This document shows positions 1 through 64,000 of a stretch of DNA of 64,000 nt, piece after piece. Each line of letters begins with the position of its first letter. The first letter of the stretch is position 1. Below the pieces are notes generated by a model, which saw only the letters and a list, made by a program, of their open reading frames with translations, made no database searches and was not told the origin of the DNA. The DNA comes from an uncultured Flavobacteriales bacterium (GTDB lineage Bacteria > Bacteroidota > Bacteroidia > Flavobacteriales_D > Sanyastnellaceae), in the NCBI GenBank assembly GCA_905478325.1, contig CAJQIB010000041.1, positions 1 through 64,000 on the forward strand, read 5' to 3'. A program made the translations under genes and the position numbers.

Positions 1-1319
1 TGAGTCAATTGATCTTCCTCCTTCTTCTGTCTACAGGGATTTTCTTTTTCGTCCGAAGAATTCGGTTCATTCAAAAGAATATTCGCTTGGGGCGTGATGT
101 GGATCTGAGTGACCAAAAGGTCAAGCGATGGAAAACCATGGCACGGGTCGCTTTGGGACAAGGTAAAATGACCGCGCGTCCTGTTGCTGGCATTATGCAC
201 ATCGTGATCTATGTCGGTTTCGTGATCATCAATCTCGAAATGCTCGAAATCCTGCTAGACGGTCTGCTGGGAACGCACCGCATTTTCGCAGAGCCTCTAG
301 GACCGGTATACGATGTTTTGATTGGTTCCTTTGAATGGCTTGCCGCAGGTGTAATCCTCTCTTGTGTAGTCTTCTTCATTCGTCGAAACGGCATGGCCAT
401 TGCCCGGTTGCGCTCACGTGAATTGGCGGGATGGCCTTCCCTCGATGCCAACATCATCTTGGTCGTAGAAGTGCTCCTCATGTTTGCATTTTTGAGCATG
501 AACGCCACTGACGGCATCGCACAACTGCGGGGATTGCCTCATTACGTGAACGCAGGTTCCTTCCCCGTGAGCCAATGGTTGATGCCGTTGTATGCGGGGT
601 TCAGTGATGCTGGTCTTGTTGCGGTGGAACGGGGCATGTGGTGGTTCCACATCGCAGGAGTCTTGGCCTTTTTAGTGTACGTCCCATACTCCAAGCACTT
701 CCACATCATCCTCGCTTTCCCCAACACCTATTTTTCTGATTTGACGCCCGCCGGCGCCATGAACAACATGGAATCCGTCACGCGAGAAGTCAAGCTGATG
801 ATGGACCCATCGGCAGATCCGTATGCCACTCCAGCCGAATCAGCGGAGCCGCCTGCGCCATTCGGCGCCAAGGACGCCACGGACTTGACGTGGAAACAAC
901 TCATGGAATCCTATTCCTGCACAGAATGTGGTCGATGCACTTCCGAGTGTCCTGCCAATCAAACCGGTAAGCTCCTGAGCCCACGGAAGATTATGATGGA
1001 CACCCGCGATCGCATCGAAGAGATTGGCAAGGCGCGTGACGCGAATGGAGGCCAATGGGAATCCGACGGCAAGTCGCTGCTCGGGCACTACATCACTGAA
1101 GAAGAACTTTGGGCCTGCACAAGCTGCCAAGCCTGTGTACAAGCCTGTCCCATCAACATCAGTCCCATGGGCATCATTTTGGACATGCGCCGCAGTTTGA
1201 TCATGGAGGACAGCAAGTCCCCCGAATCGATCACCTCCATGTTCAATAACATCGAAAACAACGGAGCCCCTTGGGCCTTTCCTGCTGAAAGTCGCGGAGA
1301 CTGGACGCAAGATGTTTGA
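1..1319 (+). CDS. HdrE/HdrC-like membrane iron-sulfur electron-transfer protein (first base of start codon outside window)
   Basis: Probably passes electrons between the membrane quinone pool and a cytosolic partner. Hydrophobic helices occupy roughly residues 4-17, 62-88, 106-128, 150-173 and 213-240, a layout like the cytochrome-b-type subunit of heterodisulfide reductase. The soluble C-terminal part carries two 4Fe-4S motifs, CTECGRCTSECP (near residue 307) and CTSCQACVQACP (near residue 373). The window opens with TG AGT CAA TTG in this frame, so the real start is probably an ATG whose A lies one base upstream (MSQLIF...). The next gene overlaps it by 8 bases, fitting a two-subunit complex. 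Physiological donor and acceptor cannot be named from sequence. Confidence 0.8.
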   Translation, partial: SQLIFLLLLSTGIFFFVRRIRFIQKNIRLGRDVDLSDQKVKRWKTMARVALGQGKMTARPVAGIMHIVIYVGFVIINLEMLEILLDGLLGTHRIFAEPLGPVYDVLIGSFEWLAAGVILSCVVFFIRRNGMAIARLRSRELAGWPSLDANIILVVEVLLMFAFLSMNATDGIAQLRGLPHYVNAGSFPVSQWLMPLYAGFSDAGLVAVERGMWWFHIAGVLAFLVYVPYSKHFHIILAFPNTYFSDLTPAGAMNNMESVTREVKLMMDPSADPYATPAESAEPPAPFGAKDATDLTWKQLMESYSCTECGRCTSECPANQTGKLLSPRKIMMDTRDRIEEIGKARDANGGQWESDGKSLLGHYITEEELWACTSCQACVQACPINISPMGIILDMRRSLIMEDSKSPESITSMFNNIENNGAPWAFPAESRGDWTQDV

Positions 1320-2130
1320 AACAGACGAACCGAAGATGACTTCATTCCACATTCCCACCATGGCCGAAATGACCGCCAACGGAAACACACCTGAGGTGCT
1401 TTTCTGGGTTGGTTGCGCCGGCAGCTTTGACGACCGCGCTAAGCGCATCACCAAGGCCATTGCCAAAATATTGAACGCTGCAGGCACCTCATTTGCTGTA
1501 TTGGGCCAAGAAGAGAGCTGCTCCGGTGATCCGGCCAAACGCGCTGGGAACGAATTCTTGTACCAGATGCAAGCCGCGCAGAACATCGCCATATTGAACG
1601 GATATGGAATCAACCGCATCATCACCGGATGCCCACACTGTTTCAATGTCTTGAAGAATGAGTACCCTGAATTGGGGGGCAACTACGAAGTGCAACACCA
1701 CACGCAGTTCATACGAGAGCTCATTGAACAAGGAAAATTGCGCATGGCGGATGGAGGCGTTTTCAAAGGAAAGAAAATCACCTTCCACGACCCTTGCTAT
1801 CTCGGAAGAGGAAACGGAGAATACCTCGCGCCCCGCGAAGTCATTGCTTCTTTGGATGCAGAATTGATTGAAATGCGTCGTTGCAAGCAAAACGGATTGT
1901 GCTGCGGTGCTGGTGGCGCTCAGATGTTCAAAGAAGCAGAAAAAGGAACCGCTGAGGTCAACCATACCCGAACCGAAGACGTCGTCGAATCCAAGGCGGA
2001 AATCGTTGCAACAGGATGCCCTTTTTGCAATACCATGATGACCGATGGTGTGAAACACGCCAACAAAGAAGGCGAAATCATTGTCAAGGACGTAGCAGAG
2101 TTGATCGCTGAAGCAGCGGATTTGTTATAG
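1312..2130 (+). CDS. HdrB-like CCG-domain (Fe-S)-binding protein
   Basis: Likely the catalytic or electron-accepting partner of the preceding membrane subunit. It has the two cysteine-rich CCG-type modules of heterodisulfide reductase subunit B and related reductases: FWVGCAGSFD with CPHCFNVLKNEY in the first half, and LCCGAGGAQMF with TGCPFCNTMM in the second. Length is 272 residues, normal for an HdrB-type chain. The ATG overlaps the upstream stop (ATGTTTGA), indicating translational coupling; a second possible start is Met9. No flavin-binding HdrA gene is visible in the window, so the role in respiration is inferred only from the pair. Confidence 0.8.
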   Translation: MFETDEPKMTSFHIPTMAEMTANGNTPEVLFWVGCAGSFDDRAKRITKAIAKILNAAGTSFAVLGQEESCSGDPAKRAGNEFLYQMQAAQNIAILNGYGINRIITGCPHCFNVLKNEYPELGGNYEVQHHTQFIRELIEQGKLRMADGGVFKGKKITFHDPCYLGRGNGEYLAPREVIASLDAELIEMRRCKQNGLCCGAGGAQMFKEAEKGTAEVNHTRTEDVVESKAEIVATGCPFCNTMMTDGVKHANKEGEIIVKDVAELIAEAADLL

Positions 2131-2163
2131 AACCTCAGCACCCAACGAAATACACAGCGAACC

Positions 2164-2910
2164 ATGTTATTGAAAGGAAAAGTAGCCATTATTACAGGTG
2201 CCTCAAGAGGGATCGGTAAAGCCATTGCGCAAGAGTTCATTCATCAAGGTGCCACCGTCGTTTTTACTTACCGCTCTTCGGTCGAAAAGGCCAACGCACT
2301 TGAAACAGAACTTACCGCAGGCGGAGGAACGGCGAAGGGCTTTCAGTCCGATGCCTCAAAGATGGACGAAGCCGAGCAACTCGTAGCTGCTGTTGTCGAA
2401 ACATTCGGAACGGTTGATGTGGTTGTCAACAATGCGGGTATTACAGAGGACACCCTGCTGATGCGGATGTCAGAAGACCAGTGGGATCGGGTGATTGATG
2501 TCAATCTCAAGTCGTGCTTCGCCCTGACCAAAGCGGTGTTGCGCACCATGCTCAAGGCGCGCGCCGGAAGCATCATCAACGTCAGTTCAGTCGTCGGTGT
2601 TCAAGGCAATGCTGGGCAAGCCAACTATGCTGCTTCGAAGGCGGGCATTCTTGGATTCACCAAATCTGTCGCGTTGGAATTGGGCTCACGAAACATCCGT
2701 TGCAACGCTGTCGCACCAGGCTTCATTGAAACCGAAATGACCGCCGCTCTGGATGAGACCACCGTCCAAGGCTGGCGCGATGCCATTCCTTTAAAACGCG
2801 GCGGACAACCTCAAGATGTCGCCCAATTGTGCACTTTCCTGGCGAGCGACATGAGTTCATACATCACCGGGCAAACCATTTGCATCGATGGTGGCATGAT
2901 CACAGCCTGA
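2164..2910 (+). CDS. fabG: 3-oxoacyl-[acyl-carrier-protein] reductase FabG
   Basis: NADPH-dependent reduction of 3-oxoacyl-ACP in the fatty-acid elongation cycle, cytosolic. The classical SDR features are complete: cofactor motif TGASRGIG at residues 11-18, NNAG at 89-92, catalytic Ser142, Tyr155 and Lys159 (YAASK), and the C-terminal sequence SSYITGQTICIDGGM. Length 248 matches FabG. It starts 33 bases after the Fe-S gene stop and precedes the VWA gene by 9 bases, so co-transcription is likely. Other SDRs share this fold, but the C-terminal signature and length favour FabG. Confidence 0.92.
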   Translation: MLLKGKVAIITGASRGIGKAIAQEFIHQGATVVFTYRSSVEKANALETELTAGGGTAKGFQSDASKMDEAEQLVAAVVETFGTVDVVVNNAGITEDTLLMRMSEDQWDRVIDVNLKSCFALTKAVLRTMLKARAGSIINVSSVVGVQGNAGQANYAASKAGILGFTKSVALELGSRNIRCNAVAPGFIETEMTAALDETTVQGWRDAIPLKRGGQPQDVAQLCTFLASDMSSYITGQTICIDGGMITA

Positions 2911-2919
2911 CCCACCACC

Positions 2920-5121
2920 TTGCTTCCTACCCTCTTCTCTTCTCCCCTTTTTGCCTTCATTGCTCCTAGCCAATGGATTGTCGACGCCTCGGCTTGGCAA
3001 TGGGCGCTCGTATTTGGCCTCCCCATCCTTGCGGCTTGGTGGATGTATGGACGGGGCTCAGGAACAGCCAAGACAGCCACGGGAGGCGGCATGGCTTTAG
3101 GAGGACGGATCGCGCTCGCTCTGCTTCGAACAGCCTTACTGACGACTCTGGCATTTCTACTTCTCGAGCCGTTGATTCGGAACGTCCATTTGGATCGTGA
3201 AGAGCCGATGGCCATCTTGCTCATTGACGAAAGCGCATCCATCGGAAGAACTTCCGATTCCACGATTGTACTGGAGACTTTGCGAAAATGGCCCCTGGAA
3301 TTGGCCGAATCGCTTAGCGAACTTGGGGTCAAGTTGGAAACGTTTGGATTCTCCAACGCATTGAATCCACGTGAACTCAATGCATGGTCCACGGCTCAGT
3401 GGCGCGGGGGTCAAACCAATTTGGATGCGGCTATCAAAGAACTGGAGGCCCGCTTTGAAAACCGCAACATGGCAGGCTTGATCTTAGCCACTGATGGTTT
3501 AATCAATCGAGGCGCTCAACCGGAGTACAGTGCTCATTGGCCCAACACCCCCCTTTACACCATCGGTCTGGGGGACACGACAGTTGTTAGAGACCGTTGG
3601 ATTGACCGCGTCGATCACAATCGAGTGGCTTACCTCGGCAATGCATTCCCGGTTGAAGTGATCGTTCAATCACAAGGGATGTCCAACGAATTGGTCACCG
3701 TTGAAGTATTCTCCGGACAGCAGAGCTTGGCTTCGATGAGCTGGACACCAGCCTCAGACAAGGCCTCTGAACGTTTTGAGTTCATGTTGCCCGCGAATGG
3801 CTTAGGATTGCAACGCTATGAGGTTCGCTGCAGTGTTGCCACAAACGAAGTCAATAGTCAAAATAACCGATCCGCTTTTTACGTGGAAGTTTTGGAAAGC
3901 AAGCGCCAAGTCTTGATTGTCTCCGATGCCCCGCACCCCGATGTCAGTGCCATTCTCTTGGCCCTCCAAGAACAAGACCAAACGGAAGTAAAGGTGCTTC
4001 ACACCTCCAACCTGAAGGATGCCAACGCCTTATTGGAAGCCATTGAGCAAGCCGACGTATTGATCGCACACAATATCCTGGGACAGTCTTTGGGTGCAAT
4101 GACCTGGCCACGGTTGATTCAAATGAACCAAAAGCCATGCTGGTGGATCCTAAGTGATGACGCCTCCCAATCAGCCCTTTTATCCTTTCCCGAGTGGGGC
4201 ATTCGGCTCGAAAACTCAACAGGACTTTCAGAAACACACCGCGTCCGGGCCAATCCCAATTTCGGACTCTTTCAAATTTCTGAAGAACTCGAAACAGCCT
4301 GTCAGCAATGGCCCCCTATGCAGGGTCCTTTTGGCAACATCGAATGGTCTGCGGCTTGGAACCCCCTGTTTTATCGCAAACTCGGCAACTTAGAAACGGA
4401 CCAATCTTGTTGGGCCATTCGCGCACCGTCCAATGACCGTCGGATGGCGGTTACCATTGGACAAGGTTTTTGGAATTGGCGCATGCGCAATTACGTGCAA
4501 AACGAAACCCATGAAGCGTTCAATACGCTCATCCAGAAGCATCTTCAATTTTTGGGATCTGAGAGTAAGAAAGACCGCCTCACCGTGGTTGCTCCGAAAT
4601 CCATTGAGGTCGATCAACGGTTTGAATTGACAGCCGAGGTGTATGACGCAGCGTTGGTGCCAGCCCTAGGAGCAACGATAACACTGGAACTAACATCCGA
4701 AGATGGCGCTACATACCCGATGGCATTCAGTGAGCGCAACCAACGGTATGTACTTGATGCTGGGCGCTTACAAGAGGGAAGCTACACGTGGGTAGCTTCT
4801 TGTCAATTGGACCGCGAACTGTTTGAGCAAACTGGAACGTGCGTCGTTCAGGGGATGCAAGCAGAATTCAGCAGTAAACCTGCAGATCATGCGATCTTGC
4901 TGAGGCTGTCAGAACGGGCAGGCGGATCTTTCTGCGGTGCGCTTGACAGCCTGAGCACAGAGCGTGTAATCACCGCTTTACAGGCAACTGCTGTGCCTTC
5001 AGTCATCTTGCATGAACAAATCCAACTGGACCCCTTGATCGCTTGGGAATGGATCTTATGGTGCCTCATTGCTATGCTGACTGTAGAGTGGGTCGCGCGG
5101 CGACGGGCGTTCGGTTATTGA
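2920..5121 (+). CDS. Membrane-anchored von Willebrand factor A domain protein
   Basis: Two N-terminal membrane helices (about residues 27-43 and 62-83) are followed by a VWA domain with an intact metal-ion-dependent adhesion site: DESAS at 103-107, a downstream QTNLDAAI and ATDGLIN. A third hydrophobic helix is near the C-terminus, so the 600-residue middle is probably periplasmic. The start must be TTG: the fabG stop lies in this frame 9 bases upstream and no ATG occurs before residue 42. The layout resembles large BatA-like or glutamine-amidotransferase-like membrane VWA proteins of Bacteroidota. Partner and substrate are unknown; I infer a protein-interaction role. Confidence 0.75.
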   Translation: MLPTLFSSPLFAFIAPSQWIVDASAWQWALVFGLPILAAWWMYGRGSGTAKTATGGGMALGGRIALALLRTALLTTLAFLLLEPLIRNVHLDREEPMAILLIDESASIGRTSDSTIVLETLRKWPLELAESLSELGVKLETFGFSNALNPRELNAWSTAQWRGGQTNLDAAIKELEARFENRNMAGLILATDGLINRGAQPEYSAHWPNTPLYTIGLGDTTVVRDRWIDRVDHNRVAYLGNAFPVEVIVQSQGMSNELVTVEVFSGQQSLASMSWTPASDKASERFEFMLPANGLGLQRYEVRCSVATNEVNSQNNRSAFYVEVLESKRQVLIVSDAPHPDVSAILLALQEQDQTEVKVLHTSNLKDANALLEAIEQADVLIAHNILGQSLGAMTWPRLIQMNQKPCWWILSDDASQSALLSFPEWGIRLENSTGLSETHRVRANPNFGLFQISEELETACQQWPPMQGPFGNIEWSAAWNPLFYRKLGNLETDQSCWAIRAPSNDRRMAVTIGQGFWNWRMRNYVQNETHEAFNTLIQKHLQFLGSESKKDRLTVVAPKSIEVDQRFELTAEVYDAALVPALGATITLELTSEDGATYPMAFSERNQRYVLDAGRLQEGSYTWVASCQLDRELFEQTGTCVVQGMQAEFSSKPADHAILLRLSERAGGSFCGALDSLSTERVITALQATAVPSVILHEQIQLDPLIAWEWILWCLIAMLTVEWVARRRAFGY

Positions 5122-5191
5122 GTGTTCACAACACGCTCAACTTTATCACACCAAAAAAGCACAAAGCCTTTCGGGTGCAGGACACGCCATG

Positions 5192-5199
5192 TAAATTCG
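5192..5199 (+). promoter_or_regulatory. -7 promoter element of prohibitin gene
   Basis: TAAATTCG, one mismatch from the Bacteroidota -7 consensus TAnnTTTG, with CTGC then the ATG. A start point at the ATG would give a leaderless mRNA (inference). Confidence 0.5.
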
Positions 5200-5203
5200 C
5201 TGC

Positions 5204-6034
5204 ATGTCACAACAACCCAACCCAGCTCGCGTCCGCGGTCTCATGATCGCAGCGATTGTACTCGGCCCTATCCTCCTCTTGTGGGGATCCCTCACTGTCA
5301 CGATCCCATCAGGCTATGCAGGCCTGGTCTTTCACACCTTCAGTAACGGTGTAGACACCACTGAAACGCCTTTGGGCAGTGGTTTTCACATCAAAGCACC
5401 TTGGAATAAGGTCTATGAATACGAGATCCGTCAAAAGGAGCGCATGGAGCGCATCGAAGTCCTCAGTTCCAATTTGCTTAAAATTGAAATGGACTTGACC
5501 GTATTCTATCAACCCCAGTTTGAAAGCTTGGGATTGCTCGAAATTCAGCGTGGTCGGAGTTACGAGGAAAAAGTAGTTGTCCCAGCTATGCGTTCCGTTG
5601 CGCGAGAAGTCATTGCGAAATATTTACCTGAAGAGTTCAACACAACGCGCCGTGATGAGATTCAAACTGAAATTGACGCCCGCATGCGGGAGAAACTTTC
5701 TGAGAACTACCTGCGACTGAACGACGTATTGATTCGCAACATCCGTCTACCGAAAACGTTGGAAGCAGCCATTGAACGAAAACTTCAACAAGAACAAGAG
5801 TCTTTGGAGTATGAGTTCCGTTTGGAAAAAGCCTCGAAAGAAGCCGATCGCATGCGCATTGAAGCCGAAGGCATTCGGGATTACCAAGCCATTGTTTCAA
5901 AAGGCATCAGCCAAGAACTCTTGAAGTGGAAAGGCATCGAAGCGACATCAGCGCTTGCGAACAGCCCGAACACCAAGGTGGTTGTGATTGGTTCAGCTAA
6001 AGACGGCTTGCCGTTGATTCTCGGAGACAATTGA
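5204..6034 (+). CDS. Prohibitin/SPFH-domain membrane protein
   Basis: A membrane scaffold of the stomatin/prohibitin/flotillin superfamily. One N-terminal hydrophobic helix (residues 13-31) is followed by the SPFH core, where VTIPSGYAGLVFHTF and GSGFHIKAPW are typical of prohibitin, and a long charged helical region (about residues 155-225) likely to form coiled coils. In other bacteria and mitochondria such proteins form rings around FtsH-type proteases; an ftsH lies 6 kb away but not in the same operon. The ATG follows a -7-like element by exactly four bases. Ends before a strong terminator. Confidence 0.88.
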   Translation: MSQQPNPARVRGLMIAAIVLGPILLLWGSLTVTIPSGYAGLVFHTFSNGVDTTETPLGSGFHIKAPWNKVYEYEIRQKERMERIEVLSSNLLKIEMDLTVFYQPQFESLGLLEIQRGRSYEEKVVVPAMRSVAREVIAKYLPEEFNTTRRDEIQTEIDARMREKLSENYLRLNDVLIRNIRLPKTLEAAIERKLQQEQESLEYEFRLEKASKEADRMRIEAEGIRDYQAIVSKGISQELLKWKGIEATSALANSPNTKVVVIGSAKDGLPLILGDN

Positions 6035-6070
6035 TTCCGATTGCGTTGAGAAACGCAAAATAGGCCCACA

Positions 6071-6098
6071 AAAAAACCCGCTGTTGAGCGGGTTTTTT
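6071..6098. terminator. Bidirectional intrinsic terminator
   Basis: A 12-bp perfect stem (AAAAAACCCGCT, loop GTTG, AGCGGGTTTTTT) with T-runs on both strands, between the convergent prohibitin and rpmB genes; it can serve both. Confidence 0.93.
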
Positions 6099-6132
6099 TT
6101 GTTCCAACAAATTCAGACGACTGTCTAGATCT

Positions 6133-6375
6133 TCATCGTTCGTTGAACAGTCCTTTCTCTTTTGATTGTGCAATCGCTGCAACCAATCCCAACTTGCTGA
6201 TGGTTCGCATCGCAGCTGCTGAAACGCGTAACGTTACAAACGTTCCGTCTGTCTCGTTGAAAAAACGCTTCTTTTGGAGGTTTGGATAGAACGTGCGTTT
6301 CGTTCTCCGCTTGGAGTGCGATACGTTATTTCCGACCATAACCTTTTTTCCGGTGAGTTGACAAATGCGGCTCAT
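6133..6375 (-). CDS. rpmB: 50S ribosomal protein L28
   Basis: An 80-residue structural protein of the large ribosomal subunit. It begins [21 protein letters not shown], the characteristic L28 N-terminus, followed by a basic region and a C-terminal [10 protein letters not shown] helix. The open frame extends 17 codons further upstream, but L28 proteins start at this Met. The rpmG and DUF4295 genes that often follow rpmB in Bacteroidota are not downstream here; a terminator comes 34 bases later. It is 60 bases downstream of cinA on the same strand. Confidence 0.95.
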
Positions 6376-6435
6376 AGCTTCACTTTTAGAGAGCGCAAAG
6401 AAACGAAAGAAAAGCCACTCATCCAACCTTTACCG

Positions 6436-7704
6436 TCAATCGACAGCGCTTTTATATTCCTTCAATTTCCTCAAGAGCCACGCTTGTCCTTCCAAACGCG
6501 TTTTTTCGATGTTGCGAATCCGATTTTGTCCAAAATGCAGCAAGCGAGCCTCCACGCCATTTGGCCCTGCTATGGCAATCCAAATCGTCCCAACCGGAAT
6601 GTGTTCACTGCCTCCTCCCGGACCTGCAATTCCGGATGTTGCCAAGGCAAAATCAGCTCCAGTAGTACGCAACGCTCCTTCCGCCATTTCCTTCACGACA
6701 GACTCACTTACCGCACCATGCGCTTCCAACGTATCCGGAGAAACTCCCAATAGGTTGATTTTTACCTGATTGACGTAAGACACGACCCCACCCACAAAAC
6801 AAGCACTGGAACCTGGAACGGCGGTAATACTTGCCGCTATCGCCCCCCCAGTACACGATTCGGCAACAGCAAAGGTCATCCCTTCATCCGTAAACGTCCG
6901 AACCACGGCTTCTGCGAGTGACTCTCCCTCCACGTCCGTAATAATCCAATCACCACATTGCAATTTGAAATCTGAGAGCTCCTGCTCAACCAAGCGGACC
7001 CCTTCGTCTCGATTTTCAGATACGGCACTCAACCGGACCCGAACTTGTCCCGGGGCGGGTAAATACGCGATCGAAACACCGCGGTTCACTAAACCGACCT
7101 CCCATGAGGCCACATGTTGACTCAAAAAACTCTCTCCTATTCCCTGCGTTAAAACGGTTCGATGATACCGGGTAGGCAATGAAAACCGAGCAACAAGTCT
7201 TGGAATCACCTCATCCACCATGATTCCTTTCATTTCATACGGCACCCCGGGCATGCTCACGACCACTTGATCCGTACCCTCCACTGTAAACCACATTCCT
7301 TGGGCTGTCCCCTGTGGGTTCGGCAAAACTTCGCACGTATCAGGGAGCAGTGCCTGATCAACATTTGATGGCAACATCGGAAAACCTCGACTGGAAAACC
7401 AATGTGTGATGTCCGCTAGTACCTCGTCATTTTGAACCAAAGGCGCCTTAAAGTAGGTTGAAAGAACTTGTTTCGTCCTGTCATCAACCGTGGGGCCAAG
7501 CCCTCCTGTAATCAGCACCAAGCCTTTGGATTCAAGCGCCAGATCCAACGCTGCAACCAAAGCCGCGGGCTCGTCCGACAGTGTCGTAATCCGTTCAACC
7601 GCAATGCCTGCAAGCGCCAACTTCTCTCCCATCCAAGCCGAATTGGTATCAATCGTTTGACCCAATAACAATTCATCTCCGACCGTAATGATTTCAGCAA
7701 GCAT
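6436..7704 (-). CDS. cinA: CinA family nicotinamide-nucleotide amidohydrolase
   Basis: Two-domain protein of 422 residues. The N-terminal MoaB/MogA-like half contains VGDELLLGQTIDTNSAW and GGLGPTVDD; the C-terminal half is the NMN/NAMN deamidase domain with AESCTGGAIAASIT and an ATSGIAGPGG segment. Family members hydrolyse ADP-ribose and/or recycle NMN to nicotinate mononucleotide in the cytosol. The start is fixed by a promoter just upstream: TTG at 7738-7736, 19-bp spacer, TAATTTTG, then four bases and the ATG. Co-directional with rpmB. Confidence 0.93.
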   Translation of the reverse strand: MLAEIITVGDELLLGQTIDTNSAWMGEKLALAGIAVERITTLSDEPAALVAALDLALESKGLVLITGGLGPTVDDRTKQVLSTYFKAPLVQNDEVLADITHWFSSRGFPMLPSNVDQALLPDTCEVLPNPQGTAQGMWFTVEGTDQVVVSMPGVPYEMKGIMVDEVIPRLVARFSLPTRYHRTVLTQGIGESFLSQHVASWEVGLVNRGVSIAYLPAPGQVRVRLSAVSENRDEGVRLVEQELSDFKLQCGDWIITDVEGESLAEAVVRTFTDEGMTFAVAESCTGGAIAASITAVPGSSACFVGGVVSYVNQVKINLLGVSPDTLEAHGAVSESVVKEMAEGALRTTGADFALATSGIAGPGGGSEHIPVGTIWIAIAGPNGVEARLLHFGQNRIRNIEKTRLEGQAWLLRKLKEYKSAVD

Positions 7705-7708
7705 GGCA

Positions 7709-7738
7709 CAAAATTAATACGGAGCGCACTCCTCTCAA
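7709..7738 (-). promoter_or_regulatory. cinA promoter (-33 TTG and -7 TAATTTTG)
   Basis: On the minus strand, TTG (7738-7736), a 19-base spacer and TAATTTTG (7716-7709) match the Bacteroidota housekeeping promoter. TGCC separates the -7 box from the ATG, so transcription probably begins at the start codon. Confidence 0.65.
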
Positions 7739-7745
7739 CTCGCAC

Positions 7746-7783
7746 AAAAAAGAAAACGGCCCACCCAAAAAGGGCAGGCCGTT
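7746..7783 (-). terminator. Intrinsic terminator of the T9SS-exported protein gene
   Basis: Stem AACGGCC/GGCCGTT (7755-7761 with 7777-7783) followed on the minus strand by TTTCTTTTTT; it lies directly after the stop at 7805. Confidence 0.8.
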
Positions 7784-7804
7784 ATTCTCTATATGAAATC
7801 GTAC

Positions 7805-9718
7805 TTACTGCACAGCCAAACGCACAACTGTGCTCTGGTCGCCTTGGGCTACGTTCACAAAATAAATTCCAGGAGCCCATGTGCTCACATCAAGACGCTC
7901 CAAAATGGCCGCAGTCTGAAAGGCATGAACAACCTGCCCCGTAGCACTCATCACCGTGATTTGGTGAGAACCTGGACGATCAATGATCAACTCCACTTGG
8001 TCCGATGCTGGGTTGGGATACATCATGATATCCTGGGCTTCCATTGGTTCAGCAAATCCGACCCAATCCTCAAAATCGATATCACCGCAATCTCCCAAAT
8101 CGTCAGCAGGAACGCGCAGGTGAACGATGTCATTGATATCGATCGGATCCAAATCTCCTCGAACGTGCAATCCAGGTTCGAAATCACGCTGATAGATAAT
8201 CTCTAACGTGCCATTCACTACGTCCGGAGCAATGCTTCCAAATACAGCTTCGTAGAGATCGTAGTCGACATCAGGTGTCAAGTCACAAGCCTCTTCAGTA
8301 TTCCACGTCATACCGCCGTCCATCGAATGAATAACGTATTGGTGACGGTAGTTCTGGACTCCCGTGCTGAAGTTCTCCATGATGGCAGAATATGTGATGT
8401 ACATGTTTCCAGAGGCATCTGAAGCCATGGAAGGGAATGCAGCACACCCAACAAAATAAGCGGCAATCTCATCTTCGAAGTCGAGGGTTCCACTCTCATC
8501 AATGTCGTATGAATAGGCTACGATTTGCGCACTATCAGGTCCCATCGTCTCATTCCAATAAGCCAGTCCATTTGTGCTTGGGAAATAGCTCGTTGTGCCA
8601 TCAATGGTATCAGCATCCATGTAATACATCGATCCATAGGATACGTGCACTTGACCATACGTGTCTACATGCACATCACCCGCACCGTCCGCATTGAAGA
8701 ACTCCTGAAACAAGCCATCTTCGTTGTAGTCCTCTCCAATCTCAGGAAGGCCCATATCGACTTCATAGAGATCAACAGGGAAGTCAACTAACAATTGCTG
8801 CTCCCACGTATCGCCATTGTCCTGACTGATCATCACAAACGAATCTGCAAAATCATTGAACGCGGCGAAGGCCACTGTGTTGCCACGTGCGTGGATGGCA
8901 TAGGTGTCACCACTGAATGAGAAAAATGCTGAACTATCGAGCTCAGAAAAAATCATATCTGTAATGTCCCACGTGTCTCCTCCGTCCTGAGAACGGTAGT
9001 ACAACAAGGCTCCATCTTGACCGTTCAAAACAGCTCCACCGTTGGCTTCAGGTGTGGAAACACAAATCACGTGTAAGCTGTTGCCGTCCTCACCTCCAGC
9101 GGCCATTCGAGGCCACAGTTTACCAACTTCCAAATCACTTTCAATGGAAGTCTCAGACCACGCTCCCGATCCGGCATCTCGCCAAGCCATGTGCAATGGA
9201 GTGTCGATACCGGCATGGCTCATGACCACCTCGCGGCCATTCGCGGTGTGCACAATAGAAGGCCAGCCGATTCGCGTTGATTCTATCCGCTCGTATGGAA
9301 TTTCATTCCAAACACTACCATTATGAAAATTGTATCCCGTCCCGCGATCATCAAATGGAGTCAATTCCAAACTCATCGTCCACGCCGCTGAGACAGCGTC
9401 TGCTCCTCCAGCCATGCGGTCATCAATGGCAGCATTGGACTGCAAGTCGTATTGCGTATAGCCAATCACTTGACGCTCTACAACCAATTCTCTTGACATG
9501 TAATGCTCAACATCCGTGGACGACTGCCCCTCCATCGGTTGCTGTGGTCGATCTGAAAAATCGGAAATGGCCATGGTGGGCATAGGCGCGGCAGTCCGAA
9601 GAGCTGGGGCCATTTGCGGTACACCGTCTAAGAGTTGACTCCCTGTGGCAACAGGGGATTGAGCAACTGCTGAAAAGCCTAGGCATATCGCCATGGCTGC
9701 AAGAGTAAAATGCTTCAT
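7805..9718 (-). CDS. Secreted BNR/sialidase-like protein with type IX secretion C-terminal domain
   Basis: A 637-residue exported protein. Residues 1-19 form a signal peptide (MKHFTLAAMAICLGFSAVAQ). The centre contains repeated short motifs of the Asp-box/BNR type, such as YYRSQDGGDTWDIT, SQDNGDTWEQQ and SMDGGMTWNTE, suggesting a sialidase-like beta-propeller. The last 75 residues are a type A T9SS sorting domain (MMYPNPASDQVELII ... APGIYFVNV). The chosen Met is residue 15 of the longest frame because it opens the signal peptide. Substrate is unknown; Asp-box propellers also occur in non-enzymatic binding proteins. Confidence 0.82.
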   Translation of the reverse strand: MKHFTLAAMAICLGFSAVAQSPVATGSQLLDGVPQMAPALRTAAPMPTMAISDFSDRPQQPMEGQSSTDVEHYMSRELVVERQVIGYTQYDLQSNAAIDDRMAGGADAVSAAWTMSLELTPFDDRGTGYNFHNGSVWNEIPYERIESTRIGWPSIVHTANGREVVMSHAGIDTPLHMAWRDAGSGAWSETSIESDLEVGKLWPRMAAGGEDGNSLHVICVSTPEANGGAVLNGQDGALLYYRSQDGGDTWDITDMIFSELDSSAFFSFSGDTYAIHARGNTVAFAAFNDFADSFVMISQDNGDTWEQQLLVDFPVDLYEVDMGLPEIGEDYNEDGLFQEFFNADGAGDVHVDTYGQVHVSYGSMYYMDADTIDGTTSYFPSTNGLAYWNETMGPDSAQIVAYSYDIDESGTLDFEDEIAAYFVGCAAFPSMASDASGNMYITYSAIMENFSTGVQNYRHQYVIHSMDGGMTWNTEEACDLTPDVDYDLYEAVFGSIAPDVVNGTLEIIYQRDFEPGLHVRGDLDPIDINDIVHLRVPADDLGDCGDIDFEDWVGFAEPMEAQDIMMYPNPASDQVELIIDRPGSHQITVMSATGQVVHAFQTAAILERLDVSTWAPGIYFVNVAQGDQSTVVRLAVQ

Positions 9719-9793
9719 GAAATAGGGTTTTGCGATGAAAAAGTACCGCAAAACAAGCAATTAATCACGGTCTTGTGATTAGAATTTATCCAC

Positions 9794-10450
9794 TCAATCT
9801 GGCAATTGAGCCAATGGGGTCTCCCGTCCGACAACCACATCACCCAATTTCACCTGTACAGTCGCGTCAAGTGGAAGAAAAACATCCACGCGAGAGCCGA
9901 ATTTGATGAACCCCATTTCCTGTCCCGGTCCGACCTGATCACCCTCTTTAAGATACCAGCAAATTCTTCTTGCCACAGCACCTGCTATTTGTCGAAACAT
10001 AACCACACCGTGCTTTCCCTCGATCACATGCGTCGTTCGTTCATTCTCCGTGCTGCTCTTCGGATGCCACGCGACCAAAAATTTGCCCGGATGGTAGCGG
10101 GATAACAACACCTTACCCGCAATGGGCGCCCATTGGGCATGCACATTCAACGGGCTCATGAAAATACTCACCTGAATCCTCCGGTTCTTGAACCATTCCG
10201 TCTCCTCAACTTCCTCAATCACCACCACTTTTCCATCACTGGGACAGACCACTTGCCGGTCTGACACCTCTCCAACCGGACGATGGGGCATGCGGAAAAA
10301 ATTCAAGATAAGCCCCAGCAGAATGAGCGCTGCTGAGCAAACCAAAACCAACAACCACATTGGAAAAAACAGCGAAGCCAGCCAGACAAGCCCAGCATCA
10401 AATATCAAAACCACCAATAAAGTAGGAATTCCTTCGCGATGAAACGTCAT
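9794..10450 (-). CDS. psd: Phosphatidylserine decarboxylase
   Basis: Converts phosphatidylserine to phosphatidylethanolamine at the inner membrane. At 218 residues it is of the short type. Two N-terminal hydrophobic helices (about residues 9-30 and 33-52) precede the catalytic region, with VCPSDGKVVVIEEV, SIFMSPLNVHAQWAP and, near the C-terminus, KFGSRVDVFLP. The Gly-Ser in the last motif is the expected self-cleavage site that makes the pyruvoyl group. The start overlaps the cdsA stop by 4 bases, so the two phospholipid genes are translationally coupled. Confidence 0.92.
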   Translation of the reverse strand: MTFHREGIPTLLVVLIFDAGLVWLASLFFPMWLLVLVCSAALILLGLILNFFRMPHRPVGEVSDRQVVCPSDGKVVVIEEVEETEWFKNRRIQVSIFMSPLNVHAQWAPIAGKVLLSRYHPGKFLVAWHPKSSTENERTTHVIEGKHGVVMFRQIAGAVARRICWYLKEGDQVGPGQEMGFIKFGSRVDVFLPLDATVQVKLGDVVVGRETPLAQLPD

Positions 10451-11097
10451 ATGAATAACAGATTAAAGAAGAACTGAATCTCAAAATAATGGACTAACAA
10501 AACGAAGATTGGTGCTGCAAATAGAAAACCATCAAAGCGATCCAAAACGCCTCCATGACCCGGTAAAATAGACCCTGAATCTTTGATTCCATGGCTGCGT
10601 TTCCATGCACTCTCTACTAAATCCCCTGCTGTCGCTGCCACGCCTAAGAGGACCCCAACCCAAGCCCATTCCCACCCCATAAGCCACCACGCCACGAGTC
10701 CAGCCAGCATCACGCCTCCAATCAAACCTTCCCAAGATTTCCCAGGAGAAACACGCGGCATAAGCTTGTGTTTACCCAATGGTTTCCCAACGAGATATGC
10801 CCCCGTATCATTGGCCCAAATCATCCCAATGAAAGTGAGCAATGGCGCCGGATTGAAGCCACTTTTCCAATCCCAAACAAGAAGTAGCATCACAGCGGTC
10901 ATACCGACCATGAGCATGGCAAAAAGGAGCGACGCGAATTGTTTTTTAATGACCATCGGGCGACGCCATTCAGCGACTGCCACAAGAGATACGATACCCC
11001 AGAACACGCCATTGGACCCTAGACTCCAAACAACAGCGGCAATGACAACCGAAGCAAACAACAATCCTGTAACACTGCGTATTGCGGTCTCTTTCAT
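10447..11097 (-). CDS. cdsA: Phosphatidate cytidylyltransferase (compact form)
   Basis: Makes CDP-diacylglycerol from phosphatidate and CTP in the inner membrane. The C-terminal signature is intact: RVSPGKSWEGLIGG, AGDLVESAWKRSHGIKDSG and PGHGGVLDRFD with its acidic residues. The protein has 216 residues, whereas family members usually have 260-285; an in-frame stop 10 codons upstream rules out a longer N-terminus, and the region between the AEWRRP segment and SPGKSWEG appears shortened. It precedes psd with a 4-base overlap and follows the DUF2007 gene. Confidence 0.9.
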   Translation of the reverse strand: MKETAIRSVTGLLFASVVIAAVVWSLGSNGVFWGIVSLVAVAEWRRPMVIKKQFASLLFAMLMVGMTAVMLLLVWDWKSGFNPAPLLTFIGMIWANDTGAYLVGKPLGKHKLMPRVSPGKSWEGLIGGVMLAGLVAWWLMGWEWAWVGVLLGVAATAGDLVESAWKRSHGIKDSGSILPGHGGVLDRFDGFLFAAPIFVLLVHYFEIQFFFNLLFI

Positions 11098-11104
11098 CCC
11101 ATTT

Positions 11105-11305
11105 TTATGCTTCCGTGTCTTCGATCAACTGTGAAGCCCGTTCGACATCCTCCAAACGGACTTTGAGTTCGATGGTGCCAAAATGGTAACTGCTATCACG
11201 CTGATTCAAAACCACTGCAGGAATGGCGTGTTTTTCTAAAACTGATCGACGCAATTCCACAGCAGGAAGAAAACTCCCCACATATATGGTGCTCCAATCT
11301 TTCAT
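11105..11305 (-). CDS. DUF2007-type small protein
   Basis: A 66-residue protein, IYVGSFLPAVELRRSVLEK followed by VVLNQRDSSYHFGTIELKV, resembling the DUF2007 fold of putative signal-transducing small proteins. No catalytic motif is visible. Its ATG overlaps the ftsH stop by 4 bases and its stop is 7 bases before cdsA, so it is an internal gene of the ftsH-cdsA-psd transcript. Function unknown. Confidence 0.8.
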   Translation of the reverse strand: MKDWSTIYVGSFLPAVELRRSVLEKHAIPAVVLNQRDSSYHFGTIELKVRLEDVERASQLIEDTEA

Positions 11306-13377
11306 GCGCTCTCAGAAGGAAGATTGGAGGCAGAATCAGACGTGCCTTCCTTGCCATCCCCTTCTTCCGAATCCGGTCCTTTAGAATCAGTCGATACCGG
11401 TGTATCCTCCACAATCATCTCTGGGGATGACGCCTCAAGAAGGGGCTCCTTCACAGGAGCCAACGGTACAATTTCTTCAACGGAGGCAAACGGTCTCTTC
11501 CCCAAAATCCGGAGTAGATCTTCCTTGAAAATCACCTCATTTTCGAGCAGCGAATCCGCCAACCCCACCAACTTTTCTTTATTGGTTCTGAGGATTTCCT
11601 TGGCACGGTCATAAGCCCCCTCAATCAAAATGCTCACTTCCTCGTCAATGATTCGAGACGTCTCTTCGCTGTATGGCTTTGTAAAGGATTGATCCCCTGT
11701 GCTATCATAGTAGCTGCGATTTCCAATTCGGGGGTTCAAACCGTACACAGTCACCATGGCATAGGCCTGCTTCGTGACTTTTTCTAAATCACTCAAAGCG
11801 CCCGTTGAGATCTTATTGAACATCACTTCTTCGGCCGCTCGACCACCCAGCGCCGCACACATTTCATCAACCAATTGCTCCGTCGTGGTGATTTGTCTTT
11901 CTTCGGGAAGATACCATGCTGCTCCTAACGACTGTCCGCGAGGAACAATACTAACCTTGACAAGTGGAGATGCAAATTCGACCAACCAGCTAACAAGCGC
12001 ATGCCCCGCCTCGTGGTAGGCAATGGTCTTCTTTTCAGAAGCCGAGATGATTTTCGAGCGCTTTTCCAACCCACCAATGATGCGATCTACCGCATCCAAG
12101 AAGTCTTGATGCCTCACTTCATCCTGGCCTTTCCGAGCAGCAAACAAAGCCGCTTCATTGCACACGTTTGCTATGTCTGCACCACTGAACCCAGGAGTTT
12201 GTCTCGATAAGAAGTCCACATCAATCGATGCGTCAATTTTGATCGGACGCAGGTGCACTTCAAAAATCTGTTTGCGCTCGGTTAAATCGGGCATGTCGAC
12301 ATAAATCTGACGATCAAACCTCCCCGCTCGCATCAATGCCTTGTCCAAAATGTCAGCCCGATTCGTTGCGGCCAGTATGATCACTCCACTGTTGGTGCCA
12401 AACCCATCCATCTCCGTCAAGAGTTGGTTCAACGTGTTTTCACGCTCGTCATTGGATCCCATACTCGCATTTTTGCCGCGTGCACGCCCTATGGCATCAA
12501 TCTCATCAATGAAAATGATGGCCGGTGATTTCTCTTTGGCCTGCTTGAACAAATCGCGCACTCGTGAAGCTCCAACTCCAACAAACATCTCTACAAAATC
12601 TGAACCACTCAAGGAGAAAAAAGGAACCTGCGCTTCTCCTGCTACCGCTTTTGCAAGCAATGTCTTACCTGTTCCTGGAGGACCCACGAGAAGCGCTCCC
12701 TTTGGGATTTTAGCCCCAAGATTGGTGTACTTCTCTGGTGCCTTCAAAAACGCCACAATTTCTTCCAACTCTTCTTTCGCTCCATCCAATCCAGCCACAT
12801 CTCCAAAGTTTGTATCCGTTCCCTGGCCTTTCTCGAAGAGCTGCGCTTTGGATTTTCCAATATTGAATAGTTGACCTCCTGCCGGTCCACCGCCTCCCAA
12901 ACGACGCATAATCAACACCCATACGCCAATCATTACAGCGAAAAACAACACGTAGGTCACCATCTGTTGGCCCCATTCATTTACGGGTTCAAATACGTAC
13001 TCGTAATCATATTGCTCCGAGAGCTGTTTCAGATCGTCGAGATACGCATCGCCCGCTGGAACGAAGAGCCAGAAATCTGAAGAACGGTATACCGCACTGA
13101 TTAAAGACTTTTCATCTTGGTCCGCATTCATTTCCTCACGGACCTCATCGCGCAACAAAATCGTAGCGCGCTGACCATCAAAGACTACACTCTTGACATC
13201 GCCTTTCTCAATGTAATCTTTGAATTCAGACCATTGTATTTGACGGCCATCTTGTCCCGAATTGAGCAAAAGCATGCCCAATAAGACAAACCCAATGACG
13301 GCATAAACCCAATAAAAATTGAGATTTGGCTTTTTACCGCCTTTATCCGCTGATGTATTCTGGTTGTTATCTTCCAT
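11302..13377 (-). CDS. ftsH: ATP-dependent zinc metalloprotease FtsH
   Basis: Membrane-anchored hexameric AAA+ protease that degrades membrane and short-lived cytosolic proteins. Two membrane helices (about residues 23-40 and 137-156) flank a periplasmic domain. Walker A GPPGTGKT, Walker B IIFIDEID, the second region of homology (ATNRADILDKALMRAGRFDR) and the zinc motif HEAGH are all present. The acidic/Ser-rich tail (about 60 residues) is low complexity. Length 691. It sits between rsfS (20 bases upstream) and DUF2007 (4-base overlap). Confidence 0.96.
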   Translation of the reverse strand: MEDNNQNTSADKGGKKPNLNFYWVYAVIGFVLLGMLLLNSGQDGRQIQWSEFKDYIEKGDVKSVVFDGQRATILLRDEVREEMNADQDEKSLISAVYRSSDFWLFVPAGDAYLDDLKQLSEQYDYEYVFEPVNEWGQQMVTYVLFFAVMIGVWVLIMRRLGGGGPAGGQLFNIGKSKAQLFEKGQGTDTNFGDVAGLDGAKEELEEIVAFLKAPEKYTNLGAKIPKGALLVGPPGTGKTLLAKAVAGEAQVPFFSLSGSDFVEMFVGVGASRVRDLFKQAKEKSPAIIFIDEIDAIGRARGKNASMGSNDERENTLNQLLTEMDGFGTNSGVIILAATNRADILDKALMRAGRFDRQIYVDMPDLTERKQIFEVHLRPIKIDASIDVDFLSRQTPGFSGADIANVCNEAALFAARKGQDEVRHQDFLDAVDRIIGGLEKRSKIISASEKKTIAYHEAGHALVSWLVEFASPLVKVSIVPRGQSLGAAWYLPEERQITTTEQLVDEMCAALGGRAAEEVMFNKISTGALSDLEKVTKQAYAMVTVYGLNPRIGNRSYYDSTGDQSFTKPYSEETSRIIDEEVSILIEGAYDRAKEILRTNKEKLVGLADSLLENEVIFKEDLLRILGKRPFASVEEIVPLAPVKEPLLEASSPEMIVEDTPVSTDSKGPDSEEGDGKEGTSDSASNLPSESA

Positions 13378-13397
13378 GATCTATTGGATCCTTCAGT

Positions 13398-13754
13398 TCA
13401 AACTTCTTCCACGGATTGAACAGCGGCATCGCCCCAAAGTTCTTCCAAGGCATAGCGTGTTCTTGCTTCTTCGTGAAACACATGGACAACGACATCACTG
13501 TAGTCTAAGATTGCCCATTCCCCATTGCCCAATCCTTGCTTGGACCAAGGGCGCTCATCGAGGCGATCGCGTGTCATGTCTTCCACGGCATGAGCCAACG
13601 CTTCTACCTGGGTTCTACTGGTGCCGTGTGCAACGACAAACCAAGCGGCTACGGCATGAGGCACTTCTCGCAGGTCAAGCACCGTAATACGGTGACCTTT
13701 AACTTCTTGAAGTCCTTCGATAACGGCTTCTAACAAGGGGGGCTGTACGGCCAA
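13398..13754 (-). CDS. rsfS: Ribosomal silencing factor RsfS (Iojap family)
   Basis: Binds L14 of the 50S subunit and blocks subunit joining during starvation. The 118-residue sequence shows the family pattern: LLEAVIEGLQEVKGHRITVLDLR, then WFVVAHGTSRTQVEALA and WAILDYSDVVVHVFHEEARTRY near the C-terminus. No ATG is available: the frame is closed by TAA five codons upstream, leaving TTG at 13754 as the likely start. It heads the ftsH-cdsA-psd run, a known Bacteroidota neighbourhood. Confidence 0.88.
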   Translation of the reverse strand: MAVQPPLLEAVIEGLQEVKGHRITVLDLREVPHAVAAWFVVAHGTSRTQVEALAHAVEDMTRDRLDERPWSKQGLGNGEWAILDYSDVVVHVFHEEARTRYALEELWGDAAVQSVEEV

Positions 13755-13875
13755 AAGTTCGGGGTCTTAGGCTATGAATAGGAAGCGCAAGATACGAAGC
13801 GAGAAGGCATTGAACAGACGAAGAGCTGCGAAAACATGCCAATTGAATTTTCCCTTCTACTATCTAGGAATTCGT

Positions 13876-13883
13876 TACTTTCG
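13876..13883 (+). promoter_or_regulatory. birA -7 promoter element
   Basis: TACTTTCG, one mismatch to TAnnTTTG, followed by GCTC and the ATG at 13888; supports that start rather than the upstream ATG of the open frame. Confidence 0.5.
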
Positions 13884-13887
13884 GCTC

Positions 13888-14736
13888 ATGCCAATTGAAT
13901 CGAAATCGTCAACTGTGCCAGGCCATTGGGAAGATGCATTTCGATTTCATTTTTCTGAAATTTCCAGCACCAATGATGCCGCGATGAACTGGCTGCGCGA
14001 AAGCAAAGCAGGGCAAGCGGCCATATTCACAACGACGCATCAAACAGCGGGTCGCGGGCAACAAGGAAAAGTCTGGGAACATCGTGCAAATCAAGACCTT
14101 GCTTGGAGCGCAGCCGTACATTTTACAACACCACGCAACGCCCAAACCATTGACAGCACCTTTTGGCTGCAGCTGAACATGACCGTCTCTGAAGCTGTCA
14201 AACGATGCATTGCAGGTACTTTGGATGCCCTCCCAGCCCCTGAAGTCCGCATCAAATGGCCCAATGACGTGCTCATTCGCCATGATGGCGCCTGGAAAAA
14301 GTGTGCGGGGATTCTATTGGAGAATCATTGGAAAGGACAAAATATGCATGGCATCGTCATCGGGATTGGCATGAACATCGCTTCGTATTCTTCCAATCAA
14401 CAATGGGTTGCTCTGCAAACATTTTCCTCACAAGCACTCACGATTCCAATGTGTCAAGACAAACTAGAGCAAGAGCTCAGCGGGCTGTTCCCATTCTCAT
14501 CTCTCGGAGCCAACCCCATCTCTACCGAACAACTGGAACAGTACCAGCGCAGCTTATTTGGATGGAATGAAGTGCTGTCATTTGAATGGAAAGATGGTAT
14601 CCATCAAGGGCGGTTTTTGGGAATCAACGCAACGGGGCAGGCGCAAATTCAGTGGATAGATGGACCCCATGCTGGAAAGACAACTTCCCATGTATCTGCT
14701 GGAGACCTTCGGTGGGTGTCGCTCATGCGACGTTGA
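13888..14736 (+). CDS. birA: Biotin-[acetyl-CoA-carboxylase] ligase
   Basis: Activates biotin to biotinyl-AMP and transfers it to the biotin carboxyl carrier protein. The catalytic motif (S/T)GRGxxGRxW appears as TAGRGQQGKVWEH, followed by KWPNDVLI and CAGILLENHW, all typical. The N-terminal helix-turn-helix of bifunctional BirA repressors is absent, so it is an enzyme only. Length 282 from Met13888; a longer frame starts at 13774, but the -7 element lies immediately before 13888. It is convergent with the next gene, stop to stop only 2 bases apart. Confidence 0.92.
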   Translation: MPIESKSSTVPGHWEDAFRFHFSEISSTNDAAMNWLRESKAGQAAIFTTTHQTAGRGQQGKVWEHRANQDLAWSAAVHFTTPRNAQTIDSTFWLQLNMTVSEAVKRCIAGTLDALPAPEVRIKWPNDVLIRHDGAWKKCAGILLENHWKGQNMHGIVIGIGMNIASYSSNQQWVALQTFSSQALTIPMCQDKLEQELSGLFPFSSLGANPISTEQLEQYQRSLFGWNEVLSFEWKDGIHQGRFLGINATGQAQIQWIDGPHAGKTTSHVSAGDLRWVSLMRR

Positions 14737-14738
14737 TC

Positions 14739-15143
14739 TCAGCCTAGCGGAAAACGACCCACGATTTTCTCGACCATTCCATCAAAGATCTTTTGAAGTG
14801 GCTTTTCTGCCATCATCTTCATGAATGGGTTCAAATCGGCGTCACAAACAACTTGAACATTCGACCCGTTATCCAACGATTCCATCTTAACCGTGAGACC
14901 AAATCGAATCGGAGTGCCTTGTTGAGAGCTAAATTGAATGAATTCAGGTCGTTCCTCAGATGTCTTCTTGATGACGACATCAAATCCTCCTGCGACTTTG
15001 AATTGGCAGACATCACCGTCCAATTGAAACGACTGCACCTGATCGCTCGGCAAGAGCGACTCCAAGTTTTCAAGGTTGGATACGAAATCAAACAAAACTT
15101 CAGAGGTACAACCAACCTGCGCGATAGGACTTTTAATTTCCAT
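14739..15143 (-). CDS. SRPBCC (START/Bet v1-like) protein
   Basis: A 134-residue single-domain protein whose opening KSPIAQVGCTSEVLFDFVSNLENLESLLPSD and closing FDGMVEKIVGRFP are typical of Bacteroidota SRPBCC proteins, a fold with a hydrophobic ligand-binding cavity. Ligand and role are unknown. It lies 5 bases downstream of pyrE on the same strand, so it probably shares the pyrE transcript; nothing in it suggests pyrimidine metabolism. Confidence 0.75.
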   Translation of the reverse strand: MEIKSPIAQVGCTSEVLFDFVSNLENLESLLPSDQVQSFQLDGDVCQFKVAGGFDVVIKKTSEERPEFIQFSSQQGTPIRFGLTVKMESLDNGSNVQVVCDADLNPFMKMMAEKPLQKIFDGMVEKIVGRFPLG

Positions 15144-15148
15144 TCCTT

Positions 15149-15799
15149 TTAGCTCTGTTGATCACTCCAAGCCACGGGATCTTTCGACCACTTGTCCAAG
15201 GCCATTTTCTGACCTTGCGTAATGTATCCTTCTGTTGCCGCTTGATCCAGCATCGTCGGATAATCGGTTAGGGTGCTAAATGTACAATTTGCCTTTTCGA
15301 AGGCTTGAACGGAATCCGAAAAACCATAGGTGAAAATGGCAATGAGTCCCTTGACTTCTATCCCTGCTTCGCGCAAAGCATCTACTGCCTTCAAACTACT
15401 TTGACCCGTTGAAATTAAATCTTCAATCACAACCACATTGGATACTGCTGATAAATCCCCTTCAATATGATTGCCCATGCCGTGCGCTTTGGCTCCCGAT
15501 CGGACATAGATAAAAGGCAGCCCCAATTCCTGAGCAACGAGCGCACCCAAAGCAATTCCTCCAGTGGCTACACCCGCAATTCCATCCACCTTTCCAAAAC
15601 GATTTTCGACCTCTTCTGAGCACATCTGACGGATGAACGTTCGCACCGTTGGGTGACTCAACGTCTTCCGATTGTCACAATAAATGGGCGATTTCCGACC
15701 ACTTGCCCATGTAAATGGCTCATTAGGACGGAGTTGTATTGCTTTGATTCGCAATAAGAATTCCGCTACTTTACGCTTGCTTTCCACAGACAAAGTCAT
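15149..15799 (-). CDS. pyrE: Orotate phosphoribosyltransferase
   Basis: Forms orotidine 5'-phosphate from orotate and PRPP in pyrimidine synthesis. The PRPP-binding motif is VVVIEDLISTGQSS and the substrate loop is RSGAKAHGMGNHIEGD; FTWASGRKSPIYCDNR is the usual N-terminal segment. Length 216 is normal. The ATG follows the -7-like TACATTCG by four bases, and it begins only 7 bases from the divergent NUDIX start, so the two promoters lie inside each other's coding regions. Confidence 0.94.
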   Translation of the reverse strand: MTLSVESKRKVAEFLLRIKAIQLRPNEPFTWASGRKSPIYCDNRKTLSHPTVRTFIRQMCSEEVENRFGKVDGIAGVATGGIALGALVAQELGLPFIYVRSGAKAHGMGNHIEGDLSAVSNVVVIEDLISTGQSSLKAVDALREAGIEVKGLIAIFTYGFSDSVQAFEKANCTFSTLTDYPTMLDQAATEGYITQGQKMALDKWSKDPVAWSDQQS

Positions 15800-15803
15800 G
15801 ACG

Positions 15804-15811
15804 CGAATGTA
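15804..15811 (-). promoter_or_regulatory. pyrE -7 promoter element
   Basis: Minus-strand TACATTCG, then CGTC and the pyrE ATG. The element lies across the start region of the divergent NUDIX gene. Confidence 0.45.
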
Positions 15812-16409
15812 TGAAGTTTATATGCTCAATCGGCCAGTCCTTTTCATAGAAAAATGGACCGGTTCGGATTCATCTTTCGTCATCCATGAGCCCGACAATA
15901 AAGGTCTCAAAGATCTCGCTCAGATGCTTCGAATGCATCCACACATTGTCCAAATTGAATTGATCTCTGACGATTTAGAAGCTCTTTGGATGCGGTACTG
16001 TTTGATGTACCGAGAAGTCCTCGCGGCAGGCTGCGTCGTCGAAAACAACACCAACGACATTCTCTGGATTGAACGAAACGGAAAATGGGATTTGCCCAAA
16101 GGCAAGGTCGAAAAATTCGAAAGCATCGAAGAAGCTGCAATCCGAGAAGTGCAAGAAGAAACCGGAATCACTGGACTATCGATTGCCTCCGATCTGGGAA
16201 AGACCTACCACACGTATGATGAAAACGGCACGCCTGTCCTCAAGACAACGTTTTGGTTTCATGCCCGACACGATGGGGGGAAAACTACAGGAACTCCACA
16301 ATCTCAAGAAGGCATCACATCCGTTCAATGGCATCAACAACCTACTGAAAATCGCATCCTTGAGCGTGCGTATCCTAGTCTCACCAACTTGGTTCAAAAG
16401 CTACACTGA
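15807..16409 (+). CDS. NUDIX hydrolase
   Basis: Mg-dependent hydrolase of a nucleoside-diphosphate-linked compound. The Nudix box is complete: G-K-V-E-K-F-E-S-I-E-E-A-A-I-R-E-V-Q-E-E at the expected spacing with TGITGL after it. The first 60 residues are an extra N-terminal segment that is not part of the Nudix fold. The start may be 15798 (Met-Thr-Arg-Met) or 15807; the first would overlap the pyrE ATG by 2 bases. Substrate cannot be deduced. The stop is 5 bases from the convergent next gene. Confidence 0.85.
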   Translation: MYEVYMLNRPVLFIEKWTGSDSSFVIHEPDNKGLKDLAQMLRMHPHIVQIELISDDLEALWMRYCLMYREVLAAGCVVENNTNDILWIERNGKWDLPKGKVEKFESIEEAAIREVQEETGITGLSIASDLGKTYHTYDENGTPVLKTTFWFHARHDGGKTTGTPQSQEGITSVQWHQQPTENRILERAYPSLTNLVQKLH

Positions 16410-16414
16410 ACCGC

Positions 16415-17872
16415 TTAGTAGTTGCTCCGAGAAGTTCTGATTTTGCGTTCCAATTCTGCTCCAAGTCCTTCGCTTGGCAAAGAGCGAATCGTTCGACTTA
16501 GTTGTCCGTTTGGACTGATGGCAATGACCTGTGGAATGGTTGAGATTTGAAACGATTCAAAGTTCTCAGGGCTATTTCCTAACCAGACCAACTGTTCTTG
16601 AATACTCCGTCGTTTTGACAAGGAAGAACGCCAATCTGACTCCGTAGCATCCACACTTAAAACCATAAAACAGATGTTCGAAAAGAGCTTGTTTTCGGTG
16701 ATTTCCGCAAAGAGTTCCCGTTCTCTCAAGGCTGCTCCCGAACCGTTTCTTACGACGAGCATCACCTTCCAATCAGTGGAGCAAACATCCTTGAATGATT
16801 GCAGGTCCCCATTGGGAAGTGTCCATCGAATCTTCGCTCTCGCATCGCCCGACTTTCGCGGGTTGCGGCTGTCCATCAGCCGCTTGTATTGACCCCGAAA
16901 TGGCTCAGGAAACGGCATGGTTTCCCAAATGCGAAAGGTCAACTCATCAGGCTCACTTAAGGCTTTCATCAACCAGGCCGCAGCCAAGTCTTCATGCGAT
17001 GCCGCATCCCATTGAGGTCCCATCGACTGGCGCAACGTATCCAAGTCAGCTAAGTAAACAGCCTTGCTCATTCCATTGACATCCACTTGCCGCTGTTTCC
17101 ACCATTGATCATAGCGGACAAACCAAGGCTCGATCCAACCCGGAGATTTCAGCGATTCCTCTAAATCCCGATTGAGTCGTAGGGAATTCCAGCTCAACCA
17201 AAGTGAATCAAGGGTTGGCTTATTCGACCCGATGGCAACCTGCCATTTCCACTGAGCTTGCCACCACAAATCTTCAAATACGGGCTGCTTCATCTCACGT
17301 TCCAAGTTCATCCAGGCCGCTTGAAACATGGAATCAGAAAGCGACGACACCTGCTCCAGCGAATCGCTGTTTAGCGGCTGAAGCCCCAACGATTTCACCG
17401 TCATTGGCTGAACCAATTCATTCGTCAATCTTTGCTGGAATCGAGCCAGAGAATCCAGGGAGATGCTCGGATGATTTCCATTCCAACGCACAACACCCGG
17501 CACCTGCATGAGTCGGTTGCTCGCACGAGAAGAAGGAGATAAAGTCAACACACCGCTTTCACCCGGCCTCACGATTGCCAACCAAGACCAAGGAGGGGCC
17601 GCGAATTCAAACAATGCCGGACTGGTCAGATTACCGAGGTCTGTTTCAAAAGACCCGTCAGCATGAACGAGCGCAACATTCACCCATTCCCCAAGACCTA
17701 CCGCAGGGGCATCAAAATGACGCACGTGGAGGACACTCGGCAAGTTCTGCTGATCAAACCCACCTACAACCCCCTGCAATGTGGTTTGAGTTTGAGCTGA
17801 AACGCTCAAGCCGCAAAAACAAACGGGCAGAAACACGCTCAAAAAGCGAACGAATCGCGTTGGGCTTTGCAT
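16415..17872 (-). CDS. Secreted protein with C-terminal thioredoxin-like fold lacking CxxC
   Basis: A 485-residue exported protein: signal peptide ending FCGLSVSAQ, then about 300 residues with no recognised domain and many Trp residues, then a C-terminal segment (about residues 345-480) patterned like Bacteroidota TlpA-family thioredoxin folds (KVMLVVRNGSGAALREREL ... ISTIPQVIAISPNGQL, with the cis-Pro region TIPQ). Where the CxxC should be it has NGSG, so disulfide chemistry is not expected. Start at Met17872 just after coaD; Met17884 would overlap coaD by 10 bases. Function unknown. Confidence 0.7.
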   Translation of the reverse strand: MQSPTRFVRFLSVFLPVCFCGLSVSAQTQTTLQGVVGGFDQQNLPSVLHVRHFDAPAVGLGEWVNVALVHADGSFETDLGNLTSPALFEFAAPPWSWLAIVRPGESGVLTLSPSSRASNRLMQVPGVVRWNGNHPSISLDSLARFQQRLTNELVQPMTVKSLGLQPLNSDSLEQVSSLSDSMFQAAWMNLEREMKQPVFEDLWWQAQWKWQVAIGSNKPTLDSLWLSWNSLRLNRDLEESLKSPGWIEPWFVRYDQWWKQRQVDVNGMSKAVYLADLDTLRQSMGPQWDAASHEDLAAAWLMKALSEPDELTFRIWETMPFPEPFRGQYKRLMDSRNPRKSGDARAKIRWTLPNGDLQSFKDVCSTDWKVMLVVRNGSGAALRERELFAEITENKLFSNICFMVLSVDATESDWRSSLSKRRSIQEQLVWLGNSPENFESFQISTIPQVIAISPNGQLSRTIRSLPSEGLGAELERKIRTSRSNY

Positions 17873-17874
17873 GC

Positions 17875-18348
17875 TCAACCCCATTCAATCTCACGCGGTA
17901 AAAAAGAGGACGCATCCCCGTGGTTCCGAACGATTTCGCGAACGACATTGGAATGAATGTGAGCAAATTCAGGATCAGTAAACAGAATGATGGTTTCCAA
18001 CTTCGGCTCGAGCACCTTGGTCATTTGTGCAATGGTTCGCTCGTATTCAAAGTCTCCTCCATTTCGCACTCCACGTAGCAAAAACCCAGCATCTTGTTCG
18101 ATGCAAAACGAACTGGTTAAGCCTTCAAAGGCTTCCACTCTAACCGTTGGGAAAGGCTTGCAAACAATACGGAGCCATTCCATTCTCTTTTCCAAAGGAA
18201 ACATCGGCGCCTTCGCGCCATTGACGCCAACAGCTACGATGATTTCATCAAACAACGAAATCGATCGCTGTAAAATATTCAGATGACCGAGGGTCATGGG
18301 GTCAAATGACCCCGGAAATACAGCTCTCTTGAAGGAATGATCTGCCAT
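17875..18348 (-). CDS. coaD: Phosphopantetheine adenylyltransferase
   Basis: Penultimate step of coenzyme A synthesis, adding AMP to 4'-phosphopantetheine. The nucleotidyltransferase motif GSFDPMTLGH sits at the N-terminus and LLRGVRNGGDFEYERTIAQM in the middle; the C-terminal SSNVVREI equivalent is HSNVVREIVRNHG. From Met18348 the protein has 157 residues, normal for CoaD; the longer open frame is out-of-family, and Met18351 is an alternative. The ATG overlaps the rsmD stop (ATGATGG). Confidence 0.94.
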   Translation of the reverse strand: MADHSFKRAVFPGSFDPMTLGHLNILQRSISLFDEIIVAVGVNGAKAPMFPLEKRMEWLRIVCKPFPTVRVEAFEGLTSSFCIEQDAGFLLRGVRNGGDFEYERTIAQMTKVLEPKLETIILFTDPEFAHIHSNVVREIVRNHGDASSFLPREIEWG

Positions 18349-18881
18349 CATTTTTTGAATAAACTGAAATGAACATGCCCATAGTGCCTGCACTCCTGAA
18401 ATCCTTGAATTTCAGAGACATCGGTTCGCTCACCGTGCTCCAAGATAAGCCAACCTCCCGGTTCCAGTATTGCGGACTCCATGATGCGCCCTGGGATTCC
18501 CTCCAGCCCATCGAGTCCAAAGGGAGGGTCTGCGAAAATGACATCATAGCTCGTCATCGCCCGCTTGATAAAATCCAACGCATTTCCTCGGATGACTTGG
18601 CTGTTTTCCAACTCAAAAACACGGAACATGTTTTGGATGGCGCGCACTGCTCGAATATCCATCTCGACTGCCGTGACTGAGGAACATCCACGGCTTGCAA
18701 ACTCCAGGCCAACCATGCCCGTTCCTGCGAATAAATCCAGGACATCCGCGCCTTCGATATCCAATCGAGAGCGCAACAGATTGAAGAGGCTTTCACGACC
18801 GAAATCGGTCGTTGGACGCCCTTTGAACCCCTTCACTAACTGTGGCCTTCTGCCTTTAAAAGAACCTCCTGTTACGCGCAT
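18348..18881 (-). CDS. rsmD: 16S rRNA (guanine-966-N2)-methyltransferase RsmD
   Basis: Methylates G966 of 16S rRNA. The N-terminal MRVTGGSFKGRRPQLV and RPTTDFGRESLFNLL match the RsmD opening, VLDLFAGTGMVGLEFASRG is the SAM-binding motif, and DPPF is the catalytic motif. Length 177. It overlaps the upstream DUF3822 gene by 10 bases and coaD by about 1-3 bases, a tight block found in many Bacteroidota. Confidence 0.94.
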   Translation of the reverse strand: MRVTGGSFKGRRPQLVKGFKGRPTTDFGRESLFNLLRSRLDIEGADVLDLFAGTGMVGLEFASRGCSSVTAVEMDIRAVRAIQNMFRVFELENSQVIRGNALDFIKRAMTSYDVIFADPPFGLDGLEGIPGRIMESAILEPGGWLILEHGERTDVSEIQGFQECRHYGHVHFSLFKK

Positions 18882-19675
18882 GTGACCAGTTGTGAATGCA
18901 ATGCCCAGCGTTGCGTTTTTATACCTGAAACGTTCATCTCCAACTCAACGATTTCAACGTGATTGAAAAACCGTTCAAAAGCAAGGGTCCAAGCGTCTCC
19001 GCGTTCGACCTCTCCGCTGAGCACTATTTTGGAATCCGAATTTGCCGGTTCCAATCCATCCCGATGCATGGCATTGACAATGTGATACAACAGCCCCTCT
19101 CCTTCTAGATCTTCTGTGACCATGGCCCACATAAGACGGCCTTGATCAAGCCGCGCCAACAACGCGCGGTGGACACCGATGTCAACGGCAATTAAAGGCC
19201 CTGTAGCGTTGCGCGAATCGGCGCCAATCTTTTCAATCCAGCGCAAGGTGCTGCTTTCAAATCGAGCATGAGGCCAAAGACTTTGCACTGTAGATTTTAA
19301 ACCACTGGACTCCCATCGTTCCATAACGGCAAGTTCATCGCCAAAGGCATCTGAATGGAAAAACTGATTGGCTTGTGTGCTTGATTGCGCGCCCAGATGC
19401 AGCGACATAAGCTGCTCTTCGTGCCCCTTGGACACCGAAGCGGGAGACGATGTGAAAAAGGCATGGCGGTGATGGAACACAACCGATTCAGCACCCAATC
19501 CTTTGTTTTTTAATTGCGAACAAGCCTCTTCAAAAGCGGCTGCATCCAAAGCGGCATCTTCGCCCACTTTATCAATGGTCCCGGCCTGACCGCTTGCCCA
19601 TTGCAACGAGCGACCATCCCAACCAAGCAACAAGAAGGTACGATACCGGCTCACATCAGTTTCGCCAGTTGCCAT
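18872..19675 (-). CDS. DUF3822 family protein
   Basis: A 267-residue protein with an actin/hexokinase-like look (IAVDIGVHRALLARLDQGRL, then a Ser-rich KIVLSGEVERG segment), matching DUF3822, a family usually encoded directly before rsmD and coaD in Bacteroidota. No signal peptide. Function unknown; the recurring position suggests a role in rRNA modification or CoA metabolism, but this is inference. It overlaps the preceding gene by 20 bases and rsmD by 10. Confidence 0.8.
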   Translation of the reverse strand: MATGETDVSRYRTFLLLGWDGRSLQWASGQAGTIDKVGEDAALDAAAFEEACSQLKNKGLGAESVVFHHRHAFFTSSPASVSKGHEEQLMSLHLGAQSSTQANQFFHSDAFGDELAVMERWESSGLKSTVQSLWPHARFESSTLRWIEKIGADSRNATGPLIAVDIGVHRALLARLDQGRLMWAMVTEDLEGEGLLYHIVNAMHRDGLEPANSDSKIVLSGEVERGDAWTLAFERFFNHVEIVELEMNVSGIKTQRWALHSQLVTCA

Positions 19676-20537
19676 CTGTATGCGCTTCGTTCAATGAACC
19701 AAAACGCAACGTATCCTTCTTTACTTTTTCACGACCAAAAGGCGTAGGGTCCTTCACCAAAATGGTAGACTGTAAGACACCGCCGACTTCTATCGAGTCT
19801 GTCTCCAACATAAAGCGCTCACCGCTCAACGGATTGAACCAAAGGCTATCCACAGCAACCTTGGGCAAACGCTTACTCTTTCTAACTTCTGCCTTGAAGT
19901 TCTCGTCAAAGAACGTTGTATAGATCACATCGCGGACCTTGTATGGGAGCAGGTCATCGGATATCTGATCGATCAGTTCGTCTTCTGTTAGTTCCATTTG
20001 TTCCGCAATCACGACCAAATCGTCACGCTTCAAAATGAATCCCATCTCATCGCTCTTGCCTTCAGGCAATGTATCGTGAAACGAACCCATGTTGAAACTC
20101 ACAGGAATGACCGGCTCGAACAAAAACAGCTTCAAGCTATCGAAGTCATTGCAAAATGTGCCATACACTTTTTGATACGCTTCTTGCGCGTCACGGATGT
20201 CCTTCAATGACTGGATGGTTTGTGCATCCACCCGTGTTTTCAACTCGCGAAACTCAATTTCTTCGTCTACACTGTAGAACACTTCGTAGGCCAACCACAG
20301 CGAGGCGACCGTTCCTAGCCCCATTAAAATTCGATAATGCTTCCGGGTCATTTTCTCTAATACCCACGGTGTCGCCAAGCCTGCAACCGCAATCAAAGCC
20401 AATGAAGCAATCAACATCGCTCCGGGTTGACTTTCTAATTTGTCGCCACTCAAGTATTTAATTAAAAAACCCATACCTGCGAAAAACAGGAATATGGAGA
20501 TCACATACTTATTGATTTCACTGAAGAATTTTTCCAT
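19656..20537 (-). CDS. Conserved membrane protein of unknown function
   Basis: 293 residues beginning MEKFFSEINKYVISIFLFF, with three hydrophobic helices (about residues 10-27, 39-57 and 69-85) and a large soluble C-terminal domain of about 200 residues, probably cytosolic or periplasmic coiled coil plus mixed alpha/beta. A Met 43 codons downstream of the longest possible start was chosen because the preceding stretch is not membrane-protein-like and lies on the promoter side of the divergent helicase. No family recognised. Confidence 0.65.
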   Translation of the reverse strand: MEKFFSEINKYVISIFLFFAGMGFLIKYLSGDKLESQPGAMLIASLALIAVAGLATPWVLEKMTRKHYRILMGLGTVASLWLAYEVFYSVDEEIEFRELKTRVDAQTIQSLKDIRDAQEAYQKVYGTFCNDFDSLKLFLFEPVIPVSFNMGSFHDTLPEGKSDEMGFILKRDDLVVIAEQMELTEDELIDQISDDLLPYKVRDVIYTTFFDENFKAEVRKSKRLPKVAVDSLWFNPLSGERFMLETDSIEVGGVLQSTILVKDPTPFGREKVKKDTLRFGSLNEAHTDGNWRN

Positions 20538-20670
20538 TGGAACCGATTGGATATTCGAATTGCATGAATTACCGCCTGCGAATCTACGACACGAATTCAG
20601 GACGTCAAACGCATCTGGCCATCGAAGAACATCCCGTCTGGTCACAAACTCCACTTCGACATCCACGATG

Positions 20671-20678
20671 TACCTTCG
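20671..20678 (+). promoter_or_regulatory. -7 promoter element of helicase gene
   Basis: TACCTTCG 17 bases before the ATG at 20695; supports this start over the in-frame Met at 20668, which would lie upstream of the element. Confidence 0.4.
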
Positions 20679-20694
20679 TCATGAGCTCAAAAAC

Positions 20695-22164
20695 ATGCCC
20701 CAAAACCCCGACTCTTCTTCCGCTATTGAACAATTCGAAGACCGATTGGCTGGGCATTTTCCGCATGAACCCACGTCTGGCCAAGGCCGGTTGATTCATG
20801 CTTTTTCGAGGTTCTTATTTAGTCCTCAACCACGCTGTACATTGATTGTTCGCGGATACGCCGGAACTGGAAAAACAACGAGTATCGGCGCATTTGTTCG
20901 TGCTTTGAGTGAATTGGGCGCGCCGACCGAATTACTGGCTCCAACAGGACGCGCGGCCAAGGTCATGCAAACGTATGCTGGCAGATCCGCCTCCACCATT
21001 CATCGAGAAATCTACCGCAGTGTTCGGAGCAAAGATGGCTCCACGGCTTATGGCCTCGCCCCCAACCTAAAAGAGCGTGCCATCTTCATCGTTGACGAAG
21101 CCTCAATGATTGGAGAATCAGGAGGCGCGTCCGACAAAGGGAACTTCCAATACCGCAGCTTGTTGGATGATCTGATGGAGTATGTCTTCAATGGGGAAGA
21201 TTGCCGCTTGGTATTGGTTGGAGACGATGCTCAACTGCCTCCAGTCGGCCATGCAGAAAGCCCTGCATTGAATGAGGATCGTTTGCGCCGCGATTTTAAC
21301 TTGACCGTAGCAACGATTCGTTTGACCGATGTCGTTCGCCAAGAATTGGACAGTGGCATCCTATTCAATGCCCATGAATTGAGGCTTCAAATTGATGCCA
21401 AAACAGAAGGATTTCCTCAAATGAGCTTGGGTTCGTTTAGTGATATTCAACGATTGGAGGGACTCGAATTGCAAGAGAAAATTGAAGACTTACACGGCCA
21501 ATACGGTGAAGACCAAGTGGTCATCATTACCCGGTCGAATAAACGTGCCAATCAATTCAACCAGCAAATTAGAAGCCGCATCCTTTGGCGAGAGGACTCT
21601 CTGGAAGCCGGCGACCGCTTGATGGTTGTCAGGAACAACTACTATTGGCTCGCTTCGCAAGAAGGCCATCACACCACGCTCATCGCAAACGGTGACACCC
21701 TGATTGTTCAGAAGGTTCTAAAACGATTTGAGCGGTATGGAGCTCCGTTTGCAGAGGCCGAAGTCCGTCTCATTGACTCTCCCGACTTGCCTGCCTTTGA
21801 AGTCTGTCTTCATCTCAGTGCTTTGCACACGGATAGCCCTTCCATTCCTCCAGCAGAGATGGAGGCCCTCTATGAAGCCGTTGCCCAAGATTACATCCAT
21901 TTGGGATCCAAACCGGCGATCCACAAGGCCATCACCAGAGACCCTTGTTACCAAGCACTTCAAGTTAAATTTGCTTGGGCCCTCACCTGCCACAAAGCTC
22001 AAGGGGGGCAATGGCCTGCCGTGATCGTGGATCAAGGATACTTGAAAGACGACATGATTCAAGTTGAGTTACTGCGTTGGTTCTATACCGCCTTTACGCG
22101 ATCTCAAGAAAAACTGTACCTGCTGAACTTTTCGGATTCCTTCTTTCCTGACATCACGGAATAA
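20695..22164 (+). CDS. ATP-dependent DNA helicase of the RecD/Dda (SF1B) type
   Basis: A 489-residue superfamily-1 helicase. Walker A is GYAGTGKTTS, followed by LLAPTGRAAKVM, Walker B IVDEASMIG, LVLVGDDAQLPPVG (motif III), and a C-terminal motif VI-type segment FAWALTCHKAQGGQWPAVIVDQG with YTAFTRSQEKLYL. No PD-(D/E)XK nuclease or Cas-type partner is nearby. RecD2 and phage T4 Dda are the closest architectures; 5'-to-3' unwinding is expected from the family, not shown here. Terminates at a hairpin shared with ndk. Confidence 0.87.
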   Translation: MPQNPDSSSAIEQFEDRLAGHFPHEPTSGQGRLIHAFSRFLFSPQPRCTLIVRGYAGTGKTTSIGAFVRALSELGAPTELLAPTGRAAKVMQTYAGRSASTIHREIYRSVRSKDGSTAYGLAPNLKERAIFIVDEASMIGESGGASDKGNFQYRSLLDDLMEYVFNGEDCRLVLVGDDAQLPPVGHAESPALNEDRLRRDFNLTVATIRLTDVVRQELDSGILFNAHELRLQIDAKTEGFPQMSLGSFSDIQRLEGLELQEKIEDLHGQYGEDQVVIITRSNKRANQFNQQIRSRILWREDSLEAGDRLMVVRNNYYWLASQEGHHTTLIANGDTLIVQKVLKRFERYGAPFAEAEVRLIDSPDLPAFEVCLHLSALHTDSPSIPPAEMEALYEAVAQDYIHLGSKPAIHKAITRDPCYQALQVKFAWALTCHKAQGGQWPAVIVDQGYLKDDMIQVELLRWFYTAFTRSQEKLYLLNFSDSFFPDITE

Positions 22165-22173
22165 TGGACAAAG

Positions 22174-22205
22174 AAAAAACCGCTCCCAACGGAAACGGTT
22201 TTTTT
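22174..22205. terminator. Bidirectional terminator between helicase and ndk
   Basis: Stem AAAAAACCG / CGGTTTTTT (22174-22182 with 22196-22204) with A- and T-runs; it can end both convergent transcripts. Confidence 0.85.
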
Positions 22206-22228
22206 ATTCACTCTCAAGAAAGGGAGAA

Positions 22229-22648
22229 TCAGGCCAATTCGCGTTGGCTGAAATAAAAACTTCCTTCCATGGCGGCATTGTCGTCGCTGTCCGAACCGTG
22301 AACAGCATTGGCAGCAATGCTCTCCGCAAAGTCAGCACGGATGGTTCCTGGTTTAGCTTCAGCCGGATTGGTTGCTCCAATCAATTCGCGGAAGTCTGCG
22401 ACCGCATTGTCTTTTTCCAAAATAGCCGCCACGATCGGGCCGCTCGACATGTATTCAGTCAACTCACCATAAAAAGGACGTTCTGAATGCACGGCATAAA
22501 ATGCTTGAGCATCAGCAAGAGACAGCTGAGTCCACTTCATCGCTTTGATGGTGAAACCGTTCGAAATGACTCGATCGATGATTTTTCCGGTGTGACCTGC
22601 GCCAGTTGCGTCTGGCTTGATCATGGTAAATGTGCGGTTGGTCGCCAT
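22229..22648 (-). CDS. ndk: Nucleoside diphosphate kinase
   Basis: Transfers phosphate from ATP to other nucleoside diphosphates via a phosphohistidine. The 139-residue protein begins [20 protein letters not shown], and the active-site histidine lies in [13 protein letters not shown]. The open frame extends 29 codons further, but Met22648 is the family start. A -7 element lies upstream. Terminator on the 3' side. Confidence 0.96.
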
Positions 22649-22671
22649 GGTGTTGGGGTTCAAATTGGGCG

Positions 22672-22679
22672 CAAAAGTA
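22672..22679 (-). promoter_or_regulatory. ndk -7 promoter element
   Basis: Minus-strand TACTTTTG, a perfect TAnnTTTG match, 23 bases before the ndk ATG; no clear -33 TTG at the usual spacing. Confidence 0.5.
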
Positions 22680-22823
22680 GTCACCAAATCTTTATTTTCA
22701 TTGCCTGCGTTGCTTCGATCACAGGCCATTTTCAAGGAATTGATCTGTGGAACGCAGAGACTCGGCCGTTTCCCTGTGTCGACAAGGATCCTGAGTGATT
22801 CATTTACCGTAGGGCACCGTCCT

Positions 22824-22831
22824 TATCTTTG
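22824..22831 (+). promoter_or_regulatory. rocD -7 promoter element
   Basis: TATCTTTG, a perfect match to TAnnTTTG, with CGGC and then the ATG at 22836; this decides the start over the earlier in-frame Met codons. Confidence 0.6.
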
Positions 22832-22835
22832 CGGC

Positions 22836-24116
22836 ATGGAAATTAAAAACCCGCAGACCTCACAAGAGGCTATGACCTTAGAAAATGTGCATGGTGCGCA
22901 CAACTACCATCCCTTGCCTGTCGTTTTGGACCGAGGTGAAGGGGTTTACGTTTGGGACATTGAGGGCAAGCAGTATTTTGATTTTCTCAGTGCTTATTCA
23001 GCTGTCAACCAAGGCCATTGCCATCCGCGCATTGTCAACGCCATGACAGAACAAGCTCAAAAACTAACCTTGACATCACGAGCATTTTTTAATAGCAATC
23101 TTGGTAAGTACGAACAGTTCGTTACTTCATTTTTCGGCTATGACAAAGTGCTTCCAATGAACACAGGAGCTGAAGCGGTAGAGACTGCGATCAAAATTGC
23201 CCGTAAATGGGCTTATGATATCAAAGGAGTTCCGGCAAACCAAGCAAAGATCATTACATGCAGCGAAAACTTTCATGGCCGCACTACCACGATTGTTAGC
23301 TTCAGCACGGATGGAGTCGCCACAGGAGGATTTGGACCTTACACCCCGGGATTTGAAGTCATTCCTTACAACGATTTAACGGCGTTGAAAGCAGCTTTGG
23401 AAGATCCCAATGTAGCGGGATTTTTGGTTGAGCCTATCCAGGGTGAAGCAGGAGTGAATACACCTGATGACGATTACATCGTTCAAGCCCACGCGCTTTG
23501 TAAAGCAGCCAATGTCTTGTTTATCGCCGACGAAGTCCAAACTGGCATCGCGCGAACAGGTGCGTTGTTGGCAACCTGTGGAAAATGCACGTGCGCTGGA
23601 GCTTGCGAACGCCAGCCCACCTTTGCCAAAGCCGATGTTTTGATCCTCGGTAAAGCCCTATCCGGTGGAGCATATCCCGTATCCGCTGTTTTAGCGGACA
23701 ATGAAATCATGGGGGTCATTCATCCGGGACAACACGGATCTACTTTCGGAGGGAATCCCGTGGCTGCAGAAGTCGGGATTGCGGCATTGCTCGTGATAGA
23801 CGAAGAGCATTTGGCTCAGAATGCACGGACAATGGGAGAGCGATTCCGTGAAGCGATGGAACAGCTGGCTTCAGAGTCCGATTTGATTGTCAAAGCACGT
23901 GGACGAGGATTGCTCAATGCCATCATTATCAATGATTCGCCTGAAAGTTCGACTGCTTGGGATTTGTGTGTCGCCATGAAAGACAATGGTCTATTGGCCA
24001 AGCCAACCCATGGAAACATCATCCGTTTTGCTCCTCCTCTTGTCATTACGGAAGATCAAATGGAAGCTTGTATCTCCATAATCCGCGATACCGTTTTGGG
24101 ATTCAAGCGGGCATAA
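22836..24116 (+). CDS. rocD: Ornithine-oxo-acid transaminase with Cys-rich insertion
   Basis: PLP enzyme converting ornithine and 2-oxoglutarate to glutamate semialdehyde and glutamate (arginine/proline interconversion). PLP-binding Asp232 and Lys273 (LILGKALSGGAYPVS) are present; VEPIQGEAGV and GQHGSTFGGNPV are typical of class III aminotransferases of the ornithine subgroup. Between residues 248 and 257 there is a small insertion, C-GK-C-T-C-AGA-C, four cysteines in ten residues. It may be a metal or redox site; Cys-rich segments here occur in some Bacteroidota homologues as I recall. Length 426. Confidence 0.9.
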   Translation: MEIKNPQTSQEAMTLENVHGAHNYHPLPVVLDRGEGVYVWDIEGKQYFDFLSAYSAVNQGHCHPRIVNAMTEQAQKLTLTSRAFFNSNLGKYEQFVTSFFGYDKVLPMNTGAEAVETAIKIARKWAYDIKGVPANQAKIITCSENFHGRTTTIVSFSTDGVATGGFGPYTPGFEVIPYNDLTALKAALEDPNVAGFLVEPIQGEAGVNTPDDDYIVQAHALCKAANVLFIADEVQTGIARTGALLATCGKCTCAGACERQPTFAKADVLILGKALSGGAYPVSAVLADNEIMGVIHPGQHGSTFGGNPVAAEVGIAALLVIDEEHLAQNARTMGERFREAMEQLASESDLIVKARGRGLLNAIIINDSPESSTAWDLCVAMKDNGLLAKPTHGNIIRFAPPLVITEDQMEACISIIRDTVLGFKRA

Positions 24117-24155
24117 ACTCGCTGTTTTTCAGGAGATCAACAACAGGACTTGGGT

Positions 24156-25145
24156 TCACAAAAACCCTTGCTCCTTCATCCAGGTGTCATTGTAAACTTT
24201 TCCGACATACCGGGATCCATGGTCGTGAAATAGACACACCACCACATCAGTCGGCTTCAAGCGGTCTTTCAATTGACGCAGGCCTTGAAATGTACTTCCG
24301 CAGCTATAGCCAATGAAAAGACCTTCTTTACGGGCCAACTCACGGGCAGCCAACGCGCCGTCCTTATCCGTGACTTTCTCAAAGTGATCGATGGTGTCGA
24401 AATTCACATTCTCCGGCAAGATGTCTTCCCCAACACCCTCCGTGATGTATGGGTAAATTTCCTTCTCATCAAACTCGCCTGTCTCGTGGTATTTCTTGAG
24501 GACACTCCCGTACGAGTCGATGCCCCAAACTTGAACATCGGGATTCATCTCTTTCAAATACTTCCCGGTACCACTAATGGTTCCTCCTGTTCCCACGCCA
24601 ACAACAAAATGGGTAATGCGCCCTTCTGTTTGTTCCCAGATCTCTGGTCCCGTTGACGCATAATGTGCTTGCTGGTTCGAGAGGTTATCGTATTGATTGC
24701 ACCAAAAGCTATTTTCAATTTCTTCGGAACATCGCTTTGCAATGCTGTAATAGCTATCGGGATGATCCGCTGCCACATCCGTGGGACACACGTGAACCTC
24801 TGCTCCCATTGCCCTCAGGATATCGACCTTTTCTTTGGACTGCTTGTCACTCATCGTGCAAATCAAGCCATACCCCTTCACAGCACAAGCCAATGCGAGC
24901 CCCATGCCGGTATTGCCACTGGTGCATTCAATGATCGTGCCTCCTGGCAACAACAGACCCTGCTTTTCGGCATCTTCAACCATGCGCAACGCCATCCGAT
25001 CTTTAATGCTGTGACCCGGGTTGAAATATTCAACTTTGGCCAACACCTCACATGGAAATTCCGAAGCGACGCGATTCAATCGGATCATCGGCGTATTGCC
25101 AATGGTCGATAAAATGTTTGAGTGAATTTTTGAGTTACTCATCAT
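24156..25145 (-). CDS. PLP-dependent cysteine synthase family protein
   Basis: Fold-type II PLP enzyme making cysteine or cystathionine from an activated serine. The PLP lysine is in NPGHSIKDRMAL, and EC-T-SGNTGMGLALA and VGVGTGGTISGTGKYLKEM are the usual binding loops. It lacks CBS domains, so both O-acetylserine sulfhydrylase and cystathionine beta-synthase of the short type are possible; the GHSIKDR variant and the GYSCGSTFQGL segment favour the latter group (moderate confidence). Start at Met25145 or the adjacent Met25142; a perfect -7 element ends 6 bases upstream. Confidence 0.85.
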   Translation of the reverse strand: MMSNSKIHSNILSTIGNTPMIRLNRVASEFPCEVLAKVEYFNPGHSIKDRMALRMVEDAEKQGLLLPGGTIIECTSGNTGMGLALACAVKGYGLICTMSDKQSKEKVDILRAMGAEVHVCPTDVAADHPDSYYSIAKRCSEEIENSFWCNQYDNLSNQQAHYASTGPEIWEQTEGRITHFVVGVGTGGTISGTGKYLKEMNPDVQVWGIDSYGSVLKKYHETGEFDEKEIYPYITEGVGEDILPENVNFDTIDHFEKVTDKDGALAARELARKEGLFIGYSCGSTFQGLRQLKDRLKPTDVVVCLFHDHGSRYVGKVYNDTWMKEQGFL

Positions 25146-25151
25146 AGGGGC

Positions 25152-25159
25152 CAAAGGTA
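25152..25159 (-). promoter_or_regulatory. -7 element of cysteine-synthase-family gene
   Basis: Minus-strand TACCTTTG, a perfect TAnnTTTG match, 6 bases before the ATG at 25145. Confidence 0.5.
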
Positions 25160-25242
25160 GCATTCAGAAGGCATCTTGAAGAAGCCGAAAATGAAAAGCA
25201 TGCCAACAGATTCGAATTTTAGCAAATCGCTCGCTAAAGGCC

Positions 25243-26763
25243 TCAATTCTTCAGCTTCAAGGCTGCAGCTGGCAAAATCCTCATGGAAGCCCAAGCCGGC
25301 AAGAACATCGACGCCGCACAGATTATAAACGCAAGCAATTCAATCCCAAAAATGTAGGCGAGATCAATGCGAATAGGCACTACATCAACGTAATACGCTT
25401 TGGGATCCAATTGAATCAAGCCCGTTTCCTGCTGAAGAACGACGAGCGCAAAGCCAATTAGGTTTCCGATGAGGAAGCCCCTTCCAATGATCCGAACGGC
25501 CTGCCAAAAGAACATGCGTAGAACCTGACCATCGGTCATTCCAAGTGCCTTCAACATGCCCACCATGGAGCGTCTTTCCAAAATAATAATCAGCAACGCC
25601 GAAGTCATGTTGATGACAGAAATCAGCACCATCAACCCGATAATAATTTCAACATTCAAGTCCAACATGCCCAACCAAGTGAACATCTCAGGCGCCTGCT
25701 CTAATACCGTTTCTGTCCCCCACCCCAGAGGGAGTGCAGCATAGATTGCCTCATCAGACACACCCAAATTGGAATGGTCATTCAGAAAAACTTCATATCC
25801 GCTGGCACGATAGCGCCAAGCGCCACCAGCGGGAAACGCTTCCCATCCAGCATCACTCGGACGCAACCAAACCGTATCCGCGGCGAGTGCCTGGCCTACT
25901 GACCGAGGAGCCACAACCAACTCTACCGACTGAAAGCCCATAACTTCCTTTAAATCATGCGGACCTGACCCGTGCCATGACAACGGCACACGCTCGGCGA
26001 CGGCGTTGACACCTGTCCACTCAAAACGAACCGGATTGGATGCACCAAAAACCAGGGCTTCCGCTTCTGAATTGGGCGTTATTCTCACTTGAGCCTCCAA
26101 CCCCCAACCCGCCATTTGTTGAATAATTCCCTGTGGGATAAAAACAAATGACGCATCGTATTCGAGCAAGCCTGTCTCATAAACTCCTCCTACCGTAAGT
26201 GTCTTCGGCCGCATTCCTGTTGGCCCTCCAATTAAATACACGGTCACCCGGTTTCCCAGTTCCAAATCCAATTGACTCAACAACTCCTGCGAGAGCACCA
26301 ACGAGTCACTTGACGTCAATGTGGGGACTCGACCAAATTTCATGGATTGCTCCAGCATGTCCTGGTAGGTGTCTGGACCGATGCCTTTGACCACGACTCC
26401 TTCCAAGGTCTCTGCAGACTGCACCAATCCCGGCATCGTAAAAAATGGATGGATGGATTTGACCTCATCCATTGAAACCACACGTTGCTCAACCTCACGG
26501 TTGAGGATGACATGCTGGTGTTGCAGGTCCCGGGATAAAATTTGAATGTCAGATCCAAAACCAACCACCAAATCACGTACTTCTGATTGGAATCCATGCA
26601 CGATAGCGGACGCTGCTATAATGAGCGCTATGCCCAAAGCCACACCAGCTGTTGCAATTTGCACCACGGGGCGAGACCATGAGGCCGCCGCCTGCGACCC
26701 GGAAAGCCTCGCTGCCAATCGCCGCGGCAAGAAAGAAGTTCTTCCTGTGGTGTTCATCTTCAT
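25243..26763 (-). CDS. ABC transporter permease of the FtsX/LolC-LolE type
   Basis: A 506-residue inner-membrane protein with the MacB/LolC topology: one N-terminal helix (about residues 33-54, VQIATAGVALGIALIIAASAIVHGF), a large periplasmic domain, and three C-terminal helices containing ERRSMVGMLKALGMTDGQVLRMFF, the coupling-helix region expected in FtsX-type permeases. In Bacteroidota such proteins are called LolC/E homologues that move lipoproteins outward with a LolD ATPase. No ATPase gene is adjacent, so the substrate is inferred. Divergent from the namZ gene. Confidence 0.78.
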   Translation of the reverse strand: MKMNTTGRTSFLPRRLAARLSGSQAAASWSRPVVQIATAGVALGIALIIAASAIVHGFQSEVRDLVVGFGSDIQILSRDLQHQHVILNREVEQRVVSMDEVKSIHPFFTMPGLVQSAETLEGVVVKGIGPDTYQDMLEQSMKFGRVPTLTSSDSLVLSQELLSQLDLELGNRVTVYLIGGPTGMRPKTLTVGGVYETGLLEYDASFVFIPQGIIQQMAGWGLEAQVRITPNSEAEALVFGASNPVRFEWTGVNAVAERVPLSWHGSGPHDLKEVMGFQSVELVVAPRSVGQALAADTVWLRPSDAGWEAFPAGGAWRYRASGYEVFLNDHSNLGVSDEAIYAALPLGWGTETVLEQAPEMFTWLGMLDLNVEIIIGLMVLISVINMTSALLIIILERRSMVGMLKALGMTDGQVLRMFFWQAVRIIGRGFLIGNLIGFALVVLQQETGLIQLDPKAYYVDVVPIRIDLAYIFGIELLAFIICAASMFLPAWASMRILPAAALKLKN

Positions 26764-26799
26764 CTAAGCATACAATTCTCTAGTCGCAAATTACGTTGC

Positions 26800-26807
26800 T
26801 ACCTTCG
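26800..26807 (+). promoter_or_regulatory. namZ-type gene -7 promoter element
   Basis: TACCTTCG followed by TCAG and the ATG at 26812. Confidence 0.45.
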
Positions 26808-26811
26808 TCAG

Positions 26812-28107
26812 ATGATTCGTTTCCTTGGAATTTCCTTCTGTATCCTCGCATTCAGTCAAGTTGGCTTAACGCAAAGGGAATGGAATAACCCGAACGCCGC
26901 TGCATGGAAAGTGGATTCGCTCCACGGCGTCATGCATGCAGAAACGCGCACCGATCCGCCACATCCGATCCGTCTTGGAAATGAGAACATTCAGGCCATC
27001 TACGAAGCGTGCGGCAGAGCTTCGCTGGCTGTAATCGCAAATCACACTTCTCGGATACCTGAGCACCAAGGCCGAAATGCCCCGCATCTCGTGGACACAT
27101 TGCTTTCATTGGGCATGGACATTCGAAAGGTCTTTGCCCCGGAACATGGTTTTCGTGGAGACGCACACAACGGCGCGCACATCGATGACGAACACGACGC
27201 CGAAACAGGGTTGGCCTTGATTAGTCTACACGGAAAACTTCGAAAACCCACTCCGGAAATGCTCGCTGATGTCCGGATGTTGCTATTCGACATCCAAGAT
27301 GTAGGCGCGCGGTTTTACACCTATTTGAGCACCCTGTTTTTGGCCATGGAAGCGGCGGCAGAAACAGGGACTGTCCTGGTCGTTCTGGACCGACCCAACC
27401 CCCATGGACATCAACTGGCAGGTCCTGTATTGGAAACGCATTGGACTTCATTTGTCGGCCAAATACCCGTCCCCATATTGCACGGCATGACCTTGGGTGA
27501 AATGGCTCAAATGATCAATGGAGAAGGCTGGCTCGCCAACGGAGTCGTGTGTGACTTAATCGTCATTCCCTGTGAAGGCTATGCGCACAGCGACCGCTGG
27601 TTCCCTAGCATCGCCCCCAGTCCCAATTTACCCTCAGATGAGTCCATCGCGCTCTACCCTTCCTTGTGCTTGTTCGAAGCCACCGAAGCGAGCATTGGAA
27701 GAGGAACGGCACATCCCTTTGAATGCGCAGGATTCCCAGGCAAGTTATCTGGAGACTTCTCGTTTACACCTCACTCCATCCCTGAGGCCGCACCCTATCC
27801 AAAACACGAAGGTTCGATTTGCTCGGGTGAAAACTTCAACGTCTTGGGAAAACAATGGATCGAGGCTTCGCATGGGTTTGACTTGAGCATGGTCGCGAAC
27901 TATGCCGCTTCTTGGCATGCCTCCCATCCCGAACAACCGTTTGTTCGGACCCCCTCTTCCTTTGGACGCTTATCCGGATCGGATGCCATAGTCGACGCGT
28001 TCAATGGCAACGACAAAACGGCCATCGCTCTTCCCGATTGGACTTCAGATCTATTGGAATTTCACACGAAACAAACGCCTTACTGGATCTATCCGTTGCA
28101 ACGATAA
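26812..28107 (+). CDS. DUF1343/NamZ-type exo-beta-N-acetylmuramidase
   Basis: A 431-residue exported protein with signal peptide (MIRFLGISFCILAFSQVGLTQ). It has the DUF1343 conserved blocks: VFAPEHGFRGDAHNGAHI, LFDIQDVGARFYTYLSTL, VLDRPNPHGHQLAGPVL, and an IAPSPNLPSDESIALYPSL segment. NamZ of Bacteroides and Bacillus hydrolyses N-acetylmuramate from non-reducing ends of peptidoglycan fragments, so a role in cell-wall recycling is expected. Not in an operon with other murein genes. Confidence 0.85.
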   Translation: MIRFLGISFCILAFSQVGLTQREWNNPNAAAWKVDSLHGVMHAETRTDPPHPIRLGNENIQAIYEACGRASLAVIANHTSRIPEHQGRNAPHLVDTLLSLGMDIRKVFAPEHGFRGDAHNGAHIDDEHDAETGLALISLHGKLRKPTPEMLADVRMLLFDIQDVGARFYTYLSTLFLAMEAAAETGTVLVVLDRPNPHGHQLAGPVLETHWTSFVGQIPVPILHGMTLGEMAQMINGEGWLANGVVCDLIVIPCEGYAHSDRWFPSIAPSPNLPSDESIALYPSLCLFEATEASIGRGTAHPFECAGFPGKLSGDFSFTPHSIPEAAPYPKHEGSICSGENFNVLGKQWIEASHGFDLSMVANYAASWHASHPEQPFVRTPSSFGRLSGSDAIVDAFNGNDKTAIALPDWTSDLLEFHTKQTPYWIYPLQR

Positions 28108-28165
28108 GAAGCGCATTCGTATCCTTGCCCGTATCTTGCACCCTCACCATTGAAAAATGTACCTC

Positions 28166-28705
28166 ATGAATCGATTCAACTCATCTGCTTTAGCACTATT
28201 CGCTTTGATATTGTTGACGTGTACAACAGGGTGTTACGACGCCCCAGAGTTTGCTAATCCGACATACGACTGTGCATGCGGTACCGTCGAATTCAACGGT
28301 GGTGCATATCCCCTTAAAATGGCTGAGGCAATCATTCCCGATACCACGGATCAGTTGTCGCGGACGTACCATATCATAGCTGATTTGCGGACTCCCGATG
28401 AAGTTGATGCACATGCTGAAGCCCACGACCTCACCTTTTACATGGCATTCGAGTCTTTGGATGATGTGGTGTACTATATCCAACAGGATTCCGTCACCCA
28501 CTTAGTCCAAGAAATCAACCACGGTGACGATCAGTTTCCTGTGAGGGACTACATCTGCACAGAAGGTTCGATCATCATCGACCCAGCCTATGCAGGAGGA
28601 ACCGAGACGGTCTCCTTTGACGTAGCCGTTCGCGAGCAAGTCAATGGTGGCTTGGTTGGTTTTCCGACTTCATTTTCGGGAAGCTTTACCGCCATCATTG
28701 AATAA
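28166..28705 (+). CDS. Small putative lipoprotein
   Basis: An 179-residue protein with an N-terminal hydrophobic segment (ALALFALILLT) ending in the lipobox-like TTGC, so Cys23 is likely lipidated and the protein membrane-anchored. The mature part (about 157 residues) has a YDCACGTVEF motif close to the anchor and an acidic, beta-rich sequence without recognised domain. A Met at 28157 is an alternative start. Function unknown; it may be co-transcribed with the preceding muramidase (58 bases apart), ending at a terminator. Confidence 0.65.
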   Translation: MNRFNSSALALFALILLTCTTGCYDAPEFANPTYDCACGTVEFNGGAYPLKMAEAIIPDTTDQLSRTYHIIADLRTPDEVDAHAEAHDLTFYMAFESLDDVVYYIQQDSVTHLVQEINHGDDQFPVRDYICTEGSIIIDPAYAGGTETVSFDVAVREQVNGGLVGFPTSFSGSFTAIIE

Positions 28706-28770
28706 CAATCCGGCAACGAGAAGTTGCACTGGATGGTGCTTGACTGCCGTTGTGAAAACTTCTTGAAACG

Positions 28771-28800
28771 AAAAAGCGGCCCCTAGAGGCCGCTTTTTAG
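28771..28800. terminator. Intrinsic terminator
   Basis: AAAAAGCGGCC stem paired with GGCCGCTTTTT (28771-28781, 28788-28798), with A- and T-runs both sides; between the lipoprotein gene and the aconitase gene, which converge here. Confidence 0.92.
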
Positions 28801-28820
28801 TGATCAAAGAACAAAGAACA

Positions 28821-31085
28821 TTAAGCCTGTTCTTGTTTGATCAAATTCAACGCGGAACCCGCGCGGAACCAATCAATTTGTTGAGCGTTGTATGTGTGCT
28901 TCGTTGAGATGGTATCCGATGTTCCATCGGCATGATCCAATCGAATGGTCAAAGGCTTGCCCGGTGCAAATCCAGCTAAATCCACAAAGTGAAAATGATC
29001 GTCCTCTTGGATTAAATCATAATCCGATTCATTGACAAAGGTGATTCCCAGCATTCCCTGTTTCTTCAGGTTGGTCTCGTGAATACGCGCAAAAGACTTC
29101 ACCAATACAGCGGTCACCCCCAAGAATCGAGGTTGCATCGCCGCATGTTCGCGAGAACTTCCTTCTCCATAATTCGAGTCCCCTACCACTACAGTTGGAA
29201 TGCCTGCTGCTTTGTATGCTCGTTGAACGGCAGGAACTTCACCATAAGCACCCGTCAACTGATTCTTTACCGAGTTGGTTTCACCGTTGAATGCATTGAT
29301 TGCTCCCGTCAACGTATTGTTTGAAATGTTATCGAGGTGCCCACGGTACCGCAACCAAGGACCTGCCATGGAAATGTGATCCGTAGTACATTTTCCGTCT
29401 GCCTTGATCAACAGCCGTGCACCTTCAATATTTTCACCACTCCATGGAGAAAAAGGAGTCAACAATTGAAGACGTTCAGAAGTTGGATTCACCACAACGT
29501 CAATTCCACTGCCATCTTCTGCTGGTGCGAGATAGCCCGCATCCTCAACGGCAAAACCCTTTGACGGAAGTTCGTCTCCTTTTGGCTCCTCCAGCAACAC
29601 CTCAGTTCCATCAGGAAGTTTCAGGGTATCCTTCAGTGGATTGAATGTCAAATCGCCCGCAATGGCCATCGCAGTGACCAATTCAGGGGAACCTACAAAC
29701 GCATGTGTGTTGGGATTCCCATCCGCTCGTTTGGAAAAGTTCCGATTGAACGAGTGTACAATGGAGTTTTTCTCTTTTTTCTCTGCGCCTTCTCGAGCCC
29801 ATTGGCCAATGCAAGGTCCACAGGCATTGGCAAAAACACTTCCGCCCATCGCCTCAAATGTTGAAATAAAGCCATCGCGTTCAATCGTATAACGCACCTG
29901 CTCCGAACCCGGAGTGATCGTCAATGTTGCTTTTGCTTCAATCCCTTTTTCTACAGCCTGTCGCGCAATGCTCGCTGAACGACTGATGTCTTCGTAGCTC
30001 GAATTGGTACACGAACCGATGAGCCCATATTCAATTTTTGTGGGCCATCCATTGGCCGCCGCAGCTTCCTTCATTTGACTGATCGGAGTTGCCAAATCGG
30101 GTGTGAATGGTCCGTTGATGTGCGGTTCCAGTTCATCCAGATTGATTTCGATGACCTGATCAAAATACGCCTCAGGATTGGCATACACTTCAGGATCTCC
30201 GGTCAGGTGCTCCTGAATACCATTGGCCAAATCCGCAACATCTGCGCGTCCTGTTGAACGCAAGTAACGCTCCATGCTCTCGTCGTACCCGAAAGTTGAT
30301 GTCGTCGCCCCAATTTCAGCCCCCATGTTGCTGATCGTGCCTTTTCCGGTACAACTCAATGACTTCGCTCCATCGCCAAAATATTCCACGATGCATCCGG
30401 TTCCTCCTTTTACAGTCAGAATTCCAGCCACCTTTAAGATGACATCTTTTGCGGATGCCCATCCACTCAATGTACCCGTCAACTTGATTCCGATCAGCTT
30501 CGGGAACTTCAATTCCCAAGCCATTCCAGCCATGACATCTACGGCATCCGCGCCTCCAACACCCACAGCAACCATGCCCAGTCCTCCGGCATTGACCGTG
30601 TGGGAATCAGTCCCAATCATCATCCCTCCCGGGAAAGCGTAATTCTCAAGAACAACCTGGTGAATGATTCCGGCCCCTGGCTTCCAAAAACCGATGCCGA
30701 ATTTATCAGACACAGATTCCAGGAAATTGTAGACCTCATTGTTTTTATTGATGGCCTCTTGCAAATCGGCGCCCGCTTCTGCCTTTGCCTGGATCAAATG
30801 ATCACAATGTACCGTCGATGGAACGGCGGCTTGTGGCTTTCCTGCTTGCATGAACTGAAGCAATGCCATTTGCGCCGTGGCATCTTGCATTGCGACCCGA
30901 TCGGGAGCAAAGTCCACGTAATCAACCCCTCGCGCGAGCTTTCCCGTAGGAGTGCCCTGCCACAAGTGGGTGTACAATATTTTCTCTGCCAACGTGAGTG
31001 GCTTACCTGTTGCGTTGCGGGCTGCTTCTACACGTTCAGGAAAACGTGCATACACCGAACGGATCATCTCCAAATCAAAAGTCAT
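28821..31085 (-). CDS. acn: Aconitate hydratase
   Basis: 4Fe-4S TCA-cycle enzyme interconverting citrate and isocitrate. The cluster cysteines are visible as [10 protein letters not shown] and [10 protein letters not shown] (C-x-x-C), and the C-terminal swivel domain has [22 protein letters not shown]. The 754-residue length and sequence resemble the mitochondrial-type aconitase of Bacteroidota. A -7 element TACATTTG lies 25 bases upstream. Terminator shared with the lipoprotein gene. Confidence 0.95.
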
Positions 31086-31103
31086 TGTCTCAAGGATTCA
31101 CAA

Positions 31104-31131
31104 TTGTCTGCAAATGTAAGCAGTACCTTCG
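31104..31131 (+). promoter_or_regulatory. Promoter of MacB-like permease gene
   Basis: TTG at 31104-31106, 17-base spacer, TACCTTCG at 31124-31131, ATG 8 bases later at 31139. It overlaps the divergent acn -7 element. Confidence 0.5.
31111..31118 (-). promoter_or_regulatory. acn -7 promoter element
   Basis: Minus-strand TACATTTG (perfect TAnnTTTG), 25 bases before the acn ATG and inside the spacer of the divergent promoter. Confidence 0.5.
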
Positions 31132-31138
31132 CACCGAC

Positions 31139-32377
31139 ATGAAGAACACACTCCTTCGTGAAATGATATTCATTGCATTGCGGTCAATCCGCAGCAACTT
31201 GTTGCGCACAGCACTTACCATTGCTGTGATTGGACTGGGAATCACAGCACTTATTAGCATGACGACAGCCACGTCGTCATTGGAGGCCAACGTGGAAAAG
31301 CAATTTTCCTCATTGGGTACCAATGTTTTCAGTATCAGCCGCAAGTCTGAGGGAGGACTCAGCCGGGGACGGCGCATTGAGTTAGGCGCTCCCATCTCGT
31401 ATCGAGAAGCGCGAAAATTCGCCGAACTCGCTCCGAACGGAGTGCAGGTTTCGTATTCAGTTTTCGGCTCGCGACAGGCTACAGTAGGCAGAGGCAGTGA
31501 ACAAACAAATCCAAATATTGCCATCCTGGGCATTGACGCCAACTACTTGAGCGTAAGTGGATATGAAATTGACAAAGGCCGGAACTTCAATGCCATCGAT
31601 GCCAATTCAGCGCACCATTTGGCACTCATCGGCGCAGACATTGCTGACGACCTTTTTGAATCCTGGGAAGACCCTATAGGCGAAGAAATCACCATCGGAT
31701 CTCAGCCTTACTCCATCGCTGGAGTGCTGGCGGCAAAGGGGCTTGCTTTTGGCATGTCTCAGGACAACCAATGCTACATTCCAATCCCTTGCTTGCGCCA
31801 GCAATTTTCAGATGAAGGGCGCAGCTATGCGCTGTCGTGTCAAGTGGAAAAAGCCGAAGATTTAATTCCGCTTGCAGAAACCTCTACTGGAATATTGAGG
31901 GTGATTCGTGGAGACCGTCCAGGCGATGATTCTTCCTTCCGCATTGCGATGAGCAGCGGTTTGGTCTCCACGTTAAAGGAGGCTACCCAAGGTATTACGC
32001 TTGCCGCCTCATTCATCGGGATCATCACCTTGTTCGGTGCTGGCATCGGACTGATGAACATCATGTTGGTCAGTGTCTCTGAAAGAACGCGTGAAATTGG
32101 CACACGGAAGGCATTGGGGGCCTCTCCAAAAGCCATTCGCACCCAATTCTTAGTCGAGGTCATCATTATCGGGCAGATGGGAGGATTCACCGGTATATTC
32201 CTAGGCGTGCTTGTTGGAAACCTCATCGCATCCTTCATGGAAACACCATTCGTCATCCCTTGGGGATGGATGGGGCTCGGCATTCTCCTGAGTTTTCTTA
32301 CAAGCTTAGCGAGTGGATACTATCCTGCACGAAAAGCCGCTCTATTGGACCCCATCGTCGCTCTTGGAAGGGAGTGA
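31139..32377 (+). CDS. MacB-like/FtsX-family ABC transporter permease
   Basis: 412 residues with the MacB permease topology: N-terminal helix at about residues 23-44 (LTIAVIGLGITALISMTT), a periplasmic MacB-PCD-type domain, then three helices at the C-terminus with ERTREIGTRKALGASPKAIRTQFLVE, the conserved cytoplasmic coupling segment. The open frame extends 47 codons upstream into the divergent gene, but Met31139 follows the promoter. The ATPase subunit is not adjacent. Role: export of a macrolide-, peptide- or lipoprotein-like substrate, unknown. Confidence 0.85.
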   Translation: MKNTLLREMIFIALRSIRSNLLRTALTIAVIGLGITALISMTTATSSLEANVEKQFSSLGTNVFSISRKSEGGLSRGRRIELGAPISYREARKFAELAPNGVQVSYSVFGSRQATVGRGSEQTNPNIAILGIDANYLSVSGYEIDKGRNFNAIDANSAHHLALIGADIADDLFESWEDPIGEEITIGSQPYSIAGVLAAKGLAFGMSQDNQCYIPIPCLRQQFSDEGRSYALSCQVEKAEDLIPLAETSTGILRVIRGDRPGDDSSFRIAMSSGLVSTLKEATQGITLAASFIGIITLFGAGIGLMNIMLVSVSERTREIGTRKALGASPKAIRTQFLVEVIIIGQMGGFTGIFLGVLVGNLIASFMETPFVIPWGWMGLGILLSFLTSLASGYYPARKAALLDPIVALGRE

Positions 32378-32388
32378 TTTCGGCCGAA

Positions 32389-32952
32389 TTAAGACAACTC
32401 TCGGGACACCATTCGTTCAATACGACATCGCTCGTATGCGATTGCATCCCCTGTATTTGGGCCGTCATTGATGGCTTTCAATACCTTCTGCCAGTCGGAT
32501 TCTTCTCTCGCAGGAATTCCATCAGGCCACGAATCATCCTCATTCCAATCCGCTGTTTCCGAAAGGAATCCTTCCATGTATCGCAATTGCAGATTCGTCA
32601 TCGCATTGCCAAAATGAGCGAGCACATCAGGGTCCAGTGTAGCGGCCATTTCTGTCCGCAATCGACGAATATTTTCAATGTGATTCCGCACCAACAACAG
32701 CAGGTTGCCTCCGGTGGGTAGCAGGTCTGGAAGGTCAACCGGAGCGCCAAGCGGGGCAATCACCAACGACTGTGCGACATCGCTTAATTGAACCAATCGA
32801 TTGACACGCGAACGGAACAGGGACGGCACAATGGGTTGGCGCATGAAGTGATCGCGGACAGCAAATGTTTCCGCATCCAATCGCTCCATCACATCTTCTT
32901 GTGAGGCATCTCCGTCCAATCCGAGCAGTGTCAAAGCCGTTCCTTTGTCCAT
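32389..32952 (-). CDS. Hypothetical protein
   Basis: A 187-residue, leucine- and aspartate-rich protein without signal peptide or membrane helix. The first 60 residues (LTLLGLDGDASQEDV ... FAVRDHFMR) look helical and faintly J-domain-like but lack the HPD motif, so I do not assign that domain. Convergent with the preceding permease gene (11 bases between stops) and divergent from the next gene. Function unknown. Confidence 0.5.
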   Translation of the reverse strand: MDKGTALTLLGLDGDASQEDVMERLDAETFAVRDHFMRQPIVPSLFRSRVNRLVQLSDVAQSLVIAPLGAPVDLPDLLPTGGNLLLLVRNHIENIRRLRTEMAATLDPDVLAHFGNAMTNLQLRYMEGFLSETADWNEDDSWPDGIPAREESDWQKVLKAINDGPNTGDAIAYERCRIERMVSRELS

Positions 32953-33024
32953 GGTATTCTACGTTCTAAAAAGTGAAGATAAGCCAACAGACTGATTGGT
33001 CTTCGTTCAATGGACTTTCATTGT

Positions 33025-33032
33025 TAAATTTG
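33025..33032 (+). promoter_or_regulatory. -7 promoter element of TlpA-like lipoprotein gene
   Basis: TAAATTTG, a perfect TAnnTTTG match, 17 bases before the ATG at 33050. A TTG lies upstream with a long (26-base) spacer. Confidence 0.45.
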
Positions 33033-33049
33033 AGGCTAAATAGAACTCG

Positions 33050-34501
33050 ATGAAAATGATGACGCTCGTCTCTTTTTGGATGTGTCTTTTAATGACTGCT
33101 TGCAACAGCGGAGAGGCTCCATCTACAAAACCATCTGCCACCAACTCCAAGGAACAGGCTCCGGCTGCTTCCACCCAAGGAGAGCCAAAAGCTTCTGCGT
33201 CTTACATGAATGGCACAAACGATCAAAACAAAGGGGACAAGACGGGAACCGTGCACTTGCATGGAACCATCAACTTCCCTGGAGGAGGCGACGTCACCTT
33301 GTATGAAACTGAGGGCAAAAACACGTTCGAAATCGCAACCACACGTTTGGACAACCAAGCATTTGATTTTGGAAATCTCGAAGTGAGCCGAGGGTTTTAT
33401 CAATTGAGTTTGAACGGCGAGACAAACGTCACGAACATCATCTTGAATCCAGACGAACCCGATTTGTTTATCAAATTCAACGCCAATCGATTGAGCGCCA
33501 ATCGAACAGCAAATGACTCCCCCGAAAACACGGGATGGTTTGCATACAGCAGCGAGGAATTCAACAGCAACCGAGCCATTCAAAACTTGCGCAAATCCAT
33601 TAAGGATGCCGGCGCATTCCGCTCCCGGATAGAAGCACAAATTAAAGAAAAGGAGCAGGAGCTCATCACCCGCCAGCATGAATTGATTGCTGAAAACCCG
33701 GGGACATATCTAGCCAAATGGTTGTCGTGGAAAAACCCACAATACCCTGGGTCGAAAGGGCAGTATTTCTCTGACATTGACCCACTAGACAACAGTGCCA
33801 TACGTTCAATGGCATTGAGTGATCGCATTCAAACCATGATGCGCTCCCATAGCGGGGGGTCAGACAGCGGTTTCCTTGCGTGCATTGACCTGGTGAAAGC
33901 CCATTTCGAGCCGAATCCGAAAGCTCTTGAAAGCGTTTTATATACCATGCTCGATGGTTTTTACAACACCGGCAAAGAGACCATTTGTCAATACATCCTT
34001 GACAACTACATCTTTGATGAAGATTGCGGCGCTGATTTAAGTGATGCCATTCGCATTAGAGCACAAGGCATCATCAACTTACAAGTCGGAAAAACCCCTC
34101 CCAACTTCGTCATTCCAAAATTCGACGGAGGAACGTTGGACTTGATGGCCACCTGCAAGCAAAACGAGTACACTCTCGTCATGTTTTGGGCCTCTTGGTG
34201 CCACAAATGCGAACAAGAAATCCCTCACATTGGACCCTTGTATGCTACCTACAATTTCAAAGGATTCGAAGTGGTTGGTGTAAGCTTGGACCAGCAGCGT
34301 TCAACCTGGGGAAAGGCCATTGACACAAATGGCATGACATGGCCCAATGTGAGCCAACTGAAAGCGTGGGACAGTCCGGTTGTTGCTGACTACAAAGTCA
34401 CCGCAACTCCGACCTATTTCTTACTTGATAAGGAAGGGACCATTGTGTTGAAACCGAAGCGGCATTTTGAGGTGGAGAAATTCCTCAGCGCGAATCTCTA
34501 A
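33050..34501 (+). CDS. TlpA-family thiol-disulfide lipoprotein
   Basis: A 483-residue lipoprotein: signal sequence MKMMTLVSFWMCLLMTAC with the lipobox cysteine at 18, a Ser/Thr/Ala-rich linker (about residues 19-65), a DUF4369-like domain, and a C-terminal thioredoxin fold whose active site is WCHKC (Cys384, Cys387) with TATPTYFLLDKEG as the cis-Pro segment. The last is typical of TlpA/ResA proteins that act on periplasmic disulfides. Target not identifiable. Ends 10 bases before the convergent ppx stop. Confidence 0.85.
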   Translation: MKMMTLVSFWMCLLMTACNSGEAPSTKPSATNSKEQAPAASTQGEPKASASYMNGTNDQNKGDKTGTVHLHGTINFPGGGDVTLYETEGKNTFEIATTRLDNQAFDFGNLEVSRGFYQLSLNGETNVTNIILNPDEPDLFIKFNANRLSANRTANDSPENTGWFAYSSEEFNSNRAIQNLRKSIKDAGAFRSRIEAQIKEKEQELITRQHELIAENPGTYLAKWLSWKNPQYPGSKGQYFSDIDPLDNSAIRSMALSDRIQTMMRSHSGGSDSGFLACIDLVKAHFEPNPKALESVLYTMLDGFYNTGKETICQYILDNYIFDEDCGADLSDAIRIRAQGIINLQVGKTPPNFVIPKFDGGTLDLMATCKQNEYTLVMFWASWCHKCEQEIPHIGPLYATYNFKGFEVVGVSLDQQRSTWGKAIDTNGMTWPNVSQLKAWDSPVVADYKVTATPTYFLLDKEGTIVLKPKRHFEVEKFLSANL

Positions 34502-34511
34502 CGACCGCTGT

Positions 34512-35423
34512 TTACTCAGCTACGCTGACTTTCCTCGCTTCCTTGTCTGCGAGATACGCTTCCCAGAGCCCAAGGATCATTCCGTCTGACAACCCCACTT
34601 TGGGGACCATCATTTCGGCGCAGCCCGTCATTTCCATGACGCGGATGTAGATTTCTCCTGCTGGCACAATGACGTCGGCGCGGTCTGGCTTCAGGCCAAA
34701 CGTGCGCATGCGACTGGGCAATGGACATGCTTCAATCAACTGATGCCAGTCGCGCAGCGCATCAAGCGATATAGGATCATTGCGATCTAAACGACTCAAA
34801 CGATGATACCGGTTGATATTTCCCCCTGTTCCCACTGCAATCGTCGGAGACTTGGGGGTTCGAATATGTTCCACAAAAGATTGGACCGCATCCCATTCGC
34901 CATCGGGTATACCGCCTTTCATCGCCCGAACCGTTCCGATTTGAAAACTCTTTGAACGGACTTTCTTGCCCTCGCGAATTAAAGTCAGCTCGGTACTTCC
35001 TCCCCCCACATCGATGTAAAGGGCATCTTCCATTTTCTTGAAGAGGGAACCCCTAAAATTTTGAAAGATGATATCGGCTTCTTCTTGACCGGAGATGCAT
35101 TCTAATCGGATGCCCGCATTCTGCTCAATCCGCTGAACGATCGACTTCCCATTTTCTGCCTCTCGAATGGAACTGGTTGCACACGCTCGAAACCACTCGA
35201 TGCCTTGCGCTTCCAAGAGGTAACGAAACCCTTTGAGGGTCTTGAGTAAACTCTCTTCTTTGGCTTCCGAAATGATCCCCGTTTCGAAGACATCTTCTCC
35301 CAAACGAATAGGCACCCGAATGAACGAAATCTTCTGTTCAATGATTGCACCGTCTTTTTGACGGATATCCTTAACGAGCAGCCTGGCTGCATTGGATCCG
35401 ATATCAATAGCTCCAAAACGCAT
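34512..35423 (-). CDS. ppx: Exopolyphosphatase (Ppx/GppA family)
   Basis: Hydrolyses terminal phosphates of polyphosphate, or pppGpp. The ASKHA phosphate motifs are clear: IDIGSNAARLLV at the N-terminus and YIDVGGGSTELTL in the middle, with SIREAENG and ISGQEEADI as expected. 303 residues is the short, single-module form. It follows ppk by 68 bases on the same strand, a functional pair making and degrading polyphosphate. Confidence 0.9.
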   Translation of the reverse strand: MRFGAIDIGSNAARLLVKDIRQKDGAIIEQKISFIRVPIRLGEDVFETGIISEAKEESLLKTLKGFRYLLEAQGIEWFRACATSSIREAENGKSIVQRIEQNAGIRLECISGQEEADIIFQNFRGSLFKKMEDALYIDVGGGSTELTLIREGKKVRSKSFQIGTVRAMKGGIPDGEWDAVQSFVEHIRTPKSPTIAVGTGGNINRYHRLSRLDRNDPISLDALRDWHQLIEACPLPSRMRTFGLKPDRADVIVPAGEIYIRVMEMTGCAEMMVPKVGLSDGMILGLWEAYLADKEARKVSVAE

Positions 35424-35491
35424 GAACCAATTTATGACACAAAACGATGATTACACCGAATCTGCAGAAGAATCATTGATCAAAATTGCAA

Positions 35492-37567
35492 TCACGTCAA
35501 CAACCGAGCAGCATGGAATGCGTGCATGGCTTCTTGCGAGTTTAACGGCTCCTTCCCCCCCTTACTTGGAATGAATGCATTGGTCATGCGCTTGTCCACG
35601 CGACGGGCTTTCACGGTATCCTGCAACTGCATATCCAAGTAAGTCGCTATGTCACTTTGCAACAGCGGGTCCCATATTGGAACGCTTACCTCAACCCGGC
35701 GATCCAAATTCCGAGTCATCCAGTCTGCCGAACTTAAATAGTAATCTGGATTTCCATCATTGGCGAAAACCAGAATCCGTGCATGGTCCAAGTAGCGTCC
35801 AATCACACTGCGCACTTGAATGTTCTCACTCATGCCCTTGACACCCGGCACCAACGAACATATTCCGCGAATAATCAGGTTGATACGAACGCCCGCATTG
35901 CTGGCTGCATACAACTTTCGAATCATGTCCGCATCGACCAAGTTGTTCAACTTTAAAATGATGCGCGCCGGACGTCCCGCTTTGGCATGATCCATTTCAC
36001 GTTGAATCAACTGCGAGAATTTCCGTCTTGTACTGTATGGACTCACAATCAAATTGCGAAATACCGGACGCTCATAATTGTTGGAGAAAAAGTCAAACAA
36101 CCGATCCACCTCTCCTGTGATCTGAGGGTCGGAGGTCAAGAAGGCAAAGTCACAAAAAACCCTTGCCTTTTCTTCATGAAAATTACCGGTGCCAATGTGA
36201 GCAATACGCTCAATCTTTCTGTCACGCTGCCGGGTGATCAGAAACAATTTCGAATGAACTTTCAAGCCACTCACTCCAAACTCAACCGTTGCACCTGCCT
36301 GCTGCAAATGATTGGACACCTCAATGTTGTGCTTTTCATCAAAACGCGCGGACAACTCAATGACCACTTGAACCGCTTTCCCATTGCGCGAAGCATTCAT
36401 CAGAGCATTGATTACCTGTGAATTTCTCGCCAATCGGTACAGATTGATTTTGATGGATTGGACCGAAGGATCAATCGCTGCCTCACGCAAAATATCCACG
36501 ACTTGCCCAAATTCATGGTACGGATAGTGCATCAAGATGTCGCGTTTACTGATTTGATCAAGCAAGCTGCTTTTTCGGACCAAATGTGGATGCCCCAACG
36601 TTTCCAACCGCTTGTACATCAAATCGACACGCCCCAAATTCGGGAAGTCCATCAAGTCCTTTTTGTTGTGGTAGCGGCTCCCTGGAATCACATTTTCAGA
36701 TTCGGATAAACTCAAGTTATCGTGAAGCATTTGCAGCATGGCCGCGGGCATTTCTCGATCATACAAAAACCGCACAAAATCTCCCTGACGCCTCCGTGCC
36801 ACGCCGCGTCTCATTTTATCCATCAAGGAACGAGACAAGTCATCGTCCATATCAATCTCCGCATCGCGAGTCACCTTGATGGCATGGGCTACGACCGCCT
36901 CAGGCTGGAATAATCCAAAGATTCTCGGCAATTCCAACCGAATAATGTCTTCTATAAATGCCACAATCTGCTCGGAGCCGTCTGATGGTAGAACCAAGAA
37001 ACGCGGAACATGACGCGGCACTTCAATGATGGCGTACTGCATCTTGGAACCCTTCTTTTGACTCAATAACAGCCCAACCGACAAATACAACGAGCCATCC
37101 AATAAATCAGGAAAAGCAACATCCTTTCCAATCATAATCGGCACCAAGTGTGTCCGGATTTTTCTTCTAAAATAATTTCCAGCAAAGGCCTGCTGCTCTT
37201 CGTTCAATTCCGTTTCATTCACAAACCGAATGTTGTCCTTGGCCAAGTCTGAAACGGCGATTTCAAATGCGTGATTGTATTCCGTTTGCAACGCAATGAC
37301 ACGATCTGAAACCTTTGCAAGGGTCTCCTTCACATCAAACCCCAATGTGGTTGTCGCCTTGTTGCCGACCAAATCCACCCTTTGCAGGTTCGCCACACGG
37401 ACCCGAAAAAACTCATCCAAATTGTTCGAGAAGATTCCCAAAAACCGAATTCTCTCAATTACGGGGTTCGAAGGATGCGAAGCCTCCTGCAGTACGCGGT
37501 GATTGAATGCCAACCAACTGAGTTCGCGATTGATAAACCAATCTGATCCGTTCCTTTTAATGCTCAC
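35492..37567 (-). CDS. ppk: Polyphosphate kinase 1
   Basis: Reversibly makes polyphosphate from ATP at the membrane. 691 residues from GTG37567, close to E. coli PPK1. The N-terminal DWFINRELSWLAFNHRVLQEA is the family opening, and SGLKVHSKLFLITR and HIGTGNFHEEKARVF contain the conserved PLD-type catalytic residues including the expected phosphohistidine. The GTG start follows the -7-like TATCTTTA by exactly four bases (CCGC); the longer frame to 37606 would cross that element. Downstream ppx 68 bases away. Confidence 0.93.
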   Translation of the reverse strand: MSIKRNGSDWFINRELSWLAFNHRVLQEASHPSNPVIERIRFLGIFSNNLDEFFRVRVANLQRVDLVGNKATTTLGFDVKETLAKVSDRVIALQTEYNHAFEIAVSDLAKDNIRFVNETELNEEQQAFAGNYFRRKIRTHLVPIMIGKDVAFPDLLDGSLYLSVGLLLSQKKGSKMQYAIIEVPRHVPRFLVLPSDGSEQIVAFIEDIIRLELPRIFGLFQPEAVVAHAIKVTRDAEIDMDDDLSRSLMDKMRRGVARRRQGDFVRFLYDREMPAAMLQMLHDNLSLSESENVIPGSRYHNKKDLMDFPNLGRVDLMYKRLETLGHPHLVRKSSLLDQISKRDILMHYPYHEFGQVVDILREAAIDPSVQSIKINLYRLARNSQVINALMNASRNGKAVQVVIELSARFDEKHNIEVSNHLQQAGATVEFGVSGLKVHSKLFLITRQRDRKIERIAHIGTGNFHEEKARVFCDFAFLTSDPQITGEVDRLFDFFSNNYERPVFRNLIVSPYSTRRKFSQLIQREMDHAKAGRPARIILKLNNLVDADMIRKLYAASNAGVRINLIIRGICSLVPGVKGMSENIQVRSVIGRYLDHARILVFANDGNPDYYLSSADWMTRNLDRRVEVSVPIWDPLLQSDIATYLDMQLQDTVKARRVDKRMTNAFIPSKGGKEPLNSQEAMHAFHAARLLT

Positions 37568-37571
37568 GCGG

Positions 37572-37579
37572 TAAAGATA
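37572..37579 (-). promoter_or_regulatory. ppk -7 promoter element
   Basis: Minus-strand TATCTTTA (one mismatch), then CCGC and a GTG start, giving a predicted leaderless mRNA. Confidence 0.45.
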
Positions 37580-37613
37580 TTGCCGCAAGGTCAATCCACG
37601 GGCCATGTCGAAT

Positions 37614-37621
37614 TAACTTCG
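37614..37621 (+). promoter_or_regulatory. -7 promoter element of peroxiredoxin gene
   Basis: TAACTTCG, 31 bases before the ATG at 37653; divergent from the ppk promoter 34 bases away. Confidence 0.35.
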
Positions 37622-37652
37622 CAACGAGTTTCAAACCTAACAACACACAATC

Positions 37653-38231
37653 ATGGCGCATTTGGTCGGAAGGAAAGCCCCGCATTTTTCAAGTTCAGCA
37701 ATTGTCAATGGCTCCTTCACGAAAGACTTTTCATTGGATCAGTTTATCGGAAAAAGCAACGTACTGTTTTTCTTTTACCCGAAAAGCTTCACATCGCTGT
37801 GCCAATCAGAATTGCAGGCATTCGATGTCTGCATCGACGCCTTTAAAGCAGTGGACACGGTCGTGGTTGGTTGTTCCACAGACACATCTGACGTGCACAA
37901 GGCGTTTATGAATGTACCGCAGTCAGAAGGCGGCATCGCAGGCATTCAGTATCCGTTGGTTTCCGATGCGAATAAAACCATCTCCACGAACTACGACGTC
38001 CTCAGTGGTGATTATGACTACGGAGACGACGGACTGCTATCAGCCGATTCAGACATGGTCGCGTTGCGCGGCCTGTTTCTCATTGATAAGACAGGAATGG
38101 TACAGCATCAGCTCATCAACTTCTATGCCTTGGGACGGAGCGTTGATGAAGCTCTGCGCATGGCATCTGCTTTGCATCACCTACAAACACATGGGGAAGG
38201 CTGTCCAGCCAACTGGACTCCAGCAGGCTGA
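37653..38231 (+). CDS. Peroxiredoxin (AhpC/Prx1 family)
   Basis: Thiol peroxidase of the typical 2-Cys type. Peroxidatic Cys50 is in PKSFTSLCQSEL (family motif PxxxTxxC retained, but the usual VCP is LCQ); resolving Cys184 is in GEGCPANWTP. RGLFLIDKTGMVQHQLINFYALGRSVDEALRM is the conserved C-terminal part. Length 192, cytosolic, cluster with katG and polyphosphate genes suggests stress defence. Substrate peroxide unknown. Confidence 0.9.
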   Translation: MAHLVGRKAPHFSSSAIVNGSFTKDFSLDQFIGKSNVLFFFYPKSFTSLCQSELQAFDVCIDAFKAVDTVVVGCSTDTSDVHKAFMNVPQSEGGIAGIQYPLVSDANKTISTNYDVLSGDYDYGDDGLLSADSDMVALRGLFLIDKTGMVQHQLINFYALGRSVDEALRMASALHHLQTHGEGCPANWTPAG

Positions 38232-38247
38232 TTGTTCTCAATCGGAC

Positions 38248-39129
38248 TTACCCGTTTTGTAAAGCACGCAATTCGCTCCAACTCTTCGGAACCGGAGTCG
38301 CTTCTACCGAATGAGGCACATCTTGGTTGCTCAGAAATTTGATGACAAGATCATTGAAAATTTCTGGTGCCTCAATGCTGCAAACGTGACCGCAATTTTC
38401 GATGACTGTGAGCCTCATGTTTTTTTGAAGCGTGGCAAACCGCTGTGCCGCTTTGATGAAAATATGATCTTGGCTACCCATAACAACCAGCCCTTTCTTC
38501 TTTACGGGCCTGTTCAGGTATTCACTGACAAGCTTAAAAAATGGTTTGTACAACTCCAGCCATTTTAAATATTCTCCGGCTGTTAATCTCAAACTTTGAC
38601 GTCTAAAAATATACCGACTCAACCGGTGATTTCGCCGCGGCAGAACAATGAAGCTAAACAGCCAATACATGGCTCGATAGGGCAAAACATATGCCAGCAG
38701 CTTCGCACTGTGCACAAACCAGTGCATCAAAGCACTCCCGTCAAAAATAGCACCGGCCATCACCATGCGATCAACCAGTTCGGGCCGTTCAATGTCGATT
38801 TTCTGCAAAATCACACTGCCAATACTCAAGGAAATAAAATGGGCTTTTTGAATGCCCAAGAAATCGATTACCGCCAGAATATCGGTGGCAACGATATCGA
38901 AATCATAGGCCGGAAACTCAGGCATGATGCCTTTGCTTTCTCCATGATCTCGCAAATCCACTAAAAGCAATCGGTAATGCGGAGCCAAAGCCTCGACCTG
39001 AAACTTCCACGTACTGATGCTTCCTCCCGCTCCATGAACAAAAACCAACCAAGGCGCATCTGGCTTTTGGTCGATGACCTCATAATGCAACAAAGTTTGC
39101 TCTGACTCTTTTGACGTTTGAGCTTTCAT
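38248..39129 (-). CDS. Alpha/beta hydrolase
   Basis: A 293-residue single-domain hydrolase: oxyanion HG motif VFVHGAGGSISTW, nucleophile elbow ISLSIGSV (S-x-S-x-G with the serine in the usual place), then GSQDHIFIK and NCGHVCSIEAPEIF carrying the Asp and His. A lid/cap of 60-70 residues (about 140-205) is rich in aromatic residues. Lipase, esterase or haloalkane-type substrate cannot be chosen. GAAATTTG-CACC-ATG precedes it, a weaker version of the -7 spacing seen elsewhere. Confidence 0.82.
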   Translation of the reverse strand: MKAQTSKESEQTLLHYEVIDQKPDAPWLVFVHGAGGSISTWKFQVEALAPHYRLLLVDLRDHGESKGIMPEFPAYDFDIVATDILAVIDFLGIQKAHFISLSIGSVILQKIDIERPELVDRMVMAGAIFDGSALMHWFVHSAKLLAYVLPYRAMYWLFSFIVLPRRNHRLSRYIFRRQSLRLTAGEYLKWLELYKPFFKLVSEYLNRPVKKKGLVVMGSQDHIFIKAAQRFATLQKNMRLTVIENCGHVCSIEAPEIFNDLVIKFLSNQDVPHSVEATPVPKSWSELRALQNG

Positions 39130-39277
39130 GGTGCAAATTTCGATGATTTAGATGGAATAGCCATGCGTATCAAGCAAACTGATCAATTCTTGCCCTGTTG
39201 AATGGATCCGCAACTCTTCGGTCACGACTGACCATCAAAAGACCATCAAATGTTCCTGTACGGAGCGTGTTTATTTT

Positions 39278-41591
<2,314 letters not shown>

Positions 41592-41619
41592 TCCAAGATG
41601 GAGTGAACTTCACTCAAAA

Positions 41620-41650
41620 GAAAAGGCGGTCATTTTGAGACCGCCTTTTT
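41620..41650. terminator. Intrinsic terminator after katG
   Basis: Stem AAAAGGCGGTC/GACCGCCTTTT (41621-41631 with 41639-41649), loop ATTTTGA, A- and T-runs both sides; between katG and the convergent flavin-reductase gene. Confidence 0.93.
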
Positions 41651-41676
41651 TATGTCCAAGAATTGGGAGAGCCCGT

Positions 41677-42342
41677 TCAGATAGCCGGTGTATCGCCTCC
41701 TTTTACTGACGTCAAAGGCACACCTTTTTTCGCATAAGAAAGCCGATCCAACTGCTGGGTGCTGTGATATGCATCCAAAGAACTCATGGCCACACCATCA
41801 AGGTTTTCCAAGTCAAGGAAACCATCTTCCTCCCAGGCTTTCTCAGGAAATTCGACCCAGCGGATTTGACCTACAATGAAACGGCAATCATTTTGAGGGA
41901 TCTTCCATTCATCGACACGTTCCAATCCAATGCGTACTTGGGACTCTTCAACAGCAGGCGCCTCAAAGCCACATCGAAACACAGGATGCAAGCCAACGAC
42001 ATCAAACTCGCTTTCTTCTGCGCCGTATCGTGCACTCGTTTGGTGCGCTTTTTCATACCACGAAGAGCCCACATGATTGATCGTGAAGACTCCCGTTTCT
42101 CGGATATTCCAATAGGTATGACTTCCCTGCTCGGGCTCAACAGGCGGCCTCAGCACAACGCCAAGAAGCGCTGGATCCGACCCCAAGTGCACTACAGAAC
42201 TGAACATGGCCAAGTTGTGATGCCCCATACCATCCGTTGTTCCGATGACATTCGCGCTCTTAAATCCACTCAAACTGTTGATCAAACGACCGCGCTTCCT
42301 TTGAGGCAGCAGTTCAATATCCAAGTCATTCAATGTTTTCAT
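41677..42342 (-). CDS. Flavin reductase-like FMN-binding protein
   Basis: A 221-residue split-barrel flavoprotein: LSGFKSANVIGTTDGMGHHNLAMFSSVVHLGSDPALLGVVL contains the usual phosphate and flavin contacts, and TYWNIRETGVFTINHV is the next family block. Such proteins reduce or bind FMN for a partner oxygenase or reductase. It lies 3 bases downstream of the SDR gene and is thus part of one operon with it. Partner enzyme unknown. Confidence 0.8.
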   Translation of the reverse strand: MKTLNDLDIELLPQRKRGRLINSLSGFKSANVIGTTDGMGHHNLAMFSSVVHLGSDPALLGVVLRPPVEPEQGSHTYWNIRETGVFTINHVGSSWYEKAHQTSARYGAEESEFDVVGLHPVFRCGFEAPAVEESQVRIGLERVDEWKIPQNDCRFIVGQIRWVEFPEKAWEEDGFLDLENLDGVAMSSLDAYHSTQQLDRLSYAKKGVPLTSVKGGDTPAI

Positions 42343-42345
42343 CGA

Positions 42346-43059
42346 TTAACGCGTTCTACTCATTCCCCCATCCATTTGAAGGACTTGACCTGTCATGTGT
42401 TGTGACTGCGTTCCCAATAACCAATGTGCCAACCCGGCGACTTCTGTTGCTGAGGCGATGCGTTTCATTGGGCTACGTTCCTCTGCAGCCGCACGCTTTG
42501 CCTCGTTTCCAAGCAAGCTTGAAGCGAGGGGAGTATCTGTCAACGAAGGAGCGATGGCATTGACACGAATCTTGGGCATCCACTCAGCGGCTAACGATCG
42601 TGTCAACCCTTCAACTGCTCCCTTGGCTCCAGCAATACTCGCATGAAACGGCATGCCCGTGCCCACGGCGACAGTACTGAACAACACCACAGATGCGTTT
42701 GGCGATTGAGCCAACAACTTGTGATTCGCTTGCAACGTTTGCACGGCGCCAAGAAAATTGACTTCCCAATCCTCCACGAGATGCTCACGCTTCAAACCGC
42801 GCAATGGTTTCAAGCGCAACGTTCCTGGACAGTATGCGAGACCTGCTAACTCCGTCGCAAACGAAGACAAGTCACAAGGGTGCTCCACCGCATCGAACAC
42901 CAGGCTTTGATAGGCCTCGGAATGTTCGTCTGCAGGACGCTGCACGCCCGTTCTCGACACGCCAATAACACGGTGTCCCGATGCCAGCAATTGCTCACGC
43001 AAAGACGCTCCAATTCCTTTGGAATCTCCTACAATCGCATAGGTCAGTAATTGCTTCAT
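42346..43059 (-). CDS. SDR-fold protein lacking the catalytic tyrosine
   Basis: 237-residue Rossmann-fold protein. Cofactor motif GDSKGIG (residues 11-17) and the C-terminal SDR pattern (RVNAIAPSLTDTPLA, TGQVLQMDGGM) are intact. The active-site serine is retained (LFSTVAV, Ser128) and Lys146 is present, but the YxxxK tyrosine is Ile142 (SIAGAK). I recall relatives in flavobacteria with Val or Ile there. Its start overlaps the upstream 57-codon gene's stop (ATGA) and the flavin-reductase gene follows, so the three form an operon. Confidence 0.8.
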   Translation of the reverse strand: MKQLLTYAIVGDSKGIGASLREQLLASGHRVIGVSRTGVQRPADEHSEAYQSLVFDAVEHPCDLSSFATELAGLAYCPGTLRLKPLRGLKREHLVEDWEVNFLGAVQTLQANHKLLAQSPNASVVLFSTVAVGTGMPFHASIAGAKGAVEGLTRSLAAEWMPKIRVNAIAPSLTDTPLASSLLGNEAKRAAAEERSPMKRIASATEVAGLAHWLLGTQSQHMTGQVLQMDGGMSRTR

Positions 43060-43229
43060 GCCTTCTTCGATAACACCTTCATCAATTCCGTTTCAACATC
43101 TGCGGCCTGGGCCACCAATGCATCTGATTTTGATCGATCGATCGCACTCATACGATGCGCTTCAGCTAAAAGTGCGGCATGTTGCTTTTGCAACTTCTTG
43201 GCCGGATCTGTTTTGAATATTTCCCACAT
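43056..43229 (-). CDS. Small DUF6435-like protein
   Basis: 57 residues, MWEIFKTDPAKKLQKQHAAL followed by a helical, Lys/Ala/Glu-rich tail. The N-terminal (F/I)xTDPxKKLxKxxxxL pattern is that of the short DUF6435 proteins common in marine bacteria (family assigned by pattern from memory). The TGA overlaps the SDR ATG in an ATGA, a sign of translational coupling that supports a real gene. Function unknown. Length is below the usual ORF cut-off. Confidence 0.7.
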   Translation of the reverse strand: MWEIFKTDPAKKLQKQHAALLAEAHRMSAIDRSKSDALVAQAADVETELMKVLSKKA

Positions 43230-43266
43230 ACATGAGGAACACCTCAGAATCTAAAGTGTTCGTTCG

Positions 43267-45897
43267 TTAGCCTAAATCATTCAATTTCGACGTCAACACC
43301 TCCAATTTAGACAACGCATCCGATTCCTTCTTCCGCTCCAACACCACCACAGCGTCAGGTGCATTGCTCACAAAGCGTTCATTGGAAAGCTTGCCCTGAA
43401 CAGCCTTGAGAAAACCTGTAATGTGTTGGATTTCCTTCTGGATTTTTTCCTTTTCGGCATCCACATCAACGGCAGCGCCAAACGGAATGAAAAACGAAGA
43501 GCGTCCTACAAGAAATCCGAAGCTATTCGGGACCTTTTCCACGGTCTGCTCTATGGCCGACAGATTGCACAATTTAATCAACGCCGATTCCAACGATGCG
43601 GGGTAGCCCTCACCTGAGTCTACATGCAAGGACAATGCGTCCCGATGTGGAATTTGGTTTTGTTTCCGCACATTCCGCACTTCAGACACGATGTGTTTGA
43701 ACGTTTCGAAATGCTCCAACAACGGCTGATCCATGGACCCTTCCGTTGGCCATGGGGCGATACACAGCGCCTCTTCAGGCGTATCTCGCTTCCCAATCCA
43801 ATGCCAAATCTCTTCCGTCTGAAAAGGCATGAAAGGATGTAAAATCTTCAAAATGGATTCGAACAACTCCACCGTCGCATCGTATGTCTTACGGTCCAGA
43901 GGCTTTTCGTATGCTGGTTTCACAAGCTCCAGATACCAGCTGCAAAAATCATCCCAAACGAGTCGATATGTGCCCATTAAAGCTTCACTCAATCGGAATT
44001 CGGCGAATTGCGCATCGAGCTCTGTCAAGACTTCATTGACGCGACTCTGCATCCAGGCAATGGCCTGAGCCGACGACTCCCGTTGCTCGACTTGATCGTC
44101 CACTTCCCACCCTTGGGTCAAACGAAAGGCATTCCAAATCTTATTGGCGAAGTTTCGGCCTTGCTCACACAGCTTTTCATCAAACGGCAAGTCATTGCCC
44201 GCCGGTGATGTCAAAAGCATGCCCACACGAACGCCGTCCGCCCCGTATTGGTTCATCAATTCGATCGGATCTGGACTATTTCCCAAACTTTTGGACATCT
44301 TTCGTCCTTGCTGATCCCGAACGATTCCAGTGTAATAGACATTTTTAAAGGGCGCTTCACCGCGGTATTCATATCCAGCGATGATCATGCGCGCAACCCA
44401 GAAAAACATAATTTCAGGAGCCGTTACCAAATCTGCCGTCGGATAATAGTAGGATATCTCCTCCTCTGACTTCAAGCCATCGAATACCTGAATCGGCCAA
44501 AGCCAGCTGCTGAACCACGTATCCATAACATCCTCATCTTGACGAATGTCTTCCAATTGAAGGTCTGTTCTGCCCGATTTTATACGCGCAGCTTCTAGGG
44601 CCTCTGCCTCCGTTTTCGCAACAACGAAAGCGTCCTCTTCCTCTCCATAAAACCACGCCGGGATCCGATGTCCCCACCACAACTGTCGGCTCACACACCA
44701 ATCCTTCACATTCTCCATCCAATGACGGTAGCTGTTCTTGAACTTCGGTGGGTGGAAGGCGATGGTCCCATCCATCACATGATCCAAGGCAGGCTTTGAC
44801 AACTCTTCCATTGAGAGGAACCACTGCAACGACAAGCGCGGTTCAATGACAGCATCCGTGCGTTCAGAACGCCCCACTTTGTTCGTGTAGTCTTCTGTTT
44901 TTACCAAAAAACCTGCTGCATCCAAATCTTTCTGAATCGCCTTGCGAACGTCAAATCGATCCATCCCCTCATAGTTTCCACCATGGGAGTTCAACGTCCC
45001 GTTGGAATGAAAAATATCAATGGTTTCCAAACCGTGTTTCTCCCCTAGATCGTAATCGTTGACGTCGTGAGCGGGCGTAACCTTTAGGCAACCTGTTCCA
45101 AATTCACGGTCCACATAATCGTCCAAGATGATAGGGATGCGCCTTCCCGTCAACGGGACACATGCTTCCTTTCCATGCAAGTGAACGAATCGATCATCTT
45201 CCGGATGAATACAGATCGCTGAATCCCCCATAATGGTTTCGGGACGTGTCGTCGCGATGGTTAACCATTCATCATTTGAATCCGCAATGGCGTATCGCAC
45301 ATGATACAGCAAGCCATTCTCCTCCTTATGGATGACCTCCTCATCGCTCAAGGCCGTCTGCGCGATCGGATCCCAATTCACCATCCGCACGCCTCTGTAA
45401 ATCAGTCCTTTGTTGAACAAATCGATGAACGTGTCGATGACCCCGTCATAATACGCCTCATCCATCGTAAAGCGAGTCCGATCCCAATCGCAACTCGCTC
45501 CCAACTTCTTCAGTTGCTCTAGAATAATCCCGCCGTGTTCATGGGTCCAATCCCAAGCATGCTCCAAAAAGGCATCTCGTGTCAAATCCGATTTTCGAAT
45601 TCCTTTTTCGCGCAATCGGCGAACCACTTTTGCCTCCGTCGCTATGGATGCATGATCGGTTCCAGGAACCCAGCACGCATTCTTCCCCAACATGCGCGCT
45701 CTTCGCACCAACACATCTTGAATCGTATTGTTGAGCATATGCCCCATGTGCAAAACACCGGTCACATTGGGTGGTGGAATGACAACCGTATAGGATTCAC
45801 GCTCATCAGGTGTGGACCTAAAGAATCCATGTTCTAACCAATAGGCGTACCACTTGTCTTCAATGGTATTCGGATCATAAATCGTTGGCAATTCCAT
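43267..45897 (-). CDS. valS: Valyl-tRNA synthetase
   Basis: Charges tRNA-Val; class I synthetase. The HIGH signature is [13 protein letters not shown] near the N-terminus, KMSKS is [10 protein letters not shown], and CP1 editing-domain blocks ([21 protein letters not shown]) are present. The C-terminal 70 residues form a coiled coil ([23 protein letters not shown] ...). Length 876 is normal for ValS. The short protein gene ends 37 bases downstream. No nearby partner. Confidence 0.97.
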
Positions 45898-45934
45898 GGG
45901 ATACTGTCTCGTTTCTATTTCGCAAAAATCGGAT

Positions 45935-45971
45935 AAAAAAGAAGCCGTTCCTCATCATGAGAAACGACTTC
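45935..45971 (-). terminator. Terminator of the DUF1573 gene
   Basis: Near-perfect 15-bp inverted repeat (45941-45955 with 45957-45971, two G-U wobbles on the minus-strand RNA) followed on the minus strand by TTTTTT at 45940-45935. Confidence 0.8.
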
Positions 45972-46012
45972 TAAATTTCATTGTGCATGCCTCAACATGC
46001 TCTGAACACATT

Positions 46013-46468
46013 TCACTCCTTGTTCACTGGCGCACCAGCAGAACTTGGCTTCAACGGCGCTCCTTCTGTGCTGTTCACATCAGATGCCTCAACCTTTCCT
46101 TTGATTCGAATGACCTTGGTAGGCTCATTGGTCGCATTGGAAGTAATGGTTACACTTTTGTTGATTGGGCCGATACGCTTGGTATCATACCGCACGCTGA
46201 TGACTGAAGTCGCTCCAGGCATCACAGGATCTTTGTCACACTTTGGAACGGTACATCCACAAGAACCTTTGCAGCGGGAAATGATCAATGGATCTGTTCC
46301 AGCGTTGGTAACGGTGAATTCACATCCTCCATCCGCACCTTGAGAAATCGTTCCGTAATCATGAACGTCTTTATCAATGGAAATGGAAGGACCTGATGTG
46401 AGGTCTTGTGCTGAAGTCATGGCAATAAAGCCAAATACCATCATGCAAGCAGTCAAAAATTGTTTCAT
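46013..46468 (-). CDS. DUF1573 periplasmic protein
   Basis: 151-residue exported protein: signal peptide (ACMMVFGFIAMTSAQ), then an immunoglobulin-like DUF1573 domain with HDYGTISQGADGGCEFTVTNAG, the Cys-rich CKGSCGCTVPKCDKDPVMPG and RYDTKRIGPINKSVTITSNA. The family is frequent in Bacteroidota envelope proteins, function unknown. The last 25 residues are Ser/Pro/Lys-rich. Its own terminator lies before valS. A TATCTTTA at 46500-46493 (minus strand) could be a promoter. Confidence 0.82.
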   Translation of the reverse strand: MKQFLTACMMVFGFIAMTSAQDLTSGPSISIDKDVHDYGTISQGADGGCEFTVTNAGTDPLIISRCKGSCGCTVPKCDKDPVMPGATSVISVRYDTKRIGPINKSVTITSNATNEPTKVIRIKGKVEASDVNSTEGAPLKPSSAGAPVNKE

Positions 46469-46603
46469 GGATTCTAAATCGTTTTGCGCTCATAAAGATA
46501 ACAACAATTGCGCACTGAGCGAATGCACATCGTTTTTTTTTGGTTCAAGGTCCACACTTCATTCGAAGCGTGGAATCAAACAAGAGCATGAATTGTGCCA
46601 AAA

Positions 46604-46628
46604 AAAAGGGGAGCCAAGCTCCCCTTTT
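46604..46628. terminator. Strong terminator downstream of the large secreted protein gene
   Basis: AAAAGGGGAGC / GCTCCCCTTTT perfect 11-bp stem with loop CAA and an 8-A run on the left (T8 on the minus strand), after the stop at 46657. Confidence 0.95.
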
Positions 46629-46656
46629 CTATCACACACATCGTGTTGATGTTCAA

Positions 46657-49600
46657 TTATTCACATGAAGTTCCGAAGCTCGCCAAGAAAGCAAGTAAAT
46701 CCGGAGTTCCAATTTGACCGTCATTGTTCAAATCACCAGGACAGTCTGAACCGGTATCGAAGACACATGAACCGTCATCCGTTGTTGCTGCAGCATCATA
46801 GTTCTCAGCTTGCTCGTAGATACAACCCCCTGAAATGGCGGTCATACAATAGCTATCATCTGAACCATTGAAAGGATTGTACTCAACATACATTGGATCT
46901 GCACAACCAGCACAAAGATCACAGCTATTGAAGCAAGCTCCTATTGTGCTCATGTTACCTGATACGTCAATGACACGGTTTCCACCGTTTCCACAATCAC
47001 CGACACTTTCATCGGCACCCCACGCATTGCCGTTGATGAACTTGTACTCATACGATCCTTGTTGCAATTGCAACACGACCTGGTACACGCCATAACCGGC
47101 ATAAGGAACCATCAAAGAAGAAGGATCCCAGCCTTGGAAGCTTCCAGCCATGTGGACACCTTCATCGGCAACCATTTCATTGGACATGTTGATTCGGAAC
47201 GTTACCAAGTAGGTACAACTTCCGTCGTCAACGTTGGCTCCAGCTTCGTAGTTCTGCGCTGAAGCATCCATGCAACCATTGTAGTTACAATCACCAGCAT
47301 CCGTAGCCAATTCATTGTAGTTGTCTGCATCCATATCCTGACAACCGGCTACCTCTTGGCAATCCAAAACGGAGTCACCGTCTGTATCCGTGTAATCACA
47401 AGCAACACTTAGATCACAGAAATCCGTGAAGCCACAAGCCATCGGATCACCACAACCCATGTTGAATGAAGACACCGGAGCAAGCCACAAATAGCTCGCA
47501 CCGATTACAGGCACAGCTGTTTGCCAAATGCCGTTGTTTTCACTTAAGATGGCCGTTCCTCCACTGAGTGGATTCACAAATCGTACCAAATCACCACAGA
47601 AAGAGATGTCCGCAATGCCCGCCAATCCGACGAGGTCTGCAAGCAATCCACCCGTCTGGTCTGTAATATTTGAGAAATGCATCGGTCCATCAGTACCGTC
47701 ACCGAGGAAGAAACCGTTCAAGGCTACGTTTGGATTCACTCCACCTGCAGCTTCGCAATCCGCTGCGAACGGCTCATTTTCAGTCCCGGTCAATGTCACA
47801 CCAACCAACCACAACGATTCAGCGCCTGTAACAATGGTCGTAGACTCATTGTAGTCGCAGCTGCCATCGTCATCCGTAGCAGCGCCGTTGTAGTTGCAAG
47901 CAATGGCGCTTGTGCAACCATAGACAACCAACGAGTTGCCTTCGCAATCAAATCCTTCTTCAGCGTAGGTACAACTTCCGTCATCCGATGTAGCCAAAGC
48001 GTTGTAGTTACACGCCGCTTCGTCATTGCAACCCGGGCCAAGAGGCACCAATTCCAAGCTTGTCGCCAATCGCGGTGCCGTGTAGTCTTGAATCTGATCA
48101 ATCCAGAACATCGCCTCATCGATACCCATTGTAGGGTTCAATGTCAATTGCGTTGCAGCAATACTGGTTCCGTTCGCTTCATCCACCATCTGTGTTGTAG
48201 CGACATCCCACCACTGCCAAGGAGCAGAGTCGAAAGGCTCTGTTGGCGCTCCGTCTACGTAGTTATTCATAACAGGGTACAATCCATCCCATCCCTGGTT
48301 GCCCAATGCAGCAGCCGGATCGGCCAGACCGATTTCAGCAAATGCCGCATTGTTATTGGTGGCATAACCATTGATTTCAGAGTGGATATCATAAGCACCT
48401 GAAACTTCAACAACGGGCTCACTAGTCGTTGGAACGACCAATACACCACTAGTATAAGGAGCGAATTGATCATGGGGAGCATGGAAACTAACCATCGGCA
48501 TATCGCCTTCATCCAACCAATTCAAATCACCCATCGCACCGCCCATGTTCATCTGGAAATTGAAATCGCTGGAGTAATCCACGTGATTCGCCATGCACAA
48601 CTGGAACCCTCCACTCGATGCTGGAGCATACGTGTCAGTCGTCGCGTCTGGGTTTCCATGAATGCTTTCAATCACCATTGGAATGAACGAGCCATCTCCC
48701 GGGTTGTACCAAAACTTGGTAATCGGATTGCCTACATCATCCAAAATGATGTCATTGTAATCGGAGATGGTCGAAGAAGCCAATGTGATGTAGCCTCCTG
48801 TTCCTTCACCAAACATGGCGATTTTGTCACCAGAAGCTCCCCAAGGGTTGCCGTCTTCAGCAATAGACTTGCGGAAGTAACGGACCGCTGTGCGGCTATC
48901 CTGCACTCCACGGTAAGCCGCTTGGATTAATTGCAACGTTCGCTCTTCTTGTGTTCCAGCTAAAGGATTCCATCCCAAACGGTAATCGACAGAGGCAACG
49001 ACATAGCCCATGCGTGCAAAGCGAGAGCAAATTTCAACGGCACTGCTGTCTGTACGCGTACCGACGGCACTTCCATTCACATACTGAGGCAAAAAGTTTC
49101 CGGTGTGGAAGTAAAGAATGACCGGACGATCTGTCTCCGAATCTCCTTCAGGTGTATACACGTCCATCAGCAAATCTTCAGCTGCTGGCGGCATGCCCTG
49201 CAAAGCTGGAATAACCGTGATGTTTTCACCATAAACAACTCCAGACTCCACATTCACGGCATCGAAAACCTCATCGATGTAGCGAACGCCTCCTTCAATG
49301 GTCGTCGTCGTAACCGCTCCCATTGCCAAGCCCATCCGAGGTGTATTGTAATCGACAATCTGCTCAATCCAGCTCATGGCCTCTTCTTCTCCCATCGTTG
49401 GGTTCAAAGTCAGCTGAGTAGCCAAAATGTTCGTGCCGTTTGCTTCGTCATACGCTGCAACAGTCGCTTGATCCCACCACTGCCAAGGAGAGCTATCATA
49501 TGGCTCTGTTGGAACGCCGTCAACGTACGAGTTTTGGACGGGGAATAACCCATCAAAACCACCGTTGGCTGGTGAACCCGCATCGTCCAACCCTGCGTCC

Positions 49601-50613
49601 GCAAAGACGGCGTTATTGTTCGTAGCGTATCCATTGATTTCTTCATGAATATCTTGAGCTCCTGACACCTCAACAACAGGCTCATTGGTCGTAGGAACGA
49701 TCAAAACTGCTGTTTCATAAGGAGCGAATGGATCATGAGGACACTGGAAGCTTACCATCGGTACATCTCCTTCGTCCAACCAATTCAAATCACCCAAGGC
49801 TCCACCCGCGTTCATTTGGAAGCTCACATCAGAACTGTATCCAACATGATTCGCTGCACACAACTGAAAACCACCAGAAGAAGCTGGAGCATACGTATCA
49901 GTTGTTGCATCCGGATTTCCGTGAATGCTCTCGATAATCATCGGGATGTATGACCCATCTCCTGGATTGTACCAGAATTTGGTGATCGGGCTGCCCGCAT
50001 CATCCAAAATGATGTCATTGTAATTCGCAATGGTCGAAGAAGCTAAGGTGATGTACCCGCCTGTTCCGTCGCCAATCATTCCAATCTTCGTTCCATCAAT
50101 GCCATAAGGATCGCCATCTTCCGCTTCTCCTTTACGGAAGAAACGAACAGCCGTTCGGCTATCCTGTACACCACGGTACGCGGCCTGAATCAACTGCAAC
50201 GTTCGCTCTTCTTGCGTTCCCGCTAAAGGATTCCATCCGAGGCGATAATCCACAGATGCCACGACATAGCCCATTTTGGCATAGCGTGTGCACATCTCAA
50301 CAGCGAAATTATCTGTCTTCGTTCCCAGCGCACCTCCATTAATGAAGGGAGGTAAAAAGTTACCTGTGTGGAAGAATAGCAACAAAGGACGTTCCGTCTC
50401 GGTATCCCCCGTTGGTTCATACAAATCCAACATCAAAGGTTGCATCGCAGGCGGTTGACCTTGCAATGCAGGAATGACGGTAATGTTTTGGCCATAGTTG
50501 ATGTCCGACGTGACCGTCACATCATCAAATACCTCATCGAGGTAGCGTGTCTGGGCGTCCAATTGAAGGACAGCAAGGCACGTCAAAAGCGTACCGAAAA
50601 GTAATTTTTTCAT
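46657..50613 (-). CDS. 1318-residue secreted protein: tandem hydrolase-fold repeats without nucleophile, Cys-rich repeats, CBM-like and dockerin-like modules
   Basis: Signal peptide 1-20. Residues 23-435 and 443-856 are two very similar copies of an alpha/beta-hydrolase-like module (each with FFHTGNF or YFHTGNF, SVDYRLGWNPLAGTQEERTL, GVQDSRTAVR). Where GxSxG should give the nucleophile elbow, copies have GDGTGG (181-186) and GEGTGG (602-607): the serine is replaced by glycine. Residues about 862-1135 hold repeats of NYxxxAxxDDGSC type. Residues about 1136-1220 resemble a glycogen-binding CBM48/AMPK-type module (GVHMAGSFQGWDPS ... YEYKFING). The end, DLNNDGQIGTPDLLAFLASF, is dockerin-like. Start Met50613 is preferred because it opens the signal peptide. 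It is 123 bases downstream of the TonB receptor gene. Confidence 0.85.
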   Translation of the reverse strand: MKKLLFGTLLTCLAVLQLDAQTRYLDEVFDDVTVTSDINYGQNITVIPALQGQPPAMQPLMLDLYEPTGDTETERPLLLFFHTGNFLPPFINGGALGTKTDNFAVEMCTRYAKMGYVVASVDYRLGWNPLAGTQEERTLQLIQAAYRGVQDSRTAVRFFRKGEAEDGDPYGIDGTKIGMIGDGTGGYITLASSTIANYNDIILDDAGSPITKFWYNPGDGSYIPMIIESIHGNPDATTDTYAPASSGGFQLCAANHVGYSSDVSFQMNAGGALGDLNWLDEGDVPMVSFQCPHDPFAPYETAVLIVPTTNEPVVEVSGAQDIHEEINGYATNNNAVFADAGLDDAGSPANGGFDGLFPVQNSYVDGVPTEPYDSSPWQWWDQATVAAYDEANGTNILATQLTLNPTMGEEEAMSWIEQIVDYNTPRMGLAMGAVTTTTIEGGVRYIDEVFDAVNVESGVVYGENITVIPALQGMPPAAEDLLMDVYTPEGDSETDRPVILYFHTGNFLPQYVNGSAVGTRTDSSAVEICSRFARMGYVVASVDYRLGWNPLAGTQEERTLQLIQAAYRGVQDSRTAVRYFRKSIAEDGNPWGASGDKIAMFGEGTGGYITLASSTISDYNDIILDDVGNPITKFWYNPGDGSFIPMVIESIHGNPDATTDTYAPASSGGFQLCMANHVDYSSDFNFQMNMGGAMGDLNWLDEGDMPMVSFHAPHDQFAPYTSGVLVVPTTSEPVVEVSGAYDIHSEINGYATNNNAAFAEIGLADPAAALGNQGWDGLYPVMNNYVDGAPTEPFDSAPWQWWDVATTQMVDEANGTSIAATQLTLNPTMGIDEAMFWIDQIQDYTAPRLATSLELVPLGPGCNDEAACNYNALATSDDGSCTYAEEGFDCEGNSLVVYGCTSAIACNYNGAATDDDGSCDYNESTTIVTGAESLWLVGVTLTGTENEPFAADCEAAGGVNPNVALNGFFLGDGTDGPMHFSNITDQTGGLLADLVGLAGIADISFCGDLVRFVNPLSGGTAILSENNGIWQTAVPVIGASYLWLAPVSSFNMGCGDPMACGFTDFCDLSVACDYTDTDGDSVLDCQEVAGCQDMDADNYNELATDAGDCNYNGCMDASAQNYEAGANVDDGSCTYLVTFRINMSNEMVADEGVHMAGSFQGWDPSSLMVPYAGYGVYQVVLQLQQGSYEYKFINGNAWGADESVGDCGNGGNRVIDVSGNMSTIGACFNSCDLCAGCADPMYVEYNPFNGSDDSYCMTAISGGCIYEQAENYDAAATTDDGSCVFDTGSDCPGDLNNDGQIGTPDLLAFLASFGTSCE
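48046..49287 (-). repeat. Second copy of tandem hydrolase-like module
   Basis: Encodes residues 443-856; DNA is strongly similar to 49309-50547, for example around GTACCA-AA-CTTGGT-ATCGG positions near 48700 and 49970. Probably a domain duplication within the gene. Confidence 0.85.
49309..50547 (-). repeat. First copy of tandem hydrolase-like module
   Basis: Encodes residues 23-435, paired with the copy at 48046-49287; protein identity is high over blocks such as GTQEERTLQLIQAAYRGVQD. Confidence 0.85.
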
Positions 50614-50736
50614 CTGGTTTGAATCACAAGGTGAATTTGGTTTTCCGAGGTAAGGTATGAAAAAAACCACAGAGTGTCCCGATTACACGACAACTCATGC
50701 GTTTATTTCTGCATTTTAGGGACCATAAACGCTGAT

Positions 50737-53649
50737 TCAGCGCTTATTGGATGCCTTGTCACTGAAGTCATAAATAAGACTCGCATAGAGCATTCGTCCT
50801 ACGTACGGACCTCCATACGCCTCTATGTGCAAGTTGTTCAACACATTAGACCCCCCAAGCTTGATGGTCGTGTTCAGTGAAGGGATCACCGCATTGACCT
50901 GTGCATCCAACAGGTTAAACGTTGGCACAGCGCCTGTGAACTGCGGAGAGCCCTCGAAGATGAACCCCTCGACCCATTTGTAGTTCGCACTAAAGCCCCA
51001 TGTCATATAACGAAGCAAGTAGGTTCTTAATTTTAATTTTAGGCTACGTGCACTGATGCTGAGATTGTACTTGTGCCTGGGGGTATTGAATGCCGGAATG
51101 ATGGGGTCGTCTTCATCCGTTTTCACCAACTCATTCCAACTGTAGTTGCCCGCAACCATGAAGTTATTATCGATGTAGTAATTGATCCCGATTGCAGCCC
51201 CTTGCGTTTGTACTTCGCTTATTGAGTTGGCAGCATACCGGTAGACATCGACGGCACGAGGAGATTGTTCATTGCCAATAAATAAAGCGTCTAGCCCGAT
51301 GTTATAGCCAATGAAGTGCTGGTAGATGCTGAAATAGTAACTTCCATCGACGTACACTTTTTCTCCCAGAGTGGTCCGATATCCCACTTCAAACGTACGC
51401 ACCTGCTCAGGACGGATTGGAGCGATGTCAAAATAGACCAGCGTGTCCCGGTTCAATCCATACTGCCCTGCTGAGGCATCCGCACTGTTTCGGAAATCTA
51501 TAAAACTTCCAATTGTAATCAAGCTATCAGCCCCATTCAAGTTTCCTACAAGTGTTGCCGGCCCTACATCCAAATACAGGTATTGATCTGCCAATGTTGG
51601 ATTCCGTAAAGCGGAACTAAAGCTCATGCGCAAATAGTCCTTTTCTCGCGGAGAGAACACCAATGAAGCTGCAGGCGATACGACCCACTTAAAATTTTGG
51701 TTCTTGTCAGCGCGTACCGTGCCCGTCACAATCATCCGGTCTTCCAAGAAACGCTTCTTGACACCCGAGTAGAAGCCTATCTCCTGGTTCACAATCTTTT
51801 CTGTTGTGTCGCTGAAAATGGTTCCATCACTGTACGGGGTGTACCGTCTGAAATTGCCTCCCACTCGAACCTCCTCCAAACCGCTCGGATTAAAGATATA
51901 TTCACCATGAACGTGGCTTAAGCTCGATTGATCAAAGAAGCGAGTCCCCCCCTCTCCTTCATTGTTCTTTGCTGACACCAGCTGATTGAAAGCGGCATCA
52001 AATGCGGCAGAACCGGGTTGCAGATAGCCCACTGGGTTCTCAGAAACATCCTGCAAGCCAGCGTAGCCTGCGTTTGCCCAAGCTTCTACTTGTGAGTGCC
52101 ATGAATACAAAGAATCCTGCATTTGGCTATACCAAACAGAAATTGGCTTTCCTTCCCAGACTGTCCTGTCCTTATTGGTAGGGTCTTCCATACCTTGCCC
52201 ATCTTCGTAGTAAAAAGAAATGGGGTCCGTGGTCATGTCTAAGATGCCTTGAGGGTAGCTCCCACCAATGACCGGCGCTATGCTATCAGTCCAGTACTTA
52301 TAGTACACTTTCGAATACTGATAATCGTCTCGTGTCGTTTCCTGAAGTTTCAAAGCCGTGGCATACGGGTCATATGAATTGCCCGCATCCTCGCTCGTGC
52401 GGTATGCTCGGACAAACCACTTGCCCGGTTTGCGCAATTCCAACTTGTGCTGGTAAAATTCAATGTCCCTCAAGCTGAAGCGGTTGTCTCCTTGGTACAC
52501 TGTGGTGCCAAAGCCTGAATTGAACCCGTATATCAATTCCGGACTCTCATACGTCTGTTCTGGACGCAATCGCCAATGAGCAGCCGTGCTCACTTTTAGG
52601 TTTTCTGTATTGTAATCCACCAAGTCCTTCTCTCGGTAGCCCGTTCGGAAGAAATTCCCCAAACCGCGCGCATTGGAGCTTCCGTCTCCTGAGAAATCAT
52701 AAACAGGCTTGTATTCGTCCCCATAGATATTCACTGCGTCAAAGCGTCCAGGGTTGGAGGCATCCACTTGTGAACCGTCCACAGGGTCGTAGTTCGTGGC
52801 TTCCCAATCATAGGCTGAAAATCGAAAAGCATTCACCTTAAGTCCAAAGACGGGGTCCCCGTCTGCGTTCATCGTGTAGTCCGCATAGCGGAAGGCGATC
52901 TCTTCCAAATTGCGCTCACCAATTTTAAAGGACGCGTTGACTCCTGGAAATTGAAAGGGAGACTTCGTTTCCATGGATACCACCCCGTTGAACGCGCCTG
53001 GCCCATAAAAGGCTGAACTCGCTCCCGCAACGATGTCCACGCTTTTGACATCCAAATCCGATGCTCCAAGGAAGTTACCCAACGAGAAATTCAACCCAGG
53101 ACTTTGGTTGTCGATGCCGTCAATGAGTTGCAACGATCTGACAGGAGAGGTCGAATTGAACCCCCGCGTATTGATAATCTTGAAGCCCAAACTCGCTGAA
53201 GTCACATCAACTCCTTTTAAGTTTCCTAGACCTTCATAAAAGGACCCCGATGGCGCTTCCTTAATGGCGATTACATCCATTGACTCAACGGTCAGCGGCG
53301 CCTGCTTCTGCTTTTCACTGATGCGTTCACCGATGACCTCCGCCGCTTCGATCAAGACTTGATCGGGTTGCAAGCGCACCGTGATCACATCAGAAGGACC
53401 TTGCACGTTGACTCGTTCAACAGCATAGCCGATAAAACTCACTTGTAGAACCGCAGGATAACCGGCTATTGGCAATAAAAACTGCCCGTCAAAATCTGTA
53501 GTGACCCCATTGATTGTTCCTTCCAAAATCACATTTGCTGAAAAAACAGGCTCTCCCGACTCTCCATCCACGACCCTTCCTCTCACGGTTGTTTGTGCCA
53601 TCGCGGCAACAGAACACACTAAAAAAAAGCTTAGAACAATGAATCTCAT
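50737..53649 (-). CDS. TonB-dependent outer-membrane receptor
   Basis: 970-residue receptor: signal peptide (MRFIVLSFFLVCSVAAMAQ), an N-terminal carboxypeptidase-D-like regulatory domain (TVRGRVVDGESGEPVFSANVILEG), a plug (GIDNQSPGLNFSLGNFLGASDLDVKSVDIV ... FYGPGAFNGVVSMETKSPF) and a long beta-barrel with aromatic-rich strands. No SusD gene is beside it. The adjacent downstream gene encodes a secreted Cys-rich protein, so a shared substrate is possible but unproven. Substrate unknown. The barrel's last strand is followed by a short KASNKR tail. Confidence 0.92.
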   Translation of the reverse strand: MRFIVLSFFLVCSVAAMAQTTVRGRVVDGESGEPVFSANVILEGTINGVTTDFDGQFLLPIAGYPAVLQVSFIGYAVERVNVQGPSDVITVRLQPDQVLIEAAEVIGERISEKQKQAPLTVESMDVIAIKEAPSGSFYEGLGNLKGVDVTSASLGFKIINTRGFNSTSPVRSLQLIDGIDNQSPGLNFSLGNFLGASDLDVKSVDIVAGASSAFYGPGAFNGVVSMETKSPFQFPGVNASFKIGERNLEEIAFRYADYTMNADGDPVFGLKVNAFRFSAYDWEATNYDPVDGSQVDASNPGRFDAVNIYGDEYKPVYDFSGDGSSNARGLGNFFRTGYREKDLVDYNTENLKVSTAAHWRLRPEQTYESPELIYGFNSGFGTTVYQGDNRFSLRDIEFYQHKLELRKPGKWFVRAYRTSEDAGNSYDPYATALKLQETTRDDYQYSKVYYKYWTDSIAPVIGGSYPQGILDMTTDPISFYYEDGQGMEDPTNKDRTVWEGKPISVWYSQMQDSLYSWHSQVEAWANAGYAGLQDVSENPVGYLQPGSAAFDAAFNQLVSAKNNEGEGGTRFFDQSSLSHVHGEYIFNPSGLEEVRVGGNFRRYTPYSDGTIFSDTTEKIVNQEIGFYSGVKKRFLEDRMIVTGTVRADKNQNFKWVVSPAASLVFSPREKDYLRMSFSSALRNPTLADQYLYLDVGPATLVGNLNGADSLITIGSFIDFRNSADASAGQYGLNRDTLVYFDIAPIRPEQVRTFEVGYRTTLGEKVYVDGSYYFSIYQHFIGYNIGLDALFIGNEQSPRAVDVYRYAANSISEVQTQGAAIGINYYIDNNFMVAGNYSWNELVKTDEDDPIIPAFNTPRHKYNLSISARSLKLKLRTYLLRYMTWGFSANYKWVEGFIFEGSPQFTGAVPTFNLLDAQVNAVIPSLNTTIKLGGSNVLNNLHIEAYGGPYVGRMLYASLIYDFSDKASNKR

Positions 53650-53718
53650 GGTATGGTTTTTTTAAGCCACTTCGAAATAAAGCAATTAAACGCCACAACC
53701 GTAAAACGCAAAGCAATA

Positions 53719-53970
53719 TTATTCAGAAGCCGCGTCTTGGGCTTCGCCTAAAACCGCGATTCGGATGCGGCCTTGAAACTCCACGACATCACCTGGCCGT
53801 AATTTTCGCCGCTTCCGAAATTCGAGTTCACCGTTCACGCGAATCAACCCTTGAACGACATGGGCCTTCGCATCCCCTCCCGTAACCGCATTGCCTGTAG
53901 CTTTCAACAATTGAAGCAAATCAATATACGGGGTTGTCAAGGTAAATGACTCTTCCTTCCAATCGGTCAT
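53719..53970 (-). CDS. S4-domain RNA-binding protein
   Basis: 83 residues with an S4 fold: the segment TPYIDLLQLLKATGNAVTGGDAK is the RNA-binding helical part and GLIRVNGELEFRKRRKLRPGDVV its beta half. Stand-alone S4 proteins of this size resemble the YaaA/RlbA type. Its ATG overlaps the E1 stop by 4 bases (ATGA), so it is coupled to the E1 gene despite no metabolic link. Target RNA unknown. Confidence 0.82.
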   Translation of the reverse strand: MTDWKEESFTLTTPYIDLLQLLKATGNAVTGGDAKAHVVQGLIRVNGELEFRKRRKLRPGDVVEFQGRIRIAVLGEAQDAASE

Positions 53971-56387
53971 GACAGCGAATTCAATGAAGGATAACGTACT
54001 GGGTCGGATTCGTGCATGAGGGCATATACCGCTTCAACAATGTCTTCTTGATTGGGCTTCGCATAATAATCGCCATCCGATCCATATGGAGGTAAATGCG
54101 GTTGCGCCGAGATGGTGGTCGGAGAACCGTCCAAGAGCTGCCAGGCATTTTGTTGACGAAGAATCTGGTCCAATAGATAGGCCGATGCTCCACCCGGAAC
54201 ATCTTCGTCCACAATCACCAAACGATTCGTCTTGGCCACTGAGGCACTGCATACTCCTGTCAAATCAAACGGAAGCAGTGTCCGAGCGTCAACCAGCTCA
54301 ATTTCAACGCCCAAGCTAGAAAGTGTCTCAGACGCCGAAGAGGCCACATGAAACGTTGACCCATAAGAGACTACCGTTACATCCGTTCCAGGACGAACCA
54401 CTTCAGCAATTCCCAATGGGATTCGGAAATCGCCTAGGTTCTTTGGCAGGGGCTCCTTGCTGCGATACCCATTGAGGCATTCAATCACCAAGGCCGGCTC
54501 TTCGGCCTCGAGCAGGGTATTGTACATCCCCGCAGCCTCCGTCATGTTTCTAGGAACGCAAATGTGCATACCTCGGAGCGAATTGATGATCGCTCCCATC
54601 GGAGAACCGCTGTGCCAAATTCCCTCCAGGCGATGACCGCGAGTTCGGATGATGACCGGAGCTTTTTGCCCACCGGCCGATCTGTATCGCACAGTCGCTG
54701 CATCGTCTCGCAAAATTTGCAGCGCATAATAGATGTAATCCAAGTATTGGATTTCAGCGATGGGGCGGAAGCCTCGCATGGACAAACCAATCCCTTGGCC
54801 TGCGATGGTGCATTCTCGAATTCCTGTATCCGAAACACGATGTGCCCCGAATTTATCTTGCATGCCCTCCATCACTTGATTCACCCCTCCAATCTTCCCG
54901 GTGTCTTCACCAAATGTGATCAATTCAGGTTTGCGCGCAAACAAAACTTCAAAATTTTGCTGCAAAACCTGACGGCCGTCCACCCATTCTGCATGGGCAT
55001 CAATTTCAACGGCCACAGGTGCAACTGCCAACGCTGAATCCTCGCCATCGCTCATCAAATGATTGCTGTAACGGTTGAGGTTGACCTCTGCATAAGCGGA
55101 TGACCAGCGCTCAAGAGATGCTCTTTCCTGCGTTTTTTGACCAATGGTTCGATACAGCAATTGGCGGGCTGCGGTATGCAGCGCTGCTCGCCCGGGATGG
55201 ATGATTTCTTTCAAGCTAGGGACTGTTGGACCCTCGGGTCCTTCAACAGCCGCGACAAGCTGAATGAGTTCTTCCAATTCAGCGTCGATGGGCAGACGAA
55301 ATTCAGCCCACGCTTCTTTTTGAACTTGGCGAACCTCCTTTTTCGTTTCTTTTCGAATGCCATCCAACTGGTCGGCCGTTGCAGCTCCTTCTAGGATCAA
55401 AAACAATCCAAACTGTTCGATGCAATCGTATTCCTTCGCCCAAGCCATGCGTTCTGCCGACTTGTAGCGCTCATGCGAACCCGAGGTGCTATGGCCCTGA
55501 GGCTGCGTCACTTCTTCAACATGAACAAGAACAGGAACATGATCCGCACGACACTGTTGTTCTGCCGCTTCATACGTGGCGACCAAAGCAGGATAGTCCC
55601 ATCCATTGACTGTGTAAATCACCATGCCGTTCGTCCCCGATTGAATCTCCATGCCACGCAACGCTTCCGAGATGGACGCTTTCGTCGTTTGGTATTCTTT
55701 GGGCACACTGATGCCATAACCATCATCCCAAACATTCATCAGCATCGGAACCTGCAAGACGCACGCCGCATTCATGGTTTCCCAAAACGGACCTTCCGAA
55801 GTACTGGCATCACCGATTGTCCCAACGGCTATTTCATTGCCTCCTTCGGTGAAATTGGATTTCAGTTTCGTGACTTCGGGTAAGGAGCGGTATAATTTTG
55901 AAGCCTGTGCCAGACCGAGTAACCGAGGCATTTGCCCCGCCGTTGGACTGATGTCAGCAGAGCTGTTGAACTGTGTCGTTTGATCCATCCACGATCCATC
56001 ATCATTCAAGTACCGGGTCGCAAAATGGCCTCCCATTTGACGTCCAGCGGATGAAGGCTCATGCGCTGGGTCTGTGTCTGCATAGAGCGCCGCGAAAAAC
56101 TGCTTAACGGTTAGTAACCCCTGCGCCATCATCAAGGTCTGATCACGGTAATATCCGGAACGCCAATCTCCTGGCTTCAATACTTTCGACAAGGCTATCT
56201 GTGCCAACTCTTTGCCATCACCGAAAATCCCAAACTTTGCCTTGCCTCCAAGCACCTCCTTTCTCCCCAGTAGCGAAGCTTCTCGACTCATGCACGCCAA
56301 GCGATAATCCGCTAGCAATTGCTGCCGAAAGTCAGCGGCTGTAACCTTGATATCTGCCATTGAAGTGGGTGAGTCCGGGCTATTCAT
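53967..56387 (-). CDS. 2-oxoacid dehydrogenase E1, alpha and beta subunits fused
   Basis: Thiamine-diphosphate enzyme (806 residues) that decarboxylates a 2-oxo acid. The alpha part (about 1-370) holds GTIGDASTSEGPFWETMNAA (Mg/ThDP motif region) and QPQGHSTSGSHERYKSAERM; the beta part (about 470-806) has ITFGEDTGKIGGVNQVMEG and EIQYLDYIYYALQILRDD, with the GHRLEGIWHSGSP and LVIVDEDVPGGASAYLLD segments of the beta subunit. Which substrate (pyruvate or branched-chain keto acids) is not settled. lpdA (E3) is 3 kb away; an E2 gene is not visible. -7-like TAAATTCG, CGCC, ATG. Confidence 0.88.
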   Translation of the reverse strand: MNSPDSPTSMADIKVTAADFRQQLLADYRLACMSREASLLGRKEVLGGKAKFGIFGDGKELAQIALSKVLKPGDWRSGYYRDQTLMMAQGLLTVKQFFAALYADTDPAHEPSSAGRQMGGHFATRYLNDDGSWMDQTTQFNSSADISPTAGQMPRLLGLAQASKLYRSLPEVTKLKSNFTEGGNEIAVGTIGDASTSEGPFWETMNAACVLQVPMLMNVWDDGYGISVPKEYQTTKASISEALRGMEIQSGTNGMVIYTVNGWDYPALVATYEAAEQQCRADHVPVLVHVEEVTQPQGHSTSGSHERYKSAERMAWAKEYDCIEQFGLFLILEGAATADQLDGIRKETKKEVRQVQKEAWAEFRLPIDAELEELIQLVAAVEGPEGPTVPSLKEIIHPGRAALHTAARQLLYRTIGQKTQERASLERWSSAYAEVNLNRYSNHLMSDGEDSALAVAPVAVEIDAHAEWVDGRQVLQQNFEVLFARKPELITFGEDTGKIGGVNQVMEGMQDKFGAHRVSDTGIRECTIAGQGIGLSMRGFRPIAEIQYLDYIYYALQILRDDAATVRYRSAGGQKAPVIIRTRGHRLEGIWHSGSPMGAIINSLRGMHICVPRNMTEAAGMYNTLLEAEEPALVIECLNGYRSKEPLPKNLGDFRIPLGIAEVVRPGTDVTVVSYGSTFHVASSASETLSSLGVEIELVDARTLLPFDLTGVCSASVAKTNRLVIVDEDVPGGASAYLLDQILRQQNAWQLLDGSPTTISAQPHLPPYGSDGDYYAKPNQEDIVEAVYALMHESDPVRYPSLNSLS

Positions 56388-56391
56388 GGCG

Positions 56392-56399
56392 CGAATTTA
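56392..56399 (-). promoter_or_regulatory. E1 gene -7 promoter element
   Basis: Minus-strand TAAATTCG with four bases (CGCC) to the ATG at 56387. Confidence 0.4.
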
Positions 56400-56434
56400 C
56401 AACGCCTTGGACCGTTGGCCTCTTTGAAACTGAA

Positions 56435-57358
56435 TCAGGCGCCGATCTGCTCGGCATAGGCGACTGCAATAGCCGCACCCAATCGGGCATTGTTGGCAAC
56501 CAGCGCACGGTTGGCGTCCAAACTTTCTCCCCCCGTTGCCTTGGCCACTTGCTGCAACAAAAACGGTGTAACATCTTTGCCCTGCACGCCTTGTTCTTCC
56601 GCCAAAATTAGGGCTGCATCCGTGGCCTGTTGAATGGCATTGGAATCTGCAGCATGCTCGACAGGAACAGGATTCGCAACGAGAATAGCTCCCTCCAAAC
56701 CCAACGTCCACTTCGCCTCCATCGCACGTGCTATGGTCATGGGATCGTCAGCACGATGGACCAAAGGCAAACCGCTTGATGGCACAAAAAAAGCGGGAAA
56801 AAAATCCGTCTTGTACCCGAGAACGGTGACCCCTTTTGTTTCCAACGATTCCAATGTTTTTGGAAGATCCAAAATGGATTTTGCTCCAGCGCTAACAACC
56901 GCAACACGTGCTCTGGCGAGTTCCGGCAAATCGGCTGAAACATCCCAAGAATCTGCCACGCCTCTGTGAACGCCTCCTATTCCACCGGTAACGAAAACCC
57001 GAATACCTGCCAGATCAGCACCGATCAAGGTGCCCGAAACTGTTGTGGCTCCCAATTTCCCCGAGGCCAATACCATGGGCAGGTCACGTCGAGACACTTT
57101 GATCACACCCTTTTCTGTGGCCAGTCGGTATAACATGTCTTCATCGCACCCAACTTGGATGCAACCGTTCATCACGGCGATGGTCGCAGGCACCGCTCCA
57201 CCCTCACGAATGATAGACTCCAAGTGCTTGGCTGTTTCCAAATTTTGAGGGTACGGCATGCCATGGGCCACGATTGTGGATTCCAACGCGACAACAGGCC
57301 GACCCGAAGCCAACGCTTCCTGAACCTCTTCCGATATGTTCAAACGTTCATTCACCAT
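56435..57358 (-). CDS. psuG: Pseudouridine-5'-phosphate glycosidase
   Basis: Cleaves pseudouridine 5'-phosphate to uracil and ribose 5-phosphate. The sequence shows the family blocks [58 protein letters not shown] and [18 protein letters not shown]. Length 307 from Met57358; this start overlaps the obgE stop by 7 bases, whereas Met57385 would add 9 residues of unlikely sequence. No kinase (PsuK) gene is adjacent, so the pathway is incomplete in this window. Confidence 0.92.
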
Positions 57359-58353
57359 ACTGTAGCAGAGTCCATGGCTTGCCAAACAGCGTCTTTGAGT
57401 TCTACAATGCCCATTTGGGCTACACTCGAAAAATAGAGATGTTCCAAATTGCCCAATTCCGCACTGATTCCCATCCTCAACTCGTCATCCAACAAATCAC
57501 TTTTTGATATGCCTAAAATGCGTTTCTTCTTCAGCAGGTCTGGATTGTACTTCTCCAACTCGTTGAGCAACGTATTGTACTCTGTTTCGATATCATCACT
57601 GTCAGCAGGCACGAGGAAAAGCAACACCGGATTCCGCTCGATGTGACGCAAAAAACGAAGCCCCAGCCCTTTCCCTTCACTCGCCCCTTCGATAATGCCC
57701 GGTATATCAGCCATTACAAAGGACCGGTCATCACGGTATGCCACCATCCCTAAATTGGGCTTTAACGTGGTAAATGGATAATCTGCAATCTCAGGTTTCG
57801 CAGCACTGATGACTGATAGCAGCGTGGATTTCCCAGCATTGGGGAATCCCACCAAGCCAACATCCGCCAACAGTTTCAACTCAAGAATTTTCCATTCCTC
57901 CACAGCATCCTCCCCTGGTTGGGCAAAACGCGGAGTTTGTCGGGTTGGGCTTTTAAAGTGATCGTTGCCCAATCCTCCTCGCCCACCCGCCGTGATGACG
58001 ACCTCTTGGCCATCCTCTATGATTTCAACAAGCACCTCTTCGGTGTCGGCGTCCTTGATGAGTGTTCCCAAGGGCACATCGATATAGCGGTCTTCGCCAT
58101 CGCCACCGTGTTTGTGCTGACCACGACCCGGTTCTCCCGGTTTCGCAAAGACGTGGCGGCTGTATTTTAAGTGAAGCAGCGTCCAAAACTGGCTGTTCCC
58201 TCGAGCGATGACGTGACCGCCTCTACCTCCGTCTCCGCCATCGGGTCCTCCCTTTGCCGTCACACGGTTTCGCATGAAGTGTGCAGAGCCTGCGCCACCT
58301 TTTCCGGAACGGCAGCAGATCTTTACGTAGTCGACAAAATTTTCACTGGCCAT
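57352..58353 (-). CDS. obgE: GTPase ObgE/CgtA
   Basis: Essential ribosome-assembly GTPase. The Obg glycine-rich fold covers about residues 1-157 ([27 protein letters not shown]), the P-loop is [12 protein letters not shown] and the G4/G5 region lies in the last third. Length 333, without the C-terminal TGS domain. Start overlaps no other gene; adk is 16 bases upstream, so it belongs to the adk-obgE-psuG run. Confidence 0.95.
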
Positions 58354-58369
58354 GGAAAGGGGATTTCAA

Positions 58370-58939
58370 TCAGGCCGGAATGGCCATGCGCAACCGATCT
58401 GTAATTTCTTCAACCGAACCCATTCCATCCACACCTGTGAATTTTCCTTGGGTCGCATAATGACTCGCCACAGGCGCTGTTTCTGCGTTATAAACGTCAA
58501 TGCGCTTTTGGATGACCGCTGGATTCGCGTCATCAGGGCGTCCACTCGTCTTCGCACGATTCAAAAGTCGAGCCTTCAATTCCTCTTCCTCAACATCCAA
58601 TGAAAGCATGCATGAAATCGGCGTTCCACGTTCATTCAAAAACACATCCAAAGCTTCAGCCTGAGCCGTTGTGCGTGGAAAACCGTCAAAGATGAAACCG
58701 CCTGCATCGGAATGCTGATTGACTTCAGACTCCAGCATGCGAATCGTTACGTCATCGGGCACCAATTGGCCTTGATCCATAAAGGATTGCGCCATTTTAC
58801 CCAACTCGGTTCCACCCTTGATGTTGGTCCTAAATATATCCCCAGTACTCAGATGCACCAGTCCATAGGATTCAACCAAAAATGAACTCTGCGTTCCCTT
58901 ACCAGCGCCCGGTGGGCCAAATAATACGATGTTCAGCAT
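58370..58939 (-). CDS. adk: Adenylate kinase
   Basis: Interconverts ATP+AMP and 2 ADP. P-loop GPPGAGKGTQ (residues 7-16), AMP-binding HLSTGDIFR and GFPRTTAQAEALD, and a short LID region between residues 122 and 145, so the protein is the short (189 residue) type lacking the zinc-finger LID. It leads obgE by 16 bases. A perfect -7 element lies 76 bases upstream. Confidence 0.95.
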   Translation of the reverse strand: MLNIVLFGPPGAGKGTQSSFLVESYGLVHLSTGDIFRTNIKGGTELGKMAQSFMDQGQLVPDDVTIRMLESEVNQHSDAGGFIFDGFPRTTAQAEALDVFLNERGTPISCMLSLDVEEEELKARLLNRAKTSGRPDDANPAVIQKRIDVYNAETAPVASHYATQGKFTGVDGMGSVEEITDRLRMAIPA

Positions 58940-59015
58940 CGGATTCAGTCTTTATAATCGCTTCGACACGCGTTAGCACGCCAAAAAAGCGGAATGGATC
59001 TTGAAATCAAAGGCC

Positions 59016-59023
59016 CAAAGGTA
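59016..59023 (-). promoter_or_regulatory. adk -7 promoter element
   Basis: Minus-strand TACCTTTG, a perfect TAnnTTTG match, 76 bases upstream of the adk start; no TTG at standard -33 spacing. Confidence 0.4.
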
Positions 59024-59066
59024 GCGCAGAGACGGACGACCTTTTCCTACAATAAAAATCCGCTTT

Positions 59067-59129
59067 TCACTCCGGAGTGATGCCGTAACTTCGCCCCGAG
59101 TATTCAAATTCTCGGGTGCTTTCGGCACC
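59067..59129 (+). promoter_or_regulatory. lpdA promoter region with palindrome and 5' leader hairpins
   Basis: A perfect 14-bp palindrome TCACTCCGGAGTGA (59067-59080) ends 5 bases before the -7-like TAACTTCG (59086-59093). Downstream are two overlapping hairpins, CCCGAG/CTCGGG (59095-59100, 59111-59116) and GGTGC/GCACC (59115-59119, 59125-59129), then TTTTTTT (59135-59141). Operator and attenuator functions are inferences. Confidence 0.35.
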
Positions 59130-59156
59130 TCCTATTTTTTTGACATTTGAAGTAAG

Positions 59157-60545
59157 ATGAAATACGACGTTATTGTACTTGGAAGTGGCCCTGGAGGCTA
59201 CGTAACCGCGATTCGCGCTAGCCAATTGGGGTTGAAAACTGCTGTCATTGAACGGGAAGCTTTAGGCGGTATCTGCCTAAACTGGGGATGCATTCCCACC
59301 AAAGCCCTGCTCAAAAGCGCCAATGTTTTTGAATACATCAACCATGCTGAAGACTATGGCATCCAAGTGAATGTTCCAAAAGCGGACTTCACGGGAATGG
59401 TCAATCGCAGCCGCGGAGTGGCCGACGGCATGTCTAAAGGCGTGCAGTTCTTGATGAAAAAGAACAAAATCGACGTGATCATGGGTGACGGTCGATTGCT
59501 TGCTGGCAAGAAGATTGAAGTCACTGCAACAGACGGCACCAAGCAAACCGTTGCCGGAGACCACATCATCATTGCGACCGGAGCGCGAAGTCGTCACCTG
59601 CCTTCGCTTCCTCAGGACGGGAAGAACATCATAGGCTACCGTGAAGCCATGACTTTGAAAACGCAACCAAAGCGCTTGGTCGTTGTGGGCTCTGGTGCTA
59701 TTGGGGCTGAATTTGCATACTTCTACAATGCGATTGGAACAGAAGTCACTGTGGTTGAATACCAGGACCGCATAGTCCCTGTTGAGGATGCCGACGTGAG
59801 CAAGCAACTTGAGAAAAGCTTTAAAAAGGCAGGTATTAAGGTGATGACCTCCTCTGAGGTTTTGGGCGTAGAAACCGGTGCGAAAGAGAATACGGTGCGC
59901 ATCAAAACGAAGAAAGGAGAAGAGACCATCGCTTGTGACGTCGTTTTGAGTGCTGCGGGAGTGGTTGCCAACATTGAAAACATTGGCCTAGAAGACGTTG
60001 GCATTGTTGTGGACCAGGGGAAATTGGTCGTTGATCCCTATTACGCCACCAACATCCCCGGATACTATGCGATTGGCGATTGTGTTCCTGGACCGTCATT
60101 GGCACACGTTGCCTCTGCTGAAGGCATCACCTGTGTCGAAAAAATCGCGGGACAGCGCCCTGAACCGATCGATTATGGCAACATCCCCGGCTGCACCTAT
60201 TGCTTCCCGGAAGTCGCGAGTGTGGGCATGACAGAAGCACAAGCAAAAGACGCTGGACACGAGATTAAAATCGGAAAGTTTCCGTTTTCTGCTTCAGGAA
60301 AGGCAAGCGCATCAGGACACAAGGACGGCTTTGTAAAGCTCATCTTCGATGCGAAATACGGCGAATTATTGGGAGGTCATATGATCGGAGCCAATGTGAC
60401 GGAAATGGTCGCCGAATTGGTTGTCTTGCGAAAGCTGGAGACGACTGGGCATGAGCTCATCAAAACCATCCACCCACACCCGACTTTGAGTGAAGCCGTT
60501 ATGGAGGCTGCAGCTGCAGCATACGGCGAGGTGATTCACCTCTAA
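59157..60545 (+). CDS. lpdA: Dihydrolipoyl dehydrogenase (E3)
   Basis: Flavoprotein reoxidising dihydrolipoamide of 2-oxoacid dehydrogenase complexes. FAD motif GSGPGGYVTAIRASQLG, the redox disulfide GGICLNWGCIPTKALLKS, NAD motif VVVGSGAIGAEFAYFY and the C-terminal HPHPTLSEAVMEAA with the catalytic His-Glu pair are present. 462 residues. It lies 3 kb from the fused E1 gene but not in its operon; leader and terminator suggest it is transcribed alone. Confidence 0.96.
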   Translation: MKYDVIVLGSGPGGYVTAIRASQLGLKTAVIEREALGGICLNWGCIPTKALLKSANVFEYINHAEDYGIQVNVPKADFTGMVNRSRGVADGMSKGVQFLMKKNKIDVIMGDGRLLAGKKIEVTATDGTKQTVAGDHIIIATGARSRHLPSLPQDGKNIIGYREAMTLKTQPKRLVVVGSGAIGAEFAYFYNAIGTEVTVVEYQDRIVPVEDADVSKQLEKSFKKAGIKVMTSSEVLGVETGAKENTVRIKTKKGEETIACDVVLSAAGVVANIENIGLEDVGIVVDQGKLVVDPYYATNIPGYYAIGDCVPGPSLAHVASAEGITCVEKIAGQRPEPIDYGNIPGCTYCFPEVASVGMTEAQAKDAGHEIKIGKFPFSASGKASASGHKDGFVKLIFDAKYGELLGGHMIGANVTEMVAELVVLRKLETTGHELIKTIHPHPTLSEAVMEAAAAAYGEVIHL

Positions 60546-60565
60546 CACTGCGACACGAGCGAAAC

Positions 60566-60600
60566 AAAAAAGCCCGGAACTGTGTGTTCCGGGCTTTTTT
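60566..60600. terminator. Strong intrinsic terminator after lpdA
   Basis: Perfect 15-bp stem (60566-60580 with 60586-60600) around the loop TGTGT, with A6 and T6 runs at the ends; convergent to the DUF5715 gene stop. Confidence 0.96.
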
Positions 60601-60650
60601 TATGGAACGCATTCAACGACGATCGAATGGTGCCCGTGGATTGGATTCTC

Positions 60651-61436
60651 CTACGGTCGCAAGGTCACATGCATGCAGGCATTTTCTGGTATCACCAAGA
60701 TGCGTTTCTCCTTTTGATATTGACTCAGGACTTGCTGAATCGCCCGCGTAGGTGCCGAACAGTCGGCACCATTGTCAGGACGGTCCGTAAAGGCAATGTC
60801 AAATGACGCGCCGTAACTGTGCGTAGAAGCTTTACCAATGGCATTGTAATTCCGTCTTCCCAATCGATTCTGCTGCTTTACTGTTCGCGTCAAACTCGTA
60901 ACCCGAATCCGCGTGCCCTCGCTGGAAGTCCCTTCCAACAGATCCGCAAAATCATTCCCTAAATCTTCGAGCAGTTCTTTCACTTCGGGCAACAAAACGG
61001 CATGACTATGGGAAAGTGCGCTGATGTGATATCCACGCGCATCGCTGACCTCAACCAACTTTCCATTGCGTTTCCCCGCATTCATTTCATTCTTGTCCTT
61101 GACAAAAAAGCTGTTGGGCAAATTCCGAGCCGCTCTTCGATGCTCTGTGTATGGATTCTTAGCCAGCTTCAGCACGTTTTTGTTGCAACTGCACGGTAGC
61201 ACAACCTCTTCGGTCGCCTTCACACTCTTCACAGTAGGCTCCGGAGCTTCACGTATTGCAGTGACGGTGGCGGGCCCTGGAACCGTCACATTGTGCTCAG
61301 GGTGAGAAAGGACCTGTGCATCCAAACCCACCTCGGGAGCCACCCATGCCGCCAAACCAAAACTGAACAACACCATACCTCCAAGTACCAGTCCAATTCG
61401 ATCCCAACGGTATTTCTTTTTACTCCTAACGGTCAT
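60651..61436 (-). CDS. DUF5715 (M15-like) membrane-anchored protein
   Basis: Single N-terminal helix (RIGLVLGGMVLFSFGLAAWV), a linker of about 60 residues, then a C-terminal domain of the M15 carboxypeptidase-like fold: SLTRTVKQQNRLGRRNYN, GKASTHSYGASFDIAF (the usual SxHxxGxAxD pattern) and CMHVTL at the end, where zinc ligands His/Asp/His can be placed. These are the expected residues of D,D-carboxypeptidase-like enzymes. Start could also be Met61454. Role in cell-wall metabolism is inferred. Confidence 0.8.
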   Translation of the reverse strand: MTVRSKKKYRWDRIGLVLGGMVLFSFGLAAWVAPEVGLDAQVLSHPEHNVTVPGPATVTAIREAPEPTVKSVKATEEVVLPCSCNKNVLKLAKNPYTEHRRAARNLPNSFFVKDKNEMNAGKRNGKLVEVSDARGYHISALSHSHAVLLPEVKELLEDLGNDFADLLEGTSSEGTRIRVTSLTRTVKQQNRLGRRNYNAIGKASTHSYGASFDIAFTDRPDNGADCSAPTRAIQQVLSQYQKEKRILVIPENACMHVTLRP

Positions 61437-61578
61437 GGACGCAATTTCATTCATTTCAAGGATTATCCTTCACGCAGTAAACATGAAATCCCCACAACGT
61501 TCTTGTGAAAAAGAACACCCACAGAATGCTGTAACCTTTTTTCAAAAAGGACAGTATATCCAGTAAATAAGTACTGCA

Positions 61579-62121
61579 ATGATGTCAGGAATTGGAGCAA
61601 AAATCATGCATCCTTCGCACGGAGAGGGAGTCATCTTTGGAAGAGACGGAGACTTTTGGAGGGTCTACTTTCAGAATCACGGAGAAAAATCCATCGCTTC
61701 TGAATACGCTGGTATGGAAATTCTAGAGCCCGCAATGGACTTAGCGAAGCCCGACCTCAGCGACATCATGACCGCCATGGAACATGTGATGGAAGACTTT
61801 GCAGACCGATTGCGCGGGGAAGACCGCCCTCAGGATGTTGAGCTGGCAGACAAATGGGATGGCGGCAATCTTCTGATTCAATCCGCTGACCCCGACCTCA
61901 AAGCCAAAGAAATCCCTGTCGATGCCTTCTTTCATAAAATCGTTATGACCCGAGATCGCCTGCGGGTTCTCGAGGCAAAAATCAATGCCAACGCCAAACT
62001 AGCGGATTCCGATAAATTGGAAATCCAGCAGTACATCACGAAAATTTACGGCTCGCTAACGACCTTCAATGTGCTCTTTAAGTACAAAGAGGATTGGTTT
62101 GTAGGCGAGAAAAAAAGCTGA
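61579..62121 (+). CDS. Hypothetical protein with UvrD-type Tudor-like N-terminal domain
   Basis: A 180-residue protein. Residues 5-50 (GAKIMHPSHGEGVIFGRDGD ... YFQNHGEKSI ... GMEILEP) follow the Gx(V/I)xHPxxGEGxV ... VxFxxxGxKxI pattern seen in the C-terminal Tudor-like domain of UvrD/PcrA helicases (inference from pattern). The rest is helical with a charged D/E/K-rich region (about 60-180). No membrane segment. It is followed at 39 bases by a 60-residue gene and then the transporter, so may be co-transcribed with them. Function unknown. Confidence 0.6.
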   Translation: MMSGIGAKIMHPSHGEGVIFGRDGDFWRVYFQNHGEKSIASEYAGMEILEPAMDLAKPDLSDIMTAMEHVMEDFADRLRGEDRPQDVELADKWDGGNLLIQSADPDLKAKEIPVDAFFHKIVMTRDRLRVLEAKINANAKLADSDKLEIQQYITKIYGSLTTFNVLFKYKEDWFVGEKKS

Positions 62122-62159
62122 CCCACCTTAACTTGCCTCGCAACTCAAGAGATCGAGGC

Positions 62160-62342
62160 ATGAAAACACCATTATTCTTCTGGCAAGCGCTTAGCTTGAT
62201 CAACCGTCTGATGCTCCCACGAATGAGCAAAAAGACGAATTTGGCTGGATTAAAGAAGTGGGAACAAGCCATCGTAGGATGGCGCATGTGGGTCACTTAC
62301 CGCCTGCTTGACACCCAAAATGCAGCGAAGAAAACGCCATGA
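62160..62342 (+). CDS. Small basic protein, 60 residues, upstream of transporter
   Basis: A 60-residue basic protein beginning MKTPLFFWQALSLINRL and ending AAKKTP; hydrophobic-aromatic segments at residues 5-17 and 36-49 (EQAIVGWRMWVTY) could associate with the membrane. Its TGA overlaps the transporter ATG in an ATGA, so translation appears coupled. No family recognised. Also possible that only part of the open frame (62094 start) is used, but that leaves an unlikely N-terminus. Confidence 0.5.
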   Translation: MKTPLFFWQALSLINRLMLPRMSKKTNLAGLKKWEQAIVGWRMWVTYRLLDTQNAAKKTP

Positions 62343-63607
62343 GTCAGACAAAACGCACGGCGCATTGGACGCACGTTTTGGGTCCTGGAATCCTATTTGC
62401 ATCCACAGCGATTGGAGTGAGCCATTTGGTTCAGTCAACGCGCGCTGGGGCGTTGGTTGGCTTTGGACTCGTGTGGGCTGTGGTTGCAGCCAACGTGGCC
62501 AAGTACCCTTTTTTTGAATTTGGCAGCCGTTATGCCAACGCAACTGGAGAATCGCTCGTAGAAGGATATCGATCCATGGGGAAAGGAGCTGCGCTGCTCT
62601 ACCTCATCATCACCGTTAGCACATGTTTTTTCGTGATGGGTGCCATCGGCATTGTCACCGCCTCATTTTTGGATAATTTATTTGGCATTTCCAACGCGCT
62701 CGAGATGAATGCGACGCCAGCAGTGGCCGTCGCCGTCTTTGCTTTGGCGACTTCGCTTCTTTTCTGGGGGCAATACAAGGCCCTCGATTCCTTGATTAAG
62801 ATCATCGCCGGAGTTTTGCTCATCAGCACACTCGGCGCATTCATCGCAGCCCTATTCCACACGCCACTGAGTGCCGTACCTCCTCCTCCGATTGACTTCA
62901 CGCCGTGGTCCGGAGCGGGGCTGGCTTTTCTCATTGCTCTGATGGGATGGATGCCCACTGCCGTAGACCTCAGTTCATGGAATAGCATTTGGACGCTTGA
63001 ACGCATAGAGCAAACAGGTTACCATCCGCCGCTGCGAGATACACTCCGAGAGTTCAATGTTGGGTTTCTCTTTTCGGCTGGATTGGCTCTGCTTTTTTTG
63101 GGCTTGGGCGCTTTGCTTTTTTATGCGCATCATGTTGAGTTTCCAGAGGGCACCGCAGCATTTGCGTCAGGAGTTGTGCAGCTATACACAGAAGCCATTG
63201 GGTCCTGGAGTTGGTGGATCATTGCCACGGCAGCATTCTCAGCCATGCTCGGAACCTGCATCGCTTGCCTAGACGGCTATTCAAGGTCGTTGGCGCGGTC
63301 CATCGCTACGCTAACGGGTTCTGGATCATCAAAGCGTACGCACCATGAACGGTTGAGCTTGGTTGGCGTTGCGATCGGCGCGTTGACATTGATTCTGGTT
63401 TTTCCCGATGACATTACGATTTTGGTTGATATCGCTACGACACTGAGTTTCTTAGTTGCTCCTCTTGTTGCAGGAGCCAACTTGTATCTCGTGACGCGAA
63501 AGTCCTTTCCCTTGGAGGCGCGTCCTCCGCGTTGGATGATTTTCCTTTCCTGGGGAGGATTGCTCTTTTTAACGGGGTTCAGCCTACTCTTCTTGTTTGG
63601 CCGCTAA
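62339..63607 (+). CDS. NRAMP-family transporter with non-canonical metal site
   Basis: A 422-residue membrane protein with about 11 hydrophobic helices and the LeuT-like NRAMP pattern. In canonical members, TM1 has DPGN and TM6 has MPH; here TM1 is LGPGILFASTAIGVSHLV (G-P-G, residues 15-17, no D or N) and TM6 is MGWMPTAVDLSSW (residues 202-214, T instead of H). Such a variant group exists in Bacteroidota as I recall, still annotated as divalent metal transporters. Substrate, metal or otherwise, is therefore unsettled. Probably the last gene of the 61579-62339 run. Confidence 0.75.
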   Translation: MSQTKRTAHWTHVLGPGILFASTAIGVSHLVQSTRAGALVGFGLVWAVVAANVAKYPFFEFGSRYANATGESLVEGYRSMGKGAALLYLIITVSTCFFVMGAIGIVTASFLDNLFGISNALEMNATPAVAVAVFALATSLLFWGQYKALDSLIKIIAGVLLISTLGAFIAALFHTPLSAVPPPPIDFTPWSGAGLAFLIALMGWMPTAVDLSSWNSIWTLERIEQTGYHPPLRDTLREFNVGFLFSAGLALLFLGLGALLFYAHHVEFPEGTAAFASGVVQLYTEAIGSWSWWIIATAAFSAMLGTCIACLDGYSRSLARSIATLTGSGSSKRTHHERLSLVGVAIGALTLILVFPDDITILVDIATTLSFLVAPLVAGANLYLVTRKSFPLEARPPRWMIFLSWGGLLFLTGFSLLFLFGR

Positions 63608-63636
63608 AGCCGTCTCGAACACAGGCATCACCGGCT

Positions 63637-64000
63637 TTATTGACTCCCTGCAATGCGCCCAAGTACATACAGCATTTCGAGCGCTATTTCGCTTGAACGT
63701 TCAGCATAAATAGCCCGAGCAGACGGGGTTCCATCACTGACCTTTGGATCGGAGTAAGGAAGCGCAATGCGTCGGAATGCACCGGGAATGAAGGGGCATC
63801 CTCGATCCGCTTCATCGCATGTTGTCACCGCAATAAAATCCTGTTTGGGCAAAGCTTCGGCCTCCAACGTTTTGGAAAAACAGTGCAACGGATGTACGGG
63901 GTTGGCCCCATAAACGGCATGTGATTCAATGGCTTTGCCATCCACTTGCTTCACGACAAAGCCACGGTCTTCAAGAGCCTGAATGGCATTCGGGTGAAAC
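63637..64000 (-). CDS. Low-molecular-weight phosphatase/arsenate reductase-type protein, 5' end outside window
   Basis: Only the C-terminal 120 codons are in the window; the frame stays open to the edge, continuing as FHPNAIQALEDRGFVVKQVD ahead of the first Met-like codon. The fragment has NPVHPLHCFSKTL and FIAVTTCDEADRGCPFIPG, like the C-terminal half of LMW-PTP/ArsC-type proteins of Bacteroidota (VTTCDxADxxCP). The catalytic CxxxxxR loop would lie in the missing N-terminus. Convergent with the transporter gene (29 bases between stops). Confidence 0.7.
   Translation of the reverse strand, partial: FHPNAIQALEDRGFVVKQVDGKAIESHAVYGANPVHPLHCFSKTLEAEALPKQDFIAVTTCDEADRGCPFIPGAFRRIALPYSDPKVSDGTPSARAIYAERSSEIALEMLYVLGRIAGSQ

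Follow-up and report, generated by a model that had tools for sequence, protein, structure and literature searches.

A gene on the minus strand of the window, which is the whole stretch of 64,000 nucleotides of DNA that was analysed, encodes two tandem descendants of a BD-FAE-like esterase. Both keep the esterase fold and the acid Asp of the catalytic triad, and both have lost the nucleophile Ser and the base His. We consider it probable that this protein is exported, is non-catalytic and acts as a lid-like, ligand-capturing partner to the product of the gene directly upstream, a TonB-dependent receptor. The features used below are as follows.

46657..50613, minus strand: whole gene, stop codon included, for a putatively exported tandem pseudo-esterase of 1318 aa (open frame and translation)
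50554..50613, minus strand: signal peptide-like N-terminus, residues 1-20 (MKKLLFGTLLTCLAVLQLDA; read from the sequence)
49309..50547, minus strand: pseudo-esterase domain 1, residues 23-435 (PF20434; model with pLDDT 91; Z 24 to Est2)
48046..49287, minus strand: pseudo-esterase domain 2, residues 443-856 (75% identity with domain 1; PF20434)
50056..50073, minus strand: elbow GDGTGG of domain 1, residues 181-186, with Gly in the nucleophile position
48793..48810, minus strand: elbow GEGTGG of domain 2, residues 602-607, with Gly in the nucleophile position
49717..49743, minus strand: domain 1 motif CPHDPFAPY, which contains the conserved acid Asp (alignment)
48454..48480, minus strand: domain 2 motif APHDQFAPY, which contains the conserved acid Asp (alignment)
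46765..48033, minus strand: region with at least five Cys-rich repeats of the GC...DDGSC type, residues 861-1283 (Cys conserved in relatives)
47002..47157, minus strand: CBM48/AMPK-beta glycogen-binding-like module, residues 1153-1204 (PF16561 and Foldseek)
46660..46746, minus strand: dockerin-like C-terminal end (CPGDLNNDGQIGTPDLLAFLASFGTSCE; motif)
50737..53649, minus strand: TonB-dependent receptor of 970 aa (Pfam PF00593, PF07715 and PF13715)

The frame opens with an ATG at 50613 on the minus strand and its stop codon ends at 46657. The extent and the length of 1318 residues given in a preliminary description of this DNA are borne out by the open frame, and the strand had not been stated there. 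As that description had also claimed, the protein contains two hydrolase-fold copies (residues 23-435 and 443-856, 75% identical), each of which keeps an HTGNF segment (residues 82-86 and 503-507). In a Pfam search the protein matched BD-FAE (PF20434) with 55.7 bits against a cut-off of 26.8, as well as Abhydrolase_3, in two stretches each. The structure of domain 1, whose prediction had been proposed, was modelled from 50 sequences with a mean pLDDT of 91. The best structural match of the model was Est2 of Thermogutta terrifontis (Z 24.3, rmsd 2.4 A, 235 residues), and BD-FAE 6TKX/6XYC gave a Z of 22.4; with Z values of 22-24, the predicted model confirmed the alpha/beta-hydrolase fold of the BD-FAE superfamily. 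The window domain is about 410 residues long as against 260-290 in the BD-FAE and Est2 enzymes, and hence carries sizeable extra segments. Promoter and terminator scans gave results near chance.

The catalytic residues of BD-FAE are Ser128, Asp237 and His269 (PMC8165983). We aligned 16 GxSxG paralogues with 60 sampled members of the family of the window protein, the Gly members. The nucleophile Ser was present in all 16 paralogues and in none of the 60 Gly members, all of which had Gly, and the acid Asp was present throughout (16/16 and 60/60). The base His was found in 16/16 paralogues and 0/60 Gly members, an assignment that is based on the alignment of a divergent region and not on superposed coordinates. 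The Gly stands third in the elbow, aligned to the nucleophile Ser of the paralogues, with Thr one place later; GDGTGG and GEGTGG have thus both lost the Ser, as had been noticed. Furthermore, Glu, Gln or Asp usually precedes the nucleophile position in the Gly group, where the Ser group usually has Val, and the oxyanion HGG of the Ser group is replaced by HTG. In the C-terminal part of the Gly domains a PW.W motif is near-invariant, and the GxSxG paralogues have a GHVPH-type His motif there. Among the domain copies that match the profile over most of its length, 93 of 94 (79 genome loci) read GxG[TS]GGY; these loci were found with patterns from Gly members and are a biased sample, a restriction that the protein search of 100 genomes described below lacked. 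Judging from these alignments, catalysis has very probably been lost in the Gly family.

A tree of 133 domains, built by a quick method with a midpoint root, separated the Ser group from the rest by a branch with support 100. All non-Ser rows formed one Gly group except the divergent L044, which has a very long branch, and the tandem copies were nested deep inside the Gly group. The Ser and the His were lost before the family spread. As read from this tree, the Ser-to-Gly replacement is one ancestral change that preceded the duplication, and with the duplication nested in the Gly group both copies inherited a single event. Two parallel, independent losses of the Ser, which the preliminary description had assumed, were rejected on the basis of the tree. 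The family has at least 531 confirmed matches in public genomes.

Several other genes of this kind were observed. The gene of L044 is the same as that in L195 (G066:C4:50000-60500, 5315-6724), which keeps HGGSF yet has Gly at the nucleophile position, lacks the GHVPH motif and is receptor-linked; it either branched off early or has diverged strongly. The GxSxG paralogues form a separate clade with the full triad, and one of them is present in the window's own genome. A second Gly-type paralogue in the same genome (L197; G000:C32:1000-14000, 5853-7439, minus strand) is 529 aa long, ends in a T9SS-like tail and has no receptor next to it. L140 has two adjacent Gly-type genes in opposite orientation, at 1089-2369 (minus strand) and 3879-5159 (plus strand), neither of which has a receptor directly upstream.

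On the same strand, 123 nt separate the end of the TonB-dependent receptor gene from the start of the pseudo-esterase, and the genome contains no second receptor of this kind. The preliminary description had dealt with the pseudo-esterase and overlooked that it is the second gene of a conserved pair. Counting distinct members for which 600 nt or more of upstream sequence was available, the receptor was found directly upstream, in the same orientation, for 89 of 115 Gly members and for none of the 16 Ser members. Of the 26 Gly members without this adjacency, about 17 belong to a single paralogue group; its proteins have ~530 aa, carry a T9SS-like tail and lack a neighbouring receptor, which indicates that the pseudo-esterase domain can serve elsewhere. 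The neighbouring frames were inspected for five of the 26 scored exceptions (L169, L180, L186, L197 and L202): in L169 the receptor is directly downstream of the Gly-type gene, and L202 was scored as an exception yet has the receptor, the match having been missed through the overlap limit. Genome G099 (L186 and L204) contains Gly-type copies, one match having three stops, and no receptor in it reached the cut-off that was applied.

The adjacency involves one orthologous receptor and extends across families to distant genomes. A set of 29 distant loci was drawn from further branches of the same family, from different families of the order and from a second family of the class. The receptor was present in 27 of them, a DUF1573 gene in 5 and an E1-like dehydrogenase gene in 13, some of the loci being too short to show the latter. 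Five genomes from the second family of the class carry the receptor (920-1057 bits) together with GxGTGGY and a T9SS-like tail, and the Saprospiraceae MAGs L165 and L167 also carry the receptor beside a Gly-type gene. When protein searches of 100 relatives were combined by hand, 76 genomes had both genes, none had the receptor alone, two had the Gly-type hydrolase alone (the fragmented G014, and G099) and 22 had neither; these genomes are not independent, for which reason the p-values of a Fisher test were set aside, and several pairs are split by contig ends. In the window a fused E1 dehydrogenase-like gene (53967-56387) lies upstream of the receptor on the same strand, and the nearness of the E1-like gene to the receptor reflects either a functional link or old gene order.

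The single-domain members of the family mostly end in T9SS type A-like tails (YPNP...G.Y, judged by eye). Together with the signal peptide-like start, these tails suggest that the pseudo-esterase is exported to the cell surface. In window-type proteins the tail is replaced by the Cys-rich repeats, the CBM48-like module and the dockerin-like end. The Cys-rich repeats reported previously are borne out: residues 861-1283 contain five or more of them. The sequence evidence for the CBM48-like module is marginal (PF16561, 27.2 bits against a cut-off of 26.8), and the module also gave Foldseek matches to the AMPK-beta glycogen-binding domain (1z0n, 1z0m), for which the query was a low-confidence model of the C-terminal region (mean pLDDT 58) of which this part alone was used. 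As for the dockerin-like end, the motif is present, but no Pfam dockerin match was obtained up to E = 1 in the 1318-aa protein, and the motif is not peculiar to this gene: DL[ND]xDG-x5-DLL occurs at 46694-46734 of the window and at 18 other places in the genome, with 0 occurrences of the reversed-pattern control. The C-terminus of the window protein carries this motif at the spot that a T9SS-like tail occupies in many relatives, and the motif may be another export or anchoring signal. The order of modules had been thought to have no described parallel. However, the same order recurs across a clade comprising the source genus and neighbouring genera: the C-terminal modules are common to 15 tandem relatives and two single-domain ones, and the Cys-rich and dockerin-like end is also found on several single-domain members in the neighbouring genera. 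Since the modules and the motif recur so widely, the unusual order was dropped as the main point.

The position of the gene directly behind the receptor gene in several families suggests that the pseudo-esterase captures a ligand for the receptor instead of cutting it. The pseudo-esterase would be exported to the cell surface and would bind its ligand, uncut, in or near the old active-site pocket; the bound ligand would then be handed to the TonB-dependent receptor, as in SusCD or BtuBG, and the tandem duplication would have produced a double-headed binder. The physical partnership with the receptor and the presence of a ligand are what we infer from the gene data. In a phmmer search against solved structures, the receptor matched by its N-terminal domain only, and hence no ligand could be guessed from it; a glucan is one possibility, hinted at by the CBM48-like module. 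Several observations speak against the capture of a ligand for the receptor. The T9SS-tailed paralogue group (about 17 of the 26 exceptions) has no receptor neighbour, and the window protein, unlike SusD and BtuG, is not evidently a lipoprotein. The E1-like gene is near in 13 of the 29 distant loci, and the adjacency could be partly passive gene order. In addition, the assignment of the His hinges on the alignment of a divergent region.

In another reading the protein, much like a neuroligin, binds other proteins or surfaces as an adhesin or scaffold, without any part in import, and the receptor gene lies alongside because the two are regulated together or because the gene order is old. In neuroligins and related adhesion proteins that resemble cholinesterases, an esterase fold without a working nucleophile is used for binding; these proteins, however, come from an unrelated animal lineage, serve protein-protein adhesion and are not known to have a transporter partner. 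The tandem copies, the Cys-rich repeats and the CBM48-like and dockerin-like modules would suit surface display, and both the receptor-less paralogue group and the frequent nearness of the E1-like gene accord with such a role. Nevertheless, the receptor adjacency outlasts that of other neighbours (27 of the 29 distant loci, against 13 and 5) and reaches another family of the class, and the receptor alone was seen in 0 of 100 genomes. We regard an adhesin or scaffold as rather unlikely, though it is the strongest of the alternatives.

It was also considered whether the protein is still an enzyme, with Thr or another residue as the nucleophile or with a non-covalent mechanism. The Asp and the surroundings of the pocket are conserved, and the residue after the Gly is Thr or Ser in most members; however, it is Ala in some, and the base His is absent in 60/60. 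Furthermore, the invariant columns of the order-wide alignment contained no Ser, Cys or His, which makes Thr-based or other covalent chemistry very unlikely. The Thr-based variant raised in the preliminary description does not hold, because the Thr is the residue after the nucleophile position, with Ser or Ala in its place elsewhere, and the base His is absent. Catalysis by Thr or an alternative Ser was rejected on the triad counts and the lack of an invariant Ser, Cys or His, and we give any remaining enzymatic role little weight.

We estimated dN/dS between the window protein and its relatives for both pseudo-esterase domains and for the C-terminal region, and obtained 0.02-0.08 where dS was estimable, several pairs being saturated. 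The domain is intact and under strong purifying selection, and these values together with the loss of the triad support the non-catalytic role under selection proposed earlier. A functionless, decaying esterase remnant, to which the loss of two triad residues and a handful of copies elsewhere that are broken or contain stops (G099) might point, is contradicted by these dN/dS values, by the intact frames and by a core conserved in several families, and we consider it hardly credible.

The capture of a ligand for the receptor can be compared with known systems. BD-FAE (PF20434; 6TKX/6XYC; PMC8165983) and Est2 (5AO9, 7BFR) have the fold in common with the window protein (Z 22-24 over 235-242 residues), and the window domains keep the acid Asp and exceed the Pfam cut-off. 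They differ from these enzymes in having Gly for the nucleophile Ser, no base His, and HTGN in place of HGG in the oxyanion segment. The Pfam label PF20434, that of an esterase, would consequently predict hydrolase activity wrongly for the family at several hundred places in public genomes, and the intact GxSxG paralogues offer a ready comparison for the transition from enzyme to binder.

Systems that combine a receptor with a surface binder are already known, and their mark, conserved adjacency with a putatively exported partner, is found here for 89/115 Gly members and 0/16 Ser members. In the open-access literature we found nothing relevant on a pseudo-esterase or receptor-hydrolase pair, nor a partner derived from an esterase. 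SusCD glycan importers consist of a TonB-dependent transporter and a surface ligand-binding protein (PMC11658791). The window locus likewise pairs a TonB-dependent receptor with a putative surface binder, but it has no SusD: the gene directly downstream of the receptor is the pseudo-esterase, which had no SusD match in Pfam, and this partner has an esterase fold and is not an evident lipoprotein. The receptor itself scored far below the SusC/RagA cut-off of TIGR04056 (109.6 against 368.25 bits), in the N-terminal part only. In BtuB-BtuG vitamin B12 importers, the lid of the receptor is a dedicated surface binder that does not belong to the SusD type (PMC10404256). The window locus resembles them in combining a receptor with a proposed dedicated binder that is not SusD; BtuG is a beta-propeller lipoprotein, whereas the window type is a pseudo-esterase whose tail is T9SS-like or dockerin-like. 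More tentatively, the pair may represent a new class of importer of the Bacteroidota outer membrane, in which a dead-esterase lid on a TonB-dependent receptor, binding the ancestral type of substrate, was recruited once and kept across Flavobacteriales families and Saprospiraceae. If the pair is an importer, it points to a nutrient in which aquatic Flavobacteriales and Saprospiraceae invest, and an enzyme-derived lid would join the SusD and BtuG types.
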